Both the position numbers and the translations under genes were made by a program. From NCBI RefSeq assembly GCF_035987325.1, contig NZ_CP108488.1:8494001-8558000 (forward strand): DNA of 64,000 nt, given 5' to 3'. Positions 1 to 64,000 of the stretch are shown here, piece by piece (positions within the stretch are counted from its first letter, which is position 1; every line of letters begins with the position of its first letter). Source of the stretch: Streptomyces sp. NBC_01244. Lineage in GTDB: Bacteria; Actinomycetota; Actinomycetes; Streptomycetales; Streptomycetaceae. The notes below the pieces were generated by a model, which was not told where the DNA came from, ran no database searches, and was given only the letters and a program-made list of their open reading frames with translations.

Positions 1-655
1 AGAAGCCCGCCACGGAGCCCCGTACCCGGTCCCCGGCGTGCGGCTCCACCTTCTTGATCATGTGCGGTACGCCCGACCGCAGGACGACCAGCCGGTTGGG
101 GTGCGGGGCGAGGTAGTGACCGACCCGCGAGGTGAGGTGGGCGTTCTGGTCGGCGGACCGCGACCCGGGTGTTCCGCTGGAGACGAGCAGTTCGGCGCCC
201 CAGGAGGCCTGCCACTCGGGGTGCACGTAGAGCACGAACGAGGCGGCCCGGTCGCCGGAGTCGTCGTGCCAGGCCAGTCCGGAGCCCTGCGGGTAGAGGA
301 AGGGGCGGCAGGTGAAGGCGTGCCAGTCCGTTCCGAACCGCCCGGTCCACGGCTCGATGCGGGGTGCCTCCTCGGCCAGTTGCTTCACCACGGCGTCGGT
401 CGCCCCGCCGGACGGGTGCGGAGCGTGGTCGGCGAAGAGTCCCGTGAAGTGGCCTTCCGGGTCGTTCAACGTGCCGGGCCCGCTGAGGGGACTGCCGTCC
501 AGCAGCCCGTAGACCTTGTTCCACGCCCCGTCCCGGCGTCCGTGGACGAAGTGGTAGTCCTCGGTGCGCAGTTGCTCCCACAGCGCGGCTGCGACCTCTG
601 GGGCGAGGAAGTCGTCGAAGACGGCGAAGTCATCCGTGCTCCAGGTCAGTTCCAT
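1..655 (-). CDS. 2-oxoglutarate/Fe(II) oxygenase (3' end beyond window)
   Basis: Read directly from the minus strand: 218 residues are visible and the frame runs off the window edge. It starts at ATG 655 behind GGAGG about 8 nt upstream. The double-stranded beta-helix iron site is visible: His130-x-Asp132 (in AWHDDSG), a distal His198 (GVPHMIKK) and an Arg near 210-212 (RVRGS) suited to binding 2-oxoglutarate. The fold resembles the prolyl-4-hydroxylase superfamily. It follows the B12 radical SAM gene by 82 nt in the same direction, so it is probably the last tailoring enzyme of the RiPP operon, hydroxylating or desaturating the peptide. The substrate is inferred from context only. Confidence 0.8.
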   Translation of the reverse strand, partial: MELTWSTDDFAVFDDFLAPEVAAALWEQLRTEDYHFVHGRRDGAWNKVYGLLDGSPLSGPGTLNDPEGHFTGLFADHAPHPSGGATDAVVKQLAEEAPRIEPWTGRFGTDWHAFTCRPFLYPQGSGLAWHDDSGDRAASFVLYVHPEWQASWGAELLVSSGTPGSRSADQNAHLTSRVGHYLAPHPNRLVVLRSGVPHMIKKVEPHAGDRVRGSVAGF

Positions 656-737
656 GGGTGTGTCCTCCGTGGACGGGGAAGGGGCGGTACGGGAGGGGAG
701 GGAAGGGGTGGGGAGGGGGCGGGCGGGGCGGGCGCGG

Positions 738-2411
738 TCAGGCTCCGGCGGTCTGGAGTCCCCCGGTGCCCACCGGGACGGGTGGCCGTGCGGCCGCCTC
801 CCGGAGCAGTCGCTGCGTCATGCCCGCCGCCCGCGCGTCGGCCGAGCCCAGCACCAGCCGCAGCATCTCGGCCGCGGGCCCCGAACGGCCGTGCGCGAGG
901 TGCACGGTGGCCACGTTGAGGGGGCGCAGCCAGTCAGGCTGCCGGGCCTCCTTCACCGGCCCCTCGTCGATGAAGGTCACTCCGGGGCAGTCGGACAGCC
1001 GGTCGGATAGGTGGGCCGCCAGCTCCCGGGGCGGCATCGGCTCGCAGTACACCAGCGGTGTCAGCAAGTCGGCCGCGGAGACGGTACGGGGACCGGCGCC
1101 ACCGGTCGGGGAGAGCGGCCCGTTCGCCCGGTACAGGTGCCGTGGGTCGAGAGGGGTGCGGGCCAGCGGGGTGTGCGGGTAGACCCGGAGCCCGCAGGAA
1201 TAGCCCACCGACACGCCCCGGTCGGCCAGTCGGCGGATGTGGCGGATCGCGTTGTCCAGGGTGGCGGCCGTCTCGCCGGGCTGGCCCAACAGCACCCCGA
1301 TCTGAACGTCCATCCACTCCGGCCGACGCCGCAGCAACAGACCGAAGGTGTCCTCGACGTCGGACATCCGGTAGTTCTTGTGGTGCCCGCGCAGCATCCG
1401 GTCGTCGAAGGCGTCCACCGAGAAACTCGGACGCACGCAGCGGGACCGGATCAAGGCGTCCATCAGCCGCTCGGAGAACGGCCTCACGTTGAAGTAGCCG
1501 TGCCAGCTGATCACTTCGCCGTGGCGGCTTCCGGCCAGGGCCTCGCACACCTCGGTCAGCGCCCCCTCGTAGGGGAGGTTGACCTCGGGGGCGGCCAGAT
1601 GGAAGTGGGTCAATCCGTACTGCTCGACGTAGTGTTCCGCCTCGGCGGCGACGGCGTGGGCGGGGCGTGCGTCCACCCTGCCGACGTTCAGCGGATCGAC
1701 GCAGTACGAGCAGCGCAGCGGGCAGCCCGCGTGGCTGCGCAGCGCGGTGGGGATGCCCCGGGCCTTGGCGAAGAGCACGTACTCCGGTGCGATCCGCGGC
1801 AGCGCGGTGGTGGGCCGGGACACCACGTCGGGCCGCGGCCGCAGGCCGGGCCCCAGGGCTCCGTCGGCGGCGCGCACCAGCCCGCCGGGGAGCGTGGACA
1901 GCGTCTCGGCGACCACCTGCCGCACGCCCCGTGTACCGCCGTCGGCGACCACGCGCGCCAGCAGGGCGGTGAACGCGGTCTCACCGGGACCGGTGAGGCC
2001 GAAGTCCAGTCCGAGCCGGTCCATCACCTCCACCGGGCAGGAGGTGAAGGCCGCGCCGCCCGCCACCACCGGCAGGCCGGGGTCCCAGGCGCGCAGCGTG
2101 GCGGTCAGCTCGGAGATGGGCGCCAGATAGTCCACCACGTCGATCCAGCGCCCGTCCGCGCCGGCCGCCGTGTCGCAGGCGACCACGGCGTTGTCGATGT
2201 TGCGGATAGACAGTGCGACGAGGTCGGGCCGGGCCCGGTCGAGGACCTCGGTCAACAGGCCGGTGTGGTCGAGCGATTCGAGGAACGGGTTGCACACGGA
2301 CACCTCGACCGGCAGTCCGCTTTCGGTGATCGCGGCCCGCAGGATCTCCAGTCCGTACGGGCCGACCGGCAGGACCTGGTGGGGGTTTGCGTAGAGCAGG
2401 AGGACGCGCAC
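738..2411 (-). CDS. B12-binding-domain radical SAM enzyme
   Basis: 557 residues, GTG start with only a weak upstream purine tract. The N-terminal ~200 residues form a Rossmann-like B12-binding-type domain. The radical SAM motif is CPLRCSYC (Cys230, Cys234, Cys237). The layout matches cobalamin-dependent class B radical SAM enzymes, which often methylate unreactive carbons or rearrange Trp, but I cannot see a classic DxHxxG cobalamin motif, so cobalamin may bind base-off without a His ligand. It lies 64 nt downstream of the cyclase/ATPase regulator and upstream of the 2OG oxygenase. A role as C-methylase or other carbon-centred modifier of the precursor is inferred from the neighbourhood. Confidence 0.85.
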   Translation of the reverse strand: MRVLLLYANPHQVLPVGPYGLEILRAAITESGLPVEVSVCNPFLESLDHTGLLTEVLDRARPDLVALSIRNIDNAVVACDTAAGADGRWIDVVDYLAPISELTATLRAWDPGLPVVAGGAAFTSCPVEVMDRLGLDFGLTGPGETAFTALLARVVADGGTRGVRQVVAETLSTLPGGLVRAADGALGPGLRPRPDVVSRPTTALPRIAPEYVLFAKARGIPTALRSHAGCPLRCSYCVDPLNVGRVDARPAHAVAAEAEHYVEQYGLTHFHLAAPEVNLPYEGALTEVCEALAGSRHGEVISWHGYFNVRPFSERLMDALIRSRCVRPSFSVDAFDDRMLRGHHKNYRMSDVEDTFGLLLRRRPEWMDVQIGVLLGQPGETAATLDNAIRHIRRLADRGVSVGYSCGLRVYPHTPLARTPLDPRHLYRANGPLSPTGGAGPRTVSAADLLTPLVYCEPMPPRELAAHLSDRLSDCPGVTFIDEGPVKEARQPDWLRPLNVATVHLAHGRSGPAAEMLRLVLGSADARAAGMTQRLLREAAARPPVPVGTGGLQTAGA

Positions 2412-2475
2412 GGGCGGCTGCTTTCTCGGAGTTCCCCCGGAGGGGACGGGTCGTGCGGTGGGGCGGTGCGTACGG

Positions 2476-5400
2476 CTATGCCTGCGGGGCGCGCACGCCC
2501 AGGTCCTGTTTGGCTTCGATGGCCCGCTGGAGCGCGGTCAGCGCACGCCCGGCCACCGGGAGGCCGGTACGGCCGGCGAGGACGGCACTGAAGAGCAGCG
2601 GTGTGATCACCGCGCCGCTGCCGCGCACCTTGCCCAGATGGCGGACCACGGCGTCCAGGTGCGTCGCGGCCGGATCCGGGTCGCCGGCCCGCAACGCCCG
2701 TACGGCGCGGGCCTGCAGGGCGACGGTGTACTCCGCCCAGGCCTCGGGGGGCGGAACGGCCACCTCGTCGAGCCCGGGCCCGCCCCGCGCGCCGCCGGAC
2801 CGTCCCTCACCGGACGCCTCCCGGGCCAGTTCGGCCTGGAGGCGGGACAGCGAGGCCTGGCGGACCATGCCGAGTGCGGCGCAGCGATCGCCCTGGGCGG
2901 TCCACCAGTCGGCCGCGGTGCCCCAGTCGCCGGACCGGGCCGCCAGGACGGCACGCCAGCCCGCGATGGTCGCGGCCCCGGTGCCCTGGCCCAGATCGCG
3001 CAGCACCTCCTCGGCCTCGTCCATCGTGGAGTCGGCCGCCGCCCGGTCGCCGGACATGTGGCGCACCAGCGCCAGCGCGACACCGGTGGCCGAGCTCAGC
3101 AGCCGGGAACCGGCGACCTCCTGATGCAGCCGCTCGCAGTCGGCGAGTGCGGCGGGGACCGGGGTGTCGCCGTTGACCAGGGCCATCGCCAGGTTGGCGT
3201 AGACCTCGGTCAGGCCCAGGCAGGTCCCGGCGCCGTCGGCCGACCGCAGCGCGGAGCGCAGCGCCCGCTCGGCGGCGGGGTGGTCGCCTGCCCGCAGGGA
3301 CTGGAGCCCGGCGTACAGATGGGCCCCGACCCGGGCCTCGGGCTCCGGGGAGGCGACCGCGGCGAGGTAGTGCGGATCGTCCGGTACGGCGGGCGCGTCG
3401 CCGGTCAGATAGGTGCGGGAGTACAGCGAGTTGAGCCGGGCGTGGATCCGGGCGGCCGGGGCGGCCCGGCCCTGGGCCGACAGCACGCGCTCGACGCGTT
3501 CGAGGGCGGCCTGCGGCATTCCCTGGGTGCCGAGGGCGTACGCCTCCAGGACATCCAGGTCGTGGCCCTGTGCGCGGTCCGCCTCCGCCAGTGCGCGGGC
3601 GCGTCCGGTGAGCGTCAGCACCAGTTCGGGTCGCCCACGGGAGAGGGCGAAGCGGGCGGCGACGCCGAAGGCGGTCACGGCGGACTCGGCGGCCCGGGCC
3701 GTCCGGTCGGAGCCGGGCTCCACCCCGCGCAAGGCGGTGTGCGTCGCCTCCCAGTGCCGGGCCAGCAACTCGGCGACGGCGGGGCGCCGTTCGGCCACCG
3801 GTTCCAGGGACCGTGCGAGCCTGGCGTGCACGTCGGCGGTCTCGGAGAGCGTCAGCCGCCGCAGTGCTACCTCGGCCACGACCGGAAAGGCCGGGGCCAG
3901 GCGGCCCTTGTGGGCGTCGGCGGACTCCACCAGCCCGGCTTCGAGGAGGCGGGCCGCGGCCGCGGCGACCCTGTCGGGGTCCATCAGGGCGCCCAGGTCT
4001 TCCAGGGACAGGTCCCGGCCGGCGGCGGCGAGCAGCACCAGGAGTTCCCGTGAGTCGGTGTCCAGCTCGTCCAGCAGGGCACCGAGCGCGGCGTGCGCGC
4101 TGGGTGGCGCCCAGTCGTCGCCGGGCTGGGCGAAGCGGCTCAGGACGACCATCTGTTCGATGTACCGGGGGATGCCGCCGGCCCGGGAGGCGATCTCCTC
4201 CGCGGCGGAGCCGGGGGTGAGTGCGGCGGCGGGGGCCGGGTCGTGTCCAGGGGCCCCGGTGCCGGTGGACCGGGGGCGGTCGGCGGCGGCCGGGTCGTGC
4301 TGCGCGGTGAGCAGCCGGTGGGCGAGGCGCCGCGCGTCGGGCCGTCCGAGGGGCGGCACGGTGAGCCGGTGGGCCTCCCGGCCGGCGAGAGCCTCGGGGG
4401 CCGAGACTCCGACCAGCAGCACCACGACGGGCCGCCCCGGCGCGGCGGTCAGTTCGTCGAGCAGATCGGCCAGTGCCCCGGGGGTCCACTCGCTGTGCTC
4501 GACCACCAGAAGCAGGGGCCGCGCGCCCCGCAGGCGGTCCAATGCCGCGGTGAGCGCACGGCCCAGCTCGCCGCGGTCCTGGGCCAGGGCCTGCTCGGCG
4601 CGCGTGGAGGCGCCGGTCAACTGCACCGTCACGTCCACCCTGTCGTGGCCCTGACGTGCGGCGTTCTCGATCTCCTCCAGGAACAGACAGCAGGCCAGCA
4701 GGCCGAGTCCGGTCCCGGCGGGCGGGCAGCGCAGGACGGCTGTGGCCAGGCCGGTGCAGCGGTCGAGGGCCTCGGTGACCAGCCGGGACTTGCCCACCCC
4801 GGAGGGGCCCCCGACCAGGATCAGGGTCGGACCGGTGGCAGTGGCGGCCGCGCCGATACGGGCGGCCAGCTCGCCGACCAGGTCGGTCCGTCCGACGGTG
4901 CCCGTGCCGGGGGCCTGGGTGTCGGCCGGACCGACGATCCAGGCCGGGACGGACCGGGCGAAGCCCTTGGCCGCGACCGGTTCGATCGCCCGCAGCGGGA
5001 AGTGGTCCTGCAGTTGGAGCCGGGTGGCCAGGTCCACGATCACCCCGTCGTCGGGGGCGTGCTGCTGGAGCCGGGCGGCCCGGTTGAGCACCGAGCCGAT
5101 GACGAAGCTCGACGTCCGGCCGCTGACCGCGACATGGCCGGAAGCGACCGCGGACCGCACCGGGAAGTCGCCCAGCAGCAGCTCGCCCAGGCCCCGTGCG
5201 TACTCGCCGGTGCGGTGCCCGATCGCGGTGGCGGCGGAGACGGCGGAGGCGGCGGCCGACTCGCCGTGCCCCTCGACGCCGAACACGGCGACGACCGCGT
5301 CGCCGATGAACTTCTCCACCTTGCCGCCGTAACCCTCCACCAGCGAGCCGACCAGGGAGAAGTAGCCGTCCAGGACGGCCGCCCACCGGTCGGGTTCGAG

Positions 5401-5595
5401 GGAGGTGGCCAGCCCGGTGGAGCCGACCACGTCGCAGAAGACGACGGAGACGAAGCGCAGACCGCTGGCGGGAGTGGCGGGTAGGCCGATCTCCATCCCG
5501 CAGGCCATGCAGAAGCGGGCCGCCGACGGGTTGTCCACACCACAGCCGGCGCACTGGCTCGCGGTGGATACGATGGGACCGGTGGGCTTGCTCAT
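2476..5595 (-). CDS. Zinc-ribbon / class III nucleotide cyclase / AAA ATPase / TPR regulator
   Basis: 1039 residues, ATG start with GGAGGACAGT upstream. Order of parts: a zinc ribbon (Cys15, Cys18, Cys29, Cys32); a class III adenylate/guanylate cyclase catalytic domain (~45-230) with metal-binding Asp55 (VVFCDVVGST) and Asp99 (FIGDAVV); an AAA-type ATPase with Walker A GGPSGVGKS near residue 260; and a long TPR-like helical C terminus rich in Ala/Leu. The architecture is a known large signalling-ATPase family in actinomycetes. It sits inside the RiPP operon just beyond the post-precursor hairpin, so it may tune cluster expression, possibly through cyclic nucleotide. No DNA-binding domain is obvious, so output is uncertain. 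Confidence 0.85.
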   Translation of the reverse strand: MSKPTGPIVSTASQCAGCGVDNPSAARFCMACGMEIGLPATPASGLRFVSVVFCDVVGSTGLATSLEPDRWAAVLDGYFSLVGSLVEGYGGKVEKFIGDAVVAVFGVEGHGESAAASAVSAATAIGHRTGEYARGLGELLLGDFPVRSAVASGHVAVSGRTSSFVIGSVLNRAARLQQHAPDDGVIVDLATRLQLQDHFPLRAIEPVAAKGFARSVPAWIVGPADTQAPGTGTVGRTDLVGELAARIGAAATATGPTLILVGGPSGVGKSRLVTEALDRCTGLATAVLRCPPAGTGLGLLACCLFLEEIENAARQGHDRVDVTVQLTGASTRAEQALAQDRGELGRALTAALDRLRGARPLLLVVEHSEWTPGALADLLDELTAAPGRPVVVLLVGVSAPEALAGREAHRLTVPPLGRPDARRLAHRLLTAQHDPAAADRPRSTGTGAPGHDPAPAAALTPGSAAEEIASRAGGIPRYIEQMVVLSRFAQPGDDWAPPSAHAALGALLDELDTDSRELLVLLAAAGRDLSLEDLGALMDPDRVAAAAARLLEAGLVESADAHKGRLAPAFPVVAEVALRRLTLSETADVHARLARSLEPVAERRPAVAELLARHWEATHTALRGVEPGSDRTARAAESAVTAFGVAARFALSRGRPELVLTLTGRARALAEADRAQGHDLDVLEAYALGTQGMPQAALERVERVLSAQGRAAPAARIHARLNSLYSRTYLTGDAPAVPDDPHYLAAVASPEPEARVGAHLYAGLQSLRAGDHPAAERALRSALRSADGAGTCLGLTEVYANLAMALVNGDTPVPAALADCERLHQEVAGSRLLSSATGVALALVRHMSGDRAAADSTMDEAEEVLRDLGQGTGAATIAGWRAVLAARSGDWGTAADWWTAQGDRCAALGMVRQASLSRLQAELAREASGEGRSGGARGGPGLDEVAVPPPEAWAEYTVALQARAVRALRAGDPDPAATHLDAVVRHLGKVRGSGAVITPLLFSAVLAGRTGLPVAGRALTALQRAIEAKQDLGVRAPQA

Positions 5596-5622
5596 ACTGT
5601 CCTCCCCGTTCGCTGAGCGACC

Positions 5623-5665
5623 ACCGGGTGGTTCACGACGTTTGCCCCGTCGTGAACCACCCGGT
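5623..5665 (-). terminator. Perfect 18-bp hairpin after the precursor gene
   Basis: Arms at 5623-5640 and 5648-5665 are perfectly complementary across 18 bp, with a 7-nt loop (5641-5647). The left arm begins ACCGGGTGGTTC. The hairpin starts 58 nt past the precursor stop and ends about 28 nt before the cyclase start. No U-tract follows, as is usual in Streptomyces. It could be a partial terminator or a 3' RNA stabiliser that makes precursor mRNA more abundant than downstream message, a common RiPP arrangement. Confidence 0.8.
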
Positions 5666-5722
5666 CTGTGCTACGGCCCAGACGTCACCGGTCCGGGGCC
5701 GATCCCCTGACGAGGGTCGGCA

Positions 5723-5920
5723 CTACCAGAGGTAGCCGCCGCTGGGGTCGGAGACCGAGTGCCCCTCGACGTCCGAACCCGCGGCCTCGACCCGGGACTT
5801 GACGCTCAGCAGGACGTCGATCTCGTCCTCGGTGAGGGACTTGAGCACCGCCTGCTGGGCGTCGTTGGCGTCGGTCATGGAGAAACCGGCTTCGGCCAGC
5901 TTGTCGATCTTGTCTGCCAT
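5723..5920 (-). CDS. RiPP precursor peptide candidate (Cys-free, C-terminal YLW)
   Basis: 65 residues, ATG at 5920 preceded by GAGGAG with 6-nt spacing. Residues 1-45 look like an acidic helical leader (MADKIDKLAEAGFSMTDAND..., then LTEDEIDVLLSVKSR). The last ~17 residues (GHSVSDPSGGYLW) are Gly/Ser-rich and end in Tyr63-Leu64-Trp65, a plausible core. There are no cysteines. From memory and unverified, the leader resembles the small proteins NCBI calls 'aroma-sacti cluster' proteins. Enzymes for peptide modification surround it and a strong hairpin follows it. The frame is continuous with the upstream MFS gene, so it could also be made as the transporter's C terminus; the strong internal start argues for a free peptide. 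Confidence 0.75.
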   Translation of the reverse strand: MADKIDKLAEAGFSMTDANDAQQAVLKSLTEDEIDVLLSVKSRVEAAGSDVEGHSVSDPSGGYLW

Positions 5921-7303
5921 GGTGATCTCCTCGGTTGACGAGCCCGCGCGTTTCACGGACGGGGCTCTGGTTTCCCGGTGCGGTGCACCGGAGTTCAGGG
6001 GGGCCGGGCGGGGCGTCGGCTCCGCGGCCCGGCCGGCACCGTCGTCCGCGCCGGACTTCGGAGCGCCGGACTTCGGAGCGGTGGGCGGCTGAGCGGTGGG
6101 CGGTACGCGGCCGAGCCGGACGGCGACCACGGCGGCGGTGAGCAGAAGGGCGGCACCCGCCAGCAGTAGCAGGCTTCCGAGCCCGATCCACACGACCAGG
6201 GCCGCCGCCAGCACGGGGGCCAGTACGTTCAGTACGGCCGGCACGGAATTCATGAGCGCCCAGACCCTGCCGGTCAGTTCGACCGGCGTCTCGGAATGTA
6301 CGACGCTGGGAAAAGTGACGAGGATTCCGGCGCTTGCTATTCCCAGAAGGAAAATAACACACAGCCATATGGTGGAGTCAATGCGTATTTCATGGAAAAT
6401 GGCGAATCCGATGAAGGTGACGATGCAGCCGATCACCAGGACCGACCCCGCCATGGTGAGGAAAGGCCGAAGGCGTGCCGCGAAACGGCCCATGAGCAGC
6501 GAACCGGCGACCCCGCCCAATCCGACGGCGGACACCATGTAGCCGATGTAGGACGTGCCCATTCCCAGAGCCGGCACGATCAGAGCGGCCATGGAGTCAT
6601 AAAGGAAGACGACGAACATCAGGCTGCACATGACGAACAGGAGGGAACGCAGCAGACGTGATCCGAAAACGTGCTGGAATCCTTCCCCCAGTTCTTTGAA
6701 ATAGTGCAGATCTTTACTCCGGGAAGGTGACGACGTGGTGCGCAGGGCGCGGGCGGTGATCACCCCGACGAGAAACGTGCACGCGTTGGCCGCGAACACC
6801 GCCCGGGGCGACATGAGGGCGACCAGCAGGCCACCGAGCGCGGGCCCGAGGATCTTGACCGATTGCATCGCCGTCTGGAGCAGCACGGTGGCGGCCTGGA
6901 CACCCTCGGGCGGTACCGAGACCCGCAACTGGATCTGGCCCGCGAGCCCGCCGACCGAGCCCAGCGCCGAACGGACCAGCACCAGCCCGGCCGCCCAGTA
7001 CACCCCGGGGGCGACCACCAGGCCCAGGGTGAGCCCTGCCTGTACGAGGTCGGTGAGGATCAGCACCCGCCGCGACGGCCGACGGTCCACCAGCACCGCC
7101 AGGAACGGAGTCGCCAGCAGCGGCAGCATGCTCGCGGCCACCACCAGCGCCAGATCGCCCGCGCCGCCGTGCCAGACCGTGGTGACCAGCACCAGCAGCG
7201 CCACCTGGTCCAGCCAGTCGCCCAGACCGGAGACCACCGTGCTGGTGTACAGCAGCCGGAAGTCGCGGCCCGCCAGCGGGCCCGGAACCCGCGCGCGACT
7301 CAT
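5723..7303 (-). CDS. MFS exporter whose frame runs into the precursor
   Basis: ATG at 7303 overlaps the upstream oxidase stop as ATGA, implying coupling. Residues 1 to ~395 are a 12-helix major facilitator protein (GDWLDQVALLVLV, then a VDRRPSRRVLI cytoplasmic loop) of the type used to export peptides or antibiotics. Residues ~400-461 are a Pro/Ala/Gly linker, and residues 462-526 are exactly the precursor peptide. I checked the junction codons (R-A-G-S-S-T-E-E-I-T-M) and found no stop. Either a fused product is made as well as the free peptide, or the transporter stop was lost. Export of the mature peptide is the expected role. Confidence 0.8.
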   Translation of the reverse strand: MSRARVPGPLAGRDFRLLYTSTVVSGLGDWLDQVALLVLVTTVWHGGAGDLALVVAASMLPLLATPFLAVLVDRRPSRRVLILTDLVQAGLTLGLVVAPGVYWAAGLVLVRSALGSVGGLAGQIQLRVSVPPEGVQAATVLLQTAMQSVKILGPALGGLLVALMSPRAVFAANACTFLVGVITARALRTTSSPSRSKDLHYFKELGEGFQHVFGSRLLRSLLFVMCSLMFVVFLYDSMAALIVPALGMGTSYIGYMVSAVGLGGVAGSLLMGRFAARLRPFLTMAGSVLVIGCIVTFIGFAIFHEIRIDSTIWLCVIFLLGIASAGILVTFPSVVHSETPVELTGRVWALMNSVPAVLNVLAPVLAAALVVWIGLGSLLLLAGAALLLTAAVVAVRLGRVPPTAQPPTAPKSGAPKSGADDGAGRAAEPTPRPAPLNSGAPHRETRAPSVKRAGSSTEEITMADKIDKLAEAGFSMTDANDAQQAVLKSLTEDEIDVLLSVKSRVEAAGSDVEGHSVSDPSGGYLW

Positions 7304-7998
7304 CCGGCCAGGGCCACCGGGGAGCGCCGGTGGACCCGGCCGAGCACGTCCTCCATCACCTCGATCAGCCCCCTCATGGAGTGCAGCGCGCTCACACCGA
7401 GAAGTTCCTCCTGCGCCGGGTCGAGCGGCAGCCGGTCGATCAGCCGGTGCACGTCGTCGCGGTGCTGCACGTCCAGCTGGGCGTGCCGGGCGATGGTGCG
7501 GAACGCCGCCTCCGGCAGCCCGGTCCGGGCCGCCAGGTCACCGGCCAGCCCGGGACCGGGCGGGTTGCCCTCCAGCACCGCGATGTGCCCCACGAGCGCC
7601 ACCGGATGCGCATGGCGCAGCCAGTAGTACTGCGAGCCGACCAGCGAGGCGATGGCCGCCCCCGGCAGCGCCGTGCGCAGCGTCTCGGGATCACCCCCGG
7701 CCACCACGTAGTCGTCGGCCACCCACTGGTCGTGCCCGTACTCCTCACGGATGTGCTTGGCCAGGTAGCGGCCCACCAGATCGGCCACCGGGTCGTCCTG
7801 ACGGACAGTGCACTGTTCGACGGCCGCCAGCATCAGCGGCACCGTGGCCCGGATCGTCCCGTGCAGCGTCTTGAGCCACTCCAGATACACCTGGTCGCTC
7901 CGCGGATGGGTCCACATCTGCCGGGACGCGGCGTCCACCGCCGGCATCAGCAGCCCGATCTTGTGGCGCAGGGCTTGCGACCTCGTCTGCTCCTCCAC
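7300..7998 (-). CDS. Heme-oxygenase-like diiron oxidase (HDO)
   Basis: About 232 residues from GTG 7998, which lies 2 nt past the upstream radical SAM stop; TTG 8004 is an alternative. All-helical, TenA/PqqC-like size. A full set of candidate iron ligands is visible: Glu61; Glu86-x2-His89 (EEYGHDQW); Glu143 (VLEGN); and His172-x3-Asp176-x2-His179 (RHAQLDVQHRDD). This spacing matches HDO enzymes such as UndA and the central SznF domain, which use O2 to cleave C-C bonds or oxidise nitrogen. It does not look like a pure scaffold. Its place between radical SAM genes and the exporter implies peptide tailoring; the reaction cannot be told from sequence. Confidence 0.75.
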   Translation of the reverse strand: MEEQTRSQALRHKIGLLMPAVDAASRQMWTHPRSDQVYLEWLKTLHGTIRATVPLMLAAVEQCTVRQDDPVADLVGRYLAKHIREEYGHDQWVADDYVVAGGDPETLRTALPGAAIASLVGSQYYWLRHAHPVALVGHIAVLEGNPPGPGLAGDLAARTGLPEAAFRTIARHAQLDVQHRDDVHRLIDRLPLDPAQEELLGVSALHSMRGLIEVMEDVLGRVHRRSPVALAG

Positions 7999-8000
7999 CG

Positions 8001-9035
8001 TCAACCGCCTTCCCTCAGGGCCACGCCCAGCGCCGTCACGGAGTCCGCGGCCGGCCCCGGTCGGCCGGCGATGTCGTACGCCTTCCAGCAACCGCCGCAG
8101 ACGTTCTCGAAGCGTTCCTCGCGCAAGGCCTCGAAGCCGGGCAGGTCGGCCGCCGCCCCCGGGCCGAGGCGCCCCACCACCTTGAGCAGCGGATCGTCCC
8201 GGAACCCGGTCAGCGCCTGCGCCACGCCCTCGGGCCGCCGGGTCCGGGCACGCAGCGCGGACGGGCCGTGACCGGTGATCAGCCCCTCGTTGCAGCAGGG
8301 GATCACCACCCCGTCGTAGCGAACAGTGGGCGAGCCGAGCAGGGTGCACGCCGAGAACGTCCCCACCTCGTGCCGGCTCTGGAGGGCGAAGACCCCCGCG
8401 CCCCGCCCGTACCGCAGGGGGGTGATCACGTTCGTCTCCGCCTCGTCGGCCCACCGCGGGCCGAGCGCCTCCGACAGCAGTTCCTCGGCCACCCGCGCGC
8501 CGTCGCCCGTGTCCAGTTCCTGGACGACGATGCGGCAGCCCGCCCGGTGGGCCGCGCGCAGCGCGCCGACGAACCGGTGGTTCGACACACCGCCCTGGTG
8601 GAAGCCGTCCGTGCTCAGGAAGAGCGTGGAGATCCGCGGCAGCAGCCGCCGTACCCAGCCGGGCGCGGAACCGTTCTCGCGCGCCCAGTACCCGCTGGTG
8701 AAGACGATGGTTTCCAGCCCGGCGTCGGCGAACGCCCCGATCGCGTACGGCAGCGCCCGCTGCTCGGCGAAGGGCTCGCCGCCGGATACCGCCACCGACC
8801 GCAGGCCGGGCAGTGCGACGATGCCGGCGACGACGTCGTGGAACACCTCCCAGTCGGCGACCCTGTCACTGTCCGCGCGGGCGTCCACCGAGCAGTGCGC
8901 GCAGCCGACCGGGCACTGGTCGGTGATGTACAGCAGGACCGACTCACCGCGACGGTGGCGCATCGCCTCGGTGTCCGCCAGCGTGGGGCGGTTGCGGACC
9001 GCCTCGCTGTCAGCTCGTGTAGGACGGCTGTTCAC
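8001..9035 (-). CDS. Radical SAM enzyme with SPASM/twitch-like C terminus (second copy)
   Basis: 344 residues, GTG 9035 with GGGAGGAGG upstream, overlapping the preceding radical SAM gene by 26 nt. The core motif is CPVGCAHC (Cys41, Cys45, Cys48), followed by VSGGEPF (the GGE motif). C-terminal cysteines for an auxiliary cluster are present: one in FSACTLLG, a pair in VIPCCNEG, and CxxC in NVCGGC. It shares layout and motif wording with the neighbouring radical SAM protein, so the two look like diverged paralogues that may act in sequence or as partners on the precursor. It lacks an evident N-terminal RRE-like domain. Confidence 0.85.
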   Translation of the reverse strand: MNSRPTRADSEAVRNRPTLADTEAMRHRRGESVLLYITDQCPVGCAHCSVDARADSDRVADWEVFHDVVAGIVALPGLRSVAVSGGEPFAEQRALPYAIGAFADAGLETIVFTSGYWARENGSAPGWVRRLLPRISTLFLSTDGFHQGGVSNHRFVGALRAAHRAGCRIVVQELDTGDGARVAEELLSEALGPRWADEAETNVITPLRYGRGAGVFALQSRHEVGTFSACTLLGSPTVRYDGVVIPCCNEGLITGHGPSALRARTRRPEGVAQALTGFRDDPLLKVVGRLGPGAAADLPGFEALREERFENVCGGCWKAYDIAGRPGPAADSVTALGVALREGG

Positions 9036-10113
9036 GGTCCGCCTCCTCCCATCCGAGGGACACCAGGCCGCCGTAGCGGCCGGAGCGACGGTCCGAGAAG
9101 GCGGTCCCGTCCACCTGCTCGACCATGCGGCGGGCGGCGGCCTCCACCTGCCGACCGGAGTCGCTGCGCAGGTACTCCGTCACCTTCCGCTCGGCCTCGG
9201 CGTCGCCGGACAGCGTGAGGCAGTTGCCGCACATGCCCTTGTCGCACGGTCCGTCCGAGAAGCGGGCGGCCACGAAGCTGGGTCCGAGCACGCGCAGCGC
9301 CCGGTACAACTCGCGGCGCAGGAACTTCTCGCGCAGCTCGGGCCACGACTGGTGGGACGCGTGGCCGAGGATCAGGTGCTCCGGCATGCGGCGCTCCACC
9401 AGGTCCTGGTTGCAACAGGCGTAGACGGTGCCGTCGTAGGTGACCAGCGGCCAGGTGATCCGGTCGCACGGGTCGACGGGCGCGACCGGGACGCCGGAGG
9501 AGGGCGTGGGAGTCAGCCCGCCGAGCTGGCGGCCACGGCCGATCGGACTCAAGGTGCCTACCAGGATGGGCACTTGGTCGTCGAACTCGCGGCGCACATC
9601 GTCGACCAGGCCCTGGAGGTAGGGATCGTCGTCCCCCCGCCCGGTGAGCTGGAAGCTCACCTGCGGCACCAGTTCGCGTATGCGGTGCATCGCCCGGAAG
9701 ACGTCGGCCCGGCCCACCTCGCGTTCGTGGAACTCGTCGAGGCTGGCCGCGAAGTGGTCCACCTCGCGGATCGCCGCGGACACCGGGGCGGGCAGCCGCC
9801 GGCTCTCCCGGGCGAACCACATGCCCGACAGCACGTACGAACGGGAGCCCACGGACCGGGCGGTGCGCGCGAGGTCGGCGACGAGCGCGGCCCGCAGCAG
9901 CGCCTCACCGCCGGACATCAGCAGCAGGTCCGGTCGGGTCTCGTGGTCGAAGGACTCCACGAGCCGACGGAACGGCGTCTCGGGATGCTGTTCGCTGGTA
10001 CTGGAGGAGTCGGTGGAGCAGTGGGCGCACGACAGCGGGCAGCGGCGGGTCAGGGCCAGATAGAGGCCGGCGGCCGGCTTGTTGCGGATGGCGCCGATTT
10101 CCAGCAGGTGCAC
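9010..10113 (-). CDS. Radical SAM/SPASM-like peptide maturase (first copy)
   Basis: 367 residues from GTG 10113, chosen because AAGGGGG lies 7 nt upstream and the GAF gene stops 4 nt before; a longer frame to 10182 has no support. Radical SAM motif CPLSCAHC (Cys25, Cys29, Cys32), then LMSGGEAL. C-terminal cysteines (PCDRIT, ACCNQD, CDKGMCGNC) fit a SPASM or twitch auxiliary iron-sulfur cluster, as in enzymes forming thioether, C-C or C-O links in peptides. The precursor has no Cys, so a thioether is unlikely and an aromatic crosslink is the better guess. Confidence 0.87.
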   Translation of the reverse strand: MHLLEIGAIRNKPAAGLYLALTRRCPLSCAHCSTDSSSTSEQHPETPFRRLVESFDHETRPDLLLMSGGEALLRAALVADLARTARSVGSRSYVLSGMWFARESRRLPAPVSAAIREVDHFAASLDEFHEREVGRADVFRAMHRIRELVPQVSFQLTGRGDDDPYLQGLVDDVRREFDDQVPILVGTLSPIGRGRQLGGLTPTPSSGVPVAPVDPCDRITWPLVTYDGTVYACCNQDLVERRMPEHLILGHASHQSWPELREKFLRRELYRALRVLGPSFVAARFSDGPCDKGMCGNCLTLSGDAEAERKVTEYLRSDSGRQVEAAARRMVEQVDGTAFSDRRSGRYGGLVSLGWEEADREQPSYTS

Positions 10114-10117
10114 GGGA

Positions 10118-10750
10118 TCACCCCCTTCTCGATGACAGGGCGCTGGCGATCTCCTCGAGCGAGGCGAGCGTCCGCGCGGCATTCGGGTCGTCGGTCCTGG
10201 CCAGGTCGGCCACCAGGGTCGTCAGCCGTTCGGCGGCCGCCGCGTGCCGTCCGGCGGGGCCGGGCGGCGGACCCGCCAGCGCCAGGGCCGCCGCGCACTG
10301 GCGCGCCAGCTCCGAGACCAGCTCCAGGACTGAGGTCGCGCTGCGCGTGCCCAGCACCGGGTCGAGCACCTCCAGAACGCCGAAGACGGACCCGTCGGTG
10401 TCCAGCGGCGCGGCGATGATGGCCTTCGGTACCCGGCCGGTGGAGGCCGCGAAGTCCCGGTTGAACTGCGGGTGGTTGTCGAGGTTGTCGGCGATCACCG
10501 CCTCCCCGCTCTGGAAGACCCACCCGGCTATGCCGCTGTAGTCGGGGATGGTCCAGCCCACCAGGCTGTCCTCCCGGGGGTCGGAGATCGCCTCCAGAAC
10601 GAGTGCCTCGCCCGCCGCGTCGTGCAGGAAGACCGACGAGGCGGGAGCGCCGAAGACGAGCCGGGCCAGCCGTACGGTCGAGCGCAACACCTCGTCGCGC
10701 CGGGACAGCGGAGGGCCGCTGAGAGGGGCGTCATGCGCGGGATTCGTCAT
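10118..10750 (-). CDS. GAF-domain protein
   Basis: 210 residues from ATG 10750, which has AAGGAG 6 nt upstream; an extension to 10843 would add a Pro/Arg-rich tract that overlaps the peptidase and is unlikely. Residues ~30-160 form a GAF domain (SSVFLHDAAG..., AGWVFQSGEAVIADN, PLDTDGSVFGVLEVLDP). No output domain is attached, so it may sense a small molecule or redox state, or act as an adaptor for the modification enzymes. The gene overlaps the S8 peptidase by 20 nt, showing tight translational linkage in the RiPP operon. Confidence 0.8.
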   Translation of the reverse strand: MTNPAHDAPLSGPPLSRRDEVLRSTVRLARLVFGAPASSVFLHDAAGEALVLEAISDPREDSLVGWTIPDYSGIAGWVFQSGEAVIADNLDNHPQFNRDFAASTGRVPKAIIAAPLDTDGSVFGVLEVLDPVLGTRSATSVLELVSELARQCAAALALAGPPPGPAGRHAAAAERLTTLVADLARTDDPNAARTLASLEEIASALSSRRG

Positions 10751-11723
10751 GGCCTGCTCCTTCGGCGGATGGCGTGGATGCGGCGGATGCGGCGGACGAG
10801 ACGGGAACGGCGGACGAGACGGGTACGGCGGAAGCGGTGGCATGGGCAGGGTTGGGGGTGCGGGGTGGGTCGGACGCGTCGGTGAAGTTGTCCGAGAGCG
10901 AGGCGAGAACGTGCTTGACCTCGCTCACCGGAAGTTGCGGATGTTTTCCGAGGATGCGGGCCACGAATCCGGTCACATGTGGGGTCGCGAAACTGTTCCC
11001 GGAGAGGAACGAGCGGCCGCCGCCCGTCCAGGGGACCTCGATTCCGACACCGGCCGCGAAGAATTCGACCGGGGGCTGCGGACTGACCTCGATGCGCTCC
11101 GCGTCGGCAACCTCGTGCGACCCGACGGAAATCACCGAGGGAAAGATCCAGGGATAGCTGCGGACCGGGCTGTTGTGCGCCGAGGCCACGATCGCCACGC
11201 GGTTGAAGTACGCCTCGTCCGCGATGTCGTGCAGCGAGGCCTTGAAGTCGCCCTTGCGCGAGGAGAGGCTGAGGTTGACGACTTGGAAGCGCTCCGCCAC
11301 CGCCCAGCGCAGGGCGGCCAGCAGCATGTTGCCGTCGCCCGCGAGTCGCGGCCCCAGGACGCGCACGCTGGTCAGGCTCACGTCCGGTGCGATCCGCCGG
11401 ATGATCGCCGCGCACGCGGTGCCGTGACCGGCGGCGTCGCCCTCGTGGTCCGGGACGATCCGGTAGGTCGGCCGGCCGTCGCCCGCGTCGTCCTGCTCGG
11501 TGCGTTCCACCGTGTACGACCCCTCCAGGGGCCCGATCTCGGGATGGTCCGGCGTGACTCCGCTGTCGATGACGCAGACCCGGATTCCCGCACCGCGCGA
11601 CCCACCCCAGGCCCATTCCCGGTCCACCGCCCCGGAGGCCGCGACGGATGACCGGTCGACGAGTTCCCCGGCATTCATGTGGGCGAACCGGATGGTTGCC
11701 CGACGAAACGCTGTAGTGGTCAA
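10731..11723 (-). CDS. Cytosolic subtilisin-like (S8) peptidase, first gene of the RiPP operon
   Basis: 330 residues from TTG 11723, behind GGAAGG. Full subtilase triad: Asp53 (VCVIDSGV), His100 (GHGTACAAI), Ser244 (SGNSFATPH), with Asn184 as oxyanion residue. There is no signal peptide and no long propeptide, so the protein is likely cytoplasmic. After the catalytic domain (~280) comes a low-complexity Ala/Ser/Pro/Val tail with repeated AVPVSSA. In RiPP clusters such enzymes remove leaders or trim cores, and that is the inferred role. The next upstream gene is beyond a ~300-nt gap, so the operon probably starts here. Confidence 0.85.
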   Translation of the reverse strand: MTTTAFRRATIRFAHMNAGELVDRSSVAASGAVDREWAWGGSRGAGIRVCVIDSGVTPDHPEIGPLEGSYTVERTEQDDAGDGRPTYRIVPDHEGDAAGHGTACAAIIRRIAPDVSLTSVRVLGPRLAGDGNMLLAALRWAVAERFQVVNLSLSSRKGDFKASLHDIADEAYFNRVAIVASAHNSPVRSYPWIFPSVISVGSHEVADAERIEVSPQPPVEFFAAGVGIEVPWTGGGRSFLSGNSFATPHVTGFVARILGKHPQLPVSEVKHVLASLSDNFTDASDPPRTPNPAHATASAVPVSSAVPVSSAASAASTPSAEGAGHDESRA

Positions 11724-12039
11724 TGGAGCCTTCCGGTCACTCGTGGCTCTCCCGTACGGCGCGATACCGAACCGTCGAACGTGCCGGACCGTCCCGCTGT
11801 CGAACAGCCGAGCGGCGCCCGCGGACCGATTCTGTACGAGGCCCCAGGCCCTCGGACATCCCAGTTGTCTGGGGTGCTTTCCGGCCCGTCCTGCCCCTCG
11901 CGGCGCGGAAACTGACAGTTTTCTGCGTTGTCGGTCGGCTTGCGCAGGGGAGGGGGAGGGGGAGGGGGAGGGGAGGGGCGCCGTGGCCTCCCGTCGTTCC
12001 GGCGTGGCTACGGCCGGCCGTAGGCGTAGCTGTTCGATG
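11724..12039. other. Intergenic region with G-rich tandem tract
   Basis: No supported gene. It holds the expected promoter region of the RiPP operon on the minus strand. On its plus strand at about 11946-11978 there is a tandem run of GGGGGA-like units, a possible G-quadruplex or slippage-prone tract. I could not identify a convincing -35/-10 pair. Confidence 0.6.
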
Positions 12040-13269
12040 TCAGTTGTCGATGGCCTGGTAGAGCGTGGTCCAGAAGTCGTGGATCAGGCGGGCGGAGTCC
12101 GGGGTGGACATTCCGACCTGGGTGAGCAGGATTCCGGTGAGCCGGTTGTCCGGGTCGGCGTAGGCGGTGGTGCCGGTACCGCCGTCCCAGCCGAACTGGC
12201 CGATGGGCGCGTAGTCGCCACGACGGGTGCGCACCGCCATCCCGAAGCCCCAGCCGCCCTGCTGCCCTTGGCCGACAGTGAGGTGCGCGATGTTCCCGTA
12301 CATGGAGTCCCGGGCGGCTCGTTGCTCGGGCGCGAGGCGGTTGGTCGTCATCAATTCGACGGCGGGCCGGGACAGGATCCGTTCGCTGCCGTGCATGCCG
12401 TGGTTCAGCAGCATCCGGAAGTAGACGTGGTAGTCGTCGGCGGTGGAGACCAGGCCGCCGCCGGCGCCCTGGAACGCCGGAGGACGGCTGCTCCTTCCGC
12501 CTTCCGCCTCGTCCCATACGAGGAACTCTCCGGTCTGCGGGTCGGGTCCGTAGAGGGGCGGCAGCCGGTCGATCTTGTCGGCAGGTACGTGGAAGGCGGT
12601 GTCCTTCATCCCCAGGGGATCGAGGATGCGTTCGCGCAGGAACGTCTCCAGCGTCCGGCCCGTGACCCTGGAGACGAGCACGCCGAGTACTTCGTTGCCG
12701 AGGTCGTACTGCCACCGTTCACCGGGCTGGTACGACAGGGGCAGTTCGCCGAGGCGGCGCATCCACTCGTCCGGGTCGGGCGCCGGCCCGGAGGCCACGC
12801 TGTAGTCGAGGCGCTCGAAGGTCGCGGCCCTGATCGGGGAGGCCAATAGATCGAAGTCGAGCCCGAGCCCGAAGGTGGAGGTCAGCAGGTCCCGTACGGT
12901 GATCGGACGCCGGGCCGGCACGGTGTCCTCGAGCGGGCCGTCGGGCCGCTTCAGCACCTGACGGTCGGCGAGTTCGGGCAGCCACGGGTCCACCGGCTCG
13001 TCCAGCCGGAGCCTGCACTCGTCGAGCAGGACCATCACCGCCGCCGTGGTGACCGGCTTGGACACGGACGCCATCCGGAAGATCGTGTCCCGGCGCATCG
13101 CCCCGCCACCGTCATGACGCATCGTCCCGATCGTCTCGACGTGCGTCCGGTCTCCGCGGCTGACCAGGGCGACCAGCCCGGGAATCTTCTTGGACTCGAC
13201 GTGCCGTGCCAACACCTCGTGCAGGCGGCGAAGCCCTGCCTCGGAGAAGTCGTTGTTGTTCTTGTCCAT
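12040..13269 (-). CDS. Serine hydrolase, class C beta-lactamase/esterase family
   Basis: 409 residues from ATG 13269, which has GAGGAGG upstream; a longer frame to 13326 has no ribosome site. Nucleophile motif Ser68-Val-Ser-Lys71 (MASVSKPVT) matches SxxK of the beta-lactamase/DD-peptidase/EstB superfamily, and a YDLGN segment near residue 215 provides the tyrosine motif region. There is no clear signal peptide, favouring an intracellular esterase or amidase over a cell-wall enzyme. It is divergent from the MerR gene, with a dyad of MerR type in its own promoter. Confidence 0.85.
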   Translation of the reverse strand: MDKNNNDFSEAGLRRLHEVLARHVESKKIPGLVALVSRGDRTHVETIGTMRHDGGGAMRRDTIFRMASVSKPVTTAAVMVLLDECRLRLDEPVDPWLPELADRQVLKRPDGPLEDTVPARRPITVRDLLTSTFGLGLDFDLLASPIRAATFERLDYSVASGPAPDPDEWMRRLGELPLSYQPGERWQYDLGNEVLGVLVSRVTGRTLETFLRERILDPLGMKDTAFHVPADKIDRLPPLYGPDPQTGEFLVWDEAEGGRSSRPPAFQGAGGGLVSTADDYHVYFRMLLNHGMHGSERILSRPAVELMTTNRLAPEQRAARDSMYGNIAHLTVGQGQQGGWGFGMAVRTRRGDYAPIGQFGWDGGTGTTAYADPDNRLTGILLTQVGMSTPDSARLIHDFWTTLYQAIDN

Positions 13270-13324
13270 GATGGGCCTCCTCGTCCACCGGACCCCCTTC
13301 GGGCCGGTCATGCGAGGAGCGTGC

Positions 13325-13348
13325 ACCCTGACCCAAGGTCAAGGTCAA
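13325..13348 (-). promoter_or_regulatory. Candidate MerR operator/promoter
   Basis: A near-palindrome with 9-bp arms (ACCCTGACC at 13325-13333 and GGTCAAGGT at 13337-13345, one mismatch, 3-bp centre) lies upstream of the serine hydrolase. On the minus strand TTGACC (13343-13348) can act as a -35 box immediately before the dyad, as expected when MerR-type activators bind between the -35 and -10 elements. The -10 hexamer is poor. Confidence 0.5.
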
Positions 13349-13535
13349 CTTCCATCGCGGCCACGGGTGTCGGCCCCGACGATCAGGGCGAGGGGCGGGA
13401 TCAGGCGAGCGCTACCCTCGTCCGTGTGATCATCCGCAACTTGTCCCCGTCCCTGTCCCCGTTCCCGCCCCCGTCCCGGTCGCCGATGCGGATCGTGCAC
13501 CGCGGCCGCCCACGATCCGAAGGTGCGTAGAGCCG

Positions 13536-14312
13536 ATGACAGAAGGGCTGACGATTGGTCAGGCGGCGGCATTCGTCGGCGTCACGATCAAGACGGTGCG
13601 GCACTATCACCGGCTCGGCCTGGTCGCCGAGCCGGAACGAGACGGCTCCGGCTATCGGCGTTACGTGTCGGCCGATCTGCTGCGACTGGTCCAGGTCCGG
13701 ACCCTGGCCGGAGCCGGCGTGCCACTGGCCGAGATCGGCGAGCTGCTCGACGCCGATCCCGAGCGGTTCGCCGCCGCCCTGGACGATGTCCATCGTCGGC
13801 TCACCGAACAGGTCGAGGACCTGCTCGCGCGACGCGACACGCTGCACCGGCTCGCCCACGGCGACCGGGCCCTGCTGCCCGACCGGGCCTGCGCGGTCCT
13901 GGACCGACTCGCTGCTCTCGGCTTCGATCCCGACTACGTGGCCACTCAACGGGAGGCCCTGGTGCTGGCCCGGGCATTGGTCCCGGAGGTCTTCGACGCC
14001 TTCCTCGCCAGGCTTGAACACGGGCTTGAGGACCCCGAGTTCGTCGCGCTGACACAGCGTGGCCTGGACGCGATGTCCTGGGATCCGGGCGACCCGCGGA
14101 TCGAGGAGCTGGCGTCCGCGCTGGCCGCCAAACTGCTGGCCGACCGCTCGCTGTTGGAGATTCCGGCCGGGCCTCGGCGCCCTTCGGATTCGTCAGCCCG
14201 GTACGGAGTGGTCAACCACCACCGGGAAGACCAGGAGCCGTCCATCGCCCGGCTGAACACGCTGGTCGAGGCGCACCTGCGCGCGGCCGGCATCAGCATC
14301 CCGCGTCAGTGA
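13536..14312 (+). CDS. MerR-family transcriptional regulator
   Basis: 258 residues. The N-terminal winged helix (residues ~4-70: LTIGQAAAFVGVTIKTVRHYHRLGLV, with R-Y near SGYRRY) is typical MerR. A coiled dimerisation helix follows to ~120. The C-terminal ~140 residues are an effector domain without conserved metal cysteines, so it is probably a TipA/BmrR-like sensor of organic molecules rather than of metals. It is divergent from the serine hydrolase gene, whose promoter carries a suitable dyad, so that gene is the likely target. Confidence 0.9.
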   Translation: MTEGLTIGQAAAFVGVTIKTVRHYHRLGLVAEPERDGSGYRRYVSADLLRLVQVRTLAGAGVPLAEIGELLDADPERFAAALDDVHRRLTEQVEDLLARRDTLHRLAHGDRALLPDRACAVLDRLAALGFDPDYVATQREALVLARALVPEVFDAFLARLEHGLEDPEFVALTQRGLDAMSWDPGDPRIEELASALAAKLLADRSLLEIPAGPRRPSDSSARYGVVNHHREDQEPSIARLNTLVEAHLRAAGISIPRQ

Positions 14313-14373
14313 CGGCCACCCACCGGAGGATCTCCGGCCCTGTCCGGTGACCTCCCGGGACCGAACGCCATGA

Positions 14374-14817
14374 TCAAAAGATCATGCACGTGGTGGTGGC
14401 GTGAGCGATCAGTTTGCCCTGGTCGTCGGTCACCTTGCCCTCGGCGGTGGCGGTGCGGCGTCCGGCGTGGATGACCTTGCCCTCGGCGGTGAGTACCTGA
14501 CCGTCGGTGCGGGCGGCCCGGATGTAGTTGACCTTGAGTTCGAGGGTCGTGTAGCCCGTGCCGGCGGGGAGGGTGGTGTGGACGGCGCAGCCCATGGCGG
14601 AGTCGAGGAGAGTGGCGGCGATGCCTCCGTGGACGGTGCCGAGCGGGTTGGCGAAGTCGGGGCGGGTGTCGAGGGAGATGACGATGCGGCCGTGCTCGAC
14701 CTCGTCGAAGCGCATGCCGAGCAGTCGGCCGATGGAGGGGATGTCGGCCGGGCGTTCGGTCTGGACCCAGCGCATCAGTTCCAGGCCGGACAGGGCGGTG
14801 AGGTCGGTGGTGGTCAC
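14374..14817 (-). CDS. PaaI-type hotdog thioesterase
   Basis: 147 residues. The hotdog-fold signature is clear: FANPLGTVHGGIAATLLDSAMGCA around residues 55-78 carries the HGG-(x)n-D active-site region of PaaI/4HBT thioesterases, followed by beta-strands YTTLELKVNYIRAA. It should hydrolyse acyl- or aryl-CoA esters in the cytosol. It lies 46 nt downstream of the TetR gene on the same strand and may be co-transcribed with it. A short ATGATC...GATCAT hairpin (14370-14385) overlaps its stop codon. Confidence 0.88.
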   Translation of the reverse strand: MTTTDLTALSGLELMRWVQTERPADIPSIGRLLGMRFDEVEHGRIVISLDTRPDFANPLGTVHGGIAATLLDSAMGCAVHTTLPAGTGYTTLELKVNYIRAARTDGQVLTAEGKVIHAGRRTATAEGKVTDDQGKLIAHATTTCMIF

Positions 14818-14862
14818 GGTCGTTCTCCTTGGATGAGGTGCTTGTGCCGGGCCTGAGCAGGG

Positions 14863-15456
14863 TCAGGCCTCACGGCGCTCGCGCAGGGCGTACACGAGCA
14901 GGTCGTGGATCTCGGCGGCGGCCGCCTCGATCGGAGCGGCACTCCGTTCGGCCCGGCACATGATCACCGCACCTTCGACCGCGGCGATGACGAAGGACCC
15001 CAGCCTCCGGCTGCGTTCCTCGGTCAGGCCGTGCCGCACGAACAGGGCCGCGAAGGCCTCCTGCCAGCGGGCGAAGACGGCAGCGGCGGAGCGGGCAAGC
15101 TGAGGGGCCCCGTCGTTGGCCTCCACGGCCACCGCCACGATCGGGCAGCCGGCCCGGAAGCCGCTCTCCACGAGCCGGTCGCGCCACAGCACGAAGAACG
15201 CGTCGATGGCATCCACCGGATCACCGGTCTGCATCATGGTGTCGATCAGACCCGAGATGAAGTCCCCGGCCAGCGCCACCGCCTCGTCGATGAGCTGCGT
15301 CCGCCCGCCGGGGAAGTGGTGATACACCGAGCCGCGAGGGGCTCCGCTGTGGGCGAGGACTCGGTCGATGCTGGTCCCGCTCGCACCGTACTCGGGCAGA
15401 AGGGCAACCGTGCTGAGGACCATCCGGTCGCGGCTGTCACTCCTGCGCGGACTCAC
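14863..15456 (-). CDS. TetR-family regulator (LmrA/YxaF-like)
   Basis: About 197 residues from GTG 15456; an upstream extension to 15531 is open but would cross the palindrome, so the shorter start is preferred. Helix-turn-helix at residues ~20-55 (YGASGTSIDRVLAHSGAPRGSVYHHFPGG), C-terminal ligand domain with WRDRLVESGFRAGCPIVAVAVEA as in the LmrA/YxaF-type C-terminal domain. It is likely autoregulated through the TACC...GGTA palindrome upstream and may control the thioesterase behind it. Confidence 0.85.
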   Translation of the reverse strand: MSPRRSDSRDRMVLSTVALLPEYGASGTSIDRVLAHSGAPRGSVYHHFPGGRTQLIDEAVALAGDFISGLIDTMMQTGDPVDAIDAFFVLWRDRLVESGFRAGCPIVAVAVEANDGAPQLARSAAAVFARWQEAFAALFVRHGLTEERSRRLGSFVIAAVEGAVIMCRAERSAAPIEAAAAEIHDLLVYALRERREA

Positions 15457-15501
15457 CCGCTCCACCACCTTCGCGACGACGATGCGGCCCACCGAATGGG
15501 C

Positions 15502-15513
15502 TACCTGTCGGTA
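15502..15513. promoter_or_regulatory. Palindrome upstream of TetR gene
   Basis: TACCTGTCGGTA has 4-bp perfect arms (TACC/GGTA) and is followed by AACCTATGGGGTAT, a second partial dyad. It sits 46 nt upstream of the proposed GTG start, so it is a candidate autoregulatory operator. Confidence 0.4.
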
Positions 15514-15635
15514 ACCTATGGGGTATGGCATAGAACATGCAAGAGGCGCCAGGAGGGTCCCTCACGGTGAGGTGAGGAGGCGCCGGCCACCGGGGCCGTG
15601 AGCGGAAGCGGGTGTGTCCAGGGCGGGCTGCCGGC

Positions 15636-16745
15636 CTACTTGGCGCCGAGACCGGCGTCGGAAACCTCGGGCTTGCCCGCCGCCTTGAGCACCTTGTTCA
15701 GAAGCCGCAGGTCGTAGATGCCGTTCAGATCGGGCTGCTCGATGAGCTTGGCCTTGACCGCGTGGTCGGCCTGCTTCTTCAGCGTCGCCGCCAGCGGGTC
15801 GTCGGTGACCGTGAAACTCGGCCACGCCGGGTGGATGACCTCCGGGTCGAGAGGCTTGCCGGTGTCCGCCGCGAGCCTGGCGTTCGCGGAGGCCCTTGCC
15901 GCGTCCTGGTGGGAGCGGATCCACCTGTTCGTCTTCACCGTGCCGCGCAGAACGGCCTCGACCACGTCCGGGTGCTCCCTCAGGAACTTCTGCGACACGA
16001 CGATGTTCGTGATCACGAACTTGTTCTCCGGCCAGAGGAAGCCCTCGTCGAGAAGGACCTCGCCGCCCTCGGAGACGAGTTTGGAGGCGGTGGGCTCGGG
16101 CACCCAGGCGCCGTCGATGGAGCCCTGCTTGAAGGCGGCGGGGGTCAGCTTGTTGTCGGTGCGGACAACGGAGACGTCGCCCTTGCCGGACTCCGGATCG
16201 ACCTTCCATCCCTTTTCGGAGATCCAGTTGAGGAACGCCACGTCTTGGGTGTTCCCCTTCTGAGGGGTGGCGATCCTCTTGCCCCTGAGGTCGTCCAGAG
16301 TCTTGATCTTCGCCGGGTTCACCACCAGCTTCACGCCGCCGGAGGCGGAACCGGAGATGATCCGCAGGTTGGACCCCTTGGACTTCACGTAGCCGTTGAT
16401 CGAGGGGGAGGGACCGATGAACCCGATGTCGAGAGAGCCGCCGTTGAGGGCTTCGATCTCGGACGGGCCGGCGTTGAAAGACTGCGCCTTGATCGTGGTG
16501 CCGTTCAGTTCCTCGGCGATCAGGCCCTCCTGGAGACCGACCAGCGCGGTGGCGTGCGTCAGGTTCGGGAAGTAACCGATGCGGACCTCGGAGGCCGACA
16601 GCTTCTTGCCGGCACCGGCGGCGAGGTGCGTCTTGCCGTCCTCCTTCTTCGCCTCGGCAGGGTAGCCGCAGGCCGTGAGTAAAAGAGGAAGCGCCGCCGT
16701 TGCGGCGATGGCTCGCAGGGTGATGTGCGGTCTTGCGGCAGACAC
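15636..16745 (-). CDS. Aliphatic-sulfonate-type ABC substrate-binding lipoprotein (copy A)
   Basis: 369 residues. N-terminal lipoprotein signal with lipobox LLTACG (Cys26), then a mature periplasmic-binding-protein fold of the SsuA/TauA/NMT1 type (GYFPNLTHATALVG, FNAGPSEIEALNGG, FIGPSPSINGY, GAWVPEPTAS). It is expected to capture an organosulfur compound at the membrane surface. No cognate permease or ATPase is visible in the window. A near-duplicate lies at 20884-21996, and both are preceded by a leader peptide and the same promoter elements, so cysteine or sulfate status likely controls them. Confidence 0.9.
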   Translation of the reverse strand: MSAARPHITLRAIAATAALPLLLTACGYPAEAKKEDGKTHLAAGAGKKLSASEVRIGYFPNLTHATALVGLQEGLIAEELNGTTIKAQSFNAGPSEIEALNGGSLDIGFIGPSPSINGYVKSKGSNLRIISGSASGGVKLVVNPAKIKTLDDLRGKRIATPQKGNTQDVAFLNWISEKGWKVDPESGKGDVSVVRTDNKLTPAAFKQGSIDGAWVPEPTASKLVSEGGEVLLDEGFLWPENKFVITNIVVSQKFLREHPDVVEAVLRGTVKTNRWIRSHQDAARASANARLAADTGKPLDPEVIHPAWPSFTVTDDPLAATLKKQADHAVKAKLIEQPDLNGIYDLRLLNKVLKAAGKPEVSDAGLGAK

Positions 16746-17079
16746 GAAGGTGTCCCTTCACGGGGGTGGGTGTTCGGGAGCGCCGGCGGGAGGAAGGCAG
16801 GGAGGCGGGCGGCGCGACGTCGTCGACACGCACGGCACCCGCACCCCCTTCCGGCCGCCGGCGGTGGAACGCCGTAGCAGGGCCGGGCGAGGGGCAGGTG
16901 TCGGGGATGCCGCGGAGCGGACGTCGAGTCGCCGTACATCGCACGCCGTACATCGCACGCCGCGCGCGAAGGCGGCGCGGGGCCGTGGGGTCCGCCGAAG
17001 GGCTGCCCGGCTCCAGGAGAGCGGGAAGGCGAAGCGCACGACGGCGCACCGCGCGCGGAGCTAGGCCCTACGGGGGACG
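16746..17079 (-). promoter_or_regulatory. Long 5' leader of SBP copy A
   Basis: 334 nt without a supported gene between the leader peptide and the lipoprotein gene, very GC-rich and so able to fold strongly. It contains a perfect 14-bp tandem duplication (GTACATCGCACGCC at 16934-16947 and 16948-16961). Probably the attenuator or ribosome-access control zone of the mRNA; I could not assign a specific terminator/antiterminator pair. Confidence 0.5.
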
Positions 17080-17181
17080 TCAGGCAGGCTGACAGATGGC
17101 GCTGGACGTCCGGACCAGGTCGATGTACCGACGGGCAGTGAGGGAGGGCAGCAGAGGGCGCGCGTGGTGCGGTGTTTGCAC
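17080..17181 (-). CDS. Sulfur-gene leader peptide A
   Basis: 33 residues from GTG 17181 with GAGG upstream. It ends RRYIDLVRTSSAICQPA, the signature of the short actinobacterial 'putative leader peptides' (RRxIDLxRVxSAxC) found before sulfur-assimilation genes. Translation across the Cys codon near the C terminus is believed to sense cysteinyl-tRNA supply. It lies 335 nt upstream of lipoprotein copy A. It is too short to be found by size alone; a near-identical ending in leader B supports it. Confidence 0.85.
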   Translation of the reverse strand: MQTPHHARPLLPSLTARRYIDLVRTSSAICQPA

Positions 17182-17206
17182 GGCCACCTCACAACTCCCT
17201 GGTTTT

Positions 17207-17223
17207 CCGATCCGGTTGACAGG
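17207..17223 (-). promoter_or_regulatory. Sulfur-regulon dyad, site A
   Basis: CCGATC-CGGTT-GACAGG on the plus strand, 26 bp upstream of leader A. It matches sites at 22401-22417, 24481-24497 and 24615-24631 (consensus CCnAYM-n5-RRYAGG with two-fold symmetry). Candidate operator for the local Rrf2 regulator. Confidence 0.5.
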
Positions 17224-17257
17224 AATCTTGACAGGCGGGAGTCGACCGCCCAAGGGG

Positions 17258-17304
17258 TTGCCCACATGATGGACGGGCGCGTTTCACTACGTGAAACACG
17301 CAGG
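17258..17304 (-). promoter_or_regulatory. Conserved upstream block with perfect palindrome, copy A
   Basis: Contains GTTTCAC-TAC-GTGAAAC (17281-17297, perfect 7-bp arms) flanked by CCCACATGATGGACGG on one side and CGCAGG on the other. The flanking words recur at 22451-22499 and 24531-24579 about 35-45 bp beyond the dyad in each case, while the palindrome sequence differs. Candidate activator site. It could also serve the divergent MFS gene at 17438. Confidence 0.45.
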
Positions 17305-17437
17305 AGGCCCGGCAGGGATCGGGGCGACGGCGTGGCGGGCCGGTGAACCCGGCGCCGTGACCGCCGGGGCCGGCGTCCGTGATCCTTTTGGCGCAGTCCT
17401 GCGTGACCGGACGTCCCGGGGAGTCTTGACTGACGGG

Positions 17438-18631
17438 ATGGACTCCACGCCGACATCGCGGCCCTCGTCCGCCGGGTACCGCAATCTGGTCCTGGCGACC
17501 CTCGGGTTCACGCTCACCTTCTGGGCGTGGGACCTGATCGCGCCACTGGCCGGCGACTACAAGGACCGGCTCCACCTCTCCTCGTTCCAGCAGTCGCTGC
17601 TCGTCGCGGTGCCGGTGCTGGTCGGGTCGCTGGGGCGGATCCCGGTGGGCGCGCTGACCGACCGCTACGGCGCGAGGCTGATGTTCCCGGTGGTGTCCGC
17701 GCTCACCATCGTGCCCGTCCTGCTGCTGATCCCGGCGCACGAGAGCTACGGTCTGACGCTCGGGGTCGGCTTCCTGCTGGGTCTGGGCGGCACGACGTTC
17801 GCCATCGGCATCCCCCTGGTCAACTCCTGGTTCCCGCCCGACCGGCGGGGCTTCGCGCTGGGGGTCTTCGGGATGGGCATGGGCGGTGTCGCACTGTCCG
17901 GGTACGTCACACCGCGCATCGCCAAGCACGACCCCGACCTGCCCTTCCTCGTGGTGGCCCTGGCGCTCGCCGCGTACGCCGTCCTGGCTGCCCTGCTGCT
18001 CCGGGACCGGCCCGGCCGTCCCGTGCCGACGGCCTCGCTCGCCTCGCGGCTGCGCGACGCCGGGCGCCTGCGGGTGACGTGGGAGCTGGCCGCGCTCTAC
18101 GCGATCGGCTTCGGGGGGATCGTCGCGTTCGGGGTGTACCTGCCGACGTACCTGAAGACCTGGTACGGGCTGTCGGCGACCGACGCCGGTACCAAGGCGG
18201 CGGGCTTCGCCCTGGTCACGGTGGTCTTCCGGCCGATCGGCGGCTGGCTGTCGGACCGGATCCACCCGGCACAGGTCACGGCCGGGGCGCTGGGCCTGGT
18301 GGCTCTCCTCGCGATCGTGCAGGCCTTCGACCCGGCGATGAACCCGGTCGGCACGTGCGCCCTGCTCCTGATGGCGGCCGGACTCGGGACGGCCAGCGGC
18401 AGTGTCTTCGCCCTGGTCTCGCAGGTGACTCCGCAGCCGCAGGTGGGCAGCGTGACGGGCATCGTCGGAGCGATGGGCGGCCTCGGCGGCTTCGTGCCCC
18501 CGTTGGTGATGGGCGCGATCTACAGCGCGAAGGACTCCTACTCGATCGGCTTCATGCTGCTGTCGGACCTCGCGCTCGCGGGGTGCGTGTACGCCTACGG
18601 GCGGATGCGGACCGTGCGGCCCGCGTCCTGA
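17438..18631 (+). CDS. NarK/NasA-like MFS anion transporter
   Basis: 397 residues from ATG 17438; the frame is open upstream to 17291 but without a start context. Twelve predicted helices. Signatures of the nitrate/nitrite porter family are visible: GRIPVGALTDRYGAR in the loop between helices 2 and 3, GLGGTTFAIGIPLVNSWFPPDRRGFALGVFGMG, and GGWLSDRIHP. It is expected to import or export a small anion such as nitrate. It is oriented away from the sulfonate-binding gene A, across a shared ~250-nt intergenic region. Confidence 0.85.
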   Translation: MDSTPTSRPSSAGYRNLVLATLGFTLTFWAWDLIAPLAGDYKDRLHLSSFQQSLLVAVPVLVGSLGRIPVGALTDRYGARLMFPVVSALTIVPVLLLIPAHESYGLTLGVGFLLGLGGTTFAIGIPLVNSWFPPDRRGFALGVFGMGMGGVALSGYVTPRIAKHDPDLPFLVVALALAAYAVLAALLLRDRPGRPVPTASLASRLRDAGRLRVTWELAALYAIGFGGIVAFGVYLPTYLKTWYGLSATDAGTKAAGFALVTVVFRPIGGWLSDRIHPAQVTAGALGLVALLAIVQAFDPAMNPVGTCALLLMAAGLGTASGSVFALVSQVTPQPQVGSVTGIVGAMGGLGGFVPPLVMGAIYSAKDSYSIGFMLLSDLALAGCVYAYGRMRTVRPAS

Positions 18632-18654
18632 CCGACGGGACAACCGCCGGGCGG

Positions 18655-19371
18655 TCCGGCGTGGTGCTGTCCGTCTCGGGCGTGCGCGGAGTGGACCTCA
18701 CCGTCCGGGCCGGGGAGGTCGTCGGCATCGCCGGCGTCGCGGGCAACGGGCAGAGCGAGCTGATCGAGGCGCTGGCCGGGCTGCGCCCCGTGACCGCCGG
18801 CCGTGTCGAGCTGGCCGGGCGCGACATCACCCACGCGTCACCGGCCGGGCGCCGGACGGCGGGCCTGGCCTACGTACCGGAGGACCGTGCGGTGGGCACC
18901 GCGCCCGCCGCCTCCGTCGCGGAGAACCTGGCGATGGGGCACCACCGGAAATCGCTCGCCACCAGGCACGGACTACTGCGTCCCGCGGCCCTGCGCGCGC
19001 ATGCCCGGTCCCTGATCGAACGCTTCGGCATCAAGGCGCCCTCACCCGGGACCCCGGCGGGCGCCTTGTCCGGCGGCAACCTCCAGAAGCTCCTCGTGGG
19101 CCGTGAACTGGCCCATGAAGCTCCGCTGTTGCTGGTGGAACAACCCACGCGCGGCGTGGACATCGGTGCGATCCAGCAGATCCACGAACAGCTCGTCGCC
19201 TACCGGGACACGGGTCACGCCGTGCTGCTGGTCTCGGCCGAACTCACCGAGATCCGCGGCCTGTCGGACCGGATCCTGGTGATGTACGAGGGCCGGATCT
19301 CGGCCTCCTACACCCGGGACGACGCAGACGAACACACCCTGGGCCTGGCCCTGGCCGGAGCGGAGGTCTGA
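18655..19371 (+). pseudogene. C-terminal half of a nucleoside/sugar ABC ATPase
   Basis: About 238 residues match only the second nucleotide-binding domain of a two-domain RbsA/YufO-type ATPase: VRGVDLTVRAGEVVGIAGVAGNGQSELIEAL (Walker A changed to AGNGQSEL, as usual for this domain), YVPEDRAVG, LSGGNLQKLLVGREL (signature), LLLVEQPTRGVDIGA (Walker B). The first ATPase domain is absent. It begins directly after the MFS stop with no clear start or ribosome site, so it is a truncated relic. It is followed by remnants of both permeases. Confidence 0.75.
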
Positions 19372-19372
19372 C

Positions 19373-19733
19373 ATGAGCACCCTGCCCACCGGCTCCACCG
19401 GCTCCACCGGCTCCACCGGCTCCACCGGCTCCACCGGCTCCACCGGCTCAGCAGCTTGCTCCTGTCCTATCCGGCGGTCTCCTTCGCCTCCTACATGGCG
19501 CGGTATCCGCTGAAGGAACCCGGCTCCGGCCTGCCGCAGACACGGCGGCTGCCCGAAGGCGTGGAACTGCCCGCGCTCGGGCCCCGGCCGGGACCGTCCT
19601 CGCGGCCCTCTTCTTCACGGTCCTGCAGGTCGGAGGCCTGAGTATGGAGCGGGCCACCGAGGTGCCGCGCGAGCTGACCCAGGTGCTCCAGGCCCTGGTC
19701 ATCGTCCCGCTCGCCTCCGGGGCGCGAACGTGA
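19373..19733 (+). pseudogene. Remnant of first ABC permease (nucleoside type)
   Basis: Starts ATG 19373 one base after the ATPase stop with a Gly-Ser-Thr repeat, then loses frame. A recognisable permease tail is left around 19591-19733 ([30 protein letters not shown]...), matching the end of BmpA-associated permeases. Most membrane helices are missing. Frame changes and large deletions make a product very unlikely. Confidence 0.65.
19391..19449 (+). repeat. 9-bp tandem repeat GGCTCCACC
   Basis: Six exact copies (19391-19444) and a partial seventh. In frame from ATG 19373 it would encode Gly-Ser-Thr repeats. It sits at the start of the permease remnant and probably arose by slippage. Confidence 0.9.
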
Positions 19734-19743
19734 AGGCCGCCTG

Positions 19744-20049
19744 ACGTCCCTCGAAACCGACCTCTTCCTCTCGGTGCTGCGCGCGCTCACCCCGATCCTG
19801 CTCGCCGCGCTCGGCGGGGCGATCTGCGAGTGGGCCGGCGTCTTCAACATCGGCCTTGAGGGCATGATGCTGATCGGCGGGCAGTCACCGCTCGCCTACC
19901 TCTCCTGGGCCGCCGTCGCACTCACCGCCTTCGCGCTGTCCCGCCACGTGTGGGGGCTGAGGCTGCGCGGGGTCGGCGAAGCGCCCGAGGCCGCGGCGGC
20001 CCGCCGCCGTGCCACTGCCACCCGTACGAGAACCGGAGCTGTCGCATGA
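19744..20049 (+). pseudogene. Remnant of second ABC permease, internally deleted
   Basis: N-terminal part ([39 protein letters not shown]) is a clear nucleoside-permease start, but it jumps after about 40 residues to a C-terminal-like tail ([19 protein letters not shown]). Most of the protein between is missing. Its stop overlaps the next gene's ATG (ATGA at 20046), preserving the original operon junction. Confidence 0.7.
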
Positions 20050-20795
20050 CCCAGGACCTGCTGCCCCTCACCCGCGTCCCCCGCACCGGCCTGCCGGCCT
20101 CCGCGCTGGTCGTCGGCGACCGCGCGCGGGCCCAAGCCGTCGCGGGATGGCTCGAGGACGCGAAGGAGGTGTCCCACCACCGTGAGTACCGTGTGTTCAG
20201 CGGTGGTTGGCGAGGGCTCCCGGTGACGGTCGCGTCCCACGGGGTCGGCGGACCCGGCGCGATCCTGCTCTTCCAGGAGCTGGCCGACGCGGGCGTGCGC
20301 ACCCTGATCAGATGCGGTACGGCGGGTGCGATCCGTCCCGGAATCGCCGACGGGGACCTGGTGATCGCCGAGGCGGCGGTACGTGATGACGGGGTGACCG
20401 GGCAGCTGCTGCCGCCGGAGTATCCCGCGGTGTCCGCTCCCGAGGCGGTACTGGCGCTGCAGCGGGCGGCTCGCGAGGCGGGAGTACGCCACCACCGGGG
20501 CATCGTCTGGACGCGCGCCGCCTTCCAGCCGGGGCTCGTCCCCCTCCCGGCGTACGAGAAGGCCGGTGTCGCCGCGATCGAGATGGAGCTCTCCGCGCTC
20601 CTGGTGACGGCTTCGCTGCGCGGGCTGACCGCGGGCGGAGTGCTGGTGATGGACGGGGCGAACGCCGACGGCCTCGTCGACGAGGAGGCGACCGGCGGAT
20701 ACGACCCGCACCGTGAGGTGGTCGCGGACGGGGTCGCGAGGGGCAGCGCCGTGGCCCTGGAGGCGCTGCGGCTGCTCGCCGAGGCCGAGAGGTGA
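20046..20795 (+). CDS. Nucleoside phosphorylase (uridine/purine phosphorylase family)
   Basis: 249 residues. PNP/UDP-family landmarks: VVGDRARAQ near residue 20, [52 protein letters not shown], and [19 protein letters not shown] (the Glu-Met-Glu nucleoside-binding motif). It should cleave nucleosides with phosphate in the cytosol. It is the last gene of an operon whose ABC importer is eroded upstream, yet it looks intact itself. A strong hairpin follows. Confidence 0.87.
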
Positions 20796-20832
20796 GCACG
20801 GGTTCAGCCGCCAAGTGAGGTGGGGGCCAACG

Positions 20833-20872
20833 CCGATGCGACGGCGGTCCGGGAGGACCGCCATCGCATCGG
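20833..20872. terminator. Bidirectional terminator hairpin
   Basis: 18-bp arms at 20833-20850 and 20855-20872 with a GGGA loop; one C/T mismatch that pairs as G-U in RNA. It lies between the convergent phosphorylase (ends 20795) and lipoprotein copy B (ends 20884). Confidence 0.85.
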
Positions 20873-20883
20873 CAGAGCGTGTG

Positions 20884-21996
20884 CTACTTGGCGCCGAGGC
20901 CGGCGTCGGAGACTTCGGGCTGGCCGGCGGCCTTGAGGACCTTGTTGAGGAGCTTGAGGTCGTAGATGCCGCCCAGGTCGGGCTGCTCGATGAGCTTGGC
21001 CTTGACCGCCCACTCGGACTGCGTCTTGAGCGTGGCGGCCAGCGGGTCGTTGGTGAGGAGGATGCTGGGCCATGCCGGGTCGATGACCTTGGCGTCGAGG
21101 GGCTTGCCGCCTTCGGCGGCGAGCTTGGCGTTCGCGGAGGCTTTGGCCTTGTCCGGGTTGGCGTTGATCCAGGCGTTGGTCTTGACGGTGCCGGTGAGTA
21201 CGGCCTCGACGACGTCGGGGTGTTCGGTGAGGAACTTCTGGGACACGATGATGTTCGTGATGACGAACTTCTTGTCGGGCCACAGGGTGGTTTCGTCGAG
21301 GAGGACGGCGCCGCCGTCGGCGACGAGTTTGGAGGCGGTGGGCTCGGGGACCCAGGCGCCGTCGATGGAGCCCTGCTTGAAGGCGTCGGGGGTGACCTTG
21401 TTGTCGGTGCGGACGACGGAGACGTCGCCCTTGCCGGATTCGGGGTCGACCGTCCAGCCCTTTTCGGCGATCCAGTTGAGGAACGCGACGTCCTGGGTGT
21501 TGCCCTTTTGCGGGGTGGCGATCTTCTTGCCCTTGAGGTCGTCCAGGGTTTTGATCTTGGCGGGGTTCACGACGAGCTTGACGCCGCCGGAGGCGGAGCC
21601 GGAGATGATCCGCAGGTTGGAGCCCTTGGACTTGACGTAGGCGTTGATCGAAGGCGAGGGGCCGATGAACCCGATGTCGAGAGAGCCGCCGTTGAGGGCT
21701 TCGATCTCGGAGGGGCCGGCGTTGAAGGACTGCGGCTTGATCGTGGTGGCGCCGAGTTCCTTGGCGATCAGGCCTTCCTGGAGACCGACCAGCGCGGTGG
21801 CGTGGGTCAGGTTCGGGAAGTAGCCGATGCGGACCTCGGAGGCCGACAGCTTCTTCGCGTCGGCGGCGACGTTCGCCTTCGCGGGAGCGTCGTCCTTCTT
21901 CGCGTCGGAACCGTAGCCGCAGGCGGTGAGCAGCAGGGGGAGCGCAGCTGTCAGGGCGATGGCACGCAGGGTGGTGAGCGGTCTTGCGGCAGACAC
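20884..21996 (-). CDS. Aliphatic-sulfonate-type ABC substrate-binding lipoprotein (copy B)
   Basis: 370 residues, lipobox LLTACG, SsuA/TauA-like fold, collinear with copy A over the full length with long identical stretches (for example SEIEALNGGSLDIGFIGPSP). Differences concentrate just after the lipobox and in the C-terminal third (MLGHAGS-side loops), so ligand preference may have diverged. It has its own leader peptide B and promoter dyad upstream, and the Rrf2 gene follows on the same strand further upstream. No transport partners are adjacent. Confidence 0.9.
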   Translation of the reverse strand: MSAARPLTTLRAIALTAALPLLLTACGYGSDAKKDDAPAKANVAADAKKLSASEVRIGYFPNLTHATALVGLQEGLIAKELGATTIKPQSFNAGPSEIEALNGGSLDIGFIGPSPSINAYVKSKGSNLRIISGSASGGVKLVVNPAKIKTLDDLKGKKIATPQKGNTQDVAFLNWIAEKGWTVDPESGKGDVSVVRTDNKVTPDAFKQGSIDGAWVPEPTASKLVADGGAVLLDETTLWPDKKFVITNIIVSQKFLTEHPDVVEAVLTGTVKTNAWINANPDKAKASANAKLAAEGGKPLDAKVIDPAWPSILLTNDPLAATLKTQSEWAVKAKLIEQPDLGGIYDLKLLNKVLKAAGQPEVSDAGLGAK

Positions 21997-22029
21997 GGAG
22001 GTGTCCTTTCACGGGTGGCGGTCGGGGAG

Positions 22030-22101
22030 GTACGGAGGGAAGTACGGAGACGGGAAGTCCGGAGACGAAGCGGTACGGAGACGAAGCGGTACGGAGACGG
22101 C
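22030..22101 (-). repeat. Imperfect tandem repeats in 5' leader of copy B
   Basis: Repeats of a CGGTACGGAGACGAAG-like unit in the untranslated region between leader peptide B and the lipoprotein gene. The rest of 21997-22272 shows no gene. Confidence 0.65.
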
Positions 22102-22272
22102 GACGCGGAGCCGTCGGCACGCGCGGCAGTCGCACCCGGCCGGGCGGCGGGATCGCTGTCGCTCGAACATGCGGGTGGTGATGTCGGCCGAGGGGCCGAG
22201 CCTGCCGACGGTGAGGGGCTGCTCGGTGCCTCGGCGGTGCTCCGCGCGGGGTGCCGGGCCCTGCGGCCGGTG

Positions 22273-22371
22273 TCAGGAAGGCTGACAGATGGCGCTGGAG
22301 GTACGGACCAGGTCGATGTGCCGGCGGGAGGTCAGGGGCAGGATCCGGCCGGCGCGCTGCAGTGTCCGCAC
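22273..22371 (-). CDS. Sulfur-gene leader peptide B
   Basis: 32 residues from GTG 22371 with GGTGAGG 5 nt upstream. C terminus RRHIDLVRTSSAICQPS is almost the same as leader A, while the N-terminal half differs, so selection has kept the ID..SAICQ end. Expected to couple translation across the Cys codon to expression of lipoprotein copy B. Confidence 0.85.
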   Translation of the reverse strand: MRTLQRAGRILPLTSRRHIDLVRTSSAICQPS

Positions 22372-22400
22372 GGCTGCCTCACCCCCTGATTCCTAGTTTT

Positions 22401-22417
22401 CCCACCTGGTTGGTAGG
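22401..22417 (-). promoter_or_regulatory. Sulfur-regulon dyad, site B
   Basis: CCCACC-TGGTT-GGTAGG, 30 bp upstream of leader B, symmetric and equivalent in position to site A. Preceded by TTTT as in site A. Confidence 0.5.
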
Positions 22418-22450
22418 CATATTGGCAGACAGGAAGACGCGCCCCAAGAG

Positions 22451-22499
22451 CATGACCACATGCTGGACGGTTGCATCTCGAGTTGTGAGAAACCGCAGG
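22451..22499 (-). promoter_or_regulatory. Conserved upstream block, copy B
   Basis: CATGACCACATGCTGGACGG followed by a CTCGAGTTGTGAG dyad and CCGCAGG, collinear with the block upstream of copy A and of the SfnB-like gene. Confidence 0.45.
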
Positions 22500-22516
22500 T
22501 GGGGGAGGGGCGGAGG

Positions 22517-22975
22517 TTAGGAATTGGTCCAGGCGTCAGGGGCGCGGGACAGGGCGGACACGTCGGGAGGCAGGTCGGACGACGCGACGTCCGCGAGCGT
22601 CACGCCGTCGAGGATCTCGCGCACGTTGGCCCGAAGGGCGATCCACAGGGGGAGGAGAGCCTGGGCGGGGCCGGTATACGCCAGGTCGGGGGGCCGGACC
22701 CCGCGCACCGAGACGAGCGGTCCGTCCACGACGCGGATGACGTCCGCGATGCTGATGGACGCGGCGGGCTTGGCCAGCCAGTATCCGCCGTTGCCGCCGC
22801 GCTGGCTCAGCACGAGACCACCTCGGCGCATGTCGTTCAGAATGCCCTCGAGGAACTTGTGCGGGATGTCCTGGGCGTCGGCGATGGCCTCGGCTTTCAG
22901 TGGCCCGTCATCCTGCGACGCGGCAAGCTGCAGTGCGGCACGTACCGCGTAGTCCGCCCTGGCTGAGATCCGCAT
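22517..22975 (-). CDS. Rrf2-family regulator (CymR-like candidate)
   Basis: 152 residues from ATG 22975. Winged-helix N terminus MRISARADYAVRAALQLAA, then IPHKFLEGILNDMRRGGLVLSQRGGNGGYWLA, a full Rrf2 domain. The C-terminal part lacks the three Cys of IscR/NsrR-type cluster binders, as expected for CymR-like regulators that sense cysteine synthesis rather than an Fe-S cluster. GGATAAT at about 22984-22990 is a good -10 box only a few bases before the start, so the mRNA may be leaderless. Its position between sulfur genes suggests it reads the shared dyad. Confidence 0.85.
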   Translation of the reverse strand: MRISARADYAVRAALQLAASQDDGPLKAEAIADAQDIPHKFLEGILNDMRRGGLVLSQRGGNGGYWLAKPAASISIADVIRVVDGPLVSVRGVRPPDLAYTGPAQALLPLWIALRANVREILDGVTLADVASSDLPPDVSALSRAPDAWTNS

Positions 22976-23095
22976 GGAGCCATTATCCCGCATGCCCGTG
23001 TCCGGCGTCCGCCGCGGGTGCGCAGCCGGCCGCGGGGGCGGGTGCGGGCACCCGCCCCGCGGCCGGGGATCCGCACCCCGCAGGGGTGCCTCGTG

Positions 23096-24334
23096 TCAGT
23101 GGAAGGCCGCCGCCACCGCGCGGTGGGAGCCGTTGAGGTAGTGCTCGCCGATGGAGCGCAGACGGTGCGCGGCGGGGTGGTGGGCCGTCAGGACGCGGGC
23201 GTTGCGCCAGAAGCGGTCCAGGCCGGGGGCATCGGCGAGTTCCAGCACCCGCGCCGTGACGTGCAGGGCGGCCTTCGACGTCACCGTCTCGGCCGTGGCG
23301 ACCAGGGCGGCGATGCCCGCGGGTTCCTCGGCATCGAGCTGCCCACCCCGGTCCAGGGCCTGCGCCATCACCTCGGTCGCGCGGTCGACCACGGCGGTGG
23401 CCGTCTGGGCGGCCGAGGCGAGTTCCCCGTACGTCAGGAAGAGGTCCGGATCCGCACCGGGCAGTCGGTATGCGTGACCGCCCCTGCTGAGGTCGCGCGC
23501 TTCGGTGAGGGCGCCCTCGACGATGCCGAGGCCGACGTGGCACAGGGCCAGCCGGAGCGCCGGATCGGCGAGTGCGGTGAAGGGGGCGGTCGGCTCCTCG
23601 TCGTACGGGCGGCGGCCCAGTACCTGGCCGGGCGTGACGGTGACCCGGTCGAAGGCCACCTCGCCGGCGCCGACCACGCGCTGCCCGAGGCGGTCGTGGG
23701 CGGGTTCGATGGTCATGCGCGGAACGCCGGGCGGGATCCGTACGACCAGGACGTCACCGGTCACCGCGCAGACGGCGTCGACCACGATCTGGTCGGCGAC
23801 GGACACCGCCGTATCCACGAAACGGCGCCCGCTGAGCACGTAGCCGGTGTTGCGGGGCTGCAGCGTGAGGTCCGGACGGCCGGTGTCGTCGTCGGGCGCC
23901 GCGGTGCGGATGGCGCCGGTCCACAGCCACTGCTCGCGAACCGACTGCTCTTCGAGGGCGGTCGCGTGGTCATGGCTCGCGTAGAAGCGTCCGCTCCACG
24001 CGTGCACGTAGTGGCGGGCGAGTACGTCTCCGACGGAGCTGTCCGCCGTGGACAGCTTCCGGATGACGGTGCATCCGGTGCGCCAGTCCGCTCCCCGGCC
24101 CGGCCCGGGCGGCGTGAGGCCGGCGGGGAGGCCGGCCTCCCGTAGCCGGGCCACCTCGTCGGTCGGCGGCCTGCCCGCCCGGTCGCGGAAGATGGCGTCC
24201 GCGGCGAGATCGTCCGCCAGGTCGTGGGCGGTGCGCAGGAATGACGCCCGGCGCTGCTCGTCGGCGGACCGGCGGCCGAGGGCGCTCGGTTTCGTCGGCA
24301 CGGGAGTCACCGACACGCCCGGGCGTCGCCGCAT
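23096..24334 (-). CDS. SfnB/DszC-like acyl-CoA-dehydrogenase-fold oxidoreductase, likely frameshifted at N terminus
   Basis: About 412 residues in frame from ATG 24334. Acyl-CoA dehydrogenase fold (RLREAGLPAGLTPPGPG, ADSSVGDVLARHYVHAW, IEPAHDRLGQRVVGAGEVAFDRVTV, YRLPGADPDLF). It resembles FMN/FAD enzymes of sulfur acquisition and sulfone/sulfonate desulfurisation more than fatty-acid enzymes. The only good ribosome site (GGAG, 8 nt) serves ATG 24384 in another frame, which stops after 25 codons at 24307. A one- or two-base indel between 24384 and 24307 would join both, so this may be a frameshift mutation or sequence error. Confidence 0.7.
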   Translation of the reverse strand: MRRRPGVSVTPVPTKPSALGRRSADEQRRASFLRTAHDLADDLAADAIFRDRAGRPPTDEVARLREAGLPAGLTPPGPGRGADWRTGCTVIRKLSTADSSVGDVLARHYVHAWSGRFYASHDHATALEEQSVREQWLWTGAIRTAAPDDDTGRPDLTLQPRNTGYVLSGRRFVDTAVSVADQIVVDAVCAVTGDVLVVRIPPGVPRMTIEPAHDRLGQRVVGAGEVAFDRVTVTPGQVLGRRPYDEEPTAPFTALADPALRLALCHVGLGIVEGALTEARDLSRGGHAYRLPGADPDLFLTYGELASAAQTATAVVDRATEVMAQALDRGGQLDAEEPAGIAALVATAETVTSKAALHVTARVLELADAPGLDRFWRNARVLTAHHPAAHRLRSIGEHYLNGSHRAVAAAFH

Positions 24335-24480
24335 GGCGCTGGGGCTGGGCGGACAGCGGTGCCATGGGGGGTGGCGGTGGTCATGTCGGCTACTCCGGAA
24401 CGTCGTTGGGGGTGTCGGCCGGTTGCTCGCTGGGTGGCGCGGGAGACGCTCGGGCCGGGCTTCACCGGATCCCCACCTTT

Positions 24481-24497
24481 CCCATCGGATTGATAGG
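24481..24497 (-). promoter_or_regulatory. Sulfur-regulon dyad, site C
   Basis: CCCATC-GGATT-GATAGG, the most symmetric of the four sites, about 100 bp upstream of the SfnB-like gene. No leader peptide was found between this site and that gene. Confidence 0.5.
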
Positions 24498-24530
24498 GAT
24501 ACTTGCCCCAAGCGGCCTTCCCGGCAAGTG

Positions 24531-24579
24531 CGTGACCGCATGGCGGACAGCCCCGTCTCTCCATGAGAGATGACGCAGG
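24531..24579 (-). promoter_or_regulatory. Conserved upstream block, copy C, with palindrome
   Basis: CGTGACCGCATGGCGGACAG followed by the perfect palindrome TCTCTC-CAT-GAGAGA (24556-24570) and GACGCAGG. Same order as in blocks A and B. Confidence 0.45.
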
Positions 24580-24611
24580 GTCGGAAGACTTCCCGGAGCC
24601 CGGAGGCATAA

Positions 24612-24634
24612 TTCCCTATAGAATCAGTAGGGAA
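24612..24634 (+). promoter_or_regulatory. Sulfur-regulon dyad, site D
   Basis: Perfect 7-bp arms TTCCCTA (24612-24618) and TAGGGAA (24628-24634) with a 9-bp centre; the inner CCTATA...AGTAGG fits sites A-C. It lies about 35 bp upstream of leader peptide C and facing the winged-helix gene, overlapping a TATAGAAT -10-like sequence. Confidence 0.55.
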
Positions 24635-24667
24635 GTATTGACGCGGGCCCGTGGAGCACCCCACGAT

Positions 24668-24757
24668 GTGACCATGTCCCCGTCGCAGCCGTTGCTCGTA
24701 CGCCGCAGGCACGTTGACTTCCGTCTCGTCGCCAGCGCCGCCTGCCGACCCGTCTGA
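24668..24757 (+). CDS. Leader peptide C upstream of winged-helix gene
   Basis: 29 residues from GTG 24668 (27 if ATG 24674 is used); GGAG lies 11 nt upstream of the GTG. Ends RRRHVDFRLVASAACRPV, a diverged member of the same leader family as A and B, with Cys near the C terminus. It precedes the winged-helix gene by 254 nt, so that gene may also answer to cysteine supply. Confidence 0.7.
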   Translation: MTMSPSQPLLVRRRHVDFRLVASAACRPV

Positions 24758-25011
24758 GGTTTCTTCGACAGGGCATTTCCACGTCGCGCGCAGGCGTTCC
24801 GGCCGCCGCTTCTCTCCGTGGGCCTTCCTCTCCAACGGGCGGCGGTTCTCCCGGCGCCTGCCCCTCCGGGTCTCCCTGCCGAGTCACCGGGGTCCGCCGC
24901 GTGTACGGCGTGCCCGCCCTCTCCGGCGGATCCGTCACGGATCCGCCACACCCTGTCGTGTCCGAACACCCGGCATCCGCAGTTCACTCCGAGCAGCCGA
25001 AGGGGCTCATC

Positions 25012-25563
25012 GTGACCACCGCACTTCCCGCACCCGCCACCCACCGTTCCCCCGCGCCCCGACTGCAGCTGGTCGGTGACCACCCTGCCCTCGTACCCGC
25101 CCACGGAACGGACGGCGGCCGCGTCGGATACCTCGTGTTCCTGCCGGCGAACGTGGACCCGGTGGCGCTGATGAGATCGCACGGTGTGCGCCCGGAGGTT
25201 CCTCCCCTCGAGCTCGGGGCGTCGCAGGCTCCCGATCCGAAACCGGCCCCCCACCCCGGGCCCGTCCACTCCGACGACGCCATCCGGGTCGATCGGGAGC
25301 GTCGGCTGGTCGAGGTCGACGGGCGTGAACTGGAGCTGACCTACCTGGAGTTCGACCTTCTCTCGCACTTCGTGGCCCACCCGCACACGGTTCACACGCG
25401 CGATGCGCTCATCTCGGGCATCTGGGGGTACGGGCACATCGGCGACGGCCGCACCGTGGACGTCCACGTGGCCCGGTTGCGCCGCAAGCTCGGCCCCGCC
25501 CACCGGGCCCGCATCTCCACGGTGCGGCGCGTGGGCTACAAGTACGTGCCCGACCATCAGTAG
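25012..25563 (+). CDS. Stand-alone OmpR/PhoB-type winged-helix regulator
   Basis: 183 residues from GTG 25012 with AAGGGG 6 nt upstream. The C-terminal ~95 residues are a response-regulator DNA-binding domain (VDGRELELTYLEFDLLSHFVAHPHTVHTRDALISGIWGYG, RTVDVHVARLRRKLG, RRVGYKYVPD). The N-terminal half is not a phospho-acceptor receiver, so it is not a normal two-component regulator. It carries a GYLVFLPANVDPVAL segment of unknown role. Linkage to a sulfur-type leader peptide and dyad suggests a sulfur-metabolism regulator. Confidence 0.85.
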   Translation: MTTALPAPATHRSPAPRLQLVGDHPALVPAHGTDGGRVGYLVFLPANVDPVALMRSHGVRPEVPPLELGASQAPDPKPAPHPGPVHSDDAIRVDRERRLVEVDGRELELTYLEFDLLSHFVAHPHTVHTRDALISGIWGYGHIGDGRTVDVHVARLRRKLGPAHRARISTVRRVGYKYVPDHQ

Positions 25564-25621
25564 CCTCCGGTGCCGGTCCGTGAACCGAACCGGCGGACTC
25601 CGAGCGGCAAGGAAGCTGCGT

Positions 25622-26410
25622 CTAGCCGGCCTTGAGGGTGCCGCCGTCGATGACGTGGTCGGCGCCGTGGATGTTGGCGGCGCGTTCGGACAGGAGGAAG
25701 GTGACCAGGTCGGCGACCTCTTCGGGTGTGGTGACGCGTCCCGATGCGAGGCCGAACTGCCCGGGAATGTTCGCGAGGAGGTCGCTGTGGCTGACGCCGT
25801 AGGCGTCGGCGACCTTGCCGCCGAAACCGTTCGGGTCGGTCCACAGCGGGCTCGAGACGAAGCCGGGGGAGACCGTGTTGACGCGCACGCCGCGCGGTGC
25901 GAGTTCCTCGCTGAGCCGCTTGCTGAGCTGGTTCAGTGCCGCCTTGGCCTCGGCGTAGCCGACCGGTGAACCGGCGGGCACGCGGGCATTGATCGACGAG
26001 ATGTTGACGATCGCCCCCCGGCGCTCCAGGATGCTCGGCAGCGCCGCCCGGGTCGTCCAGACCGCGCTGAACAGGTTGAGGTCGAAGACGGCCTGCCATT
26101 GATCGTCGTCCACGTCGAGGAAGCCGCCCAGGGACAGCGCGTCCGGATCGCCGGCGCCGACGTTGTTGACCAGGAAGTCGATCCCGCCGACCGCGTCGAT
26201 CGCCTCCCCGACCACCCTCGTCGCTCCGTCGCGTGTGCTCAGGTCGACGGACACGGTGGCGGCGGCGGCCTTCTCCAGCTCGGGCGTGATGGTGCGTGCG
26301 GCGCCCACCACCCGTACGCCTTCCGCCGCCAGGGCCTGGGTGATGGCGAGACCGATGCCTCGGCCCGCGCCGGTGACGATGGCGGTCTTCCCGCTGATTC
26401 CGAGGTCCAT
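25622..26410 (-). CDS. Short-chain dehydrogenase/reductase
   Basis: 262 residues with a complete classical SDR set: TGAGRGIG (NAD(P) site, residues 13-20), NNVGAG, Ser in ISSINARV, Tyr-x3-Lys in GYAEAKAALNQLSKRL, and PGFVSSPLW. It should oxidise or reduce an alcohol/ketone. It is 102 nt downstream of the TetR gene on the same strand, with a 24-bp near-palindrome between them, so it is the likely target of that TetR. Confidence 0.9.
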   Translation of the reverse strand: MDLGISGKTAIVTGAGRGIGLAITQALAAEGVRVVGAARTITPELEKAAAATVSVDLSTRDGATRVVGEAIDAVGGIDFLVNNVGAGDPDALSLGGFLDVDDDQWQAVFDLNLFSAVWTTRAALPSILERRGAIVNISSINARVPAGSPVGYAEAKAALNQLSKRLSEELAPRGVRVNTVSPGFVSSPLWTDPNGFGGKVADAYGVSHSDLLANIPGQFGLASGRVTTPEEVADLVTFLLSERAANIHGADHVIDGGTLKAG

Positions 26411-26450
26411 GACTCCACTTTCTTGTGGCTATAGGTTTTTGAACCACAGG

Positions 26451-26474
26451 GTTTTTGAACTGCAGGTCAAAAAC
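26451..26474 (-). promoter_or_regulatory. TetR operator in SDR promoter
   Basis: 24-bp near-palindrome: arms GTTTTTGAACTG (26451-26462) and CAGGTCAAAAAC (26463-26474), 11 of 12 positions symmetric. An extra half-site GGTTTTTGAACC lies at 26434-26445. The inner GA-CT/AGGTCAA pattern matches the operator at 27104-27127. Confidence 0.7.
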
Positions 26475-26512
26475 TAGGGCGTAAAAAAGGGCCCCGGTGG
26501 GGGCGTCGCGGA

Positions 26513-27088
26513 TCAGAGGCCCGCCAGAGCCGTGTCGATGACCCCGTGCAGGGTCGGTCCGTCGAAGGTCTTGGCCATGACGCGCAGCCCCACGATGGTG
26601 TTCAGGAGAAACTGCGCCTGCGCCCTGGCGTCGACCTCGGGGGCGACATCGCCGTCGCGGCGGCCCTGCTCGATGCGGTCGGTGAGGAGCTGGATGGTGC
26701 GCTGACCCATGCGGTGGACCGCCTGCGTCGCTTCCTCGTCCCGCCCGCCGAGTTCCAGTGCGACGTTGGTGCCGAAGCAGCCGCGCCTGACCGGCCCTTC
26801 CAGGTCCGTGTCCACGAGGAGGATCAGGTAGTCGCGGATGCATTCCTTGGTCGTGCTCGGCCGGGCGAGGAACTCCTCGGTCATTTCGGAGCCGGCGCGA
26901 CCGTAGAGCTCGAGGGCCTTGCCGAACAGCTCGCGCTTGGATCCGAAGGCGTGGTACAGGCTGCCCTTGGCCACCCCGGTGGCCTCGGCGAGGTCCGCGG
27001 GGGAGGTGCCGGCGTAGCCGTTGGTCCAGAACGCCTCCATCGCCTGTGCGATGACCGCGTCCGGTTCGAAGTTCTTCGGCCTGCCCAT
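26513..27088 (-). CDS. TetR/AcrR-family regulator
   Basis: 191 residues. DNA-binding domain MGRPKNFEPDAVIAQAMEAFWTNGYAGTSPADLAEATGVAKGSLYHAF (residues 1-48), close in form to regulators that repress adjacent oxidoreductases. C-terminal domain carries CFGTNVALELGGRDEEATQAV. The promoter contains a perfect 10-bp-arm palindrome and the downstream SDR promoter a related one, so it probably represses both itself and the SDR until a small electrophile or other ligand binds. Confidence 0.9.
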   Translation of the reverse strand: MGRPKNFEPDAVIAQAMEAFWTNGYAGTSPADLAEATGVAKGSLYHAFGSKRELFGKALELYGRAGSEMTEEFLARPSTTKECIRDYLILLVDTDLEGPVRRGCFGTNVALELGGRDEEATQAVHRMGQRTIQLLTDRIEQGRRDGDVAPEVDARAQAQFLLNTIVGLRVMAKTFDGPTLHGVIDTALAGL

Positions 27089-27103
27089 GACGCCACGCTA
27101 TCG

Positions 27104-27127
27104 ATTGTTGACCTCAAGGTCAACAAT
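27104..27127. promoter_or_regulatory. TetR autoregulatory operator
   Basis: Perfect arms ATTGTTGACC (27104-27113) and GGTCAACAAT (27118-27127) around TCAA. Sited 16 bp upstream of the TetR start and 62 bp upstream of the metallophosphoesterase, so it could affect both. Confidence 0.75.
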
Positions 27128-27189
27128 ACTGCCCGGCCTGGTGGCCCCGGCATACAATCCGAGCTTCCGGACCGAAGGAGTCACCTCCC

Positions 27190-27954
27190 GTGATCGTGAT
27201 AGCCCACCTCAGCGACGTCCACCTCGACGGCGGGGAGCGGGCCGCCGAGCGGACCCGTGTCGTCATGGAGTACCTGGAGGGGCTCCCGTACGCACTCGAC
27301 GCGGTACTGGTGAGCGGGGACATCGCCGATCACGCGCGCCCGGAGGAGTACGAGGAGGCGCGCAAGGCCCTCGGCTCCCGCCATCCGCTCGTCGTCTGCC
27401 CCGGGAACCACGACGGCCGGGCCGCCTTCCGGCGCGGTCTGCTGGGGGAGGAACACCCGTCCGCGGCCCCGGTCGACCAGGTGCTGCGCGGCGACGGCTT
27501 CGTCCTCGCGGTGTGCGATTCGTCCGTACCCGGTGAACACCGCGGGTATCTGGAGGACTCGACGATCGCCTGGCTGGACGGGGTGCTCACCGACACCCCG
27601 CGCGAGGTGCCGGTACTGGTCGCCTTCCACCACCCGCCCGTCCCGCTGCACATCCCGTACGTGGACGGCATCCGGCAGTTCGGAGAGGAGCGGCTGGCGG
27701 CGCTGGCCGAGCGGCACCCGCACCTGACGGCGTTCCTGTGCGGGCACGCCCACACCGGCGCGGCGACCACCTTCGCGGGGCGGCCGCTGCTCGTGGCTCC
27801 CGGCGTGGTGTCCACGACCCGGCTCCCGTGGGAGGCTGCGTCCGGGGAGAGCGAGTACGTCCACACGGACGAGCCGCCGGCCGTGGCCTTCCACGTGGTC
27901 GGCGAGGACGGCCGGCTGACGACCCATTACAGGGTGGTCGTGGCCCGCCGGTAG
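27190..27954 (+). CDS. CpdA-type metallophosphoesterase
   Basis: 254 residues from GTG 27190. All motifs of calcineurin-like phosphoesterases are present: HLSDVHLDG (D-x-H), LVSGDIADH (GD), CPGNHDGR (GNHD), AFHHPP, LCGHAHTG (GHxH). The layout resembles CpdA-like 3',5'-cyclic-nucleotide phosphodiesterases. It should use two metal ions in the cytosol. Its 3' end overlaps the convergent DUF2087 gene by 28 nt. A functional link to the cyclase at 2476-5595 would be speculative. Confidence 0.88.
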   Translation: MIVIAHLSDVHLDGGERAAERTRVVMEYLEGLPYALDAVLVSGDIADHARPEEYEEARKALGSRHPLVVCPGNHDGRAAFRRGLLGEEHPSAAPVDQVLRGDGFVLAVCDSSVPGEHRGYLEDSTIAWLDGVLTDTPREVPVLVAFHHPPVPLHIPYVDGIRQFGEERLAALAERHPHLTAFLCGHAHTGAATTFAGRPLLVAPGVVSTTRLPWEAASGESEYVHTDEPPAVAFHVVGEDGRLTTHYRVVVARR

Positions 27955-28226
27955 CCGGAGCCGTCGCGGGTGCGGGTGAGGTGCCCGGCGATGACCAGGT
28001 AGCGCCGCAGCGCCGCGCAGTCCTCGTGAACGGTGAGCAGCAGGTCGTTCACCTCCGGCTCCGTGTACGCGCGGTCCGCCGCGAAGAGGGTCTCGGTGAG
28101 GTGGGCGAGCAACTGCTCGCGGCGGGCCGCCTTGCGCGGGATCGCCGTGAGACGACCGCCGGCGGAGAAGAGGTCGGTGACGCCGCGCCGGGTGCGCGTG
28201 CTGGTTTCTGTGGTGCTTTGGGACAT
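27927..28226 (-). CDS. DUF2087-domain protein
   Basis: 99 residues from ATG 28226; a longer frame to 28424 is unlikely. The domain is recognisable: GRLTAIPRKAARREQLLAHLTETLFAADRAYTEPEVNDLLLTVHEDCAALRRYLVIAGHLTRTRDGSGYRR (residues ~28-95). In other proteins this domain is fused to winged helices, so a small DNA-binding or regulatory role is likely. The last 28 nt are antisense to the end of the metallophosphoesterase gene. Confidence 0.85.
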   Translation of the reverse strand: MSQSTTETSTRTRRGVTDLFSAGGRLTAIPRKAARREQLLAHLTETLFAADRAYTEPEVNDLLLTVHEDCAALRRYLVIAGHLTRTRDGSGYRRATTTL

Positions 28227-28371
28227 GCCATGGAGCTTCACCCGGCCGGTCGCCCCGGGGCAACCACTTTTCCGCACGCGCGAAAAGTGACGGTCGTTCA
28301 TCTTACTGAGTGGTAGCACCTGCCAGTACCCTCCCCCGTGACCGGTTCCTGCCCCCCACGGAGGAGCACGT

Positions 28372-31146
28372 ATGCGACGCCCCACCACGCGCACGAGAGC
28401 TCGCACGAGAACTGCCGTCGCCACCGCACTGATCGCCCTCGGGGCGGCCCTGCTGACCCCGGCCGCCCCGGTCGCCTCGGCGGCCGCCGCACCGGCGCCG
28501 CTCCCGATCGCCGACTATGCCGACTATTGCGGCGGGCAGTGCGCGGACATCCTGCCGCCCGGCCAGAGCGGCAACGCCACCCTCGCGCAGATCCTCGCCC
28601 ACAAGGCGTTCGGCACGCTGCCCGCCCACACCTCCGACCAACTGGCGCGCTACGACTCCCTGGTGGCCGGCTATCCCGGCCTCACCGACGCCAAGGTCAA
28701 CGAGTTCTTCAACGACGCCTCCTTCGGCGTCCCGGCCGACCAGGTCGAGTCCACGAGCAGCCCGCGTTCCGACGTCACCATCACCCGGGACAAGAAGAGC
28801 GGCGTCCCCCACATCAAGGGCACCACCCGCTACGGGACTTCCTTCGGCGCCGGCTACGCGGCAGCCCAGGACCGGCTCTGGCAGATGGACCTCTTCCGGC
28901 ACGTCGGCCGGGGCGACCTCACCCCCTTCGCCGGCGGAGCCCTCGCCAACCAGGGCCTGGAGCAGCAGTTCTGGCCGCAGGCCCCGTACACCGAGCCGGA
29001 CCTCCAGGCCCAGGTGGACCGGATCCGGACCGCGGAAGGTGAGCGCGGGCGACTCGCGATGGAGGACGCCCAGGCCTACGTCGACGGAATCAACGCCTAT
29101 CGCGTGCAGTCAAAGAACGGCCGCTACTTCCCCGGCGAGTACGTGCTGACCGGGCACATCAACTCGATCACCAACGCCGGTGAGATCCAGCCCTTCAAGA
29201 TCACCGACTTGATCGCCCTGGCCTCCGTCGTGGGCGGCCTGTTCGGCGGCGGTGGAGGCGGCGAAGTGCAGGCCGCGCTCTCCCTGTTGTCCGCGCAGCA
29301 GAAGTACGGCCTGGAGGAGGGCACCCGGGTCTGGGAGTCCTTCCGTGAGCGCGAGGACCCGGAAGCCGTGCTCACCGTCCACGACGGGACGAGCTTCCCC
29401 TACGCGCAGAAGCCCGCCGACCCGCAGGGCGCGGCCCTGCCCGACGCCGGCTCGGTCACCGCCGAGCAGCTCGTGTACGACCGCACGGGCTCGGCCGCGA
29501 CCGCCGCCGCGGCGAACCCGCCCAAGCCGGTGAAGCAGAGCATGTCCAACGCCCTGGTCGTCTCCGGCGCGAAGACCGCGAGCGGCCACCCGGTCGCCGT
29601 CTTCGGCCCGCAGACCGGCTACCTCGCGCCCCAACTCCTCATGCTCCAGGAGCTTCAGGGTCCGGGCATCAGCGCGCGCGGCGCCTCCTTCGCGGGCGTC
29701 AGCATGTACGTACAGCTCGGGCGCGGCCAGGACTACGCTTGGAGCGCCACCTCGGCCGGCCAGGACATCACCGACACCTTCGCCGTCGAACTGTGCGAGC
29801 CCGGCGGCGGCGCCCCCACCAAGGCGAGCACCTCGTACGTCTACCGCGGGGCCTGCACGCCCATGGAGAAGCTGGAACACACCAACGCCTGGAAGTCCTC
29901 CGTCGCGGACCCCACCCCCGACGGCTCCTACCGGATGCAGGTGTGGCGCACGCACTACGGCATCGTCACGCACCGCGCGACCGTCGCGGGCAAGCCCGTG
30001 GCCTACACCGCGCTGCGCTCCACGTACCGCCACGAAGCCGATTCGATCATCGGCTTCCAGATGTTCAACGACCCCTCCTACGTGAAGGACGCCCGCACCT
30101 TCCAGGAAGCGGCCCGGCACATCGGCTACGCCTTCAACTGGTTCTACGCCGACTCGCGCGAAGCGGCCTACTACAACAGCGGCTCGAACCCGGTGCGTCC
30201 GGCGGGAGTCGACGCGGCACTGCCCATCCAGGGCAAGCAGATCTACGAATGGCAGGACTTCGACCCGGCCGCCAACACCGCCGCCTACACTCCGCCGTCC
30301 GAGCACCCCCAGTCCATCGGCCAGGACTACTACGTCAGTTGGAACAACAAGCAGGCCAAGGGGTACGGCGCGGCCGGATTCGGGATGGGCTCCGTGCACC
30401 GCGGCGACCTCCTCGACCAGCGCGTCAAACCACTCGTCGCGGCGGGCGGCGTGACCCGGGCCAAACTCACCCAGGCCATGGCCGACGCGGCCGTCACCGA
30501 CCTGCGCGCCGAGAACCTGCTGCCCGAGCTGCTGGCCGTATTGCGCAGCGCGCCCGTCACCGATCCGGCCGTCGCGGCCGCGATCGACAAGCTCACCGCG
30601 TGGCAGGCGGCGGGCGCCGAGCGCAAGGAGACCGCGCGCGGTTCGAAGACGTACGCGCACGCGGACGCCGTACGGATCATGGACGCCTGGTGGCCCCTGC
30701 TCGTCGAGGCCGAGTTCAAGCCCGGCCTCGGGGCGCCGCTCTATGACGCCCTGCGCGCCTCGCTCACCATCGACGAGGCACCCAACGCGGGTCACGGGCC
30801 CACTGGTTCGCACGCCGGCTCGGCCTTCCAGTACGGCTGGTGGAGCTACGTGGACAAGGACCTGCGTACGGTGCTCGGCCGCCCGGTGTCCGGACCACTG
30901 GCCCGCGCCTACTGCGGGGGCGGCTCGCTCTCCGGATGCCGGGACGCCATGACGGCGTCGCTCAAGCAGGCCGCGACCGCCACCCCCGCCGCCGTGTACC
31001 CGGCGGACGGGATCTGCGCCGCGGGCAACCAGTGGTGCGCGGACGCGATCGTGCAGCGTCCGGTGGGCGGCCTGGCCCACCCGCAGATCAACTGGCAGAA
31101 CCGGCCCACCTATCAGCAGGTGGTGGAGTTCCCCGCCCACCGCTGA
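28372..31146 (+). CDS. Secreted penicillin-acylase-family Ntn hydrolase
   Basis: 924 residues. A signal peptide (Arg/Thr-rich start, hydrophobic ALIALGAALLTPAAPVASAAAA) is followed by an alpha-chain region (VTITRDKKSGVPHIKGTTRYGTSFGAGYAAAQDRLWQMDLFRHVGRG) and the beta-chain start at Ser392 (KQSMSNALVVSG), the N-terminal nucleophile after autocleavage. The family includes penicillin G acylase, acyl-homoserine-lactone acylase and cyclic lipopeptide acylase. A secreted acylase removing acyl side chains from signals or antibiotics is the best call; substrate unknown. Confidence 0.9.
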   Translation: MRRPTTRTRARTRTAVATALIALGAALLTPAAPVASAAAAPAPLPIADYADYCGGQCADILPPGQSGNATLAQILAHKAFGTLPAHTSDQLARYDSLVAGYPGLTDAKVNEFFNDASFGVPADQVESTSSPRSDVTITRDKKSGVPHIKGTTRYGTSFGAGYAAAQDRLWQMDLFRHVGRGDLTPFAGGALANQGLEQQFWPQAPYTEPDLQAQVDRIRTAEGERGRLAMEDAQAYVDGINAYRVQSKNGRYFPGEYVLTGHINSITNAGEIQPFKITDLIALASVVGGLFGGGGGGEVQAALSLLSAQQKYGLEEGTRVWESFREREDPEAVLTVHDGTSFPYAQKPADPQGAALPDAGSVTAEQLVYDRTGSAATAAAANPPKPVKQSMSNALVVSGAKTASGHPVAVFGPQTGYLAPQLLMLQELQGPGISARGASFAGVSMYVQLGRGQDYAWSATSAGQDITDTFAVELCEPGGGAPTKASTSYVYRGACTPMEKLEHTNAWKSSVADPTPDGSYRMQVWRTHYGIVTHRATVAGKPVAYTALRSTYRHEADSIIGFQMFNDPSYVKDARTFQEAARHIGYAFNWFYADSREAAYYNSGSNPVRPAGVDAALPIQGKQIYEWQDFDPAANTAAYTPPSEHPQSIGQDYYVSWNNKQAKGYGAAGFGMGSVHRGDLLDQRVKPLVAAGGVTRAKLTQAMADAAVTDLRAENLLPELLAVLRSAPVTDPAVAAAIDKLTAWQAAGAERKETARGSKTYAHADAVRIMDAWWPLLVEAEFKPGLGAPLYDALRASLTIDEAPNAGHGPTGSHAGSAFQYGWWSYVDKDLRTVLGRPVSGPLARAYCGGGSLSGCRDAMTASLKQAATATPAAVYPADGICAAGNQWCADAIVQRPVGGLAHPQINWQNRPTYQQVVEFPAHR

Positions 31147-31173
31147 GGCCCCCTTGTGCGGGAAGTGCACGAA

Positions 31174-31210
31174 GGCCCGCCGGCCCGGAGTGATCCGGCA
31201 CCGGCGGGCC
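31174..31210. terminator. Terminator hairpin after acylase gene
   Basis: GGCCCGCCGG (31174-31183) pairs perfectly with CCGGCGGGCC (31201-31210). It lies between the convergent acylase and methyltransferase genes. Confidence 0.75.
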
Positions 31211-31268
31211 TCCTCGCGCACGGGGGTCCCTTTTCGGCGGATCGGCGGAGTCCTGCTCGCCGGTCACG

Positions 31269-32474
31269 TCACGCGCCGCGGGGCTGCTCGCGTCGCTTGA
31301 CCGCCCGCAGGACCACGAACTTCGGCTCGCTCGCGGCGACTTCGCTGTTGCCGAAGAGGCGGCGCAGGTGGGTGTGGTAGCCCATGTGGCGGTTGGCCAC
31401 CACCCACAGCTCGCCGCCCGGCCGCAGCACCTTGCGCGACTGCGCGAACATCCGCAGCGCCGTCGCGTCGGTCGTCGCCTGGTGGGAGTGGAAGGGCGGA
31501 TTGCAGAGCACCAGGTCCACCGAACCGGGCGGCAGCATCGAGACCCCGTCCCCGACGATGAACTCGGCGCGGTCCAGGCGTCCTTGGACATTGGCGCGGT
31601 ACGTGGCCTCGGCCGAGGCCACCGCCTGGTACGACTCGTCCGTGAAGACGACCTCGGCCTCCGGGTCGGCGACCGCGACCGCCGTGCCGACGATGCCGTT
31701 GCCGCAGCCCAGGTCGACGACGCGGGCCCCGTCCGTGTTGGTCGGAATGCTCTGGAGGAAGAAGCGGGTGCCGACGTCGAGGCGGTCCGCGCAGAAGATC
31801 CCGGCGTGGTTGACCACGGTCAGACCGGAGCCCGACCCGGCGTCCTGGTCGACGGTGTACGTCACCGGCCACGGACCGTCGGTCCGGGGATGCGCGGCGC
31901 CGGGGTTCCCCGGCGTGCAGAAGATCAGCCGGGCCTTCTTCTCGGCCAGCGAGGTCTTCGTCGGGCCGAGGATCTTCTCGAAGAGCCGCAGCGTGGAGGT
32001 GTGGATCTCCTTCACCATGCCGGTGCCGACGACCACGGTGCCCGCGTGCACGTGCGGGGCCAGGCGGTAGAGCATGTCCTCCAGCAGCGCCAGGCTCTTG
32101 GGCACCCGCACCAGGAGCACGTCGATCCGCTCCGGCGGCGCGTCCTGCGTCGTCAGGAGGGTCACGGTGCTCTTGGCGGTGCCGATGCCGTTGCGGTCCA
32201 GGTTGGCCGCGGTGGCGGAGCGGGTCAGGCTGGAATCGGTGATCTGGGTGGGGTGGTGCGCGGCCAGCGCCGTCGTCAGCGCCCCCCAGCGGTCACCGAT
32301 CACGGTGATCTGCCCGGCGCCGGCCAGATCCACCGGGCCGCGTTCACCCGTACCGGATTCGAGGTGGCGGAGCAGGTACTCGTCGGCGGCGTCCCATGCG
32401 AAGAGCCGGTCGCGCGGGTCCTCGGGGAAGCGGGCGAGCTCGTAGGAGCCGAAGGGCGTGGTCAGACGGTTCAT
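31269..32474 (-). CDS. RlmG/RsmC-type rRNA guanine-N2 methyltransferase
   Basis: 401 residues in two halves, as in RlmG/RsmC: a degenerate N-terminal methyltransferase-like domain and a C-terminal catalytic class I domain with VVDLGCGNGIVGTAV (SAM motif I, near residue 247), DESYQAVASA and the catalytic LCNPPFHSHQAT (NPPF, typical of N2-guanine/N6-adenine enzymes). It probably methylates 23S or 16S rRNA; which base cannot be decided here. Confidence 0.82.
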   Translation of the reverse strand: MNRLTTPFGSYELARFPEDPRDRLFAWDAADEYLLRHLESGTGERGPVDLAGAGQITVIGDRWGALTTALAAHHPTQITDSSLTRSATAANLDRNGIGTAKSTVTLLTTQDAPPERIDVLLVRVPKSLALLEDMLYRLAPHVHAGTVVVGTGMVKEIHTSTLRLFEKILGPTKTSLAEKKARLIFCTPGNPGAAHPRTDGPWPVTYTVDQDAGSGSGLTVVNHAGIFCADRLDVGTRFFLQSIPTNTDGARVVDLGCGNGIVGTAVAVADPEAEVVFTDESYQAVASAEATYRANVQGRLDRAEFIVGDGVSMLPPGSVDLVLCNPPFHSHQATTDATALRMFAQSRKVLRPGGELWVVANRHMGYHTHLRRLFGNSEVAASEPKFVVLRAVKRREQPRGA

Positions 32475-32607
32475 ATTGCCCCCAGGCTAACCGAGGGACC
32501 GCCCCGGTCCCGCACGGGCGGGGCCGGGAGAGTGGGTGGCGGGGCACACGGCCCCGCCGCAGGCCCACCCCGGACCCGGTCCCGGACCCCTCCGCGACCA
32601 GTCCTCC

Positions 32608-32629
32608 CCGGTAGCGGTACCGCTACCGG
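32608..32629 (-). terminator. Palindromic terminator after TPR gene
   Basis: A perfect 22-bp palindrome built of arms CCGGTAGCGGT and ACCGCTACCGG, followed by a partial repeat (ACCGCTACTCCGG). It lies 5 nt past the TPR gene stop and 134 nt before the methyltransferase start. Confidence 0.65.
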
Positions 32630-32634
32630 TACCG

Positions 32635-33003
32635 CTACTCCGGGAAGTCCCCGGCCATCGCGGCGGCGATCCGCAGGTACGGAGCCGCCTCGGCGGCCCG
32701 GCCCTGGCGCTCCAGGGTCCGCCCGAGCATCAGCTGCGCGTAGTCCTCCACGGGCCAGCGGTCCAGGACGCCGCGGAGCTCGTGCTCGGCCTTGGAGAGC
32801 TGCGCGGAGTGGTAGTAGGCGCGGGCCAGCAGCAGCCGCGGAGCCAGCAGCTCGGGGGACTCGGCCGCCACGCCGTGCAGGACGCGGGCGGCGTTCGCGT
32901 ACTCCTTCGCCTCGAAGAAGAGCAGGCCGCGGTCCCAGCGCTCGGCGGCGGTCCCGTGCTCCAGGTAGCCCTGCTGCCCGTCGATCGCGCCCATGACGTC
33001 CAT
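32635..33003 (-). CDS. Small tetratricopeptide-repeat protein
   Basis: 122 residues, about three TPR-like helix pairs (AAERWDRGLLFFEAKEYANAARVLHGVAAESPE, LLLARAYYHSAQLSKAEHELRGVLDRWP, QLMLGRTLERQGRAAEAAPYLRIAAAM). It should be a soluble protein-interaction adaptor; partner unknown. It is divergent from the pirin gene. Confidence 0.82.
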   Translation of the reverse strand: MDVMGAIDGQQGYLEHGTAAERWDRGLLFFEAKEYANAARVLHGVAAESPELLAPRLLLARAYYHSAQLSKAEHELRGVLDRWPVEDYAQLMLGRTLERQGRAAEAAPYLRIAAAMAGDFPE

Positions 33004-33130
33004 CGGATCCCTTCCGTCGTACAGGTGCCGTGCCCTGCTCCGTCCATCGAACCGTCCGGCTGCTCAACACGTGGATCCCTACGCACATTCCCATGACCTC
33101 GGGGGCGGCGCCGGGACTAAGTTGTGCGGT

Positions 33131-34096
33131 ATGAGCAATCTCGATCGCCAGCCCGCTCTCTCCACCTGCGGCGGCCGCGGCTTCGTCGTCGCCGAGCCCG
33201 TACGCGAGCTCCTGAGCCCGCGCACCGTCAAACTCGGCGAGTCCACCGAGGTCCGCCGCCTCCTGCCGAACCTGGGCCGCCGCATGGTCGGCGCCTGGTG
33301 CTTCGTCGACCACTACGGCCCCGACGACATCGCCGACGAGCCCGGCATGGCGGTGGCACCGCACCCCCACTCGGGCCTCCAGACGGTCAGCTGGCTGCAC
33401 GAGGGCGAGGTGCTGCACCGCGACAGCGTCGGCAGCCTGGCGACGATCCGCCCGCGCGAGCTCGGCCTGATGACCTCCGGCCGGGGCATCAGCCACTCCG
33501 AGGAGAGCCCGCGCCCGCACGCCCGCTTCCTGCACGGCGCACAGCTGTGGGTGGCCCTCCCGGACGCGCACCGCGACGTGGACCCACACTTCCAGCACCA
33601 CGCGGACCTCCCGCAGGTCAGCGCCCCGGGCCTGACCGCGACGGTCATCCTGGGCACCCTGGACTCGGCGACCTCGCCCGGAACCGCGTACAGCCCGATC
33701 GTCGGCGCGGACCTGACCCTGGCGGCGGGCACGGAGACCAGGCTCCCGCTGAACCCGGACTTCGAGTACGCGGTCCTGTCGATGTCGGGCGAAGCCCACG
33801 TCGACGGCGTCCCGGTCCTCCCGGGCGCCATGCTCTACCTCGGCTGCGGCCGCACGGACCTCCCGCTGCGCGCGGTCTCGGACGCCGGCCTGATGCTGCT
33901 GGGCGGCGAGCCGTTCGAGGAGGAGATCGTGATGTTCTGGAACTGGATCGGCCGGTCCCAGGAGGATATCGCAGGCTTCCGCGAAGAGTGGATGACCGGC
34001 ACCCGCTACGGCGAGGTCAAGGGCTACGACGGCGCTCCGATTCCTGCTCCGGAACTGCCCCCAACTCGCTTGAAGCCCAGGGGTAGAACGCGCTGA
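33131..34096 (+). CDS. Pirin-family cupin protein
   Basis: 321 residues from ATG 33131; there is no ribosome site, so it may be leaderless. Pirin signature: APHPHSGLQTVSWLHEGEVLHRDSVGS (metal-binding His-x-His), GRGISHSEESP, and a second cupin (LPGAMLYLGCG). Pirins bind Fe and act as quercetinase-like enzymes or transcription cofactors. The C-terminal EEIVMFWNWIGRSQEDI is typical. Function in this strain unknown. Confidence 0.88.
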   Translation: MSNLDRQPALSTCGGRGFVVAEPVRELLSPRTVKLGESTEVRRLLPNLGRRMVGAWCFVDHYGPDDIADEPGMAVAPHPHSGLQTVSWLHEGEVLHRDSVGSLATIRPRELGLMTSGRGISHSEESPRPHARFLHGAQLWVALPDAHRDVDPHFQHHADLPQVSAPGLTATVILGTLDSATSPGTAYSPIVGADLTLAAGTETRLPLNPDFEYAVLSMSGEAHVDGVPVLPGAMLYLGCGRTDLPLRAVSDAGLMLLGGEPFEEEIVMFWNWIGRSQEDIAGFREEWMTGTRYGEVKGYDGAPIPAPELPPTRLKPRGRTR

Positions 34097-34895
34097 ACAG
34101 TGCTGATGTCATCAAGGGTGCGGCCTGCACGGGGCGGCTCGCATCGTTCCGCTTCCAAGGGCCCGGCGGGAGTCGACACGATCTCGGCAGTGGCATTTTG
34201 ATCTTGGCGTCGAGTCTCATGTGGGTCAGGGTGTGGTCAGTTCTAGTCGAACGAATGCTGACTCTACTGACAAGTAGTCAGGTATCTGGAGAGGAAGCTC
34301 GGGCGCGGCTCCCGGCAGGGGAGTCGTCATGCCGAGGCGTCTGGTCCTGGACTCTTCGGCTGCCGCGGACAGTTCCGGGTGAGCTCTCATCCGAGGTTGC
34401 AGCCCGCTGTTGGTCTGTCGCGGAGGCCGGCGCGCGATGTTGTGGATGGTCAACAAAGCGCAGTGTTGCAGCCGCCGCTGTCGCTCGGCAGGGCCCATGC
34501 CTCGGACCTGTCCGGGCGGCGTCCCAACATGGCCAGACTGGTGTCCTCGACTGTCATACCCGCGACCTCTACGCGGACTGGCCGAGCAAGGCCGGGGCGG
34601 TGGTGGGGAACCTGCGCCTGGTGGCGGCCCAGCATCCGCAGGACACCGCGTTGCACGCACTGCTGGGTGACCTGAGCGCCAAGAGCCCCATCTCCTCGAT
34701 GTGGGCCGACCATCGGGTCGGCCGACCCGGCGCGGAGGGGGCCCTGGGCTGGCATTGCCTGACCTCGTGCAACGTCACCGGGCGCTCGGCCGGCAGCGGC
34801 GAGCCCCCGTCCCACATCCCGGATCAGCCGACGGCCGGCCAACGCCGGGCGGCGTCCAGGGGCCGAACGGCCCCCAAACTGGGGGCAACCGGACG
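34097..34895. other. Degenerate intergenic region
   Basis: About 800 nt without an intact gene. Codon-position GC is irregular and several short frames interrupt one another. The only recognisable content is an MmyB-like remnant near 34549-34740. Confidence 0.6.
34549..34740 (+). pseudogene. Remnant of MmyB-type (XRE-family) regulator
   Basis: The translated segment CHTRDLYADWPSKAGAVVGNLR...LGDLSAKSPISSMWADHRVG matches the C-terminal ligand domain of MmyB-like helix-turn-helix regulators (usual wording: RDWYxDWxxxAxxxVxxLRxxAGxxPxDxxLxxLVGELSxxSxxFRxLWxxHDV). The helix-turn-helix half is missing upstream and the frame decays afterwards. Such regulators usually sit divergent from the oxidoreductase or efflux gene they control, which matches the MFS pump at 34896. 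Confidence 0.6.
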
Positions 34896-36422
34896 TCACA
34901 TGTGGACGACGGGGGCGGCGTTCTCGTCCTGGGCCGGGACTCCGCGGCGGTAGAGCAGGGCGCTGATGACGAGGCCGGCGAGGAAGAATCCGGCCGACCA
35001 CCAGTAGGCCGTGGAGTAGCTCTCCAGCGCGGCCTGGGCGGCGATGACCGGGTCCTGGGGGTTCTTGCCGGCCAGGAAATCCGTCGCGGCGCCGGCCGAG
35101 AGCGTGGTGAGGAGTGCGGTGCCGATCGATCCGCCGACCTGCTGCATGGTGTTGACGGTGGCCGAGGCGACGCCCGCGTCCTCCGCGGCGACACCGGAGA
35201 TGGCCAGGCTCATCGCGGGCGCCATCACCAGGCCGAGTCCGAGGCCGACGATGATCAGCGGGGGCATGAGGTGTGAGGCGTAGCCGCTGGTGAGGTCGAG
35301 GGTGGTCATCCAGGCCATACCGGCGGCGGTGAGGCCCATGCCCAGCGGGACGACGGGCTTGGGGCCGATGCGGGGGACGAGCACCGTGGTGGCGAGAGCG
35401 TTGGTGATCATGAGGCCGGCGACCATGGGCAGGAAGGCCAGGCCCGTCTTGACCGGCGTGTAGTCCAGGCTCTGCTGCATGTAGTACGTCAGGAACAGGA
35501 AGACGCCGAACAGCCCCGCGCCGCTGATCAGGACCGAGAGGTAAGAAGCACCGCGGTTGCGGTCGAGCAGGACCCGCAGGGGCAGCAGGGGGTGAGCGGC
35601 CTTGGTCTGCCACCGGGTGAAAGCGGCGAGCAGTACGGCGCCGACGGTGAGCAGGCCCCAGGTGGCGGGCGAGTCCCAGTCGTATGTCTCGGCGTTGGCG
35701 AACCCGTAGACCAGGCAGAAGAGGCCGGCGGAGACCAGGATCGTGCCGGGGATGTCCAGAGTGGCGCTCTTGTCGCGGGCCGTGCGTCGCAGCAGGGCCT
35801 TGCCACCGGCGAAGGCGATGACGGCGAAGAGCAGGTTGACGTACAGCGTCCAGCGCCAGTTGAGGTATTCGGTGAGGATCCCGCCCAGCAGCAGTCCGAT
35901 GGCGCCGCCGGCGCCGGCGATGGCGCCGTAGACGGTGAAGGCCTTGGCGCGTTCCCGGGGGTCGGTGAAGGTGGTGGTGAGCAGGGCCAGCGCGGCAGGG
36001 GCGAGCAAGGCGCCGAACACGCCCTGTCCGGCTCGGGCGGTGACCAGCATCGCGAAGCTGGTGGCCGCCCCGCCCAAGGCGGAGGCGCCGGCGAAGCCGA
36101 CGAGCCCGACCAGGAAGGTGGCCTTGCGGCCGAACAGGTCGGCGATACGTCCGCCGAGCAGCAGGAGGCTGCCGAAGGCGAGCGCATAGGCGGTGATGAC
36201 CCACTGGCGGTTGCCGTCGCTGAAGCCCAGGTCCTGCTGGGCAGAGGGCAGGGCGATGTTCACTATGGTGCCGTCGAGGACGACCATCAGCTGGGCTATG
36301 CCGATGATGCCGAGGACCCACCAGCGGTGGCGTGATGCCTCGTCGGGCCGTTGGCGCGGTGCCTGTTCGGGCCGGGATGGCGGGGTGGCTACGTCTTTGA
36401 CGAGGGTTGGTACGTGGGACAT
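34896..36422 (-). CDS. DHA2 (EmrB/QacA-type) 14-helix MFS efflux pump
   Basis: 508 residues, ~14 predicted helices. Motifs: LDGTIVNIALPSAQQDLGF (motif D1), GGRIADLFGRKATFLVG (motif A), and ALLAPAALALLTTTF (motif C region). Probably a proton-driven multidrug exporter. The expected adjacent regulator is reduced to an MmyB-like remnant, so expression may now be unregulated. Upstream is a short GGAC tandem repeat (about 36439-36460). Confidence 0.9.
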   Translation of the reverse strand: MSHVPTLVKDVATPPSRPEQAPRQRPDEASRHRWWVLGIIGIAQLMVVLDGTIVNIALPSAQQDLGFSDGNRQWVITAYALAFGSLLLLGGRIADLFGRKATFLVGLVGFAGASALGGAATSFAMLVTARAGQGVFGALLAPAALALLTTTFTDPRERAKAFTVYGAIAGAGGAIGLLLGGILTEYLNWRWTLYVNLLFAVIAFAGGKALLRRTARDKSATLDIPGTILVSAGLFCLVYGFANAETYDWDSPATWGLLTVGAVLLAAFTRWQTKAAHPLLPLRVLLDRNRGASYLSVLISGAGLFGVFLFLTYYMQQSLDYTPVKTGLAFLPMVAGLMITNALATTVLVPRIGPKPVVPLGMGLTAAGMAWMTTLDLTSGYASHLMPPLIIVGLGLGLVMAPAMSLAISGVAAEDAGVASATVNTMQQVGGSIGTALLTTLSAGAATDFLAGKNPQDPVIAAQAALESYSTAYWWSAGFFLAGLVISALLYRRGVPAQDENAAPVVHM

Positions 36423-36549
36423 GGGGGGTGTTGCTCCAGGACGGACGGACGGACGGACGGAATGGTGTGGGGAGGGAATCAGGGGACAGCAGCGCGGGAG
36501 GGACGGCTTGCTTCGTAGGCGGGTGGTGCCATCCGATGCAGTGCCTTAC

Positions 36550-37647
36550 TCAGTGCTTGCCGAAGTACATGAGTTCCCACAGGGCCGGTGCGCTCACGCT
36601 GTCGGCGTCCACGCCGTGCGTGAGGTGCTCGACGGTGACCTGGCCGGTGAAGCGCAGGTAGGCCCCGTTGAATCCGGCTAGCTTGGCAAGGACCCGCTTG
36701 GGGCCGTCGAGGGACTCGATCATGCGGTCCTGCACGATGGTGTTCTCGCGTCGGAAGGTGACGCGGAAGCGTTCGCCGCCCTCGGCGGTGGCGTCGTAGT
36801 CGTACACGACGGTGTTCGCGACGGGCTTCCCCGTGACCGGGTCCGGCTGCTCGTCGGACTTGGTGAAGCGCACCAGGTGCCCCTTGTCGGCGACGATCTT
36901 GCCGTTCTTGGCGAGCATGAAGATGGGGATCTCGGCGGAGTCGTACTTCTTGGCGGCGGTGATATACGAAGCGATCACGGTGTAGTCGCCCGCCTCGGCG
37001 CGTGCCCAGTACCAGTGGTGCATGAGGCGGGCCATCTCCGCGTCGCCCCAGTTGTGGTCGTGGTAGCCCGTGCCCGTGCGGGTCTCGGACTTGCCGTCGA
37101 TGGTGAGGGTGGCCTCGACCGTGCCCTGCGGGACGGACGGCAGCCACGCGAAGTACTTCTGCTTCTCCTCACCGAACACGACGTGTCCGGTCTCCGGCCG
37201 CCAGGAGGGCACCTGCCCCGTGAGGGTGATGTCGGCGACCACACCATCGATCTCGGCGTGGATTCGGTAGGTGTGCAGGTCACCGGAGAAGTGGTTGCGG
37301 CCGATCCGGACGTCGCACCGGTCGGTGGCGAAGTCGAAGTCGTCCGGATGTGTCGGCGAGGTCCGTTCGATATGGCTGCCGTCGGGGCGGTCGAGCTCGA
37401 TGGTGACCACGGGCGCCGGCGGCTGGTCGACTCCCTTGCCCACGCGGAAGTCCTTGGCCATGAAGTTGATGACCAGGGTGGAGCCGTCGTCGAGTACGGA
37501 GTCGAAGTACCACCACTCGAAGGTCCCGGGGCCCCCGGGCCGGGAGCGGAAGCCGTCCTCCCAGGGAGCGATCTCGCCCCTGGCGATTCCCAGACGCTGG
37601 TAGTCGGCCGGTCGCTCGGCCATGCGGCAGTCCTCGGTGCGGGACAT
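36550..37647 (-). CDS. AttH/CrtC-like lipocalin-fold protein
   Basis: 365 residues; ATG 37623, eight codons in, has a better-spaced ribosome site and may be the true start. The family signature is clear: FEWWYFDSVLDDGSTLVINFMAKD near residue 45 and GYHDHNWGDAEMARLMHHWYWARA in the second half, as in hydroxyneurosporene dehydratase (CrtC) and AttH proteins. No signal peptide, so it is cytosolic. Related actinomycete proteins act as cyclases or Diels-Alderases. Divergent from a TetR gene. Confidence 0.85.
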   Translation of the reverse strand: MSRTEDCRMAERPADYQRLGIARGEIAPWEDGFRSRPGGPGTFEWWYFDSVLDDGSTLVINFMAKDFRVGKGVDQPPAPVVTIELDRPDGSHIERTSPTHPDDFDFATDRCDVRIGRNHFSGDLHTYRIHAEIDGVVADITLTGQVPSWRPETGHVVFGEEKQKYFAWLPSVPQGTVEATLTIDGKSETRTGTGYHDHNWGDAEMARLMHHWYWARAEAGDYTVIASYITAAKKYDSAEIPIFMLAKNGKIVADKGHLVRFTKSDEQPDPVTGKPVANTVVYDYDATAEGGERFRVTFRRENTIVQDRMIESLDGPKRVLAKLAGFNGAYLRFTGQVTVEHLTHGVDADSVSAPALWELMYFGKH

Positions 37648-37840
37648 CGTCCTCGCCTCACTCTCTCGAATGCATTGCGGTCAGCCCCCTGCCGTAAATA
37701 ATAGACACCTGACAATTAAAAGCAAACGAAGAGGATCGTCGAGTGAGGAACCGAGTGACGAGACGAGCACTCCGCGTGTCGAGGCGGTCCCCCGGGACCG
37801 GGATTCCCGGCCCAGCCGCTCGCGCCCGTACGATGAAGGC

Positions 37841-38479
37841 ATGGTCAACGCCGTGCGCACTCGGGGCCGCCCCCGCAAGGACGAGGCACCCGCCCCCGAG
37901 GACGAGGTACTCCAAGCCGCGCTGCGCGCGTTCGCCACGCACGGTTTCGGTGGAGTGTCGATACGCACCCTCAACCGCGAACTCGGAGTGAGCCACAACC
38001 TGCTCCACCAGCGGTTCGGCTCGAAGGAAGCCGTATGGCGCGCCTCCGTGGACTGGGGTTTCGGCCACCTAGTGGCCGAACTCCTCGGCTCCGACGACGA
38101 ATCAGGCGAGCCAATGGCCCGGCTGCACTCCTTCGTGCGGACCTTCGTCCACTTCTCCGCCCAGCACCCGGAACTCCTGCGGGTGATGAACATCGAGGGT
38201 GTCCAGTCCAGCGACCGGCTCGACTACATCGCCGACACCTTCGTGGAGCCGATCATCGACCTCTTCCTGCCGCTGCGGGATGCCCTGGTCGAACGCGGTG
38301 AGATCAGGCCGGTACCGCCCGAGGTGATCTTCCACATGATCACGTCTGGTGGCGGGTCCATGTTCGCGAGCCGGGGGCTGACCACGCGGCTCTTCACGGA
38401 TGCGCCACTCGCGCCGGAGCGCGCCGGCGAGTACGCCGACACCTTCGCCGACCTCATCATCAACGCCCTTCGCCCCTGA
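37841..38479 (+). CDS. TetR-family regulator
   Basis: 212 residues from ATG 37841. HTH region residues ~8-60 (RPRKDEAPAPEDEVLQAALRAFATHGFGGVSIRTLNRELGVSHNLLHQRFGSKEAVW). The ligand domain includes HPELLRVMNIEGVQSSDRLDYIADTFVEP. It is divergent from the AttH/CrtC-like gene; the intergenic stretch 37690-37730 is unusually AT-rich and probably holds both promoters and the operator, although I could not define a clean dyad. Confidence 0.88.
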   Translation: MVNAVRTRGRPRKDEAPAPEDEVLQAALRAFATHGFGGVSIRTLNRELGVSHNLLHQRFGSKEAVWRASVDWGFGHLVAELLGSDDESGEPMARLHSFVRTFVHFSAQHPELLRVMNIEGVQSSDRLDYIADTFVEPIIDLFLPLRDALVERGEIRPVPPEVIFHMITSGGGSMFASRGLTTRLFTDAPLAPERAGEYADTFADLIINALRP

Positions 38480-38516
38480 AATACGAACGCGACCCGTATC
38501 CGGAAGCCGGACGCTG

Positions 38517-38539
38517 CCTGGCCTCGCCTGCGAGCCAGG
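38517..38539. terminator. Weak hairpin between convergent genes
   Basis: CCTGGC (38517-38522) and GCCAGG (38534-38539) with an 11-nt loop, between TetR (ends 38479) and the DUF3500 gene (ends 38552). Confidence 0.45.
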
Positions 38540-38551
38540 GGCCCGTGGACA

Positions 38552-39730
38552 CTAATGGGCAGCGCGTGCCCGATGCTCGGCGAGGACGTCGAGTCCGAAG
38601 TCCGATACCGGATCCCGCCATACGGAGTGCGCGTGGTTGGCGGCCCGCTGGGTGTTGTCGTACTCGATGAGTACGTTGGGGCCTTGGACCCGGTAGTAGT
38701 GCGGCCGGCCGGCGTCCGTGCTGCCCGCCCAGCTGAAGTGCACCTCGTCGAGCACCGACTCGGTCAGGTAGTGCGCGGCGTACGCATCGGCGAGATCCTC
38801 CGGAGCCCGGCCGGTGTACAGGGCGAGCAGCCGTCGTAGATCCGTGCGCTGGTCGGCACCCATGTCCCGGGCGCTGAGGCCCTTTGGCGGGATGGAGATG
38901 GCCACAGCGGCGTGATCCCTCTCCGTGTACCCGCTGCCGTCCTCCGCGCGCCGATCGATGTCATCGACGACGCCTGCGAGCGTCGGGTCTGCGAACCGTC
39001 CGCGCCACAAGTCCTGCATGTGCATCATGGTGTCGCCGTGGGCGACCATCGGCCTGTTCCCGGACACGATGTCAGAGACTGCTCGTCCATGGAGCAGCGC
39101 TTGCCGCCACTGCCTTGCACCAAGGGACGAGGCCAACTGCCGGGCCGAATGCTCCAGTCCGTGGAGCGGTCGCAACGATGCACCCAGGAGTGTGGTCTCT
39201 GCGGGGTCGGCGCCCACGAAGCACGGCGTCGTCGACACGACTCTGCCCGCGACGATCACGTTGTTCAGGGAAATGTGGTGGCCGCCGAATCGCCATGCCC
39301 AGGTCGGATCTCCGGGTCGGCCGAACAGCCTGAGCCAGTACAGCCCCGGGTCCCGGCCCCGCTGCCGGCCCCAGTTGACCTGCCACCCTTCGACCTGGTC
39401 GAGAATGTTCTCGAGGCCCATCACCATCGCGACCGTGGCGTATCCCGCCTTGGACAGTCCAGACGCCACCAACTGCATCGCGAGGCGTTGCTGGTGCGGC
39501 GTCTGGTTCCGGATGGCCAGTCCGCCGTGGTCGGTCGGGGTGTAGAACCACTTCAGGCGCTCGGCCTCCGCCCCCGGCGTCAGCGGGGAGTCGAACAGCG
39601 CGACGGCCACCTGCTCCGGCGCCAGCGAGCGCAACCACGCTGCTGCCGCCCCGGCCATGGCGGTAGCAGCCGCCTCACGTGCCGGGACCATGGTGGTGGA
39701 CGCCAGTGCCGGTTGGCTTTCAGCCCGCAT
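38552..39730 (-). CDS. DUF3500-family protein
   Basis: 392 residues. The family core is recognisable: ERLKWFYTPTDHGGLAIRNQTPHQQRLAMQLVASGLSKAGYATVAMVMGLENIL, GLYWLRLFGRPGDPTWAWRFGGHHISLNN, and HYYRVQGPNVLIEYDNTQRAANHAHSVWRDP. Many conserved His residues (for example GGHHISLN, DNTQRAANHAHSVWRD) suggest a metal or heme site, but no function is established for the family. The protein is predicted cytosolic with an Ala-rich N terminus. It overlaps the upstream dehydrogenase gene by 11 nt, so the two form an operon. Confidence 0.82.
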   Translation of the reverse strand: MRAESQPALASTTMVPAREAAATAMAGAAAAWLRSLAPEQVAVALFDSPLTPGAEAERLKWFYTPTDHGGLAIRNQTPHQQRLAMQLVASGLSKAGYATVAMVMGLENILDQVEGWQVNWGRQRGRDPGLYWLRLFGRPGDPTWAWRFGGHHISLNNVIVAGRVVSTTPCFVGADPAETTLLGASLRPLHGLEHSARQLASSLGARQWRQALLHGRAVSDIVSGNRPMVAHGDTMMHMQDLWRGRFADPTLAGVVDDIDRRAEDGSGYTERDHAAVAISIPPKGLSARDMGADQRTDLRRLLALYTGRAPEDLADAYAAHYLTESVLDEVHFSWAGSTDAGRPHYYRVQGPNVLIEYDNTQRAANHAHSVWRDPVSDFGLDVLAEHRARAAH

Positions 39731-40823
39731 GGGACTGCTCCGTGTCCTCGGACACGTCCAGCATCACCTTGATGGCGTTTCCCCTGCGCTCCGCGTACGT
39801 GTCAAAGGCTTCCGCGATGTCCTCGAGCCCGAAGTGGTGTGTCACCAGATCAGAGGTGCGGAGCCGTCCGCGGCCCGCCAGGGAAACGGCTCTGGCTACC
39901 GAGCCGGCCCCCTCGCCCCGGACCGTCTCGATGGTGATGCCGTTCATCACGGCGTGATTGAGGTCGGCCAGGACGGGCCGGTCGAAGAACCCCACGAGCA
40001 CGACCTTGCCGGAGCGCTTGGCCATGTGCAGGGCATCGTCGACCGCGGTGGGGGCGCCCGAGCATTCCAGGACGATGTCGGCGCCCTGCCCCCCGGTCGC
40101 GCGTCGGACCGCCTCGACGGCATCACTTTCACGGGAGTTGACCGTCAGGTCGGCGCCGAAGTTTCTGCCGATGTCCAGGCGGTCATCCCGTGTGCCGATC
40201 AGGGCGACCATCTGGGCACCGAGCTCGCGGGCGACTTGCACGCCGATCAGTCCGATGGGGCCGGGGCCGATCACCACGACGCTTGCGCCGACGATCAGCG
40301 ACCCGAGGACATGGAGGGCATGCATGACGGTGCCGGCCGTGGTGAGTACCACCGCCGAGTCGAAGTCGACCGAGTCCGGGAGCCGGTACAGGGTCGACAC
40401 GTGGTTGAGCGCGTACTCCGCGAAGCCTCCGTCGACGGTCATCCCTTGCACCCGATGACCCTTGCGCCTGTCTCCGTAGTTGAGGCAGTCCGTATAGGCC
40501 CCAGCCAGGCAGTTGGCACACCGCATGCAGCCCCGGTGGGCTTCTGTGACCACTCGATCTCCGACCTGGAACTCGTCGACGCCACTCCCGACGGCGGCGA
40601 CCACCCCCGCGTACTCGTGGCCGGGTACGAACGGATCGGTGGCGGGCCCGCCGCCGCCGAAGAACTGGTGGCTGCGAATCTTGAGGTCAGTTCCGCACAG
40701 CGACGCCCGGCGGACGTGCACGAGTACGTCCTCCGCTCCGACTTGGGGGACGGGCAGCCGTCTGGTTCCGATGACTCCCGGTTCGCCGAGCACCGCGGCC
40801 AGCATTGTCTTCGGCAAGGACAT
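39720..40823 (-). CDS. Zinc-type medium-chain alcohol dehydrogenase
   Basis: 367 residues. Catalytic zinc Cys in ASLCGTDLKIRSH, GHEYAGVV (the GHE motif), a structural zinc lobe GCMRCANCLAGAYTDC (four Cys), and a Rossmann motif VVVIGPGPIGLIGVQVA. The type is threonine/sorbitol/butanediol dehydrogenase-like. It should oxidise a secondary alcohol with NAD. It heads an operon with the DUF3500 gene, divergent from the SDR/DapA arm, with a large palindromic operator between them. Confidence 0.9.
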   Translation of the reverse strand: MSLPKTMLAAVLGEPGVIGTRRLPVPQVGAEDVLVHVRRASLCGTDLKIRSHQFFGGGGPATDPFVPGHEYAGVVAAVGSGVDEFQVGDRVVTEAHRGCMRCANCLAGAYTDCLNYGDRRKGHRVQGMTVDGGFAEYALNHVSTLYRLPDSVDFDSAVVLTTAGTVMHALHVLGSLIVGASVVVIGPGPIGLIGVQVARELGAQMVALIGTRDDRLDIGRNFGADLTVNSRESDAVEAVRRATGGQGADIVLECSGAPTAVDDALHMAKRSGKVVLVGFFDRPVLADLNHAVMNGITIETVRGEGAGSVARAVSLAGRGRLRTSDLVTHHFGLEDIAEAFDTYAERRGNAIKVMLDVSEDTEQSHAG

Positions 40824-40904
40824 GATGTGACTCCCTTCGCGCCCCGGTGGGCATCACCGTGAGTCTTGGTGAGCAGGGCAAGTCTGTCCAAGAGGATTCG
40901 TTGC

Positions 40905-40951
40905 CGACTCGTATAGGGAGCGCCTATACGAGTCGCATAGGCGCTCCCTAT
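40905..40951. promoter_or_regulatory. Nested palindromic operator between divergent catabolic arms
   Basis: Two overlapping inverted repeats. First: CGACTCGTATAG (40905-40916) with CTATACGAGTCG (40924-40935), perfect 12-bp arms. Second: ATAGGGAGCGCCTAT (40913-40927) with ATAGGCGCTCCCTAT (40937-40951), perfect 15-bp arms. Each 15-mer itself has the ATAGG-n5-CCTAT symmetry expected of LysR sites, with centres 24 bp apart. Likely the operator for the divergent genes at 40823 and 41064. Confidence 0.75.
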
Positions 40952-41063
40952 GGCTGGTGTGGAAAATCCCTATTGGTCACACGCCGGTCGGTGTGCAAAA
41001 GTCGCCGAATCAGGCATTCACTGAGCGATCGGAGAGTGTGATCGCCATTTGAGGAGCGGCGCC

Positions 41064-41849
41064 ATGGATCTCGGCATTTCCGGAAGGGCTGCGCTCGTGC
41101 TGGGCGGAGGAGGCGGAATCGGCGGTGCGATTGCCCAGATACTCGCCGAGGAGGGGGTCAAGGTAGCCGTCGCGGACATAAATCCCGAGGCGGCCGAGCA
41201 GCGAGTCGCGGCCATCGTCGAGGCAGGGGGACGGGCATTGGGCGTGGAATGGGATCTGAGCGAATTCGACGCAATTGAAGGAAACGTCAGAGTCGTTGAG
41301 GAATCCCTTGGTCCCATCGACATACTCGTGAACAACACAGGCGGGCCTCCACCGTCACCTGTTCTTGGTCAGGATCCCACTGCCTGGCTCAATTATTTCC
41401 AGTCCATGGTCCTCTCGGTCATTGCCATCACCGACAGTGTCGTACCCGGCATGAGGAGCCGGGGCTGGGGGCGCGTCATCACCAGCACCAGCTCCGGCGT
41501 CATCGCGCCCATCCCGAACCTGGGCCTGTCGAACGCCCTTCGCGCCAGTCTCCTCGGCTGGTCCAAGACGCTGGCCCGCGAGGTGGCGGCCGATGGCGTG
41601 ACGTGCAACGTCGTCGTGCCGGGGAGGATCGGAACACAGCGGACCGAGTTTCTCGACCGAGCCAAGTCCGAGCGGGAAGGGAAGCCCGTCGAGCAGGTCT
41701 GGGCGGAGAGCCTCGCGGCCATTCCCGCCGGCCGCTACGGAAAACCCCGCGAGTATGCCGCCGCGGTCGCCTTCCTGGCCGGTGCGCCAGCCTCATATAT
41801 AACCGGCTCGGTGGTACGTGTCGACGGCGGTCTCATTGCGAGCCTTTGA
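41064..41849 (+). CDS. Atypical SDR-family protein lacking the YxxxK pair
   Basis: 261 residues, GAGGAG before ATG 41064. The cofactor region is GGGGGIGGA and NNTGGPPP is present, but where classical SDRs have Tyr-x3-Lys this protein reads LGLSNALRASLLGWSKTLARE, so both catalytic residues are replaced. PGRIGTQRTEF follows. The subfamily with SNxxRxxxxGWxKTLA is widespread, so it may use other residues or be non-reductive. It starts the plus-strand arm with the DapA-like gene 33 nt behind. Confidence 0.85.
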   Translation: MDLGISGRAALVLGGGGGIGGAIAQILAEEGVKVAVADINPEAAEQRVAAIVEAGGRALGVEWDLSEFDAIEGNVRVVEESLGPIDILVNNTGGPPPSPVLGQDPTAWLNYFQSMVLSVIAITDSVVPGMRSRGWGRVITSTSSGVIAPIPNLGLSNALRASLLGWSKTLAREVAADGVTCNVVVPGRIGTQRTEFLDRAKSEREGKPVEQVWAESLAAIPAGRYGKPREYAAAVAFLAGAPASYITGSVVRVDGGLIASL

Positions 41850-41882
41850 TCCACAACATGCTGTAGTAGAGGAGTCCGGACC

Positions 41883-42818
41883 ATGGTGATGCTGACCCGA
41901 GAGGCGAAGGGAGTCTTCGCCATCGTGCCGACTCCTTTCGGTATCGAAGGGAGCGTTGATTTCGAGTCGCTCGGTCGACTCGTGGATTTCTACGAATCGA
42001 CCGGTGTCGCCGGCTTGACGTTGCTCGGCCAGATGGGGGAAGCGCCCAAGCTGACTCATGGCGAAGCAGTTCGGATAGTCACCTACGTTCTGAAGAGGAC
42101 CAGACTTCCGGTCGTCGTCGGAATATCGGCACCCGGATATGCGGCCATGGGTACACTCACTTCCGATGTCATGGCGGCTGGTGCGTCGGGTGTCATGGTC
42201 GCCCCACCGAATACGCTTCGAACCGATGACCAGATCGTGTCCTACTACCAAGGGGTCACCGAGGAGATCGGCGAGGAAGTCCCCCTCGTCATCCAGGATT
42301 ATCCGCTGTCCTTCTCCGTCATCATGAGCCCCTCGGTCATCGCACGCATTGCGCTCGATGCCCCTGGTTGCGTCATGCTCAAGCACGAGGACTGGCCGGG
42401 CCTGGAGAAGATCAGTGCGCTACGGCGCTTCGAGGCTGCGGGGGACATGCCGCGCCTGTCGATCCTGTGCGGTAACGGCGGGCTCTTCCTGGACTTCGAG
42501 ACCGAGCGTGGCGCGGACGGCGCGATGACCGGTTACTGCTTCCCGGAGATGCTCGTGGAAGTGGTCCGGCATACGGCGGCAGGGGACCGTGATTCCGCGC
42601 ACGACGTCTTCGACGCGCACTTGCCGCTGCTGCGCTACGAGCAGCAGCCGGGCATCGGTTTGGCGGTGCGCAAATACGTCATGAAACGGCGTGGACTGCT
42701 CGCGTCCGACAGTCAGCGCAACCCGGCAGCCGTCCTGACGGCCGCAGCGCGAACGGAGGTGGACTACTTGCTGTCACGGCTGGCGCGCCAGGGCAGGAGC
42801 ATCTCCTGGGCCGGGTAG
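41883..42818 (+). CDS. DapA-family (dihydrodipicolinate synthase-like) lyase
   Basis: 311 residues. Class I aldolase TIM barrel with Schiff-base Lys167 (GCVMLKHEDW) and the assisting Tyr140 (VIQDYPLS). The usual GTTGE signature is changed to LLGQMGEA, so the substrate differs from aspartate semialdehyde. Likely an aldolase or dehydratase acting on a 2-keto acid or sugar acid. Together with SDR, zinc dehydrogenase, LysR and a BASS transporter it forms a catabolic unit. A ribosome site GAGGAG lies 8 nt before the ATG. Confidence 0.87.
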   Translation: MVMLTREAKGVFAIVPTPFGIEGSVDFESLGRLVDFYESTGVAGLTLLGQMGEAPKLTHGEAVRIVTYVLKRTRLPVVVGISAPGYAAMGTLTSDVMAAGASGVMVAPPNTLRTDDQIVSYYQGVTEEIGEEVPLVIQDYPLSFSVIMSPSVIARIALDAPGCVMLKHEDWPGLEKISALRRFEAAGDMPRLSILCGNGGLFLDFETERGADGAMTGYCFPEMLVEVVRHTAAGDRDSAHDVFDAHLPLLRYEQQPGIGLAVRKYVMKRRGLLASDSQRNPAAVLTAAARTEVDYLLSRLARQGRSISWAG

Positions 42819-42872
42819 GGAGATCCGCCGGCCGTGAACCTGCTCAGGTGTCGTGTCAGGTAGCTTGAGCGG

Positions 42873-43778
42873 ATGCAGCTGCGCCAGCTGGAGTACTTCC
42901 TCGCCATCTGGGAGAGCGGTTCGTTCAGCGGAGCCGCCTCCAGGCTCTACGTCGCCCAGCCGTCGGTGTCGCAGCAGATCCGCATTCTGGAGAGGGAGCT
43001 CGGCGCCGAGCTGCTCGAACGAGGCCGCCACGGTGTGACTCTGACTCCTGCGGGCAGGGCTTTCCTGCCCCAAGCGCAACGCGTCGTCCAGGCCGCCCAG
43101 GATGCCAAGGACTCCGTTCGCCGGGTGGTCGAAGGCCGCAAGGGCGACGTGCACGTGCTGACGGTGAGGTCTGTGGCCTCAGGCGTTCTGCCCCCGTCCG
43201 CTGCGCGGTGGCACTCCCTGTTCCCGACGACGGTCCTTCGCCTGCACGACTTCTCGCACCGTCGTGACCTGGAGGAAGCAGTTCGCGGCGGGCAGGGTGA
43301 CATCGCAGTCGGGCCGCGGCCTTCGGACTGGGAGGGGCCGGTCGTCTCGCTCGGTTTCGAACAGATGGTGGTCGTTGGACCGGACGCGTACGAAATCGGC
43401 GCGGCTGCGGAGCCGTCGGAACTCGCATCGGCCGACTGGGTGCTCTACGAGCCCGAGCAGGGCATGAGCGAGGTCGTCGACCGGGTGGCCGCCGACCTCG
43501 CCTTCACTCCTCGGGCGGTCGCTCGGACCGACCAGGTTTCCGCGGCCCTGCAGTTCGCCGTCGAGGGCATCGGAATGGCGCTGGCTCCGGAGAACGCCGT
43601 CCCCGGCGTCTGGGCGAGGCATGCGCGGAGGATCGGGTCCGGCGTGTTCCGCGAACTCGTCGCCTTCAGCCGGAAGCAGCCGTCCCAGCTGGCCGAGGAC
43701 TACCGAAACATGCTCACCTCGGCAGAGCTGCCGCTGACTGCCGGACGCGAGCTGCCGCCGGACGCGCTCTGCTGCTGA
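42873..43778 (+). CDS. LysR-family transcriptional regulator
   Basis: 301 residues. N-terminal helix-turn-helix MQLRQLEYFLAIWESGSFSGAASRLYVAQPSVSQQIRILERELGAELLERGRHGVTLTPAG, then a periplasmic-binding-like effector domain. It is encoded just after the DapA-like gene. The ATAGG-n5-CCTAT sites in the intergenic operator at 40905-40951 have the symmetry of LysR binding sites, so this is the best candidate regulator of both arms. A small acidic metabolite is the usual coinducer. Confidence 0.9.
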   Translation: MQLRQLEYFLAIWESGSFSGAASRLYVAQPSVSQQIRILERELGAELLERGRHGVTLTPAGRAFLPQAQRVVQAAQDAKDSVRRVVEGRKGDVHVLTVRSVASGVLPPSAARWHSLFPTTVLRLHDFSHRRDLEEAVRGGQGDIAVGPRPSDWEGPVVSLGFEQMVVVGPDAYEIGAAAEPSELASADWVLYEPEQGMSEVVDRVAADLAFTPRAVARTDQVSAALQFAVEGIGMALAPENAVPGVWARHARRIGSGVFRELVAFSRKQPSQLAEDYRNMLTSAELPLTAGRELPPDALCC

Positions 43779-43897
43779 AGCACCCTGACGATGCGTCGGC
43801 TGGGGGCTGGGCGTAAGGCCAACATTGTGGGAGCGGCCAAACGTAGTGTGAGGAACCTCCATAGCCGACGAGAGCGCGGTGGGTCACGCTTCCCAGC

Positions 43898-44800
43898 ATG
43901 CGTGATTCACTTTTGGGAACCCTCTTTCTGCCGCTCGCGGTCGGCGTGGTCATGTTCGGACTCGGACTGTCTCTGGTCGCGGACGACTTCGCTCGTGCCG
44001 TCCGGCGGCCCCGCGTGGTGCTGATAACGCTGGTGTGCCAGCTCGTCGTGGTGCCGCTGTTCGGACTCGGGCTGATCATGCTCTTCCGGCCCGAGCCCGC
44101 GGTCGCCGTCGGGGTCATGTTGCTGGTAGCCACCCCCGGTGGGACGCTCGCCAACTTCTACAGCCACCTGTGCGGAGCCGACGTCGCGCTGAACCTCACC
44201 CTCACTGCCGTCACCTCGGTGATCTCCGTGGTCTCCATACCGCTCATCATCAACGCGTCCATCACTCACTTCCTCGGGGACGGGCAGAGCCTGGGAATGC
44301 AGCCGGACAAGGTCGTGCAAGTGATCGCCATCGTGCTCGTGCCCGTGGGCCTGGGCATGCTCGCGCGGCGCGCTTGGCCTGGCTTCGCCGTACGGATGGA
44401 GCGTCCTGTGAAGGTGCTGTCCATGCTCACTCTGGCCACGGCGGTCGTCTCGGCGATGATGTCGGAGTGGAAGCACCTCGCGGAGGCGTTCGTGGACGTG
44501 GGCGTGGTCGTGACGCTGCTGCTGGCAGGGAGCCTGGCAGTCGGCTATCTCGCGCCCCGGATGTTTGCCGTTCCCGAGCGTCAGGCGGTCGCCGCCTCCC
44601 TGGAGATCGGGCTGCACAACACCCCCTTGGCGATTGCCATCGCGTTGAGCCCCCAGCTCCTGGACGATCCGCTGATGGCGGTCGCGCCCGCGACGTACTC
44701 GCTGATGGCCCTGCTCATCGCCGGCGCGTTCACGTATGTGATGAGCAGGCGTCTCGCGAAGACAGGGACGCCCGTATCGGTTTCTTCAGGATCTGCCTGA
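43898..44800 (+). CDS. BASS-family (bile acid:sodium symporter-like) transporter
   Basis: 300 residues, about nine to ten predicted helices (LFLPLAVGVVMFGLGLSL, VVLITLVCQLVVVPLFGLGLIMLF, LLVATPGGTLANFYSHLCGADVALNLTLTAVTSVISVVSIPLI). The helix-crossover motifs of BASS proteins are seen (ATPGGTLANF; EIGLHNTPLAIAIAL). It should carry an organic anion such as a keto acid or pantoate-like carboxylate with sodium, giving uptake of the catabolic substrate. It lies between LysR and PucR genes. Confidence 0.87.
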   Translation: MRDSLLGTLFLPLAVGVVMFGLGLSLVADDFARAVRRPRVVLITLVCQLVVVPLFGLGLIMLFRPEPAVAVGVMLLVATPGGTLANFYSHLCGADVALNLTLTAVTSVISVVSIPLIINASITHFLGDGQSLGMQPDKVVQVIAIVLVPVGLGMLARRAWPGFAVRMERPVKVLSMLTLATAVVSAMMSEWKHLAEAFVDVGVVVTLLLAGSLAVGYLAPRMFAVPERQAVAASLEIGLHNTPLAIAIALSPQLLDDPLMAVAPATYSLMALLIAGAFTYVMSRRLAKTGTPVSVSSGSA

Positions 44801-44813
44801 CCAGGGTGGCGGC

Positions 44814-45956
44814 ATGTGGGAAGGGACGGGTGTGCAGCATCTGCTGACCTTGGTCGGTGAGCACCTCGACGAGATGGTCGAGCGCTCGGTCACGCGCGTG
44901 CAGCGTGACACACCGCAGTTTGCCGGGCTGCCGCCGGAGGAGATGCGGCCCGCGATCCGGGCCGGATTCGTCTCCGCCCTGGCCGCGTTCCGCGAGGACA
45001 GACCGGCCAGCGCGGCCGAGCTCGCGGAACTCGCCGGGCTCGGCGCCCACCGGGCCGAGCAGGGCATCCCCCTCCAAGCCCTGGTCCAGGGATTCCGCCA
45101 GGCGGCCCGGGTCGTCATCGAGGCTGCTCACGACTACAACGACCGGTACGAGCTCAACGTGCATGAGGCCGACCTGCACGCGGTGACGCAACGAGTCTGG
45201 GAATGGGTGGTCGACGCGCTCGCCGTCGCCTCCGAGGCCCATCACAGCATGGAGCTCGAACTGGCCCGGCTGGACTCCGGGCCACGCGCGGACTTCATCA
45301 GGCGCCTGCTCCTAGGCTCCCTCGGCCGAGCGGACACGATGTCGCTCGCACCACGGCACGGCCTCGACCCAAGCCGGGTCTACCGCGCGTTCCGCGCGCC
45401 GTTGGACGGTCCTCGCGCACGCCAGAGACTCGAACGCATGCTCGGCAGCTCGGCGCTTCATGAGGTGATCGACGGCGACCTGGCGGGAGTGCTGCTCCAG
45501 CCTCCGAACCGCAGTCCCGACCTGATCGCGCTCGGTCTCGCCGTGCCGCTGACCTCGATCGCCGACTCCTTCGCGCAGGCGACCCTCGCACTCGAGACCG
45601 CCCGCCTGTACGGGCTCGAAGGCGACGTGGACATCGGCGATGTCGCCGCACGCGCCGGATCGATCACGGGTCGGGCGCTGGCCGAAATCGCCTACGGCCG
45701 ATGCTTCGCCTCGCTCCCACAGCCGCGCGACCAACGATGGACCTTCGAGGCGACACTCACCGCGCACCTCGCGCACGACCTGCGTTTCGAGGACACCGCA
45801 CGCGAACTGCACGTTCACCCGAACACACTGCGGTACCGCATCCGCAGATTCGAAGAGCTCAGCGGCCTGCGCGTGGACCACACCGAGGACACCGTCACCA
45901 TCTGGTGGGCCCTCCAGCACCTCCGCGTGAACGACACACCCGAGAGCAGGAAGTGA
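44814..45956 (+). CDS. PucR/CdaR-family regulator
   Basis: 380 residues. N-terminal ~150 residues are helical (RsbT-co-antagonist-like: GIPLQALVQGFRQAARVVIEAAHDYNDRYE). A GGDEF-like middle follows, and the C-terminal PucR helix-turn-helix is clear (FEDTARELHVHPNTLRYRIRRFEELSGLRVD, residues ~325-356). PucR proteins usually activate purine or other catabolic genes. It starts 14 nt after the BASS gene and is likely co-transcribed with it, so the island has two regulators. Confidence 0.88.
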   Translation: MWEGTGVQHLLTLVGEHLDEMVERSVTRVQRDTPQFAGLPPEEMRPAIRAGFVSALAAFREDRPASAAELAELAGLGAHRAEQGIPLQALVQGFRQAARVVIEAAHDYNDRYELNVHEADLHAVTQRVWEWVVDALAVASEAHHSMELELARLDSGPRADFIRRLLLGSLGRADTMSLAPRHGLDPSRVYRAFRAPLDGPRARQRLERMLGSSALHEVIDGDLAGVLLQPPNRSPDLIALGLAVPLTSIADSFAQATLALETARLYGLEGDVDIGDVAARAGSITGRALAEIAYGRCFASLPQPRDQRWTFEATLTAHLAHDLRFEDTARELHVHPNTLRYRIRRFEELSGLRVDHTEDTVTIWWALQHLRVNDTPESRK

Positions 45957-45972
45957 TCGCTCGCCTCCGGCC

Positions 45973-46692
45973 TCACTTCGCGGGCAGGGCGCGTTCCAGC
46001 CCGTCGAGGAGGAGACCGAGTCCGAACCGGAATTCCTCGTGCAGCGGGACGCCGGTGAGTTCCTCCGCGGCGGCCCTCGTGGCCGGGTATGCGGCCGGGT
46101 CGAGGGACCGGTAGTAGTCGTGCAGCTGGGGCTGGTCTTCAGGGCCGGCCGCTCCCGGGCCGTGCTGCTGGATGGCGAATCCGATCACGTAGTGGCCGAT
46201 CGCGGTGAACCCACGGGCCGCGAGATCGACGGAGAAACCGAAGCTGAGGAGCAGACCGATGGCCCGCTCCCGGTTCACCAGGCCGTTCGGGCCGACAGGT
46301 ACCTGCGACACCAGTAGGGGGAGCGCATGGGGATGCCGCCGCAGGGTGTCGTAGAGCGCTTCGGCCCCCACCGTGACGGCTTCTCGCCAGGACAGTCCCT
46401 TGACGGCCTCCGGTGTCAGCCGCACCTCACCGAGGATCCGGTCCACCACATGGGCCAGGAGCTCGTCCTTGCCGGCGAAGTGCCGGTACAGGGTGGCTGT
46501 GCCTGACCCGAGAGTGTCGGCCAGCATGCGCAGGGTCAGCGCCTGAACGCCCACCTCGTCGATGAGCCTCAGAGCCGTGTCGATGATCTTGCCCACGTCC
46601 ACCGGCGGCCGCCCGCGCCGCTGGACGGGAGCCGGCGGGCGACTCGCCCACCAGGCCGGACTCCCCGGTACGGCAGAGCTCTCCGCGGCCAT
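45973..46692 (-). CDS. TetR-family regulator (paralogue of the one at 58347)
   Basis: 239 residues from ATG 46692. HTH residues ~30-75 (VDVGKIIDTALRLIDEVGVQALTLRMLADTLGSGTATLYRHFAGKDELLAHV). It shares an N-terminal SPAWWASRP tract and a C-terminal HDYYRSLDPAAYP...EEFRFGLGLLLDGLERAL with the TetR at 58347, so they are paralogues. It is divergent from the MDR/monooxygenase operon, which it probably represses. A weak ACTCC-n8-GGAGT dyad (46711-46728) lies between. Confidence 0.88.
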   Translation of the reverse strand: MAAESSAVPGSPAWWASRPPAPVQRRGRPPVDVGKIIDTALRLIDEVGVQALTLRMLADTLGSGTATLYRHFAGKDELLAHVVDRILGEVRLTPEAVKGLSWREAVTVGAEALYDTLRRHPHALPLLVSQVPVGPNGLVNRERAIGLLLSFGFSVDLAARGFTAIGHYVIGFAIQQHGPGAAGPEDQPQLHDYYRSLDPAAYPATRAAAEELTGVPLHEEFRFGLGLLLDGLERALPAK

Positions 46693-46770
46693 GAATCTTC
46701 TCCCGTCTGCACTCCCACGTTTCGGAGTCGCTGTAGCCATAAAATGCTTTTCGGTGCTAGCGTATCCGTT

Positions 46771-47835
46771 ATGAGTTCCAGTACCGCACCCACGACCCCC
46801 CGTCACATGCAAGCCGCCCAGATCGCCCGCTTCGGCGCAGCTCAGGATGTCTTCGAGGTGGTCGGCAACGCGCCGACTCCCACGCCCGGCCAGGGCGAAG
46901 TCCTCGTCCGGCAGCGTGCCACTTCGGTGAACCCGATCGACTGCCGCAGGCGCGGCGGCTACGGCCAGAAGCTGATGAAGCTGCGCGGGCTGACCGGCTT
47001 CCCCCTCGTCCTGGGGAACGACGTCTCCGGAGACGTCGTGGCCGTCGGCCCGGGCGTTTCCGTCCTGAAAGTCGGAGACGCCGTTTTCGGTGCCCAGAGG
47101 CCCTCACCCCAGGGCACGTACGCCGAATACTGCGTCGTCAAGGCCGACGACCTCGTCGCCAAGCCCGAAGGGCTCTCCTACCGCGAGGCCGCCGCACTGC
47201 CCTATGCCTTCTTGTCGGCCTGGTCCGCGTTGAAGGACGCGGGATTCCGGCCGGAGACCGCGGCCGGGAAGCGCGTGTTCCTGCAGGGCGGCTCGGGCGG
47301 CACGGGTGTGGTCACGATCCAGGTCTGCAAGGCCCTGGGCGCGCACGTCGCCACTACGGCCGGGCCGGCAGGCATCGAACTGTGCGAGAGCCTCGGGGCC
47401 GACGAGGTGATCAACTACCGGACGCAGGACTTCTCACAGCGCCTGCGCGACTTCGACTTCGCCATCTGCCTGGCCGACGACGGCGAGGAGCAGAAGATGC
47501 TCTCCATCCTGCACCGCGGCCCGGGAGCCGGCTACGGCACACTCGTCCACCCTCTGATGCGCCTTGTCGACGAGAAGGGCCTGCTCATCGGCGGTGTTCA
47601 GGCTGCCGCGACCCTCATCGGCCGACGCCTCCGTGAGGCTCTGCGGCGCCGACGCTACGGCTGGAGCCTGTTCGGCCCCGACCGCCGCGCGCTGGAGCTG
47701 CTCGCCCGCCTTGCCGCCGAGGGCAAGGTGCGGGCCGTCATCGAGCAGACCTACCCGATGGCCGACATCGCCGCGGCTCACGAGCACGTCGAGCGCGGAC
47801 GTTCAAAGGGGAAGGTCGTTGTCGACATCGCCTGA
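46771..47835 (+). CDS. Quinone-oxidoreductase-like MDR protein
   Basis: 354 residues from ATG 46771. No ribosome site is present, and a TAGCGT -10-like box ~10 nt upstream fits a leaderless mRNA. Medium-chain dehydrogenase fold without zinc ligands: ATSVNPIDCRRRGG, LGNDVSGDVVAVGPGV, GTYAEYCVVKAD, FLQGGSGGTGVVTIQVCKALGA (NADPH site). It should reduce enones or quinones. First gene of the operon; its end overlaps the monooxygenase start by 17 nt. Confidence 0.87.
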   Translation: MSSSTAPTTPRHMQAAQIARFGAAQDVFEVVGNAPTPTPGQGEVLVRQRATSVNPIDCRRRGGYGQKLMKLRGLTGFPLVLGNDVSGDVVAVGPGVSVLKVGDAVFGAQRPSPQGTYAEYCVVKADDLVAKPEGLSYREAAALPYAFLSAWSALKDAGFRPETAAGKRVFLQGGSGGTGVVTIQVCKALGAHVATTAGPAGIELCESLGADEVINYRTQDFSQRLRDFDFAICLADDGEEQKMLSILHRGPGAGYGTLVHPLMRLVDEKGLLIGGVQAAATLIGRRLREALRRRRYGWSLFGPDRRALELLARLAAEGKVRAVIEQTYPMADIAAAHEHVERGRSKGKVVVDIA

Positions 47836-48967
47836 GCACATCCTGATCGCCGGAGCGGGCATCGGCGGCCTGACCGCCGCCGTGGCGCTCCAGCGACGCG
47901 GTATCGCCTGCACGATCATCGAGGCAACGCCCCGCCCGACGGCGATCAACGCGAGCATCCTGCTCCAGAACAACACCATGCGGGTGCTCAGCGAACTGGA
48001 TATCGCCCGCTGCCTGGCACCCAAGGGCCGGCGAATAGCCCACACCTCGATCATGTCGGTCACCGGCAAGGTCCTCACCGAGGTGAAGGCCGAAGACGTG
48101 GAGGGCACCGTCGGCGCCCCCGCGCTCGGGATCCACCGCGCCGACCTGCACGAGGCCCTGCTCTCCCGGCTGCAGGACGGAACCCTGATCGCGGGCGATC
48201 CCGTGATCGGCTTCGAGACGACCGCCGGGGGCGTGGCGGTGTACCTACGCTCGGGCGAGCGCCTGCAGGGCCGCGGTCTGGTTGCCGCGGACGGCATCGA
48301 CTCGCGGATACGGGCCCGCCTGCACGGGGACCGGCCGGCCGTCCGCTCGGGGACGACCTGCTTGCGCGGAGTCACCGAGACTCCGGCGGAGCGGCCTGAC
48401 GAGGTGCTGGAATGGTGGGGCTACCGACTGCAGTTCGGGATCATTCCACTGCCTGACGGACGCAGCTCCTGGTTCGCCCTGATCCCCACGCCGACTCGCC
48501 CCGTGCAGGACCCGGGAGACCGTCTCGGGTTCTATCAGCGGCTCTACCGCGAATTTCCTGTTCAGGTACGGGATTTGATGGCCGCCACAGAGCCGAAGAA
48601 CACCATCGAAGTCGAGTTGCGGCACCGGCCGTGGCGCGGCGGATCCGGCGCCGTGACCCTCCTGGGCGACGCCGCCCACCCGATGCTGCCCAACCTCGGG
48701 CAGGGAGCCGGCCAAGCCATCGAGGACGCCGCGGTACTGGCCCGCCGCCTGGACAAGGCCGCCTCCGTGGCTGACGCCTTCCGAGCCTACGAACAAGAAC
48801 GTCGCGCGCGGGTCCGGTGGATCCAGCGCCAGGCGATCCGTATGAATCAGATCGCTTCCGTGCCCCCAGGACCGCTCAGCACCGCACGGGACGCCGTGCT
48901 GCGCGGCCTGCCCGCCCGAGTGGAGCGCACCTCAGTGATGCGCATGTTCGACGGAGCCCACACATGA
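47819..48967 (+). CDS. FAD-dependent aromatic-type monooxygenase
   Basis: 382 residues from TTG 47819 with AGGGGAAGG upstream. Group A flavoprotein motifs: AGAGIGGLTAAVALQRRG (FAD site, residue ~10), DG at GRGLVAADGIDSRIR, and GDAAHPMLPNLGQGAGQAIEDA. It should hydroxylate an aromatic or related ring with NADPH and O2. Overlap of 17 nt with the gene before and ATGA overlap with the hydrolase after suggest co-translation and a linked pathway. Confidence 0.88.
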   Translation: MSTSPEHILIAGAGIGGLTAAVALQRRGIACTIIEATPRPTAINASILLQNNTMRVLSELDIARCLAPKGRRIAHTSIMSVTGKVLTEVKAEDVEGTVGAPALGIHRADLHEALLSRLQDGTLIAGDPVIGFETTAGGVAVYLRSGERLQGRGLVAADGIDSRIRARLHGDRPAVRSGTTCLRGVTETPAERPDEVLEWWGYRLQFGIIPLPDGRSSWFALIPTPTRPVQDPGDRLGFYQRLYREFPVQVRDLMAATEPKNTIEVELRHRPWRGGSGAVTLLGDAAHPMLPNLGQGAGQAIEDAAVLARRLDKAASVADAFRAYEQERRARVRWIQRQAIRMNQIASVPPGPLSTARDAVLRGLPARVERTSVMRMFDGAHT

Positions 48968-49797
48968 CCGCTGCCGATGCATACGTCGACGAGGAGTCCC
49001 GTTTCACCTGGGTCAACGGAGTGCGGGTGCACTTCAAGCGAGAAGGCAGCGGTCCTCCCCTTCTCCTGCTGCACGGCAGTGGCTCCTCGCTCCAGGCCTT
49101 CGACCCCATCGCCGACGACCTCAAAACCGTCTGCGAGGTCATCAGGCTGGACCTGCCGGCCTTCGGCCTGACCGGCCCCCGGCCCGACCGGGACTACCGC
49201 ATCGAGGCCTACGTGTCCTTCGTCGTGGAATTCCTCGCCGGCCTGGGCCTCGACAAGCTCAACGTCGCCGGCAGTTCGCTGGGCGGAAACATCGCCTGGA
49301 ACCTGGCGGTCGCCCACCCGCAGCGGGTGCAGAAGCTGGTCCTGATGAACGCCACGGGATATCCGGAGAAGTCCCTGCCGAAGGCAATGCGACTGGCCCG
49401 CAACCCCCTGCTGCGCCCGCTGCTCCGCCGGTGGGCACCGAGCGGGGCGGCCGAACAGAACCTGCGTTCCTCGGTCGGCCCGCGCATGCACGTCGACCAG
49501 GCCCTGGTCGACCGGGTCACCTCGATGATGAGCCGGCCGGGCAACCGGTCCGCCTTCATCGATTTCGCCAACACCGACCAGCCGGACCGCTCCGGCCGGA
49601 TACCGGAGATCACCGCCCCGACCCTGGTCCTGCGCAGCGACCTCATCGACGGCCAGCACTTCCACCGGGACATCCCCGGCAGTCGCGAAGCGGTCCTCAC
49701 GGGGATCGGGCACCTCATGCCCGAAGAAGCCCCCGCAGAAATCAGCGAAGCCATCCGGTCACATCTGAAGCTTCCCTCCTCCACCACCCAGGAATGA
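48964..49797 (+). CDS. Alpha/beta hydrolase (MhpC-like)
   Basis: 277 residues, ATG 48964 overlaps the monooxygenase stop. HGSGSSLQAF forms the oxyanion region, Ser in VAGSSLGGNIAWN is the nucleophile (GxSxG), and GIGHLM holds the catalytic His. The fold is typical of C-C hydrolases and epoxide/lactone hydrolases. After an upstream ring monooxygenase, hydrolysis of a ring-cleavage or lactone product is likely. Confidence 0.87.
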   Translation: MTAADAYVDEESRFTWVNGVRVHFKREGSGPPLLLLHGSGSSLQAFDPIADDLKTVCEVIRLDLPAFGLTGPRPDRDYRIEAYVSFVVEFLAGLGLDKLNVAGSSLGGNIAWNLAVAHPQRVQKLVLMNATGYPEKSLPKAMRLARNPLLRPLLRRWAPSGAAEQNLRSSVGPRMHVDQALVDRVTSMMSRPGNRSAFIDFANTDQPDRSGRIPEITAPTLVLRSDLIDGQHFHRDIPGSREAVLTGIGHLMPEEAPAEISEAIRSHLKLPSSTTQE

Positions 49798-49816
49798 GCC
49801 CCGCAGCCTCCCAGGA

Positions 49817-50731
49817 ATGAGTTCCGCCATGCCCACGTTCTACCGAGCCAGGGGCGAGAACCTCCCCCTGAACCCGGACACCCGCAGCCGCCTGCGGGGA
49901 AGCTTCATCCAGCTGTCCGACGGCATCACGCACTACGAACTCACCGGACCCCCCGACGGCGAACTGGTCTTCTTCCTCGGGGGCCTCACCGTCCCGCTGT
50001 TCTACTGGGACGGCGTCCTGGACCATCTGCACCGGCGAGGGCTGCGCACCTTGACCTACAGCGCGTACGGACGCGGCTATTCGGACCGCGTCGCGGGCCC
50101 GTACGACCGTGAACTGTTCGTGCGCCAGGCACACGACCTGATCAAGGCCCTCGACGTACCGCGGTCCTGGCACACGGCCGGCTCCTCCATGGGGGCGCTC
50201 ACCGCCCTGGGCCTGCTGCAGCGCAGCCACGAGCAGACGAAGTCCCTGACCCTCATCGGCCCGGCGGGATTCACCGAGGGCGACGCCCCGCCCGTGCGGC
50301 TGGCCACTCGGCCGGGCATCGGCCCGTTCCTCGGCAAGCACCTCGGTCAACTCCTCCTGCGCACACACCTGTCCCACAACGTCCGCACCTCCGCGCAGGT
50401 TCGGACCCTCACCGACATGGTGTGCGACACCTACCGCTGCGAGGGTTCGATGTACGCCCTCTTCGCCACTCTGCGCGACTACGAACTCCACCACCAGCAG
50501 GACCTCTACCTGCAGGCGGGGCGGCTCGGCATACCCACCCTGCTGTTGTGGGGTGAGGAGGATCAGGTCGCCCCGATCGGGAAACTCCCCGAAGCCAAAG
50601 CCTTGTTGAGCCCGAAGCTCTGTCAGGTCATCACCGGGTGCGGACACATGGTGCCCTTCGAGTTCCCGGAGAAGACAGCGGTCGAAATGAGCGACTTCTT
50701 CAACGGGCTCCACCGCCCCCAGACCCCATGA
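49817..50731 (+). CDS. Second alpha/beta hydrolase
   Basis: 304 residues. Nucleophile Ser in HTAGSSMGALTALGLL, oxyanion region FLGGLTVPLFYWDGV, LLLWGEEDQVAPIG carries the acid region and GCGHMVPFEFPE the His. It resembles the first hydrolase only in fold. Its stop overlaps an ATG of the next gene (50728), consistent with an operon. Confidence 0.85.
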   Translation: MSSAMPTFYRARGENLPLNPDTRSRLRGSFIQLSDGITHYELTGPPDGELVFFLGGLTVPLFYWDGVLDHLHRRGLRTLTYSAYGRGYSDRVAGPYDRELFVRQAHDLIKALDVPRSWHTAGSSMGALTALGLLQRSHEQTKSLTLIGPAGFTEGDAPPVRLATRPGIGPFLGKHLGQLLLRTHLSHNVRTSAQVRTLTDMVCDTYRCEGSMYALFATLRDYELHHQQDLYLQAGRLGIPTLLLWGEEDQVAPIGKLPEAKALLSPKLCQVITGCGHMVPFEFPEKTAVEMSDFFNGLHRPQTP

Positions 50732-50748
50732 CGGAACGGAGGAACAGC

Positions 50749-52527
50749 ATGGAGAACGCAACGCTTTGCGCGTTGATGCAGCAGACCATCTCCGAGCACG
50801 GAGACGCGGTGGCGCTGCGGGACGCCGACAGCCAGTCGGTGCTGACCTGGCGCGAGTACGGGAAACGCGTCGAGAGCGTGGCGCGCGGCCTCGCCTCCCA
50901 TGGGGTCGAGCGTGGCGACACGGTGGCGCTGATGCTCACCAACCGGCCCGAGTTCCACATCGTCGACGCGGCCGTCATGCACCTGGGCGCCATCCCCTAC
51001 TCGATCTACAACACCAGCAGCACGGAGCAGATCGCCTACCTGTTCTCCAACGCGGGCAACAGGCTCGTGGTGTGCGAGGAACAGTTCCTGACGGCGGTCC
51101 GGACAGCTGCCGAAGGCTCTTCCGTCGACACGATCGTGTGCGTCGACACGGCGGGCCGCGACCTCGACCCGGTCCTGTCGCTGGCCGACCTCGAGACCGC
51201 CGGCACCGCAGACTTCGACTTCCATGCCGCCTGGAAAAGTGTGTCCCCCAAGGACGTGCTCACCCTGATCTACACATCGGGAACCACTGGACCGCCCAAG
51301 GGGGTGGAGCTGACCCACGCCAACCTCACCTATGTGCTGACCCGGCTGCCCATGGTCCTCGGGGATTCCACCGGCGGCCGTGTGGTCTCCTATCTGCCGG
51401 ATGCGCACATCGTCAACCGGTTCAGCGCCCACTACGCGCCCATGGTGTTCCACTCCACCACGGTCACCCTCAACGAGCCCAGGCGCCTGCCGGAGGTCCT
51501 GCGGCAGGTGCGCCCGACCGACTTCGTCGGCGTACCGATGCTGTGGTACCGCTTCATAGCGTCGATCCAAACCGGCCTGGACCAGCAGTCGGGGCTCAAG
51601 GGTGCGCTCGCCCGCTGGGCCATGCGTACGGGCAAGGCCAAGGCGCGGGCCACCTTGACGGGGCGCCGGCGCCCCACATGGTCCCGGCTTCCGGAGCTGG
51701 TCGCGGATCGCCTCGTGCTGGCCAGGATCCGGGGGCAGATCGGCCTGGACCAGGCCGGCAGCGTCGTCACCGGTTCCGCCCCGCTGGATCAGGACGCGAT
51801 GGTCTTCCTGTTCGCGCTGGGCCTGCCGATCAGCGAGGCCTGGGGCCTGTCCGAAACCACCGGTGTCACCACCCTCAACACCGCGTCGAAGCCGCGACTC
51901 GGCACCGTCGGAACTCCCCTGCCCGGTACGGAAGTCCGGGTGGCCGAGGACGGCGAACTCCTCGTCCGTAGTGCAGCGCTCATGAAGGGGTACCGCGGCG
52001 ACCCTGCCAAGACGGCCGACACCATCGACTGCGACGGCTGGATCCACACCGGGGACGTCGGCCGCATCGACGCCGACGGCTACGTGACCATCGTCGACCG
52101 CAAGAAGGAGCTGATCATCAACGCCTCGGGCAAGAACATGTCGCCCGCCAACATCGAGAACGCCCTGCAGACCGCCTGTCCCCTCGTCTCGACCGCCATC
52201 GCGATAGGCGACCGCCGCCCCCATGTCAGCGCGCTGTTCACCCTCGACGCGGAAGCCACCCAGGCCTTCGCCGCTCAGCGGGGCCTGGCCGATACGTCGA
52301 TTGCAGCACTGGCGGTGTCCCCGATCGTCAAGGCCGCCGTACAGCAGGGCGTTGACGCTGCCAACGCCCGCCTCTCCCGAGTTGAGCACGTCCGCTCGTG
52401 GATCATCCTGCCCCAGACCTGGGAGCCGGGGGGCGACGAACTGACCCCCACCCTGAAGCTCAGACGCCGCTTCATCACCACCAAGTACGCCGACGAAATC
52501 GAGAAGCTCTACACGGCGGTTGGTTAG
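50749..52527 (+). CDS. AMP-forming acyl-CoA synthetase (long-chain FadD15-like)
   Basis: 592 residues from ATG 50749, which has GGAGG 7 nt upstream; ATG 50728 in the same frame overlaps the previous stop and would add 7 residues. ATP/AMP signature YTSGTTGPPKGVELTH near residue 175, GLSETTGVTTL, and GWIHTGDVGRIDADGYVTIVDRKKELIINASGKNMSPANIE. The final gene of the operon, it should activate a carboxylic acid product, feeding it to CoA-dependent breakdown. Confidence 0.9.
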   Translation: MENATLCALMQQTISEHGDAVALRDADSQSVLTWREYGKRVESVARGLASHGVERGDTVALMLTNRPEFHIVDAAVMHLGAIPYSIYNTSSTEQIAYLFSNAGNRLVVCEEQFLTAVRTAAEGSSVDTIVCVDTAGRDLDPVLSLADLETAGTADFDFHAAWKSVSPKDVLTLIYTSGTTGPPKGVELTHANLTYVLTRLPMVLGDSTGGRVVSYLPDAHIVNRFSAHYAPMVFHSTTVTLNEPRRLPEVLRQVRPTDFVGVPMLWYRFIASIQTGLDQQSGLKGALARWAMRTGKAKARATLTGRRRPTWSRLPELVADRLVLARIRGQIGLDQAGSVVTGSAPLDQDAMVFLFALGLPISEAWGLSETTGVTTLNTASKPRLGTVGTPLPGTEVRVAEDGELLVRSAALMKGYRGDPAKTADTIDCDGWIHTGDVGRIDADGYVTIVDRKKELIINASGKNMSPANIENALQTACPLVSTAIAIGDRRPHVSALFTLDAEATQAFAAQRGLADTSIAALAVSPIVKAAVQQGVDAANARLSRVEHVRSWIILPQTWEPGGDELTPTLKLRRRFITTKYADEIEKLYTAVG

Positions 52528-52607
52528 GGGTCGTTGCTCGGAGGACGTTGGCTGCGAGCCCGCGGGGCCCTTTCGGCATGCCGTTGCCGACCTCTGCTGG
52601 CCGAGCG

Positions 52608-53375
52608 TCAGGCGTACGGGTCGAAGGGGATTCCGGCCGGGCTCGTGTAGTCGAGAGCCCACTGGAAGTCGCCGTCGTCGATCTTGAAGGTGGCCGAGCC
52701 GAAGTCTGCGCTGCTGAGCTTGTCGCGGTAGCCGGCCGGGTAACCGTCCCAGCCGACGAGCCGCGGGTAGAACCAGTTGCCCGTGGCGTTCTCCGCCGGC
52801 TCATCGCTGCTGTTGGCGAAGCGGAAGCAGTGGCTGGAGGCGCCGTCCTTGTGGTAAACGATCTTCGGGTGAGTGCCGTCGAAGCGGATGTCCGACCGGG
52901 CGAGTGTCTGGTAGGTGTTGTGCTGGGACACCGACACGTACTGGACCTGGTTGTTGTTGATCCACACGATGACGTGTTCCCAGTCGTGGGTGTGCCCGAG
53001 GGCCGCCGGACCGAGCGTGATCTGGTCCTTCTCGAAGTAGCTGGCGTACATGACCGCGCACCAGCCGTTGTTGCACTTCTCGCGCGAGTAGGTGTTGGCG
53101 TTGTTCAGCTGGGCGGGGTCGTGGCATTTGCCGTTGACGTCGCCGCCGAGTTTCAGGCCGGGGTTGATGGTGCCTTCGGCGCCGATGGCGGCGGTGGCGT
53201 AGCAGCCGTCACGGTCGTAGTCGTAGGCGGGGGAGAAGGTCTGCTCCAGGCCGCCCGCGTTCTGCGGCAGCAGGGTCAGGACGTTCGCGTGGGCGGACCC
53301 GGGGATCGCGACGACGAGCGTCATCGCGCCGAGCCCGCCGAGAAGAACGTTCACGAGGGATCTCGACTTGCGCAT
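52608..53375 (-). CDS. Secreted NPP1/NLP (necrosis-inducing-like) protein
   Basis: 255 residues from ATG 53375 with AAGGAG upstream. Signal peptide (residues 1-30, ending AHA), then an NLP domain with the heptapeptide GHTHDWEHVIVW (canonical GHRHDWE; here Thr replaces Arg) and two Cys pairs. NLPs of microbes lyse plant membranes or bind sphingolipids; bacterial versions are less studied. It is 26 nt downstream of the chitinase gene and likely in the same operon. Confidence 0.87.
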   Translation of the reverse strand: MRKSRSLVNVLLGGLGAMTLVVAIPGSAHANVLTLLPQNAGGLEQTFSPAYDYDRDGCYATAAIGAEGTINPGLKLGGDVNGKCHDPAQLNNANTYSREKCNNGWCAVMYASYFEKDQITLGPAALGHTHDWEHVIVWINNNQVQYVSVSQHNTYQTLARSDIRFDGTHPKIVYHKDGASSHCFRFANSSDEPAENATGNWFYPRLVGWDGYPAGYRDKLSSADFGSATFKIDDGDFQWALDYTSPAGIPFDPYA

Positions 53376-53401
53376 GGGGGCTCCTTGTCGTGCGGCCGGC
53401 G

Positions 53402-54517
53402 TCAGCAGTACAGGTTGTTGCCCGGCGTGACGCCGAGGATCGAGGTGAAGCGGTTGTAGGCGTCCACGCGGCTCTGCACCTGCGCCGGGTTCTTGCCGTC
53501 GCACTCCAGGGAGCCGTTGATGGAGCGGATGGTCTGGCCGAAGCCGGCCTGGTTGACCATGGCGTTGTGCGGGGTCATGGTGCCGGGGCCGGTCTGGGTG
53601 TTCCAGTACCACAGGCCGGTCTTCCAGGCGACGGAGGCGTCGTTCTGCACCAGCCACGGGTTGCCCAGCAGGTCCAGGCCGAGCGCGTCGCCCGCGGCCT
53701 TGTAGTTGAAGTTCCAGGACAGCTGGATGGGGCCGCGTCCGTAGTAGGCGGCCTGGCCGGCCGGGCAGCCGTACCATTGGCTCCAGTCGCAGTAGTGCGG
53801 GTAGTTGGCGGTGTTCTGCTCGACGATGTGGACGAGACCGCCGGTCTCGTGGTTGGCGTTGGCGAGGAATGCGGCGGCTTCCTGCTTCTTCACCGTGTCG
53901 CTGCCGGTGCCGGCGAAGCCGGGATAGGCGCTGAGCGCGGCGGTGAGGCCGCTGTACGTGTAGAACGAATTCCGGGTCGGGAACATCTGGTTGAACTGGG
54001 CCTCGGTGACGACGAATCCGGACGGGGTGCCACCGCCGCCGCTCGCGGGCGCGCTCCACTTCTGGTTCGCGCCGCCGGAGCAGGTCCAGATCTGCAGCCG
54101 GGTGCCGTTGGAACTGTTGCCGTCCCGGACGTCCAAGCACTTGTTCGCCGCCGGGTTGACGATGTCGTTCGCGCCGCTGACGATCCACTGCTGATTGGTG
54201 CTGCCGGAGCAGTCCCACAGCTGGACCGCGGCGCCGTCCGCGGTGCCGCGGTCGACGACGTCCAGGCACTTGCCGAGCGCACGCAGGGTGCCGTCACCCT
54301 GGTTGGACCAGATCTGGGCTCCTGTCCCGTTGCAGACGTAGAGCTGTACGGCGGTGCCGTTGGCGCTGCCGGCGCCCGCGACGTCGACGCACTTGCCGGC
54401 GAGCCCGGTGATCGCGCCGTTGGCGGCCTGGGCGGGCGTCACGGTGAACAGGGCCGTGAGGACCGCGGAGAGGGCGGCGAAGACCGCGAACCGGCCGAGG
54501 AATGGGGGTCTGTTCAT
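53402..54517 (-). CDS. Secreted GH19 chitinase with ricin-type lectin domain
   Basis: 371 residues from ATG 54517. Signal peptide (1-32), then a ricin-B beta-trefoil (residues ~33-165 with three QxW-type repeats such as IWSNQGDG, NQQWIV, NQKWSAP), a short Gly linker, and a GH19 domain beginning FVVTEAQFNQMFPTRNSFYTYSGL. The catalytic Glu lies in ANANHETGGLVHIVEQN; AYYGRGPIQLSWNFNYKAAG is a GH19 signature. It should cleave chitin outside the cell, and the lectin may target sugars. GH19 with lectin replaces the usual chitin-binding module. Confidence 0.92.
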   Translation of the reverse strand: MNRPPFLGRFAVFAALSAVLTALFTVTPAQAANGAITGLAGKCVDVAGAGSANGTAVQLYVCNGTGAQIWSNQGDGTLRALGKCLDVVDRGTADGAAVQLWDCSGSTNQQWIVSGANDIVNPAANKCLDVRDGNSSNGTRLQIWTCSGGANQKWSAPASGGGGTPSGFVVTEAQFNQMFPTRNSFYTYSGLTAALSAYPGFAGTGSDTVKKQEAAAFLANANHETGGLVHIVEQNTANYPHYCDWSQWYGCPAGQAAYYGRGPIQLSWNFNYKAAGDALGLDLLGNPWLVQNDASVAWKTGLWYWNTQTGPGTMTPHNAMVNQAGFGQTIRSINGSLECDGKNPAQVQSRVDAYNRFTSILGVTPGNNLYC

Positions 54518-54550
54518 GGTTGAGGACGCTCCTTGGGTGTGGGGGTGGAG

Positions 54551-54579
54551 CGGCCGTCCCTTGGGCGCGGGGACGGCCG
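54551..54579 (-). terminator. Hairpin between beta-helix and chitinase genes
   Basis: CGGCCGTCCC (54551-54560) pairs with GGGACGGCCG (54570-54579), loop 9 nt. It follows the beta-helix gene stop (54598) and precedes the chitinase start, and could be a terminator for the former. Confidence 0.6.
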
Positions 54580-54597
54580 TCGGCGGTGTCGGCGTAC

Positions 54598-56811
54598 TTA
54601 GGGGTAGCTGGTCAGATTGGCCATGTTGGTCGCGGAGTTGGACGGGCCGCCCGCACCGTTGACGACGTGCCGGATGGTGCCCACTCCGCCGAGGGAGACC
54701 GTCACCATGCTGGTGAACCGCACATTGGGGTTGTTCGGCGCCTCGATGGCCCGCTCGGCGGCCACACTCGGATTGACGTTGAAGTAGCAGTAGCTGCCGA
54801 GTCCGTAGGCCTGGTGGCTGGTGACGGAGTCGGCGACCTTGTAGGCGGCGTAGCCCTGCGTGGAACCGTTCATCCACGCCGCCTGGTTCGGCGGGTCGTA
54901 GGGCATCTCGTTCTGGTAGAAGTACGTCCGGCCGCCGTTGCCGTTCCAGATCGTCTGGTGCTTCTGGTAGTGCTCGACGAACAGGCCGTATGCGGTGACG
55001 TTGTCACCGTTGACGATCAGGCCGGTGTCCCCGGTGTTGGTGTTCCAGCCGACTCCGCTGCCGTGGTCGGCGCGCCAGATCCACGTGTGGTCGGCGATGA
55101 CGTTGTCGCTGTTGATCACCAGGCTGGTGGTCGCCTTGCCCACAGCGGCGCCGCCCACGCGGAAGTACACGTCGTGCAGGGACGTCGGGTTCGCGGTGTG
55201 GGACGCGGACGAGGCCGTCGGGCCGACCTCCATCAGGGTGGGCGAGTTGGTGGTGCCCGCGTCGAAGAGGACGCCCGCGACCTTCACGACGTCGACGTCG
55301 GCCACCTTCATCGCGGTGATGCCGTTGTCCGGGATGAAGGTGGCGAGGCCCAGACCGAGGACGACGGTGTTCGCGCGGTTCACCTGGAGCGTCTGGTTGA
55401 GGTGGTAGACACCTGGGGTGACCAGGAGGTTCTTGCCCGCCGCCAGCGCTGCGTTGATGTCCGCCGCGGTCGCACCCGGCTTCACGACGTAGAAGCTGTC
55501 GAGAGACAGCGAGGTGCCGGACGGGGATCCGTTCGCCCAGCTGGTCCCGGTGGAGTTGGACCGCACGGACGGCACGAAGACTTGGTAGGCGCCGCTGCCG
55601 TCGACATAGAGGGACGGCTTCTCCCGGCTGACCGGGGTCTGCCCGACCGTGGTGTACGGCCGGCTGGGGAAGCTGGTGGCCGGGACGCCCTGGCTGCCGA
55701 CGAAGACCATGTTCCAGTTGGAGCCGGTCCAGCTGCCGAGCTGGGAGTTGCGGGTCAGCCACTGCTGCTGGGTGCCTGAGTTGACCTGCCCGTCGATCTT
55801 GATGTCGGCGAGGAGGCCGCCGCTGGACCAGCCGTTGTCGTCAAGGGCGATGTTGCCGCGCACGTGCATGCGGCGGTACGAGGCGGCCTGCGAGACCGCC
55901 CAACGGTCGGTGCCACCGGTCGGGTTGACGGACAGGTTCTCGGCGCCACGCCAGAAGTTCTGCGTCGCGTTGCCCTGGAACCAGTCGGCCTCGGCGTGCA
56001 CCGCGCCGTTGATGGTGACCGCGTCCGGGGTCATGCCGAGACCTGCGACCTGGGTGTAGAAGCCGACGTTGACGTCGGCGTTGTAGGAACCCGGCTTGAA
56101 CAGGAGGGCGTAGCGCTGGGAGCCGAACTGGTTCGTCTCCTGCTGCTGGAAGACCGAGCTCAGCCTGCTCTGGATCGTCGAGGACGACATGGACGGGTCG
56201 AAGACGACGACGTTCGGGCCGAGGTCAGGATTCGTGCCGGACTGGGTCACGGGGACCACCTGGAAGCGCTGGGCGGCGCTGCCGTTGCAGGCGTACTGCA
56301 CGAACTGGACGCTGTCGGCGGTCGAGGCGCCGGGGTCGTCCAGGCACTTGCCGCTGTTGCGATTGACGAAGTGGTAGGCGCCTCCGCCCTCGTCGACCGG
56401 CAGCCACTGCTGGTTGGCTCCGCCGCCGTAGATCCACAGGTGGACAGGAGCGTTGTCAGCCGTGGACACCTCGGCGACGTCCACGACCTGGCTGGTGTTG
56501 TTGCCATTGTTGATGCGGACGTAGCCGTCGCTGGTGGCGTTGAAGCTCCACTGCTGGGCCGCCGAACTGTTGCACGCGTACTGCTGCACGACGGTGCCGT
56601 TGGCGGTGGCAGCCGACCTGGCGTCGAGGCATCTGCCACTCGCGGCGTTCATGACGGTGGCGAAGCCGGCGGGCAGAGCCTCCGCCGCGCTGGCCGCCGC
56701 GTTCGCGGACGTGGGTGCGGAGGCGAGCACGGAGGCGACGGTTGCGGTGACCAGCGCGGCGGCTGTGGACCTGCGGCGGCGATTGAGCGCGGTGCGTAAG
56801 TAGATGAACAC
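54598..56811 (-). CDS. Secreted ricin-lectin / right-handed beta-helix protein (glucanase-like)
   Basis: 737 residues from GTG 56811, chosen because GGAG lies 5 nt upstream; GTG 56835 is weaker. Signal peptide to ~residue 40 (AAALVTATVASVLASAPTSANA), ricin-B lectin to ~190 (CLDARSAATANGT, QQWLPVDEG), then a large beta-helix with repeats such as LLVTPGVYHLNQTLQVNRANTVVLGLGLATFIPDNGITAMKV. Related Streptomyces proteins are annotated as adenylyl-cyclase-like or GH55-like glucan hydrolases. A fungal-wall beta-1,3-glucan target is plausible with the chitinase nearby but unproven. Confidence 0.82.
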   Translation of the reverse strand: MFIYLRTALNRRRRSTAAALVTATVASVLASAPTSANAAASAAEALPAGFATVMNAASGRCLDARSAATANGTVVQQYACNSSAAQQWSFNATSDGYVRINNGNNTSQVVDVAEVSTADNAPVHLWIYGGGANQQWLPVDEGGGAYHFVNRNSGKCLDDPGASTADSVQFVQYACNGSAAQRFQVVPVTQSGTNPDLGPNVVVFDPSMSSSTIQSRLSSVFQQQETNQFGSQRYALLFKPGSYNADVNVGFYTQVAGLGMTPDAVTINGAVHAEADWFQGNATQNFWRGAENLSVNPTGGTDRWAVSQAASYRRMHVRGNIALDDNGWSSGGLLADIKIDGQVNSGTQQQWLTRNSQLGSWTGSNWNMVFVGSQGVPATSFPSRPYTTVGQTPVSREKPSLYVDGSGAYQVFVPSVRSNSTGTSWANGSPSGTSLSLDSFYVVKPGATAADINAALAAGKNLLVTPGVYHLNQTLQVNRANTVVLGLGLATFIPDNGITAMKVADVDVVKVAGVLFDAGTTNSPTLMEVGPTASSASHTANPTSLHDVYFRVGGAAVGKATTSLVINSDNVIADHTWIWRADHGSGVGWNTNTGDTGLIVNGDNVTAYGLFVEHYQKHQTIWNGNGGRTYFYQNEMPYDPPNQAAWMNGSTQGYAAYKVADSVTSHQAYGLGSYCYFNVNPSVAAERAIEAPNNPNVRFTSMVTVSLGGVGTIRHVVNGAGGPSNSATNMANLTSYP

Positions 56812-56930
56812 GGATTCTCCGGTCTGGGCATGCACGCAGAGGGCCCCTTCGTGGGGGGATGGCCAACGAGGCTGCGTTCACCTCATGAACAGTGGGTGCG
56901 CCTCACGGTGCGACGCTGAGCCGTGAACCT

Positions 56931-56946
56931 AAAGGTCTGGACCAGT
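56931..56946 (-). promoter_or_regulatory. DasR-like (dre) site
   Basis: AAAGGTCTGGACCAGT matches the DasR element ACTGGTCTAGACCAGT at 13 of 16 positions and keeps the GGTCT/GGACC core. It lies about 120 bp upstream of the beta-helix gene. DasR controls chitin/GlcNAc genes in Streptomyces, so this supports a chitin or fungal-wall role. Confidence 0.6.
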
Positions 56947-57015
56947 TTCGTCAAGTAGTGAAGTAAGTAATGAAGAAAGCGAGTTACTGCTTTCGGCCAG
57001 GCCCCTCGCTGGGAC

Positions 57016-57055
57016 GCCCGGCCTGGAGAGTGGTATCCCACTCTCCAGGCCGGGC
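57016..57055. terminator. Perfect 18-bp terminator hairpin
   Basis: Arms 57016-57033 and 57038-57055 (GCCCGGCCTGGAGAGTGG and its complement) are perfect, loop TATC. It follows the AttH-like gene stop at 57065 on the minus strand. Confidence 0.88.
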
Positions 57056-57064
57056 GATTTCAGG

Positions 57065-58204
57065 TCAGGACGGCTGCGGCGGATTGATCTCGGTGTACCC
57101 GACGCCCGTCACGGGCGAGCCGCCGATCTCGCCGCTCACGCTGACGGAGCCCTCCCAGTAGGCGACGCCCACGGTGGACAGGAGGTCGAGTTCCTGGTCG
57201 ACCAGGTTCGGCGTGATGGTCAAGCGACCGCCGGGCACGTTCACTTTCCAGCCGGAGCCGTATGTGATGCCTGTCGTCGGGCTGGTCCAGGAGCCCGTGG
57301 CCGTCTCACTCACCCTCGAGGGATTCAGGTTCGTGGTCCGGCCGCTCCGGTCGACCAGGGTTCCGAGGGTTTCGACGATCGCCCCGGACCTGTCGCGGAC
57401 GAAGTACAGCATGTACTGCTTGCCGTTGGTCAGCTGAATGCTGAACCAGTCCCACCCGGCGCCGGTGGAGAAATCGAACGCGCCCCACTGGTGATCCGAC
57501 CACGACAGTCCGGTGACCTTCACCGGAACTCCGTGGTCGATGATCGTCCCAGTGGCATTCAGGGACGTCCACGAGTAGTACTTGGACGTGCCCAGAGGCC
57601 CGTACGGGATGGTGCCGTGGTCACCGTGCAGTGCGGCCGGCTTCGTGGTCTGCAGCTGAAGATCCAGCTCGTATTCCGGCAGGGCGGCATGCAGCTTCGC
57701 CTTGCCGGATCCGCCGGCCATGGTCCAGTCGCCGGTGTGCAGCGCGAATTCGGCAGGCGTGTCAGGCACTGGATACGAGTCCGGCGTCGCCTCGTACTGG
57801 AAGGTTCCCCGGGTGAGGTCCGTGATGGCGAAGTGCCCGACGTAGACGGGCTCCGGTGCCTGGTCGAGGAATTGGAAGACCACCTGCTCGAATCCGTAGC
57901 AGTGTGGGTGCCCGTCCGCGTCGACACCGGAGAGATGTCCGACGTAGTACCACCATTCGTCCGGATCCTGGTGCGGAGCCTCGTCCCGGGGGATCCGCAC
58001 GCCGCCCCACGGGCTCTGTGTGGCCGCGGACGACGCAGGCGAAGCGTCGGGGGCGGTGACATTGGTACAGGCGTCGACACTGCCGGCGCTTGACGCTTGG
58101 GCGGCGGCGACCTGAACCGGCCCGGCCCCGGCACCCAGCAAGACCAGCGCGGCGATCGTGGACACCCAAAGCCGTGGTCTGACGAGACGAGCGCGTAGCC
58201 CCAT
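57065..58204 (-). CDS. Secreted AttH/CrtC-like lipocalin protein
   Basis: 379 residues from ATG 58204, preceded by GGAGAG with 8-nt spacing; the GTG at 58213 is too close to that site. Signal peptide (WVSTIAALVLLGAGAGPVQVAAA), then the AttH motifs DEWWYYVGHLSGVDADG and GLSWSDHQWGAFDFSTGAGWDWFSIQL. It is the second protein of this family in the window and, unlike the cytosolic one at 36550, it is secreted. Its ligand or reaction is unknown. Divergent from a TetR with a palindrome between. Confidence 0.87.
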   Translation of the reverse strand: MGLRARLVRPRLWVSTIAALVLLGAGAGPVQVAAAQASSAGSVDACTNVTAPDASPASSAATQSPWGGVRIPRDEAPHQDPDEWWYYVGHLSGVDADGHPHCYGFEQVVFQFLDQAPEPVYVGHFAITDLTRGTFQYEATPDSYPVPDTPAEFALHTGDWTMAGGSGKAKLHAALPEYELDLQLQTTKPAALHGDHGTIPYGPLGTSKYYSWTSLNATGTIIDHGVPVKVTGLSWSDHQWGAFDFSTGAGWDWFSIQLTNGKQYMLYFVRDRSGAIVETLGTLVDRSGRTTNLNPSRVSETATGSWTSPTTGITYGSGWKVNVPGGRLTITPNLVDQELDLLSTVGVAYWEGSVSVSGEIGGSPVTGVGYTEINPPQPS

Positions 58205-58243
58205 GATGGCCACTCTCCGTTTCGGTTACGTTGATCCCTTACT

Positions 58244-58258
58244 GGGAACACTGTTCCC
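58244..58258. promoter_or_regulatory. TetR operator between AttH-like and TetR genes
   Basis: Perfect 15-bp palindrome GGGAACACTGTTCCC (7-bp arms, 1-bp centre), 39 bp upstream of the AttH-like start and 88 bp upstream of the TetR start. Confidence 0.7.
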
Positions 58259-58346
58259 GCCAAGGTATTGGCGTGCCCACTTCAAGGTCAAGCCTGCCGA
58301 TTCCCCCTCGCCAAGAGGCTGTCCCCAGGGTGGCTACAGTGTTCCG

Positions 58347-59117
58347 GTGACAGGAACGCACGCGAACGAGACGGGCAATCAAGAGCAGGACTTGGCAGCC
58401 CCGGGCTCGCCGGCCTGGTGGGCGGCCCGCCAGGGCAGGGAGGAGCCGGCCCGACGCCCTCCCGTCACACTGGCCGGCATCGTCGCCGGCGCGCTTGAGC
58501 TGATCGACCGCGAGGGCCTGGCCGCGCTGAGCATGCGGAATCTGGCCGCCGAACTCCAGACGGGCACGACGACGCTCTACCGGTACGTTTCCGGTAAGGA
58601 CGAGGTGCTGGTGCTGGTCGCTGACGTGGTGCTGGGTGAGGCCCGGTTCCGTCGCCCCGTGGAGGGTCTGGGGTGGCGCCCATTCCTGGAGGAGCTGGCA
58701 CGTTCCATCCGGACCGTACTGAGCGCCCACCCGAACATCGCCGCGCTGCTCGCCACCGCGATCCCAGTGGGCCCGAATTCACTGCGGGCCAGGGAACTGG
58801 CCCTCGGCGTCCTGCGAGACCGCGGCTTCGATCGGACTCTGGCGGCCGATGTCTACACCGCGCTGGCCCACCAGGTGTTCGCCTCCGTCCTGCAGGAGAC
58901 GACCAACGACTTCCGCACCGGAGGGCTGGGCGCTTCGAAGGGCCTGACATTGCGCGACTTCTACCGCTCACTGCCGGCCGAGGAGTTCCCGCAACTCGTG
59001 GAGCTGGCCGATGCACTGACGTCGCGCACCGGCACGGAGGAGTTCGAATTCGGCCTGGGATGCCTGCTCGATGGCGTGGAGCTGCGGCTACGGCGAGCCA
59101 CCGAGCCGCAGAGCTGA
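58347..59117 (+). CDS. TetR-family regulator (paralogue of 45973)
   Basis: 256 residues from GTG 58347; a TACAGT -10-like box just upstream suggests a leaderless mRNA. HTH residues ~45-90 (VTLAGIVAGALELIDREGLAALSMRNLAAELQTGTTTLYRYVSGKDEVLVLV). The N-terminal SPAWWAARQG tract and the C-terminal DFYRSLPAEEFPQ...EEFEFGLGCLLDGVELRL are shared with the TetR at 45973. It probably represses the secreted AttH-like gene through the palindrome at 58244. Confidence 0.88.
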   Translation: MTGTHANETGNQEQDLAAPGSPAWWAARQGREEPARRPPVTLAGIVAGALELIDREGLAALSMRNLAAELQTGTTTLYRYVSGKDEVLVLVADVVLGEARFRRPVEGLGWRPFLEELARSIRTVLSAHPNIAALLATAIPVGPNSLRARELALGVLRDRGFDRTLAADVYTALAHQVFASVLQETTNDFRTGGLGASKGLTLRDFYRSLPAEEFPQLVELADALTSRTGTEEFEFGLGCLLDGVELRLRRATEPQS

Positions 59118-59145
59118 TTGCTGCCACGCGACGGACGAGCGGTTG

Positions 59146-59181
59146 GCGGGTGGGCACAGGAGGCCCGAGTCACCCACCCGC
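59146..59181. terminator. Hairpin between convergent TetR and FadB-like genes
   Basis: GCGGGTGGG (59146-59154) pairs perfectly with CCCACCCGC (59173-59181), with an 18-nt loop. Confidence 0.65.
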
Positions 59182-59191
59182 GCAACGGGGC

Positions 59192-61357
59192 TCAGGCGTA
59201 CACGCGGCCCTGCGCGGCCCTTGCCACCAGTGAGGCGGGCGGGATGAAGCGGTCGCCGTACCGGTCCGTGAGTTGGTGTGCCCGGGTGACGAAGCCGGCC
59301 AGTCCGCCCTCGTACTGGTTGATGTATTGGATGACGCCGCCGGTCCAACCGGGGAAGCCGATGCCGAAGATCGACCCGATGTTGGCGTCGGGGACGGAGC
59401 GCAGCACGTTCTCGTCGAGGCAGCGGACCGTGTCGATTGCCTCGGCGAAGAGCATGCGCTCCTTCATGTCCTCGAAGGGGATCTCGTGGCCGGGCTTGGT
59501 GAAGTGCTCGATCAGGCCCGGCCACAGGCCGGTTCGCTTGCCGTCCTGGTACGAGTAGAATCCGCCGCCGGTCGATCGGCCCTTGCGGGCGAAGTCGTCG
59601 ATCATCCGGTTGATGACCGCCTCGGATCCGTGCGTGGGCCAGTCACCGCCCTCGGCCTCGAAGGCGGCCGCGGTCTCCTGGCGGATCTTGCGCGGCAGGG
59701 TCAGCGTCAGTTCGTCCATCAGCTGTAGGGCCGGCGCCGGATAACCTGCCTGGAGCGCCGCCTGCTCGATGGAGGCGGGGTGGATGCCCTCACCGACCAT
59801 GGCCACGGCCTCGTCCAGGAACTTGCCGATCACCCGGCTGGTGAAGAAGCCCCGGCTGTCGTTGACGACGATCGGTGTCTTGTCGATCTGTCGAGCGACG
59901 TCGAGGGCTCTGGCGAGCGCCGCATCAGAGGTTCGCTCGCCGACGACGATCTCGAGGAGGGGCATCTTGTCGACCGGGGAGAAGAAGTGCAGGCCGATGA
60001 AGTTCTCCTGATCCCGCACGCCGTCGGCGAGTCGGGAGATGGGGAGCGTGGAGGTGTTGGAGCCGAGCAGGGTGCCGGGCTCCAGGAAGTCCTCGATCTC
60101 CTGGAAGACCTTCCTCTTCAACTCGGGGCTCTCGAAGACCGCCTCGATGACCAGATCACAGCCGCGCAGGTCCTCGGCCTGCGCCGTCGGCCTGATCCGC
60201 CCGAGCACCTCGTCGGCGCGCTCGCGAGACGTCTTCCCGCGACTGACGGCCTTGTCGAGCAGGCCGGCCGAGTAGGCCTTCCCCCGTTCGGCGGCCTCGA
60301 GGGAGATGTCCTTGAGGACCACTTCCATGCCGCCCCGTGCGCAGACGTACACGATGCCGGCGCCCATCATTCCGGCGCCGAGCACGCCGACCTTCGTCGC
60401 CTGCCAGGTGTCGTGGCCCGCGGGGCGACTGCCGCCGTTGTTGATGTGCTGGAGGTCGAAGAAGAAGGCCTGAGTCATGTTCTTCGCGATCTGGCCGGTG
60501 ACCAGCTGCACGAAGTAGCGGCTCTCGATGAGGAATGCGGTGTCCAGATCGACCTGTGCGCCCTCGACGGCCGCCGCCAAGATGTTGCGCGGCGCGGGGT
60601 AGTCGGCGCCACGCAGTTGCTTGCGCAGGTTGGCGGGGAAGGCGGGGAGGTTGGCGGCGAACTTCGGGGTCGCGGGGGTGCCGCCGGGGATCCGGTAGCC
60701 CTGGGCGTCCCAGGGCTGTACGGCGTCGGGGTGCTCGGCGATCCAGGCCTTGGCACGGCCGATGAGCTCCTCGGGGGTGTCGACGACTTCGTCCACCAGT
60801 CCCAGGTCCAGGGCTGCTCGCACCTTGTGCCGCTGCCCTTGGAGCAGCACGTTGAGCAGGGCGTCGGTGATGCCGAGCAGCCGTACTGTGCGTACGACGC
60901 CGCCCGCGCCGGGCAGCAGGCCCAGGCTGACCTCGGGCAGTCCGATCTGGGAACCCTTGGCATCCTGGGCGATGCGGTGGTGGCAGGACAGGGCGATCTC
61001 CAGACCGCCGCCCAGCGCCGCCCCGTTGATGGCCGCCACGACGGGCCTGCCGAGTGTTTCAAGTCTGCGCAGCAGGGCCTTGATCCGGGTGACGAAGGCG
61101 AGCGAATCGGCGGCGTCCTCGGGGCCCGCCGTGATGAGTTCGGTCAGGTCACCGCCGGCGAAGAAGGTCTTCTTCGCGGAGGTGATCACTACGCCGGCCA
61201 AGCCGTCCCGCTCGGCTTCGAGGCGGTCGACGACCACGGCGAAGTCGTCGATGAACGTCCGGTTCATCGTGTTGGCCGACTGCCCGGGGGCGTCCATCGT
61301 GAGGACGACGACACCGTCCGCGTCCTGCTCCCAGCGGAAGTGGTTCTGCTCGCTCAT
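59192..61357 (-). CDS. FadB/FadJ-type bifunctional enoyl-CoA hydratase / 3-hydroxyacyl-CoA dehydrogenase
   Basis: 721 residues from ATG 61357. The N-terminal ~190 residues are crotonase (AAINGAALGGGLEIALSCHHRIA; LPEVSLGLLPGAGGV with acid residues of the hydratase). Then the NAD domain (VGVLGAGMMGAGIVYVCARGGMEV, near residue 335), and the dehydrogenase core (GLHFFSPVDKMPLLEIVVGERTSD). It carries out two steps of fatty-acid beta-oxidation. It follows the thiolase gene by 105 nt in the same direction. Confidence 0.92.
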   Translation of the reverse strand: MSEQNHFRWEQDADGVVVLTMDAPGQSANTMNRTFIDDFAVVVDRLEAERDGLAGVVITSAKKTFFAGGDLTELITAGPEDAADSLAFVTRIKALLRRLETLGRPVVAAINGAALGGGLEIALSCHHRIAQDAKGSQIGLPEVSLGLLPGAGGVVRTVRLLGITDALLNVLLQGQRHKVRAALDLGLVDEVVDTPEELIGRAKAWIAEHPDAVQPWDAQGYRIPGGTPATPKFAANLPAFPANLRKQLRGADYPAPRNILAAAVEGAQVDLDTAFLIESRYFVQLVTGQIAKNMTQAFFFDLQHINNGGSRPAGHDTWQATKVGVLGAGMMGAGIVYVCARGGMEVVLKDISLEAAERGKAYSAGLLDKAVSRGKTSRERADEVLGRIRPTAQAEDLRGCDLVIEAVFESPELKRKVFQEIEDFLEPGTLLGSNTSTLPISRLADGVRDQENFIGLHFFSPVDKMPLLEIVVGERTSDAALARALDVARQIDKTPIVVNDSRGFFTSRVIGKFLDEAVAMVGEGIHPASIEQAALQAGYPAPALQLMDELTLTLPRKIRQETAAAFEAEGGDWPTHGSEAVINRMIDDFARKGRSTGGGFYSYQDGKRTGLWPGLIEHFTKPGHEIPFEDMKERMLFAEAIDTVRCLDENVLRSVPDANIGSIFGIGFPGWTGGVIQYINQYEGGLAGFVTRAHQLTDRYGDRFIPPASLVARAAQGRVYA

Positions 61358-61462
61358 CGCTGATGCTCTCGTCTCGTCTGTCGCGGGTCGTGCCGCGGGA
61401 AAGGAGGTTGTGTTCGAATCGCTGGAGGTGAGGCGGTCATTCGTATCGCCGGCCCGAGGCAC

Positions 61463-62677
61463 TCAAAGGCATTCGATGACGGTGGCGATGCCCATGCCGC
61501 CGCCGACGCAGAGCGTGCAGAGTCCAAAGCGCTGATCGCGCCGCTCCAGCTCGTCGATCACCGTGCCGACGAGCATCGCGCCGGTCGCGCCCAGCGGATG
61601 GCCGAGGGCGATCGACCCGCCGTTGACGTTGATCTTGTCCAGTGGGACGTTCATGTCCTTGGCGAAGCGCAGCGGCACCGCGGCGAAGGCTTCGTTGACC
61701 TCGAACAGGTCGATGTCGTCGACCGTCAGCCCTGCCTTGGCGAGCGCCTTGCGGCTGGCCGGCACGGGACCGGTGAGCATGATCGTCGGGTCGGAGCCGG
61801 AGAGCGCGGTCGCCACGATGCGTGCCCGCGGCCTCAGCCCGGCCGTACGGCCGGCCTGCTCGCTGCCGATGAGCAGCAGCGCGGCGCCGTCGACGATGCC
61901 GGAGGAGTTGCCCGCGTGGTGTACGTGGTTGATCTTCTCCACCTGGTGGTACTTCTGCAGCGCCACCGCGTCGAAGCCGCCCGCCTCGCCCATCACCGCG
62001 AACGAGGGGGTGAGCGCGGCGAGACCTTCCAGGGTGGTGTCGGGACGCAGGTACTCGTCGCGATCGAGTACCGCAAGGCCGCTGACATCGCGTACTGGCA
62101 CGACCGAGTTCTTGAAGAACCCGTCCGCCTGTGCTGCCGCGGCTCGCTGCTGCGACCGCAGTGCATAGCGGTCCAGGTCCTCGCGGGAGAAGCCCTCGAT
62201 GGTCGCGATCAGGTCGGCGCTGACGCCCTGGGGGATGAAGTAGGTGTCGTAGGAAGTCGCCGGGTCCAGTGGCCAGGCCCCGCCGTCCGAGCCAAGGGGC
62301 ACCCGGGACATGGACTCGACACCGCCGGCGAGCACCAGGTCTTCGGAGCCCGAGCGCACCTTCTGCGCGGCGAGGTTCACGGCCTCAAGGCCGGAGGCAC
62401 AGAACCGATTGACCTGCAGACCCGCGGTGGTGTCGGGCAGCCCCGCCGCGAGGGCGGCCGTCTTGGCGATGTCACAGCCCTGGTCGCCCACGGGGCTGAC
62501 GACCCCGAGGACGACATCTTCGATCAGCTGCGGGTCCAGGGCGGGGTTGCGTCGGCGTATCTCGTCGATCAGGCCTACGACCAGGGAGACGGGTTTGATC
62601 CCGTGGAGTGAGCCGGTCTGCTTGCCCCGGCCCCTGGGCGTCCGGATTGCCTCGTATATGAAGGCTTCAGTGGTCAA
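61463..62677 (-). CDS. Acetyl-CoA acyltransferase (FadA-type thiolase)
   Basis: 404 residues. Nucleophile Cys93 ([19 protein letters not shown]), the [14 protein letters not shown] motif, [15 protein letters not shown], and CVGGGMG near the C terminus (the second Cys acts as base). It completes the beta-oxidation cycle with the FadB-like protein encoded behind it. Its promoter carries a TetR-type operator shared with the enoyl-CoA hydratase gene. Confidence 0.93.
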
Positions 62678-62807
62678 GGAAGGCGGTCCTCTCTGTACGG
62701 ACCGAGGCGGCAGATGGCCTTCGGCCCGCCCTTCTGTCGGGCCGGAACGACCCGATGGCTCTAACCTGCGGGATCAAATTGACAACCGTCAAGAGGTCTG
62801 GGGCGAT

Positions 62808-62828
62808 TTATTGACGCACCGCCAATAA
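62808..62828. promoter_or_regulatory. Beta-oxidation TetR operator, site 1
   Basis: A 21-bp imperfect inverted repeat, TTATTGAC on one side and CCAATAA on the other around GCACCG, between the thiolase and TetR genes. A second dyad TTGAC-AACC-GTCAA lies at 62779-62792. Site 2 at 63620 has nearly the same sequence. Confidence 0.7.
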
Positions 62829-62889
62829 GCCTGTCGGTGACCCTGCCTAGAATGAGGCCGCAGCACGCACCACCCCGCCCTGTTGGCAC

Positions 62890-63540
62890 ATGAGCAGTGA
62901 GGACAAGACATTGAGCGCTGAGCCGCGGTCGAGACAGAGACTCGAGCCGGACGCGCGCAGGGCGCAGATCTTGGCGGTGGCCCGCCGGCTCTTCGGGGAG
63001 CAGTCCTACGACGCGGTCTCCACCACGGACATCGCACGGGAGGCCGACGTCGCGCGTGGGCTGATCAATCACTACTTCGAAAGCAAGCGGGGGCTGTACC
63101 TGGCCGTCGTCCGCCAGCTGGTGACCGCACCGTCCCCCGTTGCCGACAATCTGCCCAACTCCACGGTCGAACGTCGCGTCACGGTGCTCATCGACCGCTG
63201 GCTCGACGTGGTCGAACACAATGCTCCGATGTGGCTCACGGCCATCGGCAGTGAGGCCGTCGGACGTGACTCCGAGATCGGCCAGATCCTCTTCGAGGGC
63301 GATGAGATCGCCACGGACTGGGTGCTGCAGGCAGCCCGGCTCACCGAGGTGGAAGAGGGGCGAGAGGAGCTCAGGGCGATGGTGCGGTCCTTCGGCAGCA
63401 TGGTCCGGGCGGCCTCCAGGGAGTGGCTCGTGCGAGGCGCACTGAGCCGTAGCGATCTGCACGTACTGCTGACCGACACCCTTTTGCACCTCCTTCACGT
63501 CACCTACCCGGCCTTGCGCGCCTCCCACGAAGGGCGCTGA
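62890..63540 (+). CDS. TetR-family regulator of beta-oxidation (FadR/KstR-like)
   Basis: 216 residues. HTH residues ~22-70 (ARRAQILAVARRLFGEQSYDAVSTTDIAREADVARGLINHYFESKRGLYLAVV). C-terminal ligand domain with APMWLTAIGSEAVGRDSEIGQILFEGDEIATDWVLQA, a form seen in acyl-CoA-responsive TetR regulators. It is divergent from the thiolase gene and upstream of an enoyl-CoA hydratase gene; both promoters hold the same operator, so it probably represses both until acyl-CoA binds. Confidence 0.9.
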   Translation: MSSEDKTLSAEPRSRQRLEPDARRAQILAVARRLFGEQSYDAVSTTDIAREADVARGLINHYFESKRGLYLAVVRQLVTAPSPVADNLPNSTVERRVTVLIDRWLDVVEHNAPMWLTAIGSEAVGRDSEIGQILFEGDEIATDWVLQAARLTEVEEGREELRAMVRSFGSMVRAASREWLVRGALSRSDLHVLLTDTLLHLLHVTYPALRASHEGR

Positions 63541-63619
63541 GCGCCGACGCCCCGACGAGCCGGAACCCTGCGAGGGCCCGACGCTGCCCGCGCCAGTCCT
63601 TGATCAATGTCGGCCTGCT

Positions 63620-63640
63620 CTATTGACACCCTGCCAATAA
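63620..63640 (+). promoter_or_regulatory. Beta-oxidation TetR operator, site 2
   Basis: CTATTGACACC-CTGCCAATAA (21 bp) matches site 1 at 16 of 21 positions including TATTGAC and GCCAATAA, in the promoter of the enoyl-CoA hydratase gene. Confidence 0.7.
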
Positions 63641-63680
63641 CTTCCCCATGCTGGCCCCCATAAGCCTGCGGAGGAGAGCA

Positions 63681-64000
63681 ATGGAGTACACCCAGATCGG
63701 CTACGAGGTGCGCGAGCGCATCGCGACGGTGACGCTCAACCGACCCGAGGCGCGCAACGGCTACACGATCCGAATGGCCGACGAGGCCGCCCACGCGCTG
63801 GGGGTCGCGAGCGCCGACGACGACGTACGCGTCATCGTCCTCACCGGCGCCGGCGACGACTTCTGCGTCGGCGCGGACCTGAGCGGTGGTGGTCTCGGCG
63901 TCACGGCGACCGGCGACCCTTCGGCCGCATCGACGTGGACCGAGCCTGCCACCCGTGTCACCCGGCTGCTCTATCGCTGCGAGAAGCCGGTCATCGCCGC
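63681..64000 (+). CDS. Enoyl-CoA hydratase/isomerase (3' end beyond window)
   Basis: 106 residues visible, ATG 63681 with GGAGGAG upstream. Crotonase start: YEVRERIATVTLNRPEARNGYTIRMADEAAHAL, then VIVLTGAGDDFCVGADLSGGG, the oxyanion loop. It belongs with the beta-oxidation genes by function and by the shared operator. The C-terminal half, including most catalytic residues, lies outside the window. Confidence 0.88.
   Translation, partial: MEYTQIGYEVRERIATVTLNRPEARNGYTIRMADEAAHALGVASADDDVRVIVLTGAGDDFCVGADLSGGGLGVTATGDPSAASTWTEPATRVTRLLYRCEKPVIA

Follow-up and report, generated by a model that had tools for sequence, protein, structure and literature searches.

In a 64-kb window (the whole stretch of DNA analysed here, positions 8,494,001–8,558,000 of contig C1 of a 10.0-Mb genome), I found a gene cluster of about 11.7 kb in which the reading frame of an MFS exporter continues, without a stop codon, into a short peptide precursor. 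Directly observed are the genes present, the conservation of the precursor, the alignment of the catalytic residues and the unbroken frame between exporter and precursor. With a probability of about 55%, the product of the cluster is a short modified peptide derived from this exporter-fused precursor; as inferred from the enzymes encoded, the peptide would be epimerised, oxidised and Trp-methylated, partly on the exporter itself. The product would derive from SVSDPSGGYLW, the C-terminal ~11 residues of a leader-core precursor that is read as the tail of the MFS protein and probably also as a free peptide from an internal start. Two EpeE-like radical SAM enzymes would invert L-residues of the core to D-residues, a haem-oxygenase-like (HO-like) dimetal enzyme would oxidise the peptide, possibly at its aromatic C-terminus, and, in this clade only, a TsrM-like B12 enzyme would methylate the sole Trp and a 2OG enzyme would hydroxylate the peptide. 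A cytosolic S8 peptidase would cut near VEGH, the attached exporter would take the product out, and the GAF and cyclase proteins would regulate. It is plausible that all of the cluster enzymes act on one peptide.

The ORF list and profile searches placed the cluster on the minus strand in two blocks. Its closest named relatives are Streptomyces. The first block starts with a cytosolic-looking S8 (subtilisin-like) peptidase, probably the leader remover (10731–11723; PF00082, 84 bits). The start of this gene is either TTG 11723 or ATG 11678, the triad motifs VIDSG, GHGTA and GNSFATP were spotted by eye, and the score against NF049966 (QhpE) is 110 bits, under the 165-bit cut-off. Then come its partner, a single-GAF-domain protein (10118–10750; PF01590, 54 bits), the EpeE/YydG-like radical SAM protein rSAM1 with a GTG start (9010–10113), its homologue rSAM2 (8001–9035; hhalign 99.9%), the HO-like dimetal oxidase (HDO-like; 7300–8004; PF14518, 46 bits; start TTG 8004 or GTG 7998), and the 526-codon frame of the MFS exporter (5723–7303), the last 65 codons of which are the precursor (5723–5920). 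Beyond a hairpin (5623–5665), the second block consists of CYC, a 1,039-aa protein with a class III nucleotidyl cyclase domain and an AAA ATPase domain and probably a regulator (2476–5595), a TsrM-like B12-binding radical SAM protein, here called B12-rSAM (738–2411), and a 2OG-Fe(II) oxygenase (1–655; PF13661 and PF13640 above the gathering score). The oxygenase gene extends 32 bases past the window start and encodes 228 aa in full; outside the window it is followed by a convergent XRE-like gene and then a LuxR-like gene, as judged by eye from the sequence. In CYC, PF00211 (27 bits) and PF13191 (46 bits) score above the gathering score, and the zinc ribbon PF13240 (17 bits) scores below it. 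The PADLOC matches of CYC to Pycsar cyclases (best 37 bits) and of the S8 protein to a subtilase model (42 bits) were put down to shared folds.

The initial annotation had listed the peptidase, the two radical SAM enzymes, the B12 enzyme, the HO-like oxidase, the 2OG oxygenase, an exporter and a precursor. All of them were found, while the GAF protein and the 1,039-aa cyclase/AAA protein had been missed. The genes had been described as tightly packed. This is true from the S8 gene to the precursor, where neighbours overlap or are only a few bases from each other, but CYC is separated from the precursor by a 127-base gap with the hairpin inside, CYC from B12-rSAM by 64 bases, and B12-rSAM from the 2OG gene by 82 bases. 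The hairpin has an 18-bp stem without a T run, is kept in two related loci (L033 and L034), and lies in a 71-nt stretch that folds with −45 kcal/mol (z −5.7). A single operon for all cluster genes is possible. The exporter and the tiny precursor had been listed as two items; both are present, but as one uninterrupted frame.

In the window, the MFS frame passes through a linker of ~66 codons into the precursor. The same fused frame is present in S. tanashiensis, SID12501 and G598 (group A), in L040, L131 and L143 (group B), and in L037/L105, L048 and L050 (group C). In database proteins, the precursor forms the C-terminus of the MFS protein in 17 of 24 homologues (482–567 aa, the window's own included) and is absent in seven, with the caveat that the query was the fused protein, which biases the search towards fused matches. 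In a tree of MFS proteins, 28 members of the family stood apart from four other MFS proteins (support 100/100). Nineteen rows are fused and nine separate, with at least seven state changes, and the tree fits an ancestral fusion or repeated gain alike. The fused proteins lie in different places of the tree, namely groups A, B and C, the P0142–P0144 group, P0139 and P0140. P0134 and P0138 end before the precursor and are nested within the wider clade of fused proteins around group A. They end where the window has a run of C followed by TGA; judged from the proteins only, a one-base shift would explain this. Five others (P0141 and P0145–P0148) were called separate from their protein sequences. 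The fusion is not required: exporter and precursor are encoded apart in L035 and L082, and P0134 and P0138 are separate among fused proteins.

The shared exporter-precursor frame is thus recurrent, and it is unreported in the literature searched: no precursor-transporter fusion was found in the open-licence literature, and the accessible part of a graspetide paper shows none. The frame is read directly from the sequence and its translation is predicted. I tentatively propose, at somewhat less than even odds, that the precursor is made as the tail of the MFS protein that exports it, modified while still attached on the inner side of the membrane, freed by the cytosolic subtilase and exported by the same pump, as a peptide with D-residues and a methylated C-terminal Trp. 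If the fusion is translated, RiPP modification and secretion would be coupled on one polypeptide, and the exporter-fused precursor may deliver the peptide straight to its own exporter.

The precursor runs from MADKIDKL to VEGH-SVSDPSGGYLW. Its leader matches the full length of the NCBIfam profile NF045560, the "aroma-sacti cluster domain" (65.2 bits, cut-off 30), and the StsA-related sactipeptide family NF045559 gives 26.3 bits, under its 75-bit cut-off. The family is thus already catalogued. Of 394 sampled Streptomycetaceae genomes, 87, about a fifth, have a match to NF045560 above its cut-off, and none of 14 control genomes has one. In the open-licence literature, no described product was found for the family, nor for the core and leader motifs; the initial annotation knew of no described product that uses all of these enzyme types on one peptide. 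The family name implies sactipeptides, whereas the 65-aa precursor has no cysteine. Therefore, it is not a sactipeptide; that reading was dropped, and the "sacti" label is corrected for this member of the family. As described in PMC12710340, StsA is a sactipeptide precursor from actinobacteria, and the RRE protein StsC is bound by its leader. Among the ten cluster proteins scanned with NCBIfam and Pfam, none was recognised as RRE-like.

A typical tail in the family is a short G-rich motif followed by an aliphatic and an aromatic residue, as in AGGALF, DAGGVVW, DTVGGFVW and PSGGYLW. Among 109 tails, 74 end in LF, 15 in VW and 9 in LW. The 35 tails from loci with rSAM2 end in W (27), F (7) or Y (1), and all 74 tails without rSAM2 end in F. 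This link of rSAM2 with a Trp at the C-terminus is striking, but it is one evolutionary contrast, since in the rSAM1 tree (64 rows, with those lacking rSAM2 thinned by half) the rSAM2-free rows fall into a single clade (support 100/99). No linked precursor was found in 5 of 30 rows with rSAM2 and in 2 of 76 other rows. The Leu-Trp compound phosphoramidon is known from S. tanashiensis and came up since this species has a related cluster and the core ends in Leu-Trp. It was left as a coincidence: the enzymes do not fit, and a literature search gave nothing relevant.

Both rSAM1 and rSAM2 resemble EpeE and are epimerase candidates on the basis of their alignments. rSAM1 has a CxxxCxxC motif (C25, C29 and C32), and further cluster cysteines (C216, C233, C295 and C298) are conserved. 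C234 of rSAM1 stands opposite Cys223, the H-donor of EpeE, and is present in 84 of 103 rSAM1 sequences, including the window's. The equivalent residue of rSAM2 (C237 in the numbering of the aligned stretch) is invariant (29/29). rSAM1 matches EpeE first, and the direct match of rSAM2 to EpeE is weak (16 bits). Against TIGR04078, the YydG equivalog, rSAM1 and rSAM2 score 43.6 and 28.1 bits, both far below the cut-off of 300, and an invariant Pro of rSAM1 stands opposite EpeE Asp210, which counts against the epimerase assignment. rSAM1 shares its fold with EpeE of the epeXEPAB system of B. subtilis, and both radical SAM proteins keep the Cys223 equivalent. Compared with this system, the window has two epimerase-like enzymes plus an HDO, a B12 enzyme and a 2OG oxygenase, and its core (~11 residues) is shorter than the 17-residue EPE. 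The peptidases also differ: that of the window is a cytosolic-looking S8 protein, while EpeP is membrane-anchored in the available part of PMC12871923. Of the ten scanned proteins, none was recognised as an EpeP-like membrane peptidase, and the S8 protein is the sole peptidase recognised.

At E 0.01, B12-rSAM has a single relative in the PDB, the Trp C2-methylase TsrM (86 bits, residues 4–417). The score against the TsrM equivalog TIGR04428 is 114.6 bits (cut-off 500), slightly below the best NCBIfam score, that of rSAM_ladder_B12 (128.6 bits, also below its cut-off). R70, E276 and Y306 of B12-rSAM align with R69, E273 and Y308 of TsrM, which I take to have roles in catalysis (positions counted by hand on the alignment). 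They are kept in the clade of the window, in L082 and in the 43%-identical protein of Nonomuraea deserti. All five distinct loci with B12-rSAM have precursors ending in Trp. This suggests, from sequence comparison, that the enzyme methylates the single Trp of the precursor. TsrM is the tryptophan 2-C-methyltransferase of thiostrepton, and its substrate is free Trp, whereas the substrate proposed here is the C-terminal Trp of a peptide. rSAM1 relatives occur in 46 of 392 same-genus genomes, and B12-rSAM in three, the window's own included. These three are exactly the genomes with an rSAM1 of at least 95% identity (95–100%), which supports a place of B12-rSAM in the cluster.

In the HO-like protein, the candidate metal ligands E86, H89, E143, H172, D176 and H179 are invariant (37/37); HO-like dimetal oxidases have about six Glu/Asp/His metal ligands. 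The predicted model has a pLDDT of 96.7, and the best structural matches are 3dde, CADD/CT610, HmuO, HrmI and UndA, although such searches cannot establish absence. The protein shares the fold and the six invariant candidate ligands with CADD, UndA and HrmI at only ~14–18% identity, and a peptide substrate is proposed here by inference. The initial annotation had spoken of five oxidative tailoring enzymes. Judged by their closest relatives, three of the five, the two EpeE-like enzymes and the TsrM-like one, are probably not oxidative, and only the HO-like and 2OG enzymes are candidates for oxygen dependence. With EpeE-like enzymes, a dimetal oxidase and a TsrM-like methylase assigned to a cysteine-free core of 11 residues, the chemistry can be tested directly.

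How common is this gene set? From an alignment of 30 rSAM1 proteins, the best 80 of 130 confirmed loci were kept, and 40 further stretches came from NF045560 matches and two rSAM1 matches; the resulting 120 loci and the window were mapped with HMMs. Some counts hold near-duplicates, since L034 and L114 come from the same contig and there is overlap between L037 and L105. In the same stretch as rSAM1 (106 loci), the HO-like protein is present in 103, a precursor match in 102, CYC in 97 and rSAM2 in 30, which agrees with the earlier assignment to a RiPP-type cluster. Co-occurrence of the gene set, which the initial annotation proposed as a check, holds for S8, GAF and CYC, all three present in 91 of the 106, but not for B12-rSAM (6/106) or the 2OG oxygenase (5/106; in both counts the window is included, one contig counts twice and some stretches are short). 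GAF lies within 250 nt of S8 in 99 of 101 S8 copies. Seven of 15 loci without rSAM1 (L116, L127, L132 and L135–L138) keep the precursor, CYC, S8 and GAF and have other tails (RIG, KLL or a C-terminal Cys); a B12-binding radical SAM protein is encoded in L116 and another radical SAM protein in L135. Judging from gene content, I read S8, GAF and CYC as a common chassis that would serve several maturase sets, with B12-rSAM and the 2OG oxygenase as a rare add-on. Nothing on this chassis combination was found in the open-licence literature, and a chassis with interchangeable maturases would be a handle for genome mining.

Is the continuous frame an accident of high G+C DNA, with the precursor translated from its own ATG only? 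This is a substantial possibility that falls a little short of probable. The internal ATG has a Shine-Dalgarno-like GAGGAG 6 nt upstream (a hairpin before it is not significant, z −1.0), the separate genes of L035 and L082 and the separate proteins nested among fused ones fit an accident, and the chance of a shared open frame is ~0.2 per group (1/3 for the frame times 0.36–0.78 for no stop). The excess at third positions in the linker is mild. On the other hand, the frame survives many changes of linker length (198/183/168, 345/270/120 and 126/120/111 nt) and is kept across proteins of 506, 516, 521, 526, 539, 565 and 567 aa, although in the window's clade most of the length change falls early in the linker. 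In S. alfalfae, moreover, no ATG, GTG or TTG occurs from an in-frame GTG at codon −96 to the leader at about codon −61, so that the nearest in-frame start is 35 codons ahead of the leader and none lies within 34. In that species, the precursor may exist mainly or only as the fusion.

Three other readings concern the product, and each is improbable to a similar degree. A radical SAM enzyme might cross-link the core (C–C or another bond, for example a Tyr-Trp cyclophane) to give a cyclic peptide, which I doubt. The aliphatic-aromatic pair at the C-terminus might instead be cut out as a signal or a small redox cofactor, in the way that mycofactocin derives from Val-Tyr of the MftA C-terminus. The window core likewise has an aromatic C-terminus after an aliphatic residue, this holds for most of the 109 tails, many genomes have the leader domain (87 of 394 in the family), the chassis genes look regulatory, and the HO-like fold is shared with PqqC. 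However, none of the ten scanned proteins was recognised as a dehydrogenase or as MftB/PqqD-like, no Mft family is among their NCBIfam matches, EpeE is the first match of rSAM1, and an exporter is attached in several groups; a cofactor therefore seems unlikely. The two radical SAM proteins score 18.5 and 21.3 bits against PqqE (cut-off 381). It is about as improbable that the genes from S8 to the precursor make the peptide while B12-rSAM and the 2OG oxygenase serve another substrate. The strong hairpin, the wider gaps and the absence of these two genes from most related stretches would fit such a division, but CYC, which belongs to the same second block, is in 97 of 106 rSAM1 loci, B12-rSAM accompanies exactly this type of rSAM1 in the same-genus genomes, and in L082 B12-rSAM lies upstream of rSAM1. 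The modified peptide from an exporter-fused precursor is the preferred reading.

Nine cluster genes are 87–97% identical in S. tanashiensis and Streptomyces sp. SID12501, the short precursor having been mapped apart. This recurrence, and the chassis in 91 of 106 rSAM1 loci, go beyond what chance would give. Farther away, a cyanobacterium (L041), Limnobacter (L051), Mesorhizobium (L054) and a member of Burkholderiales (L076) have the precursor, rSAM1, rSAM2 and the HO-like protein without the chassis, in stretches of ~20 kb each. A Chloroflexota locus (L045) seems similarly chassis-free, but its contig spans just 6 kb. One distant relative of rSAM1, with 23% identity, was found in a plasmid collection.

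In S. alfalfae (L037), S. himastatinicus (L048), and Streptomyces sp. NBRC 110028 (L050), the related locus was found to contain two linked systems. The first is a W-type set composed of the genes for the EpeE-like radical SAM proteins rSAM1 and rSAM2, the HO-like dimetal oxidase (HO), and a precursor with the tail SGAFVW. The second lies on the opposite strand and consists of the chassis genes, which encode the S8 peptidase, the GAF protein, and the class III cyclase/AAA protein (CYC), together with an F-type precursor (IIGGVLF) fused to the exporter. In Nonomuraea deserti (L082, 12781-13671), four copies of the precursor, all Trp-terminal, sit behind a separate MFS gene, and the gene for the TsrM-like B12-binding radical SAM protein is located upstream of rSAM1. 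Catellatospora tritici carries two tandem S8-GAF gene pairs (L039, 7.2-9.1 kb).

Other tails were found behind the same aroma-sacti leader. L135-L138 have the chassis genes and paired divergent precursors sharing this leader, with the tails KLL and a C-terminal Cys; in L135 there is also a different radical SAM gene, alongside an ORF judged by eye to look ATP-grasp-like, with no Pfam match. Same-leader precursors with the tail IKLA occur in L139, L140, L146, L147, and L151, where no rSAM1, rSAM2, or HO was found in the 20-kb stretch. The CYC match is only found 8-9 kb away, close to the end of the stretch, and thus S8 and GAF may fall outside it. In L139, two DUF6895-containing proteins are encoded near the precursor.

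Elsewhere in the window, two resembling genes on the minus strand (15636-16745 and 20884-21996), assigned by eye to ABC-type substrate-binding lipoproteins, are apparently a duplication. Their products, of 369 and 370 amino acids, have closely similar N-terminal starts, and about 4 kb separates the genes. A minus-strand ORF (19042-19443) opens with a run of EPV repeats, indicating that the DNA around 19.4 kb contains a simple repeat.
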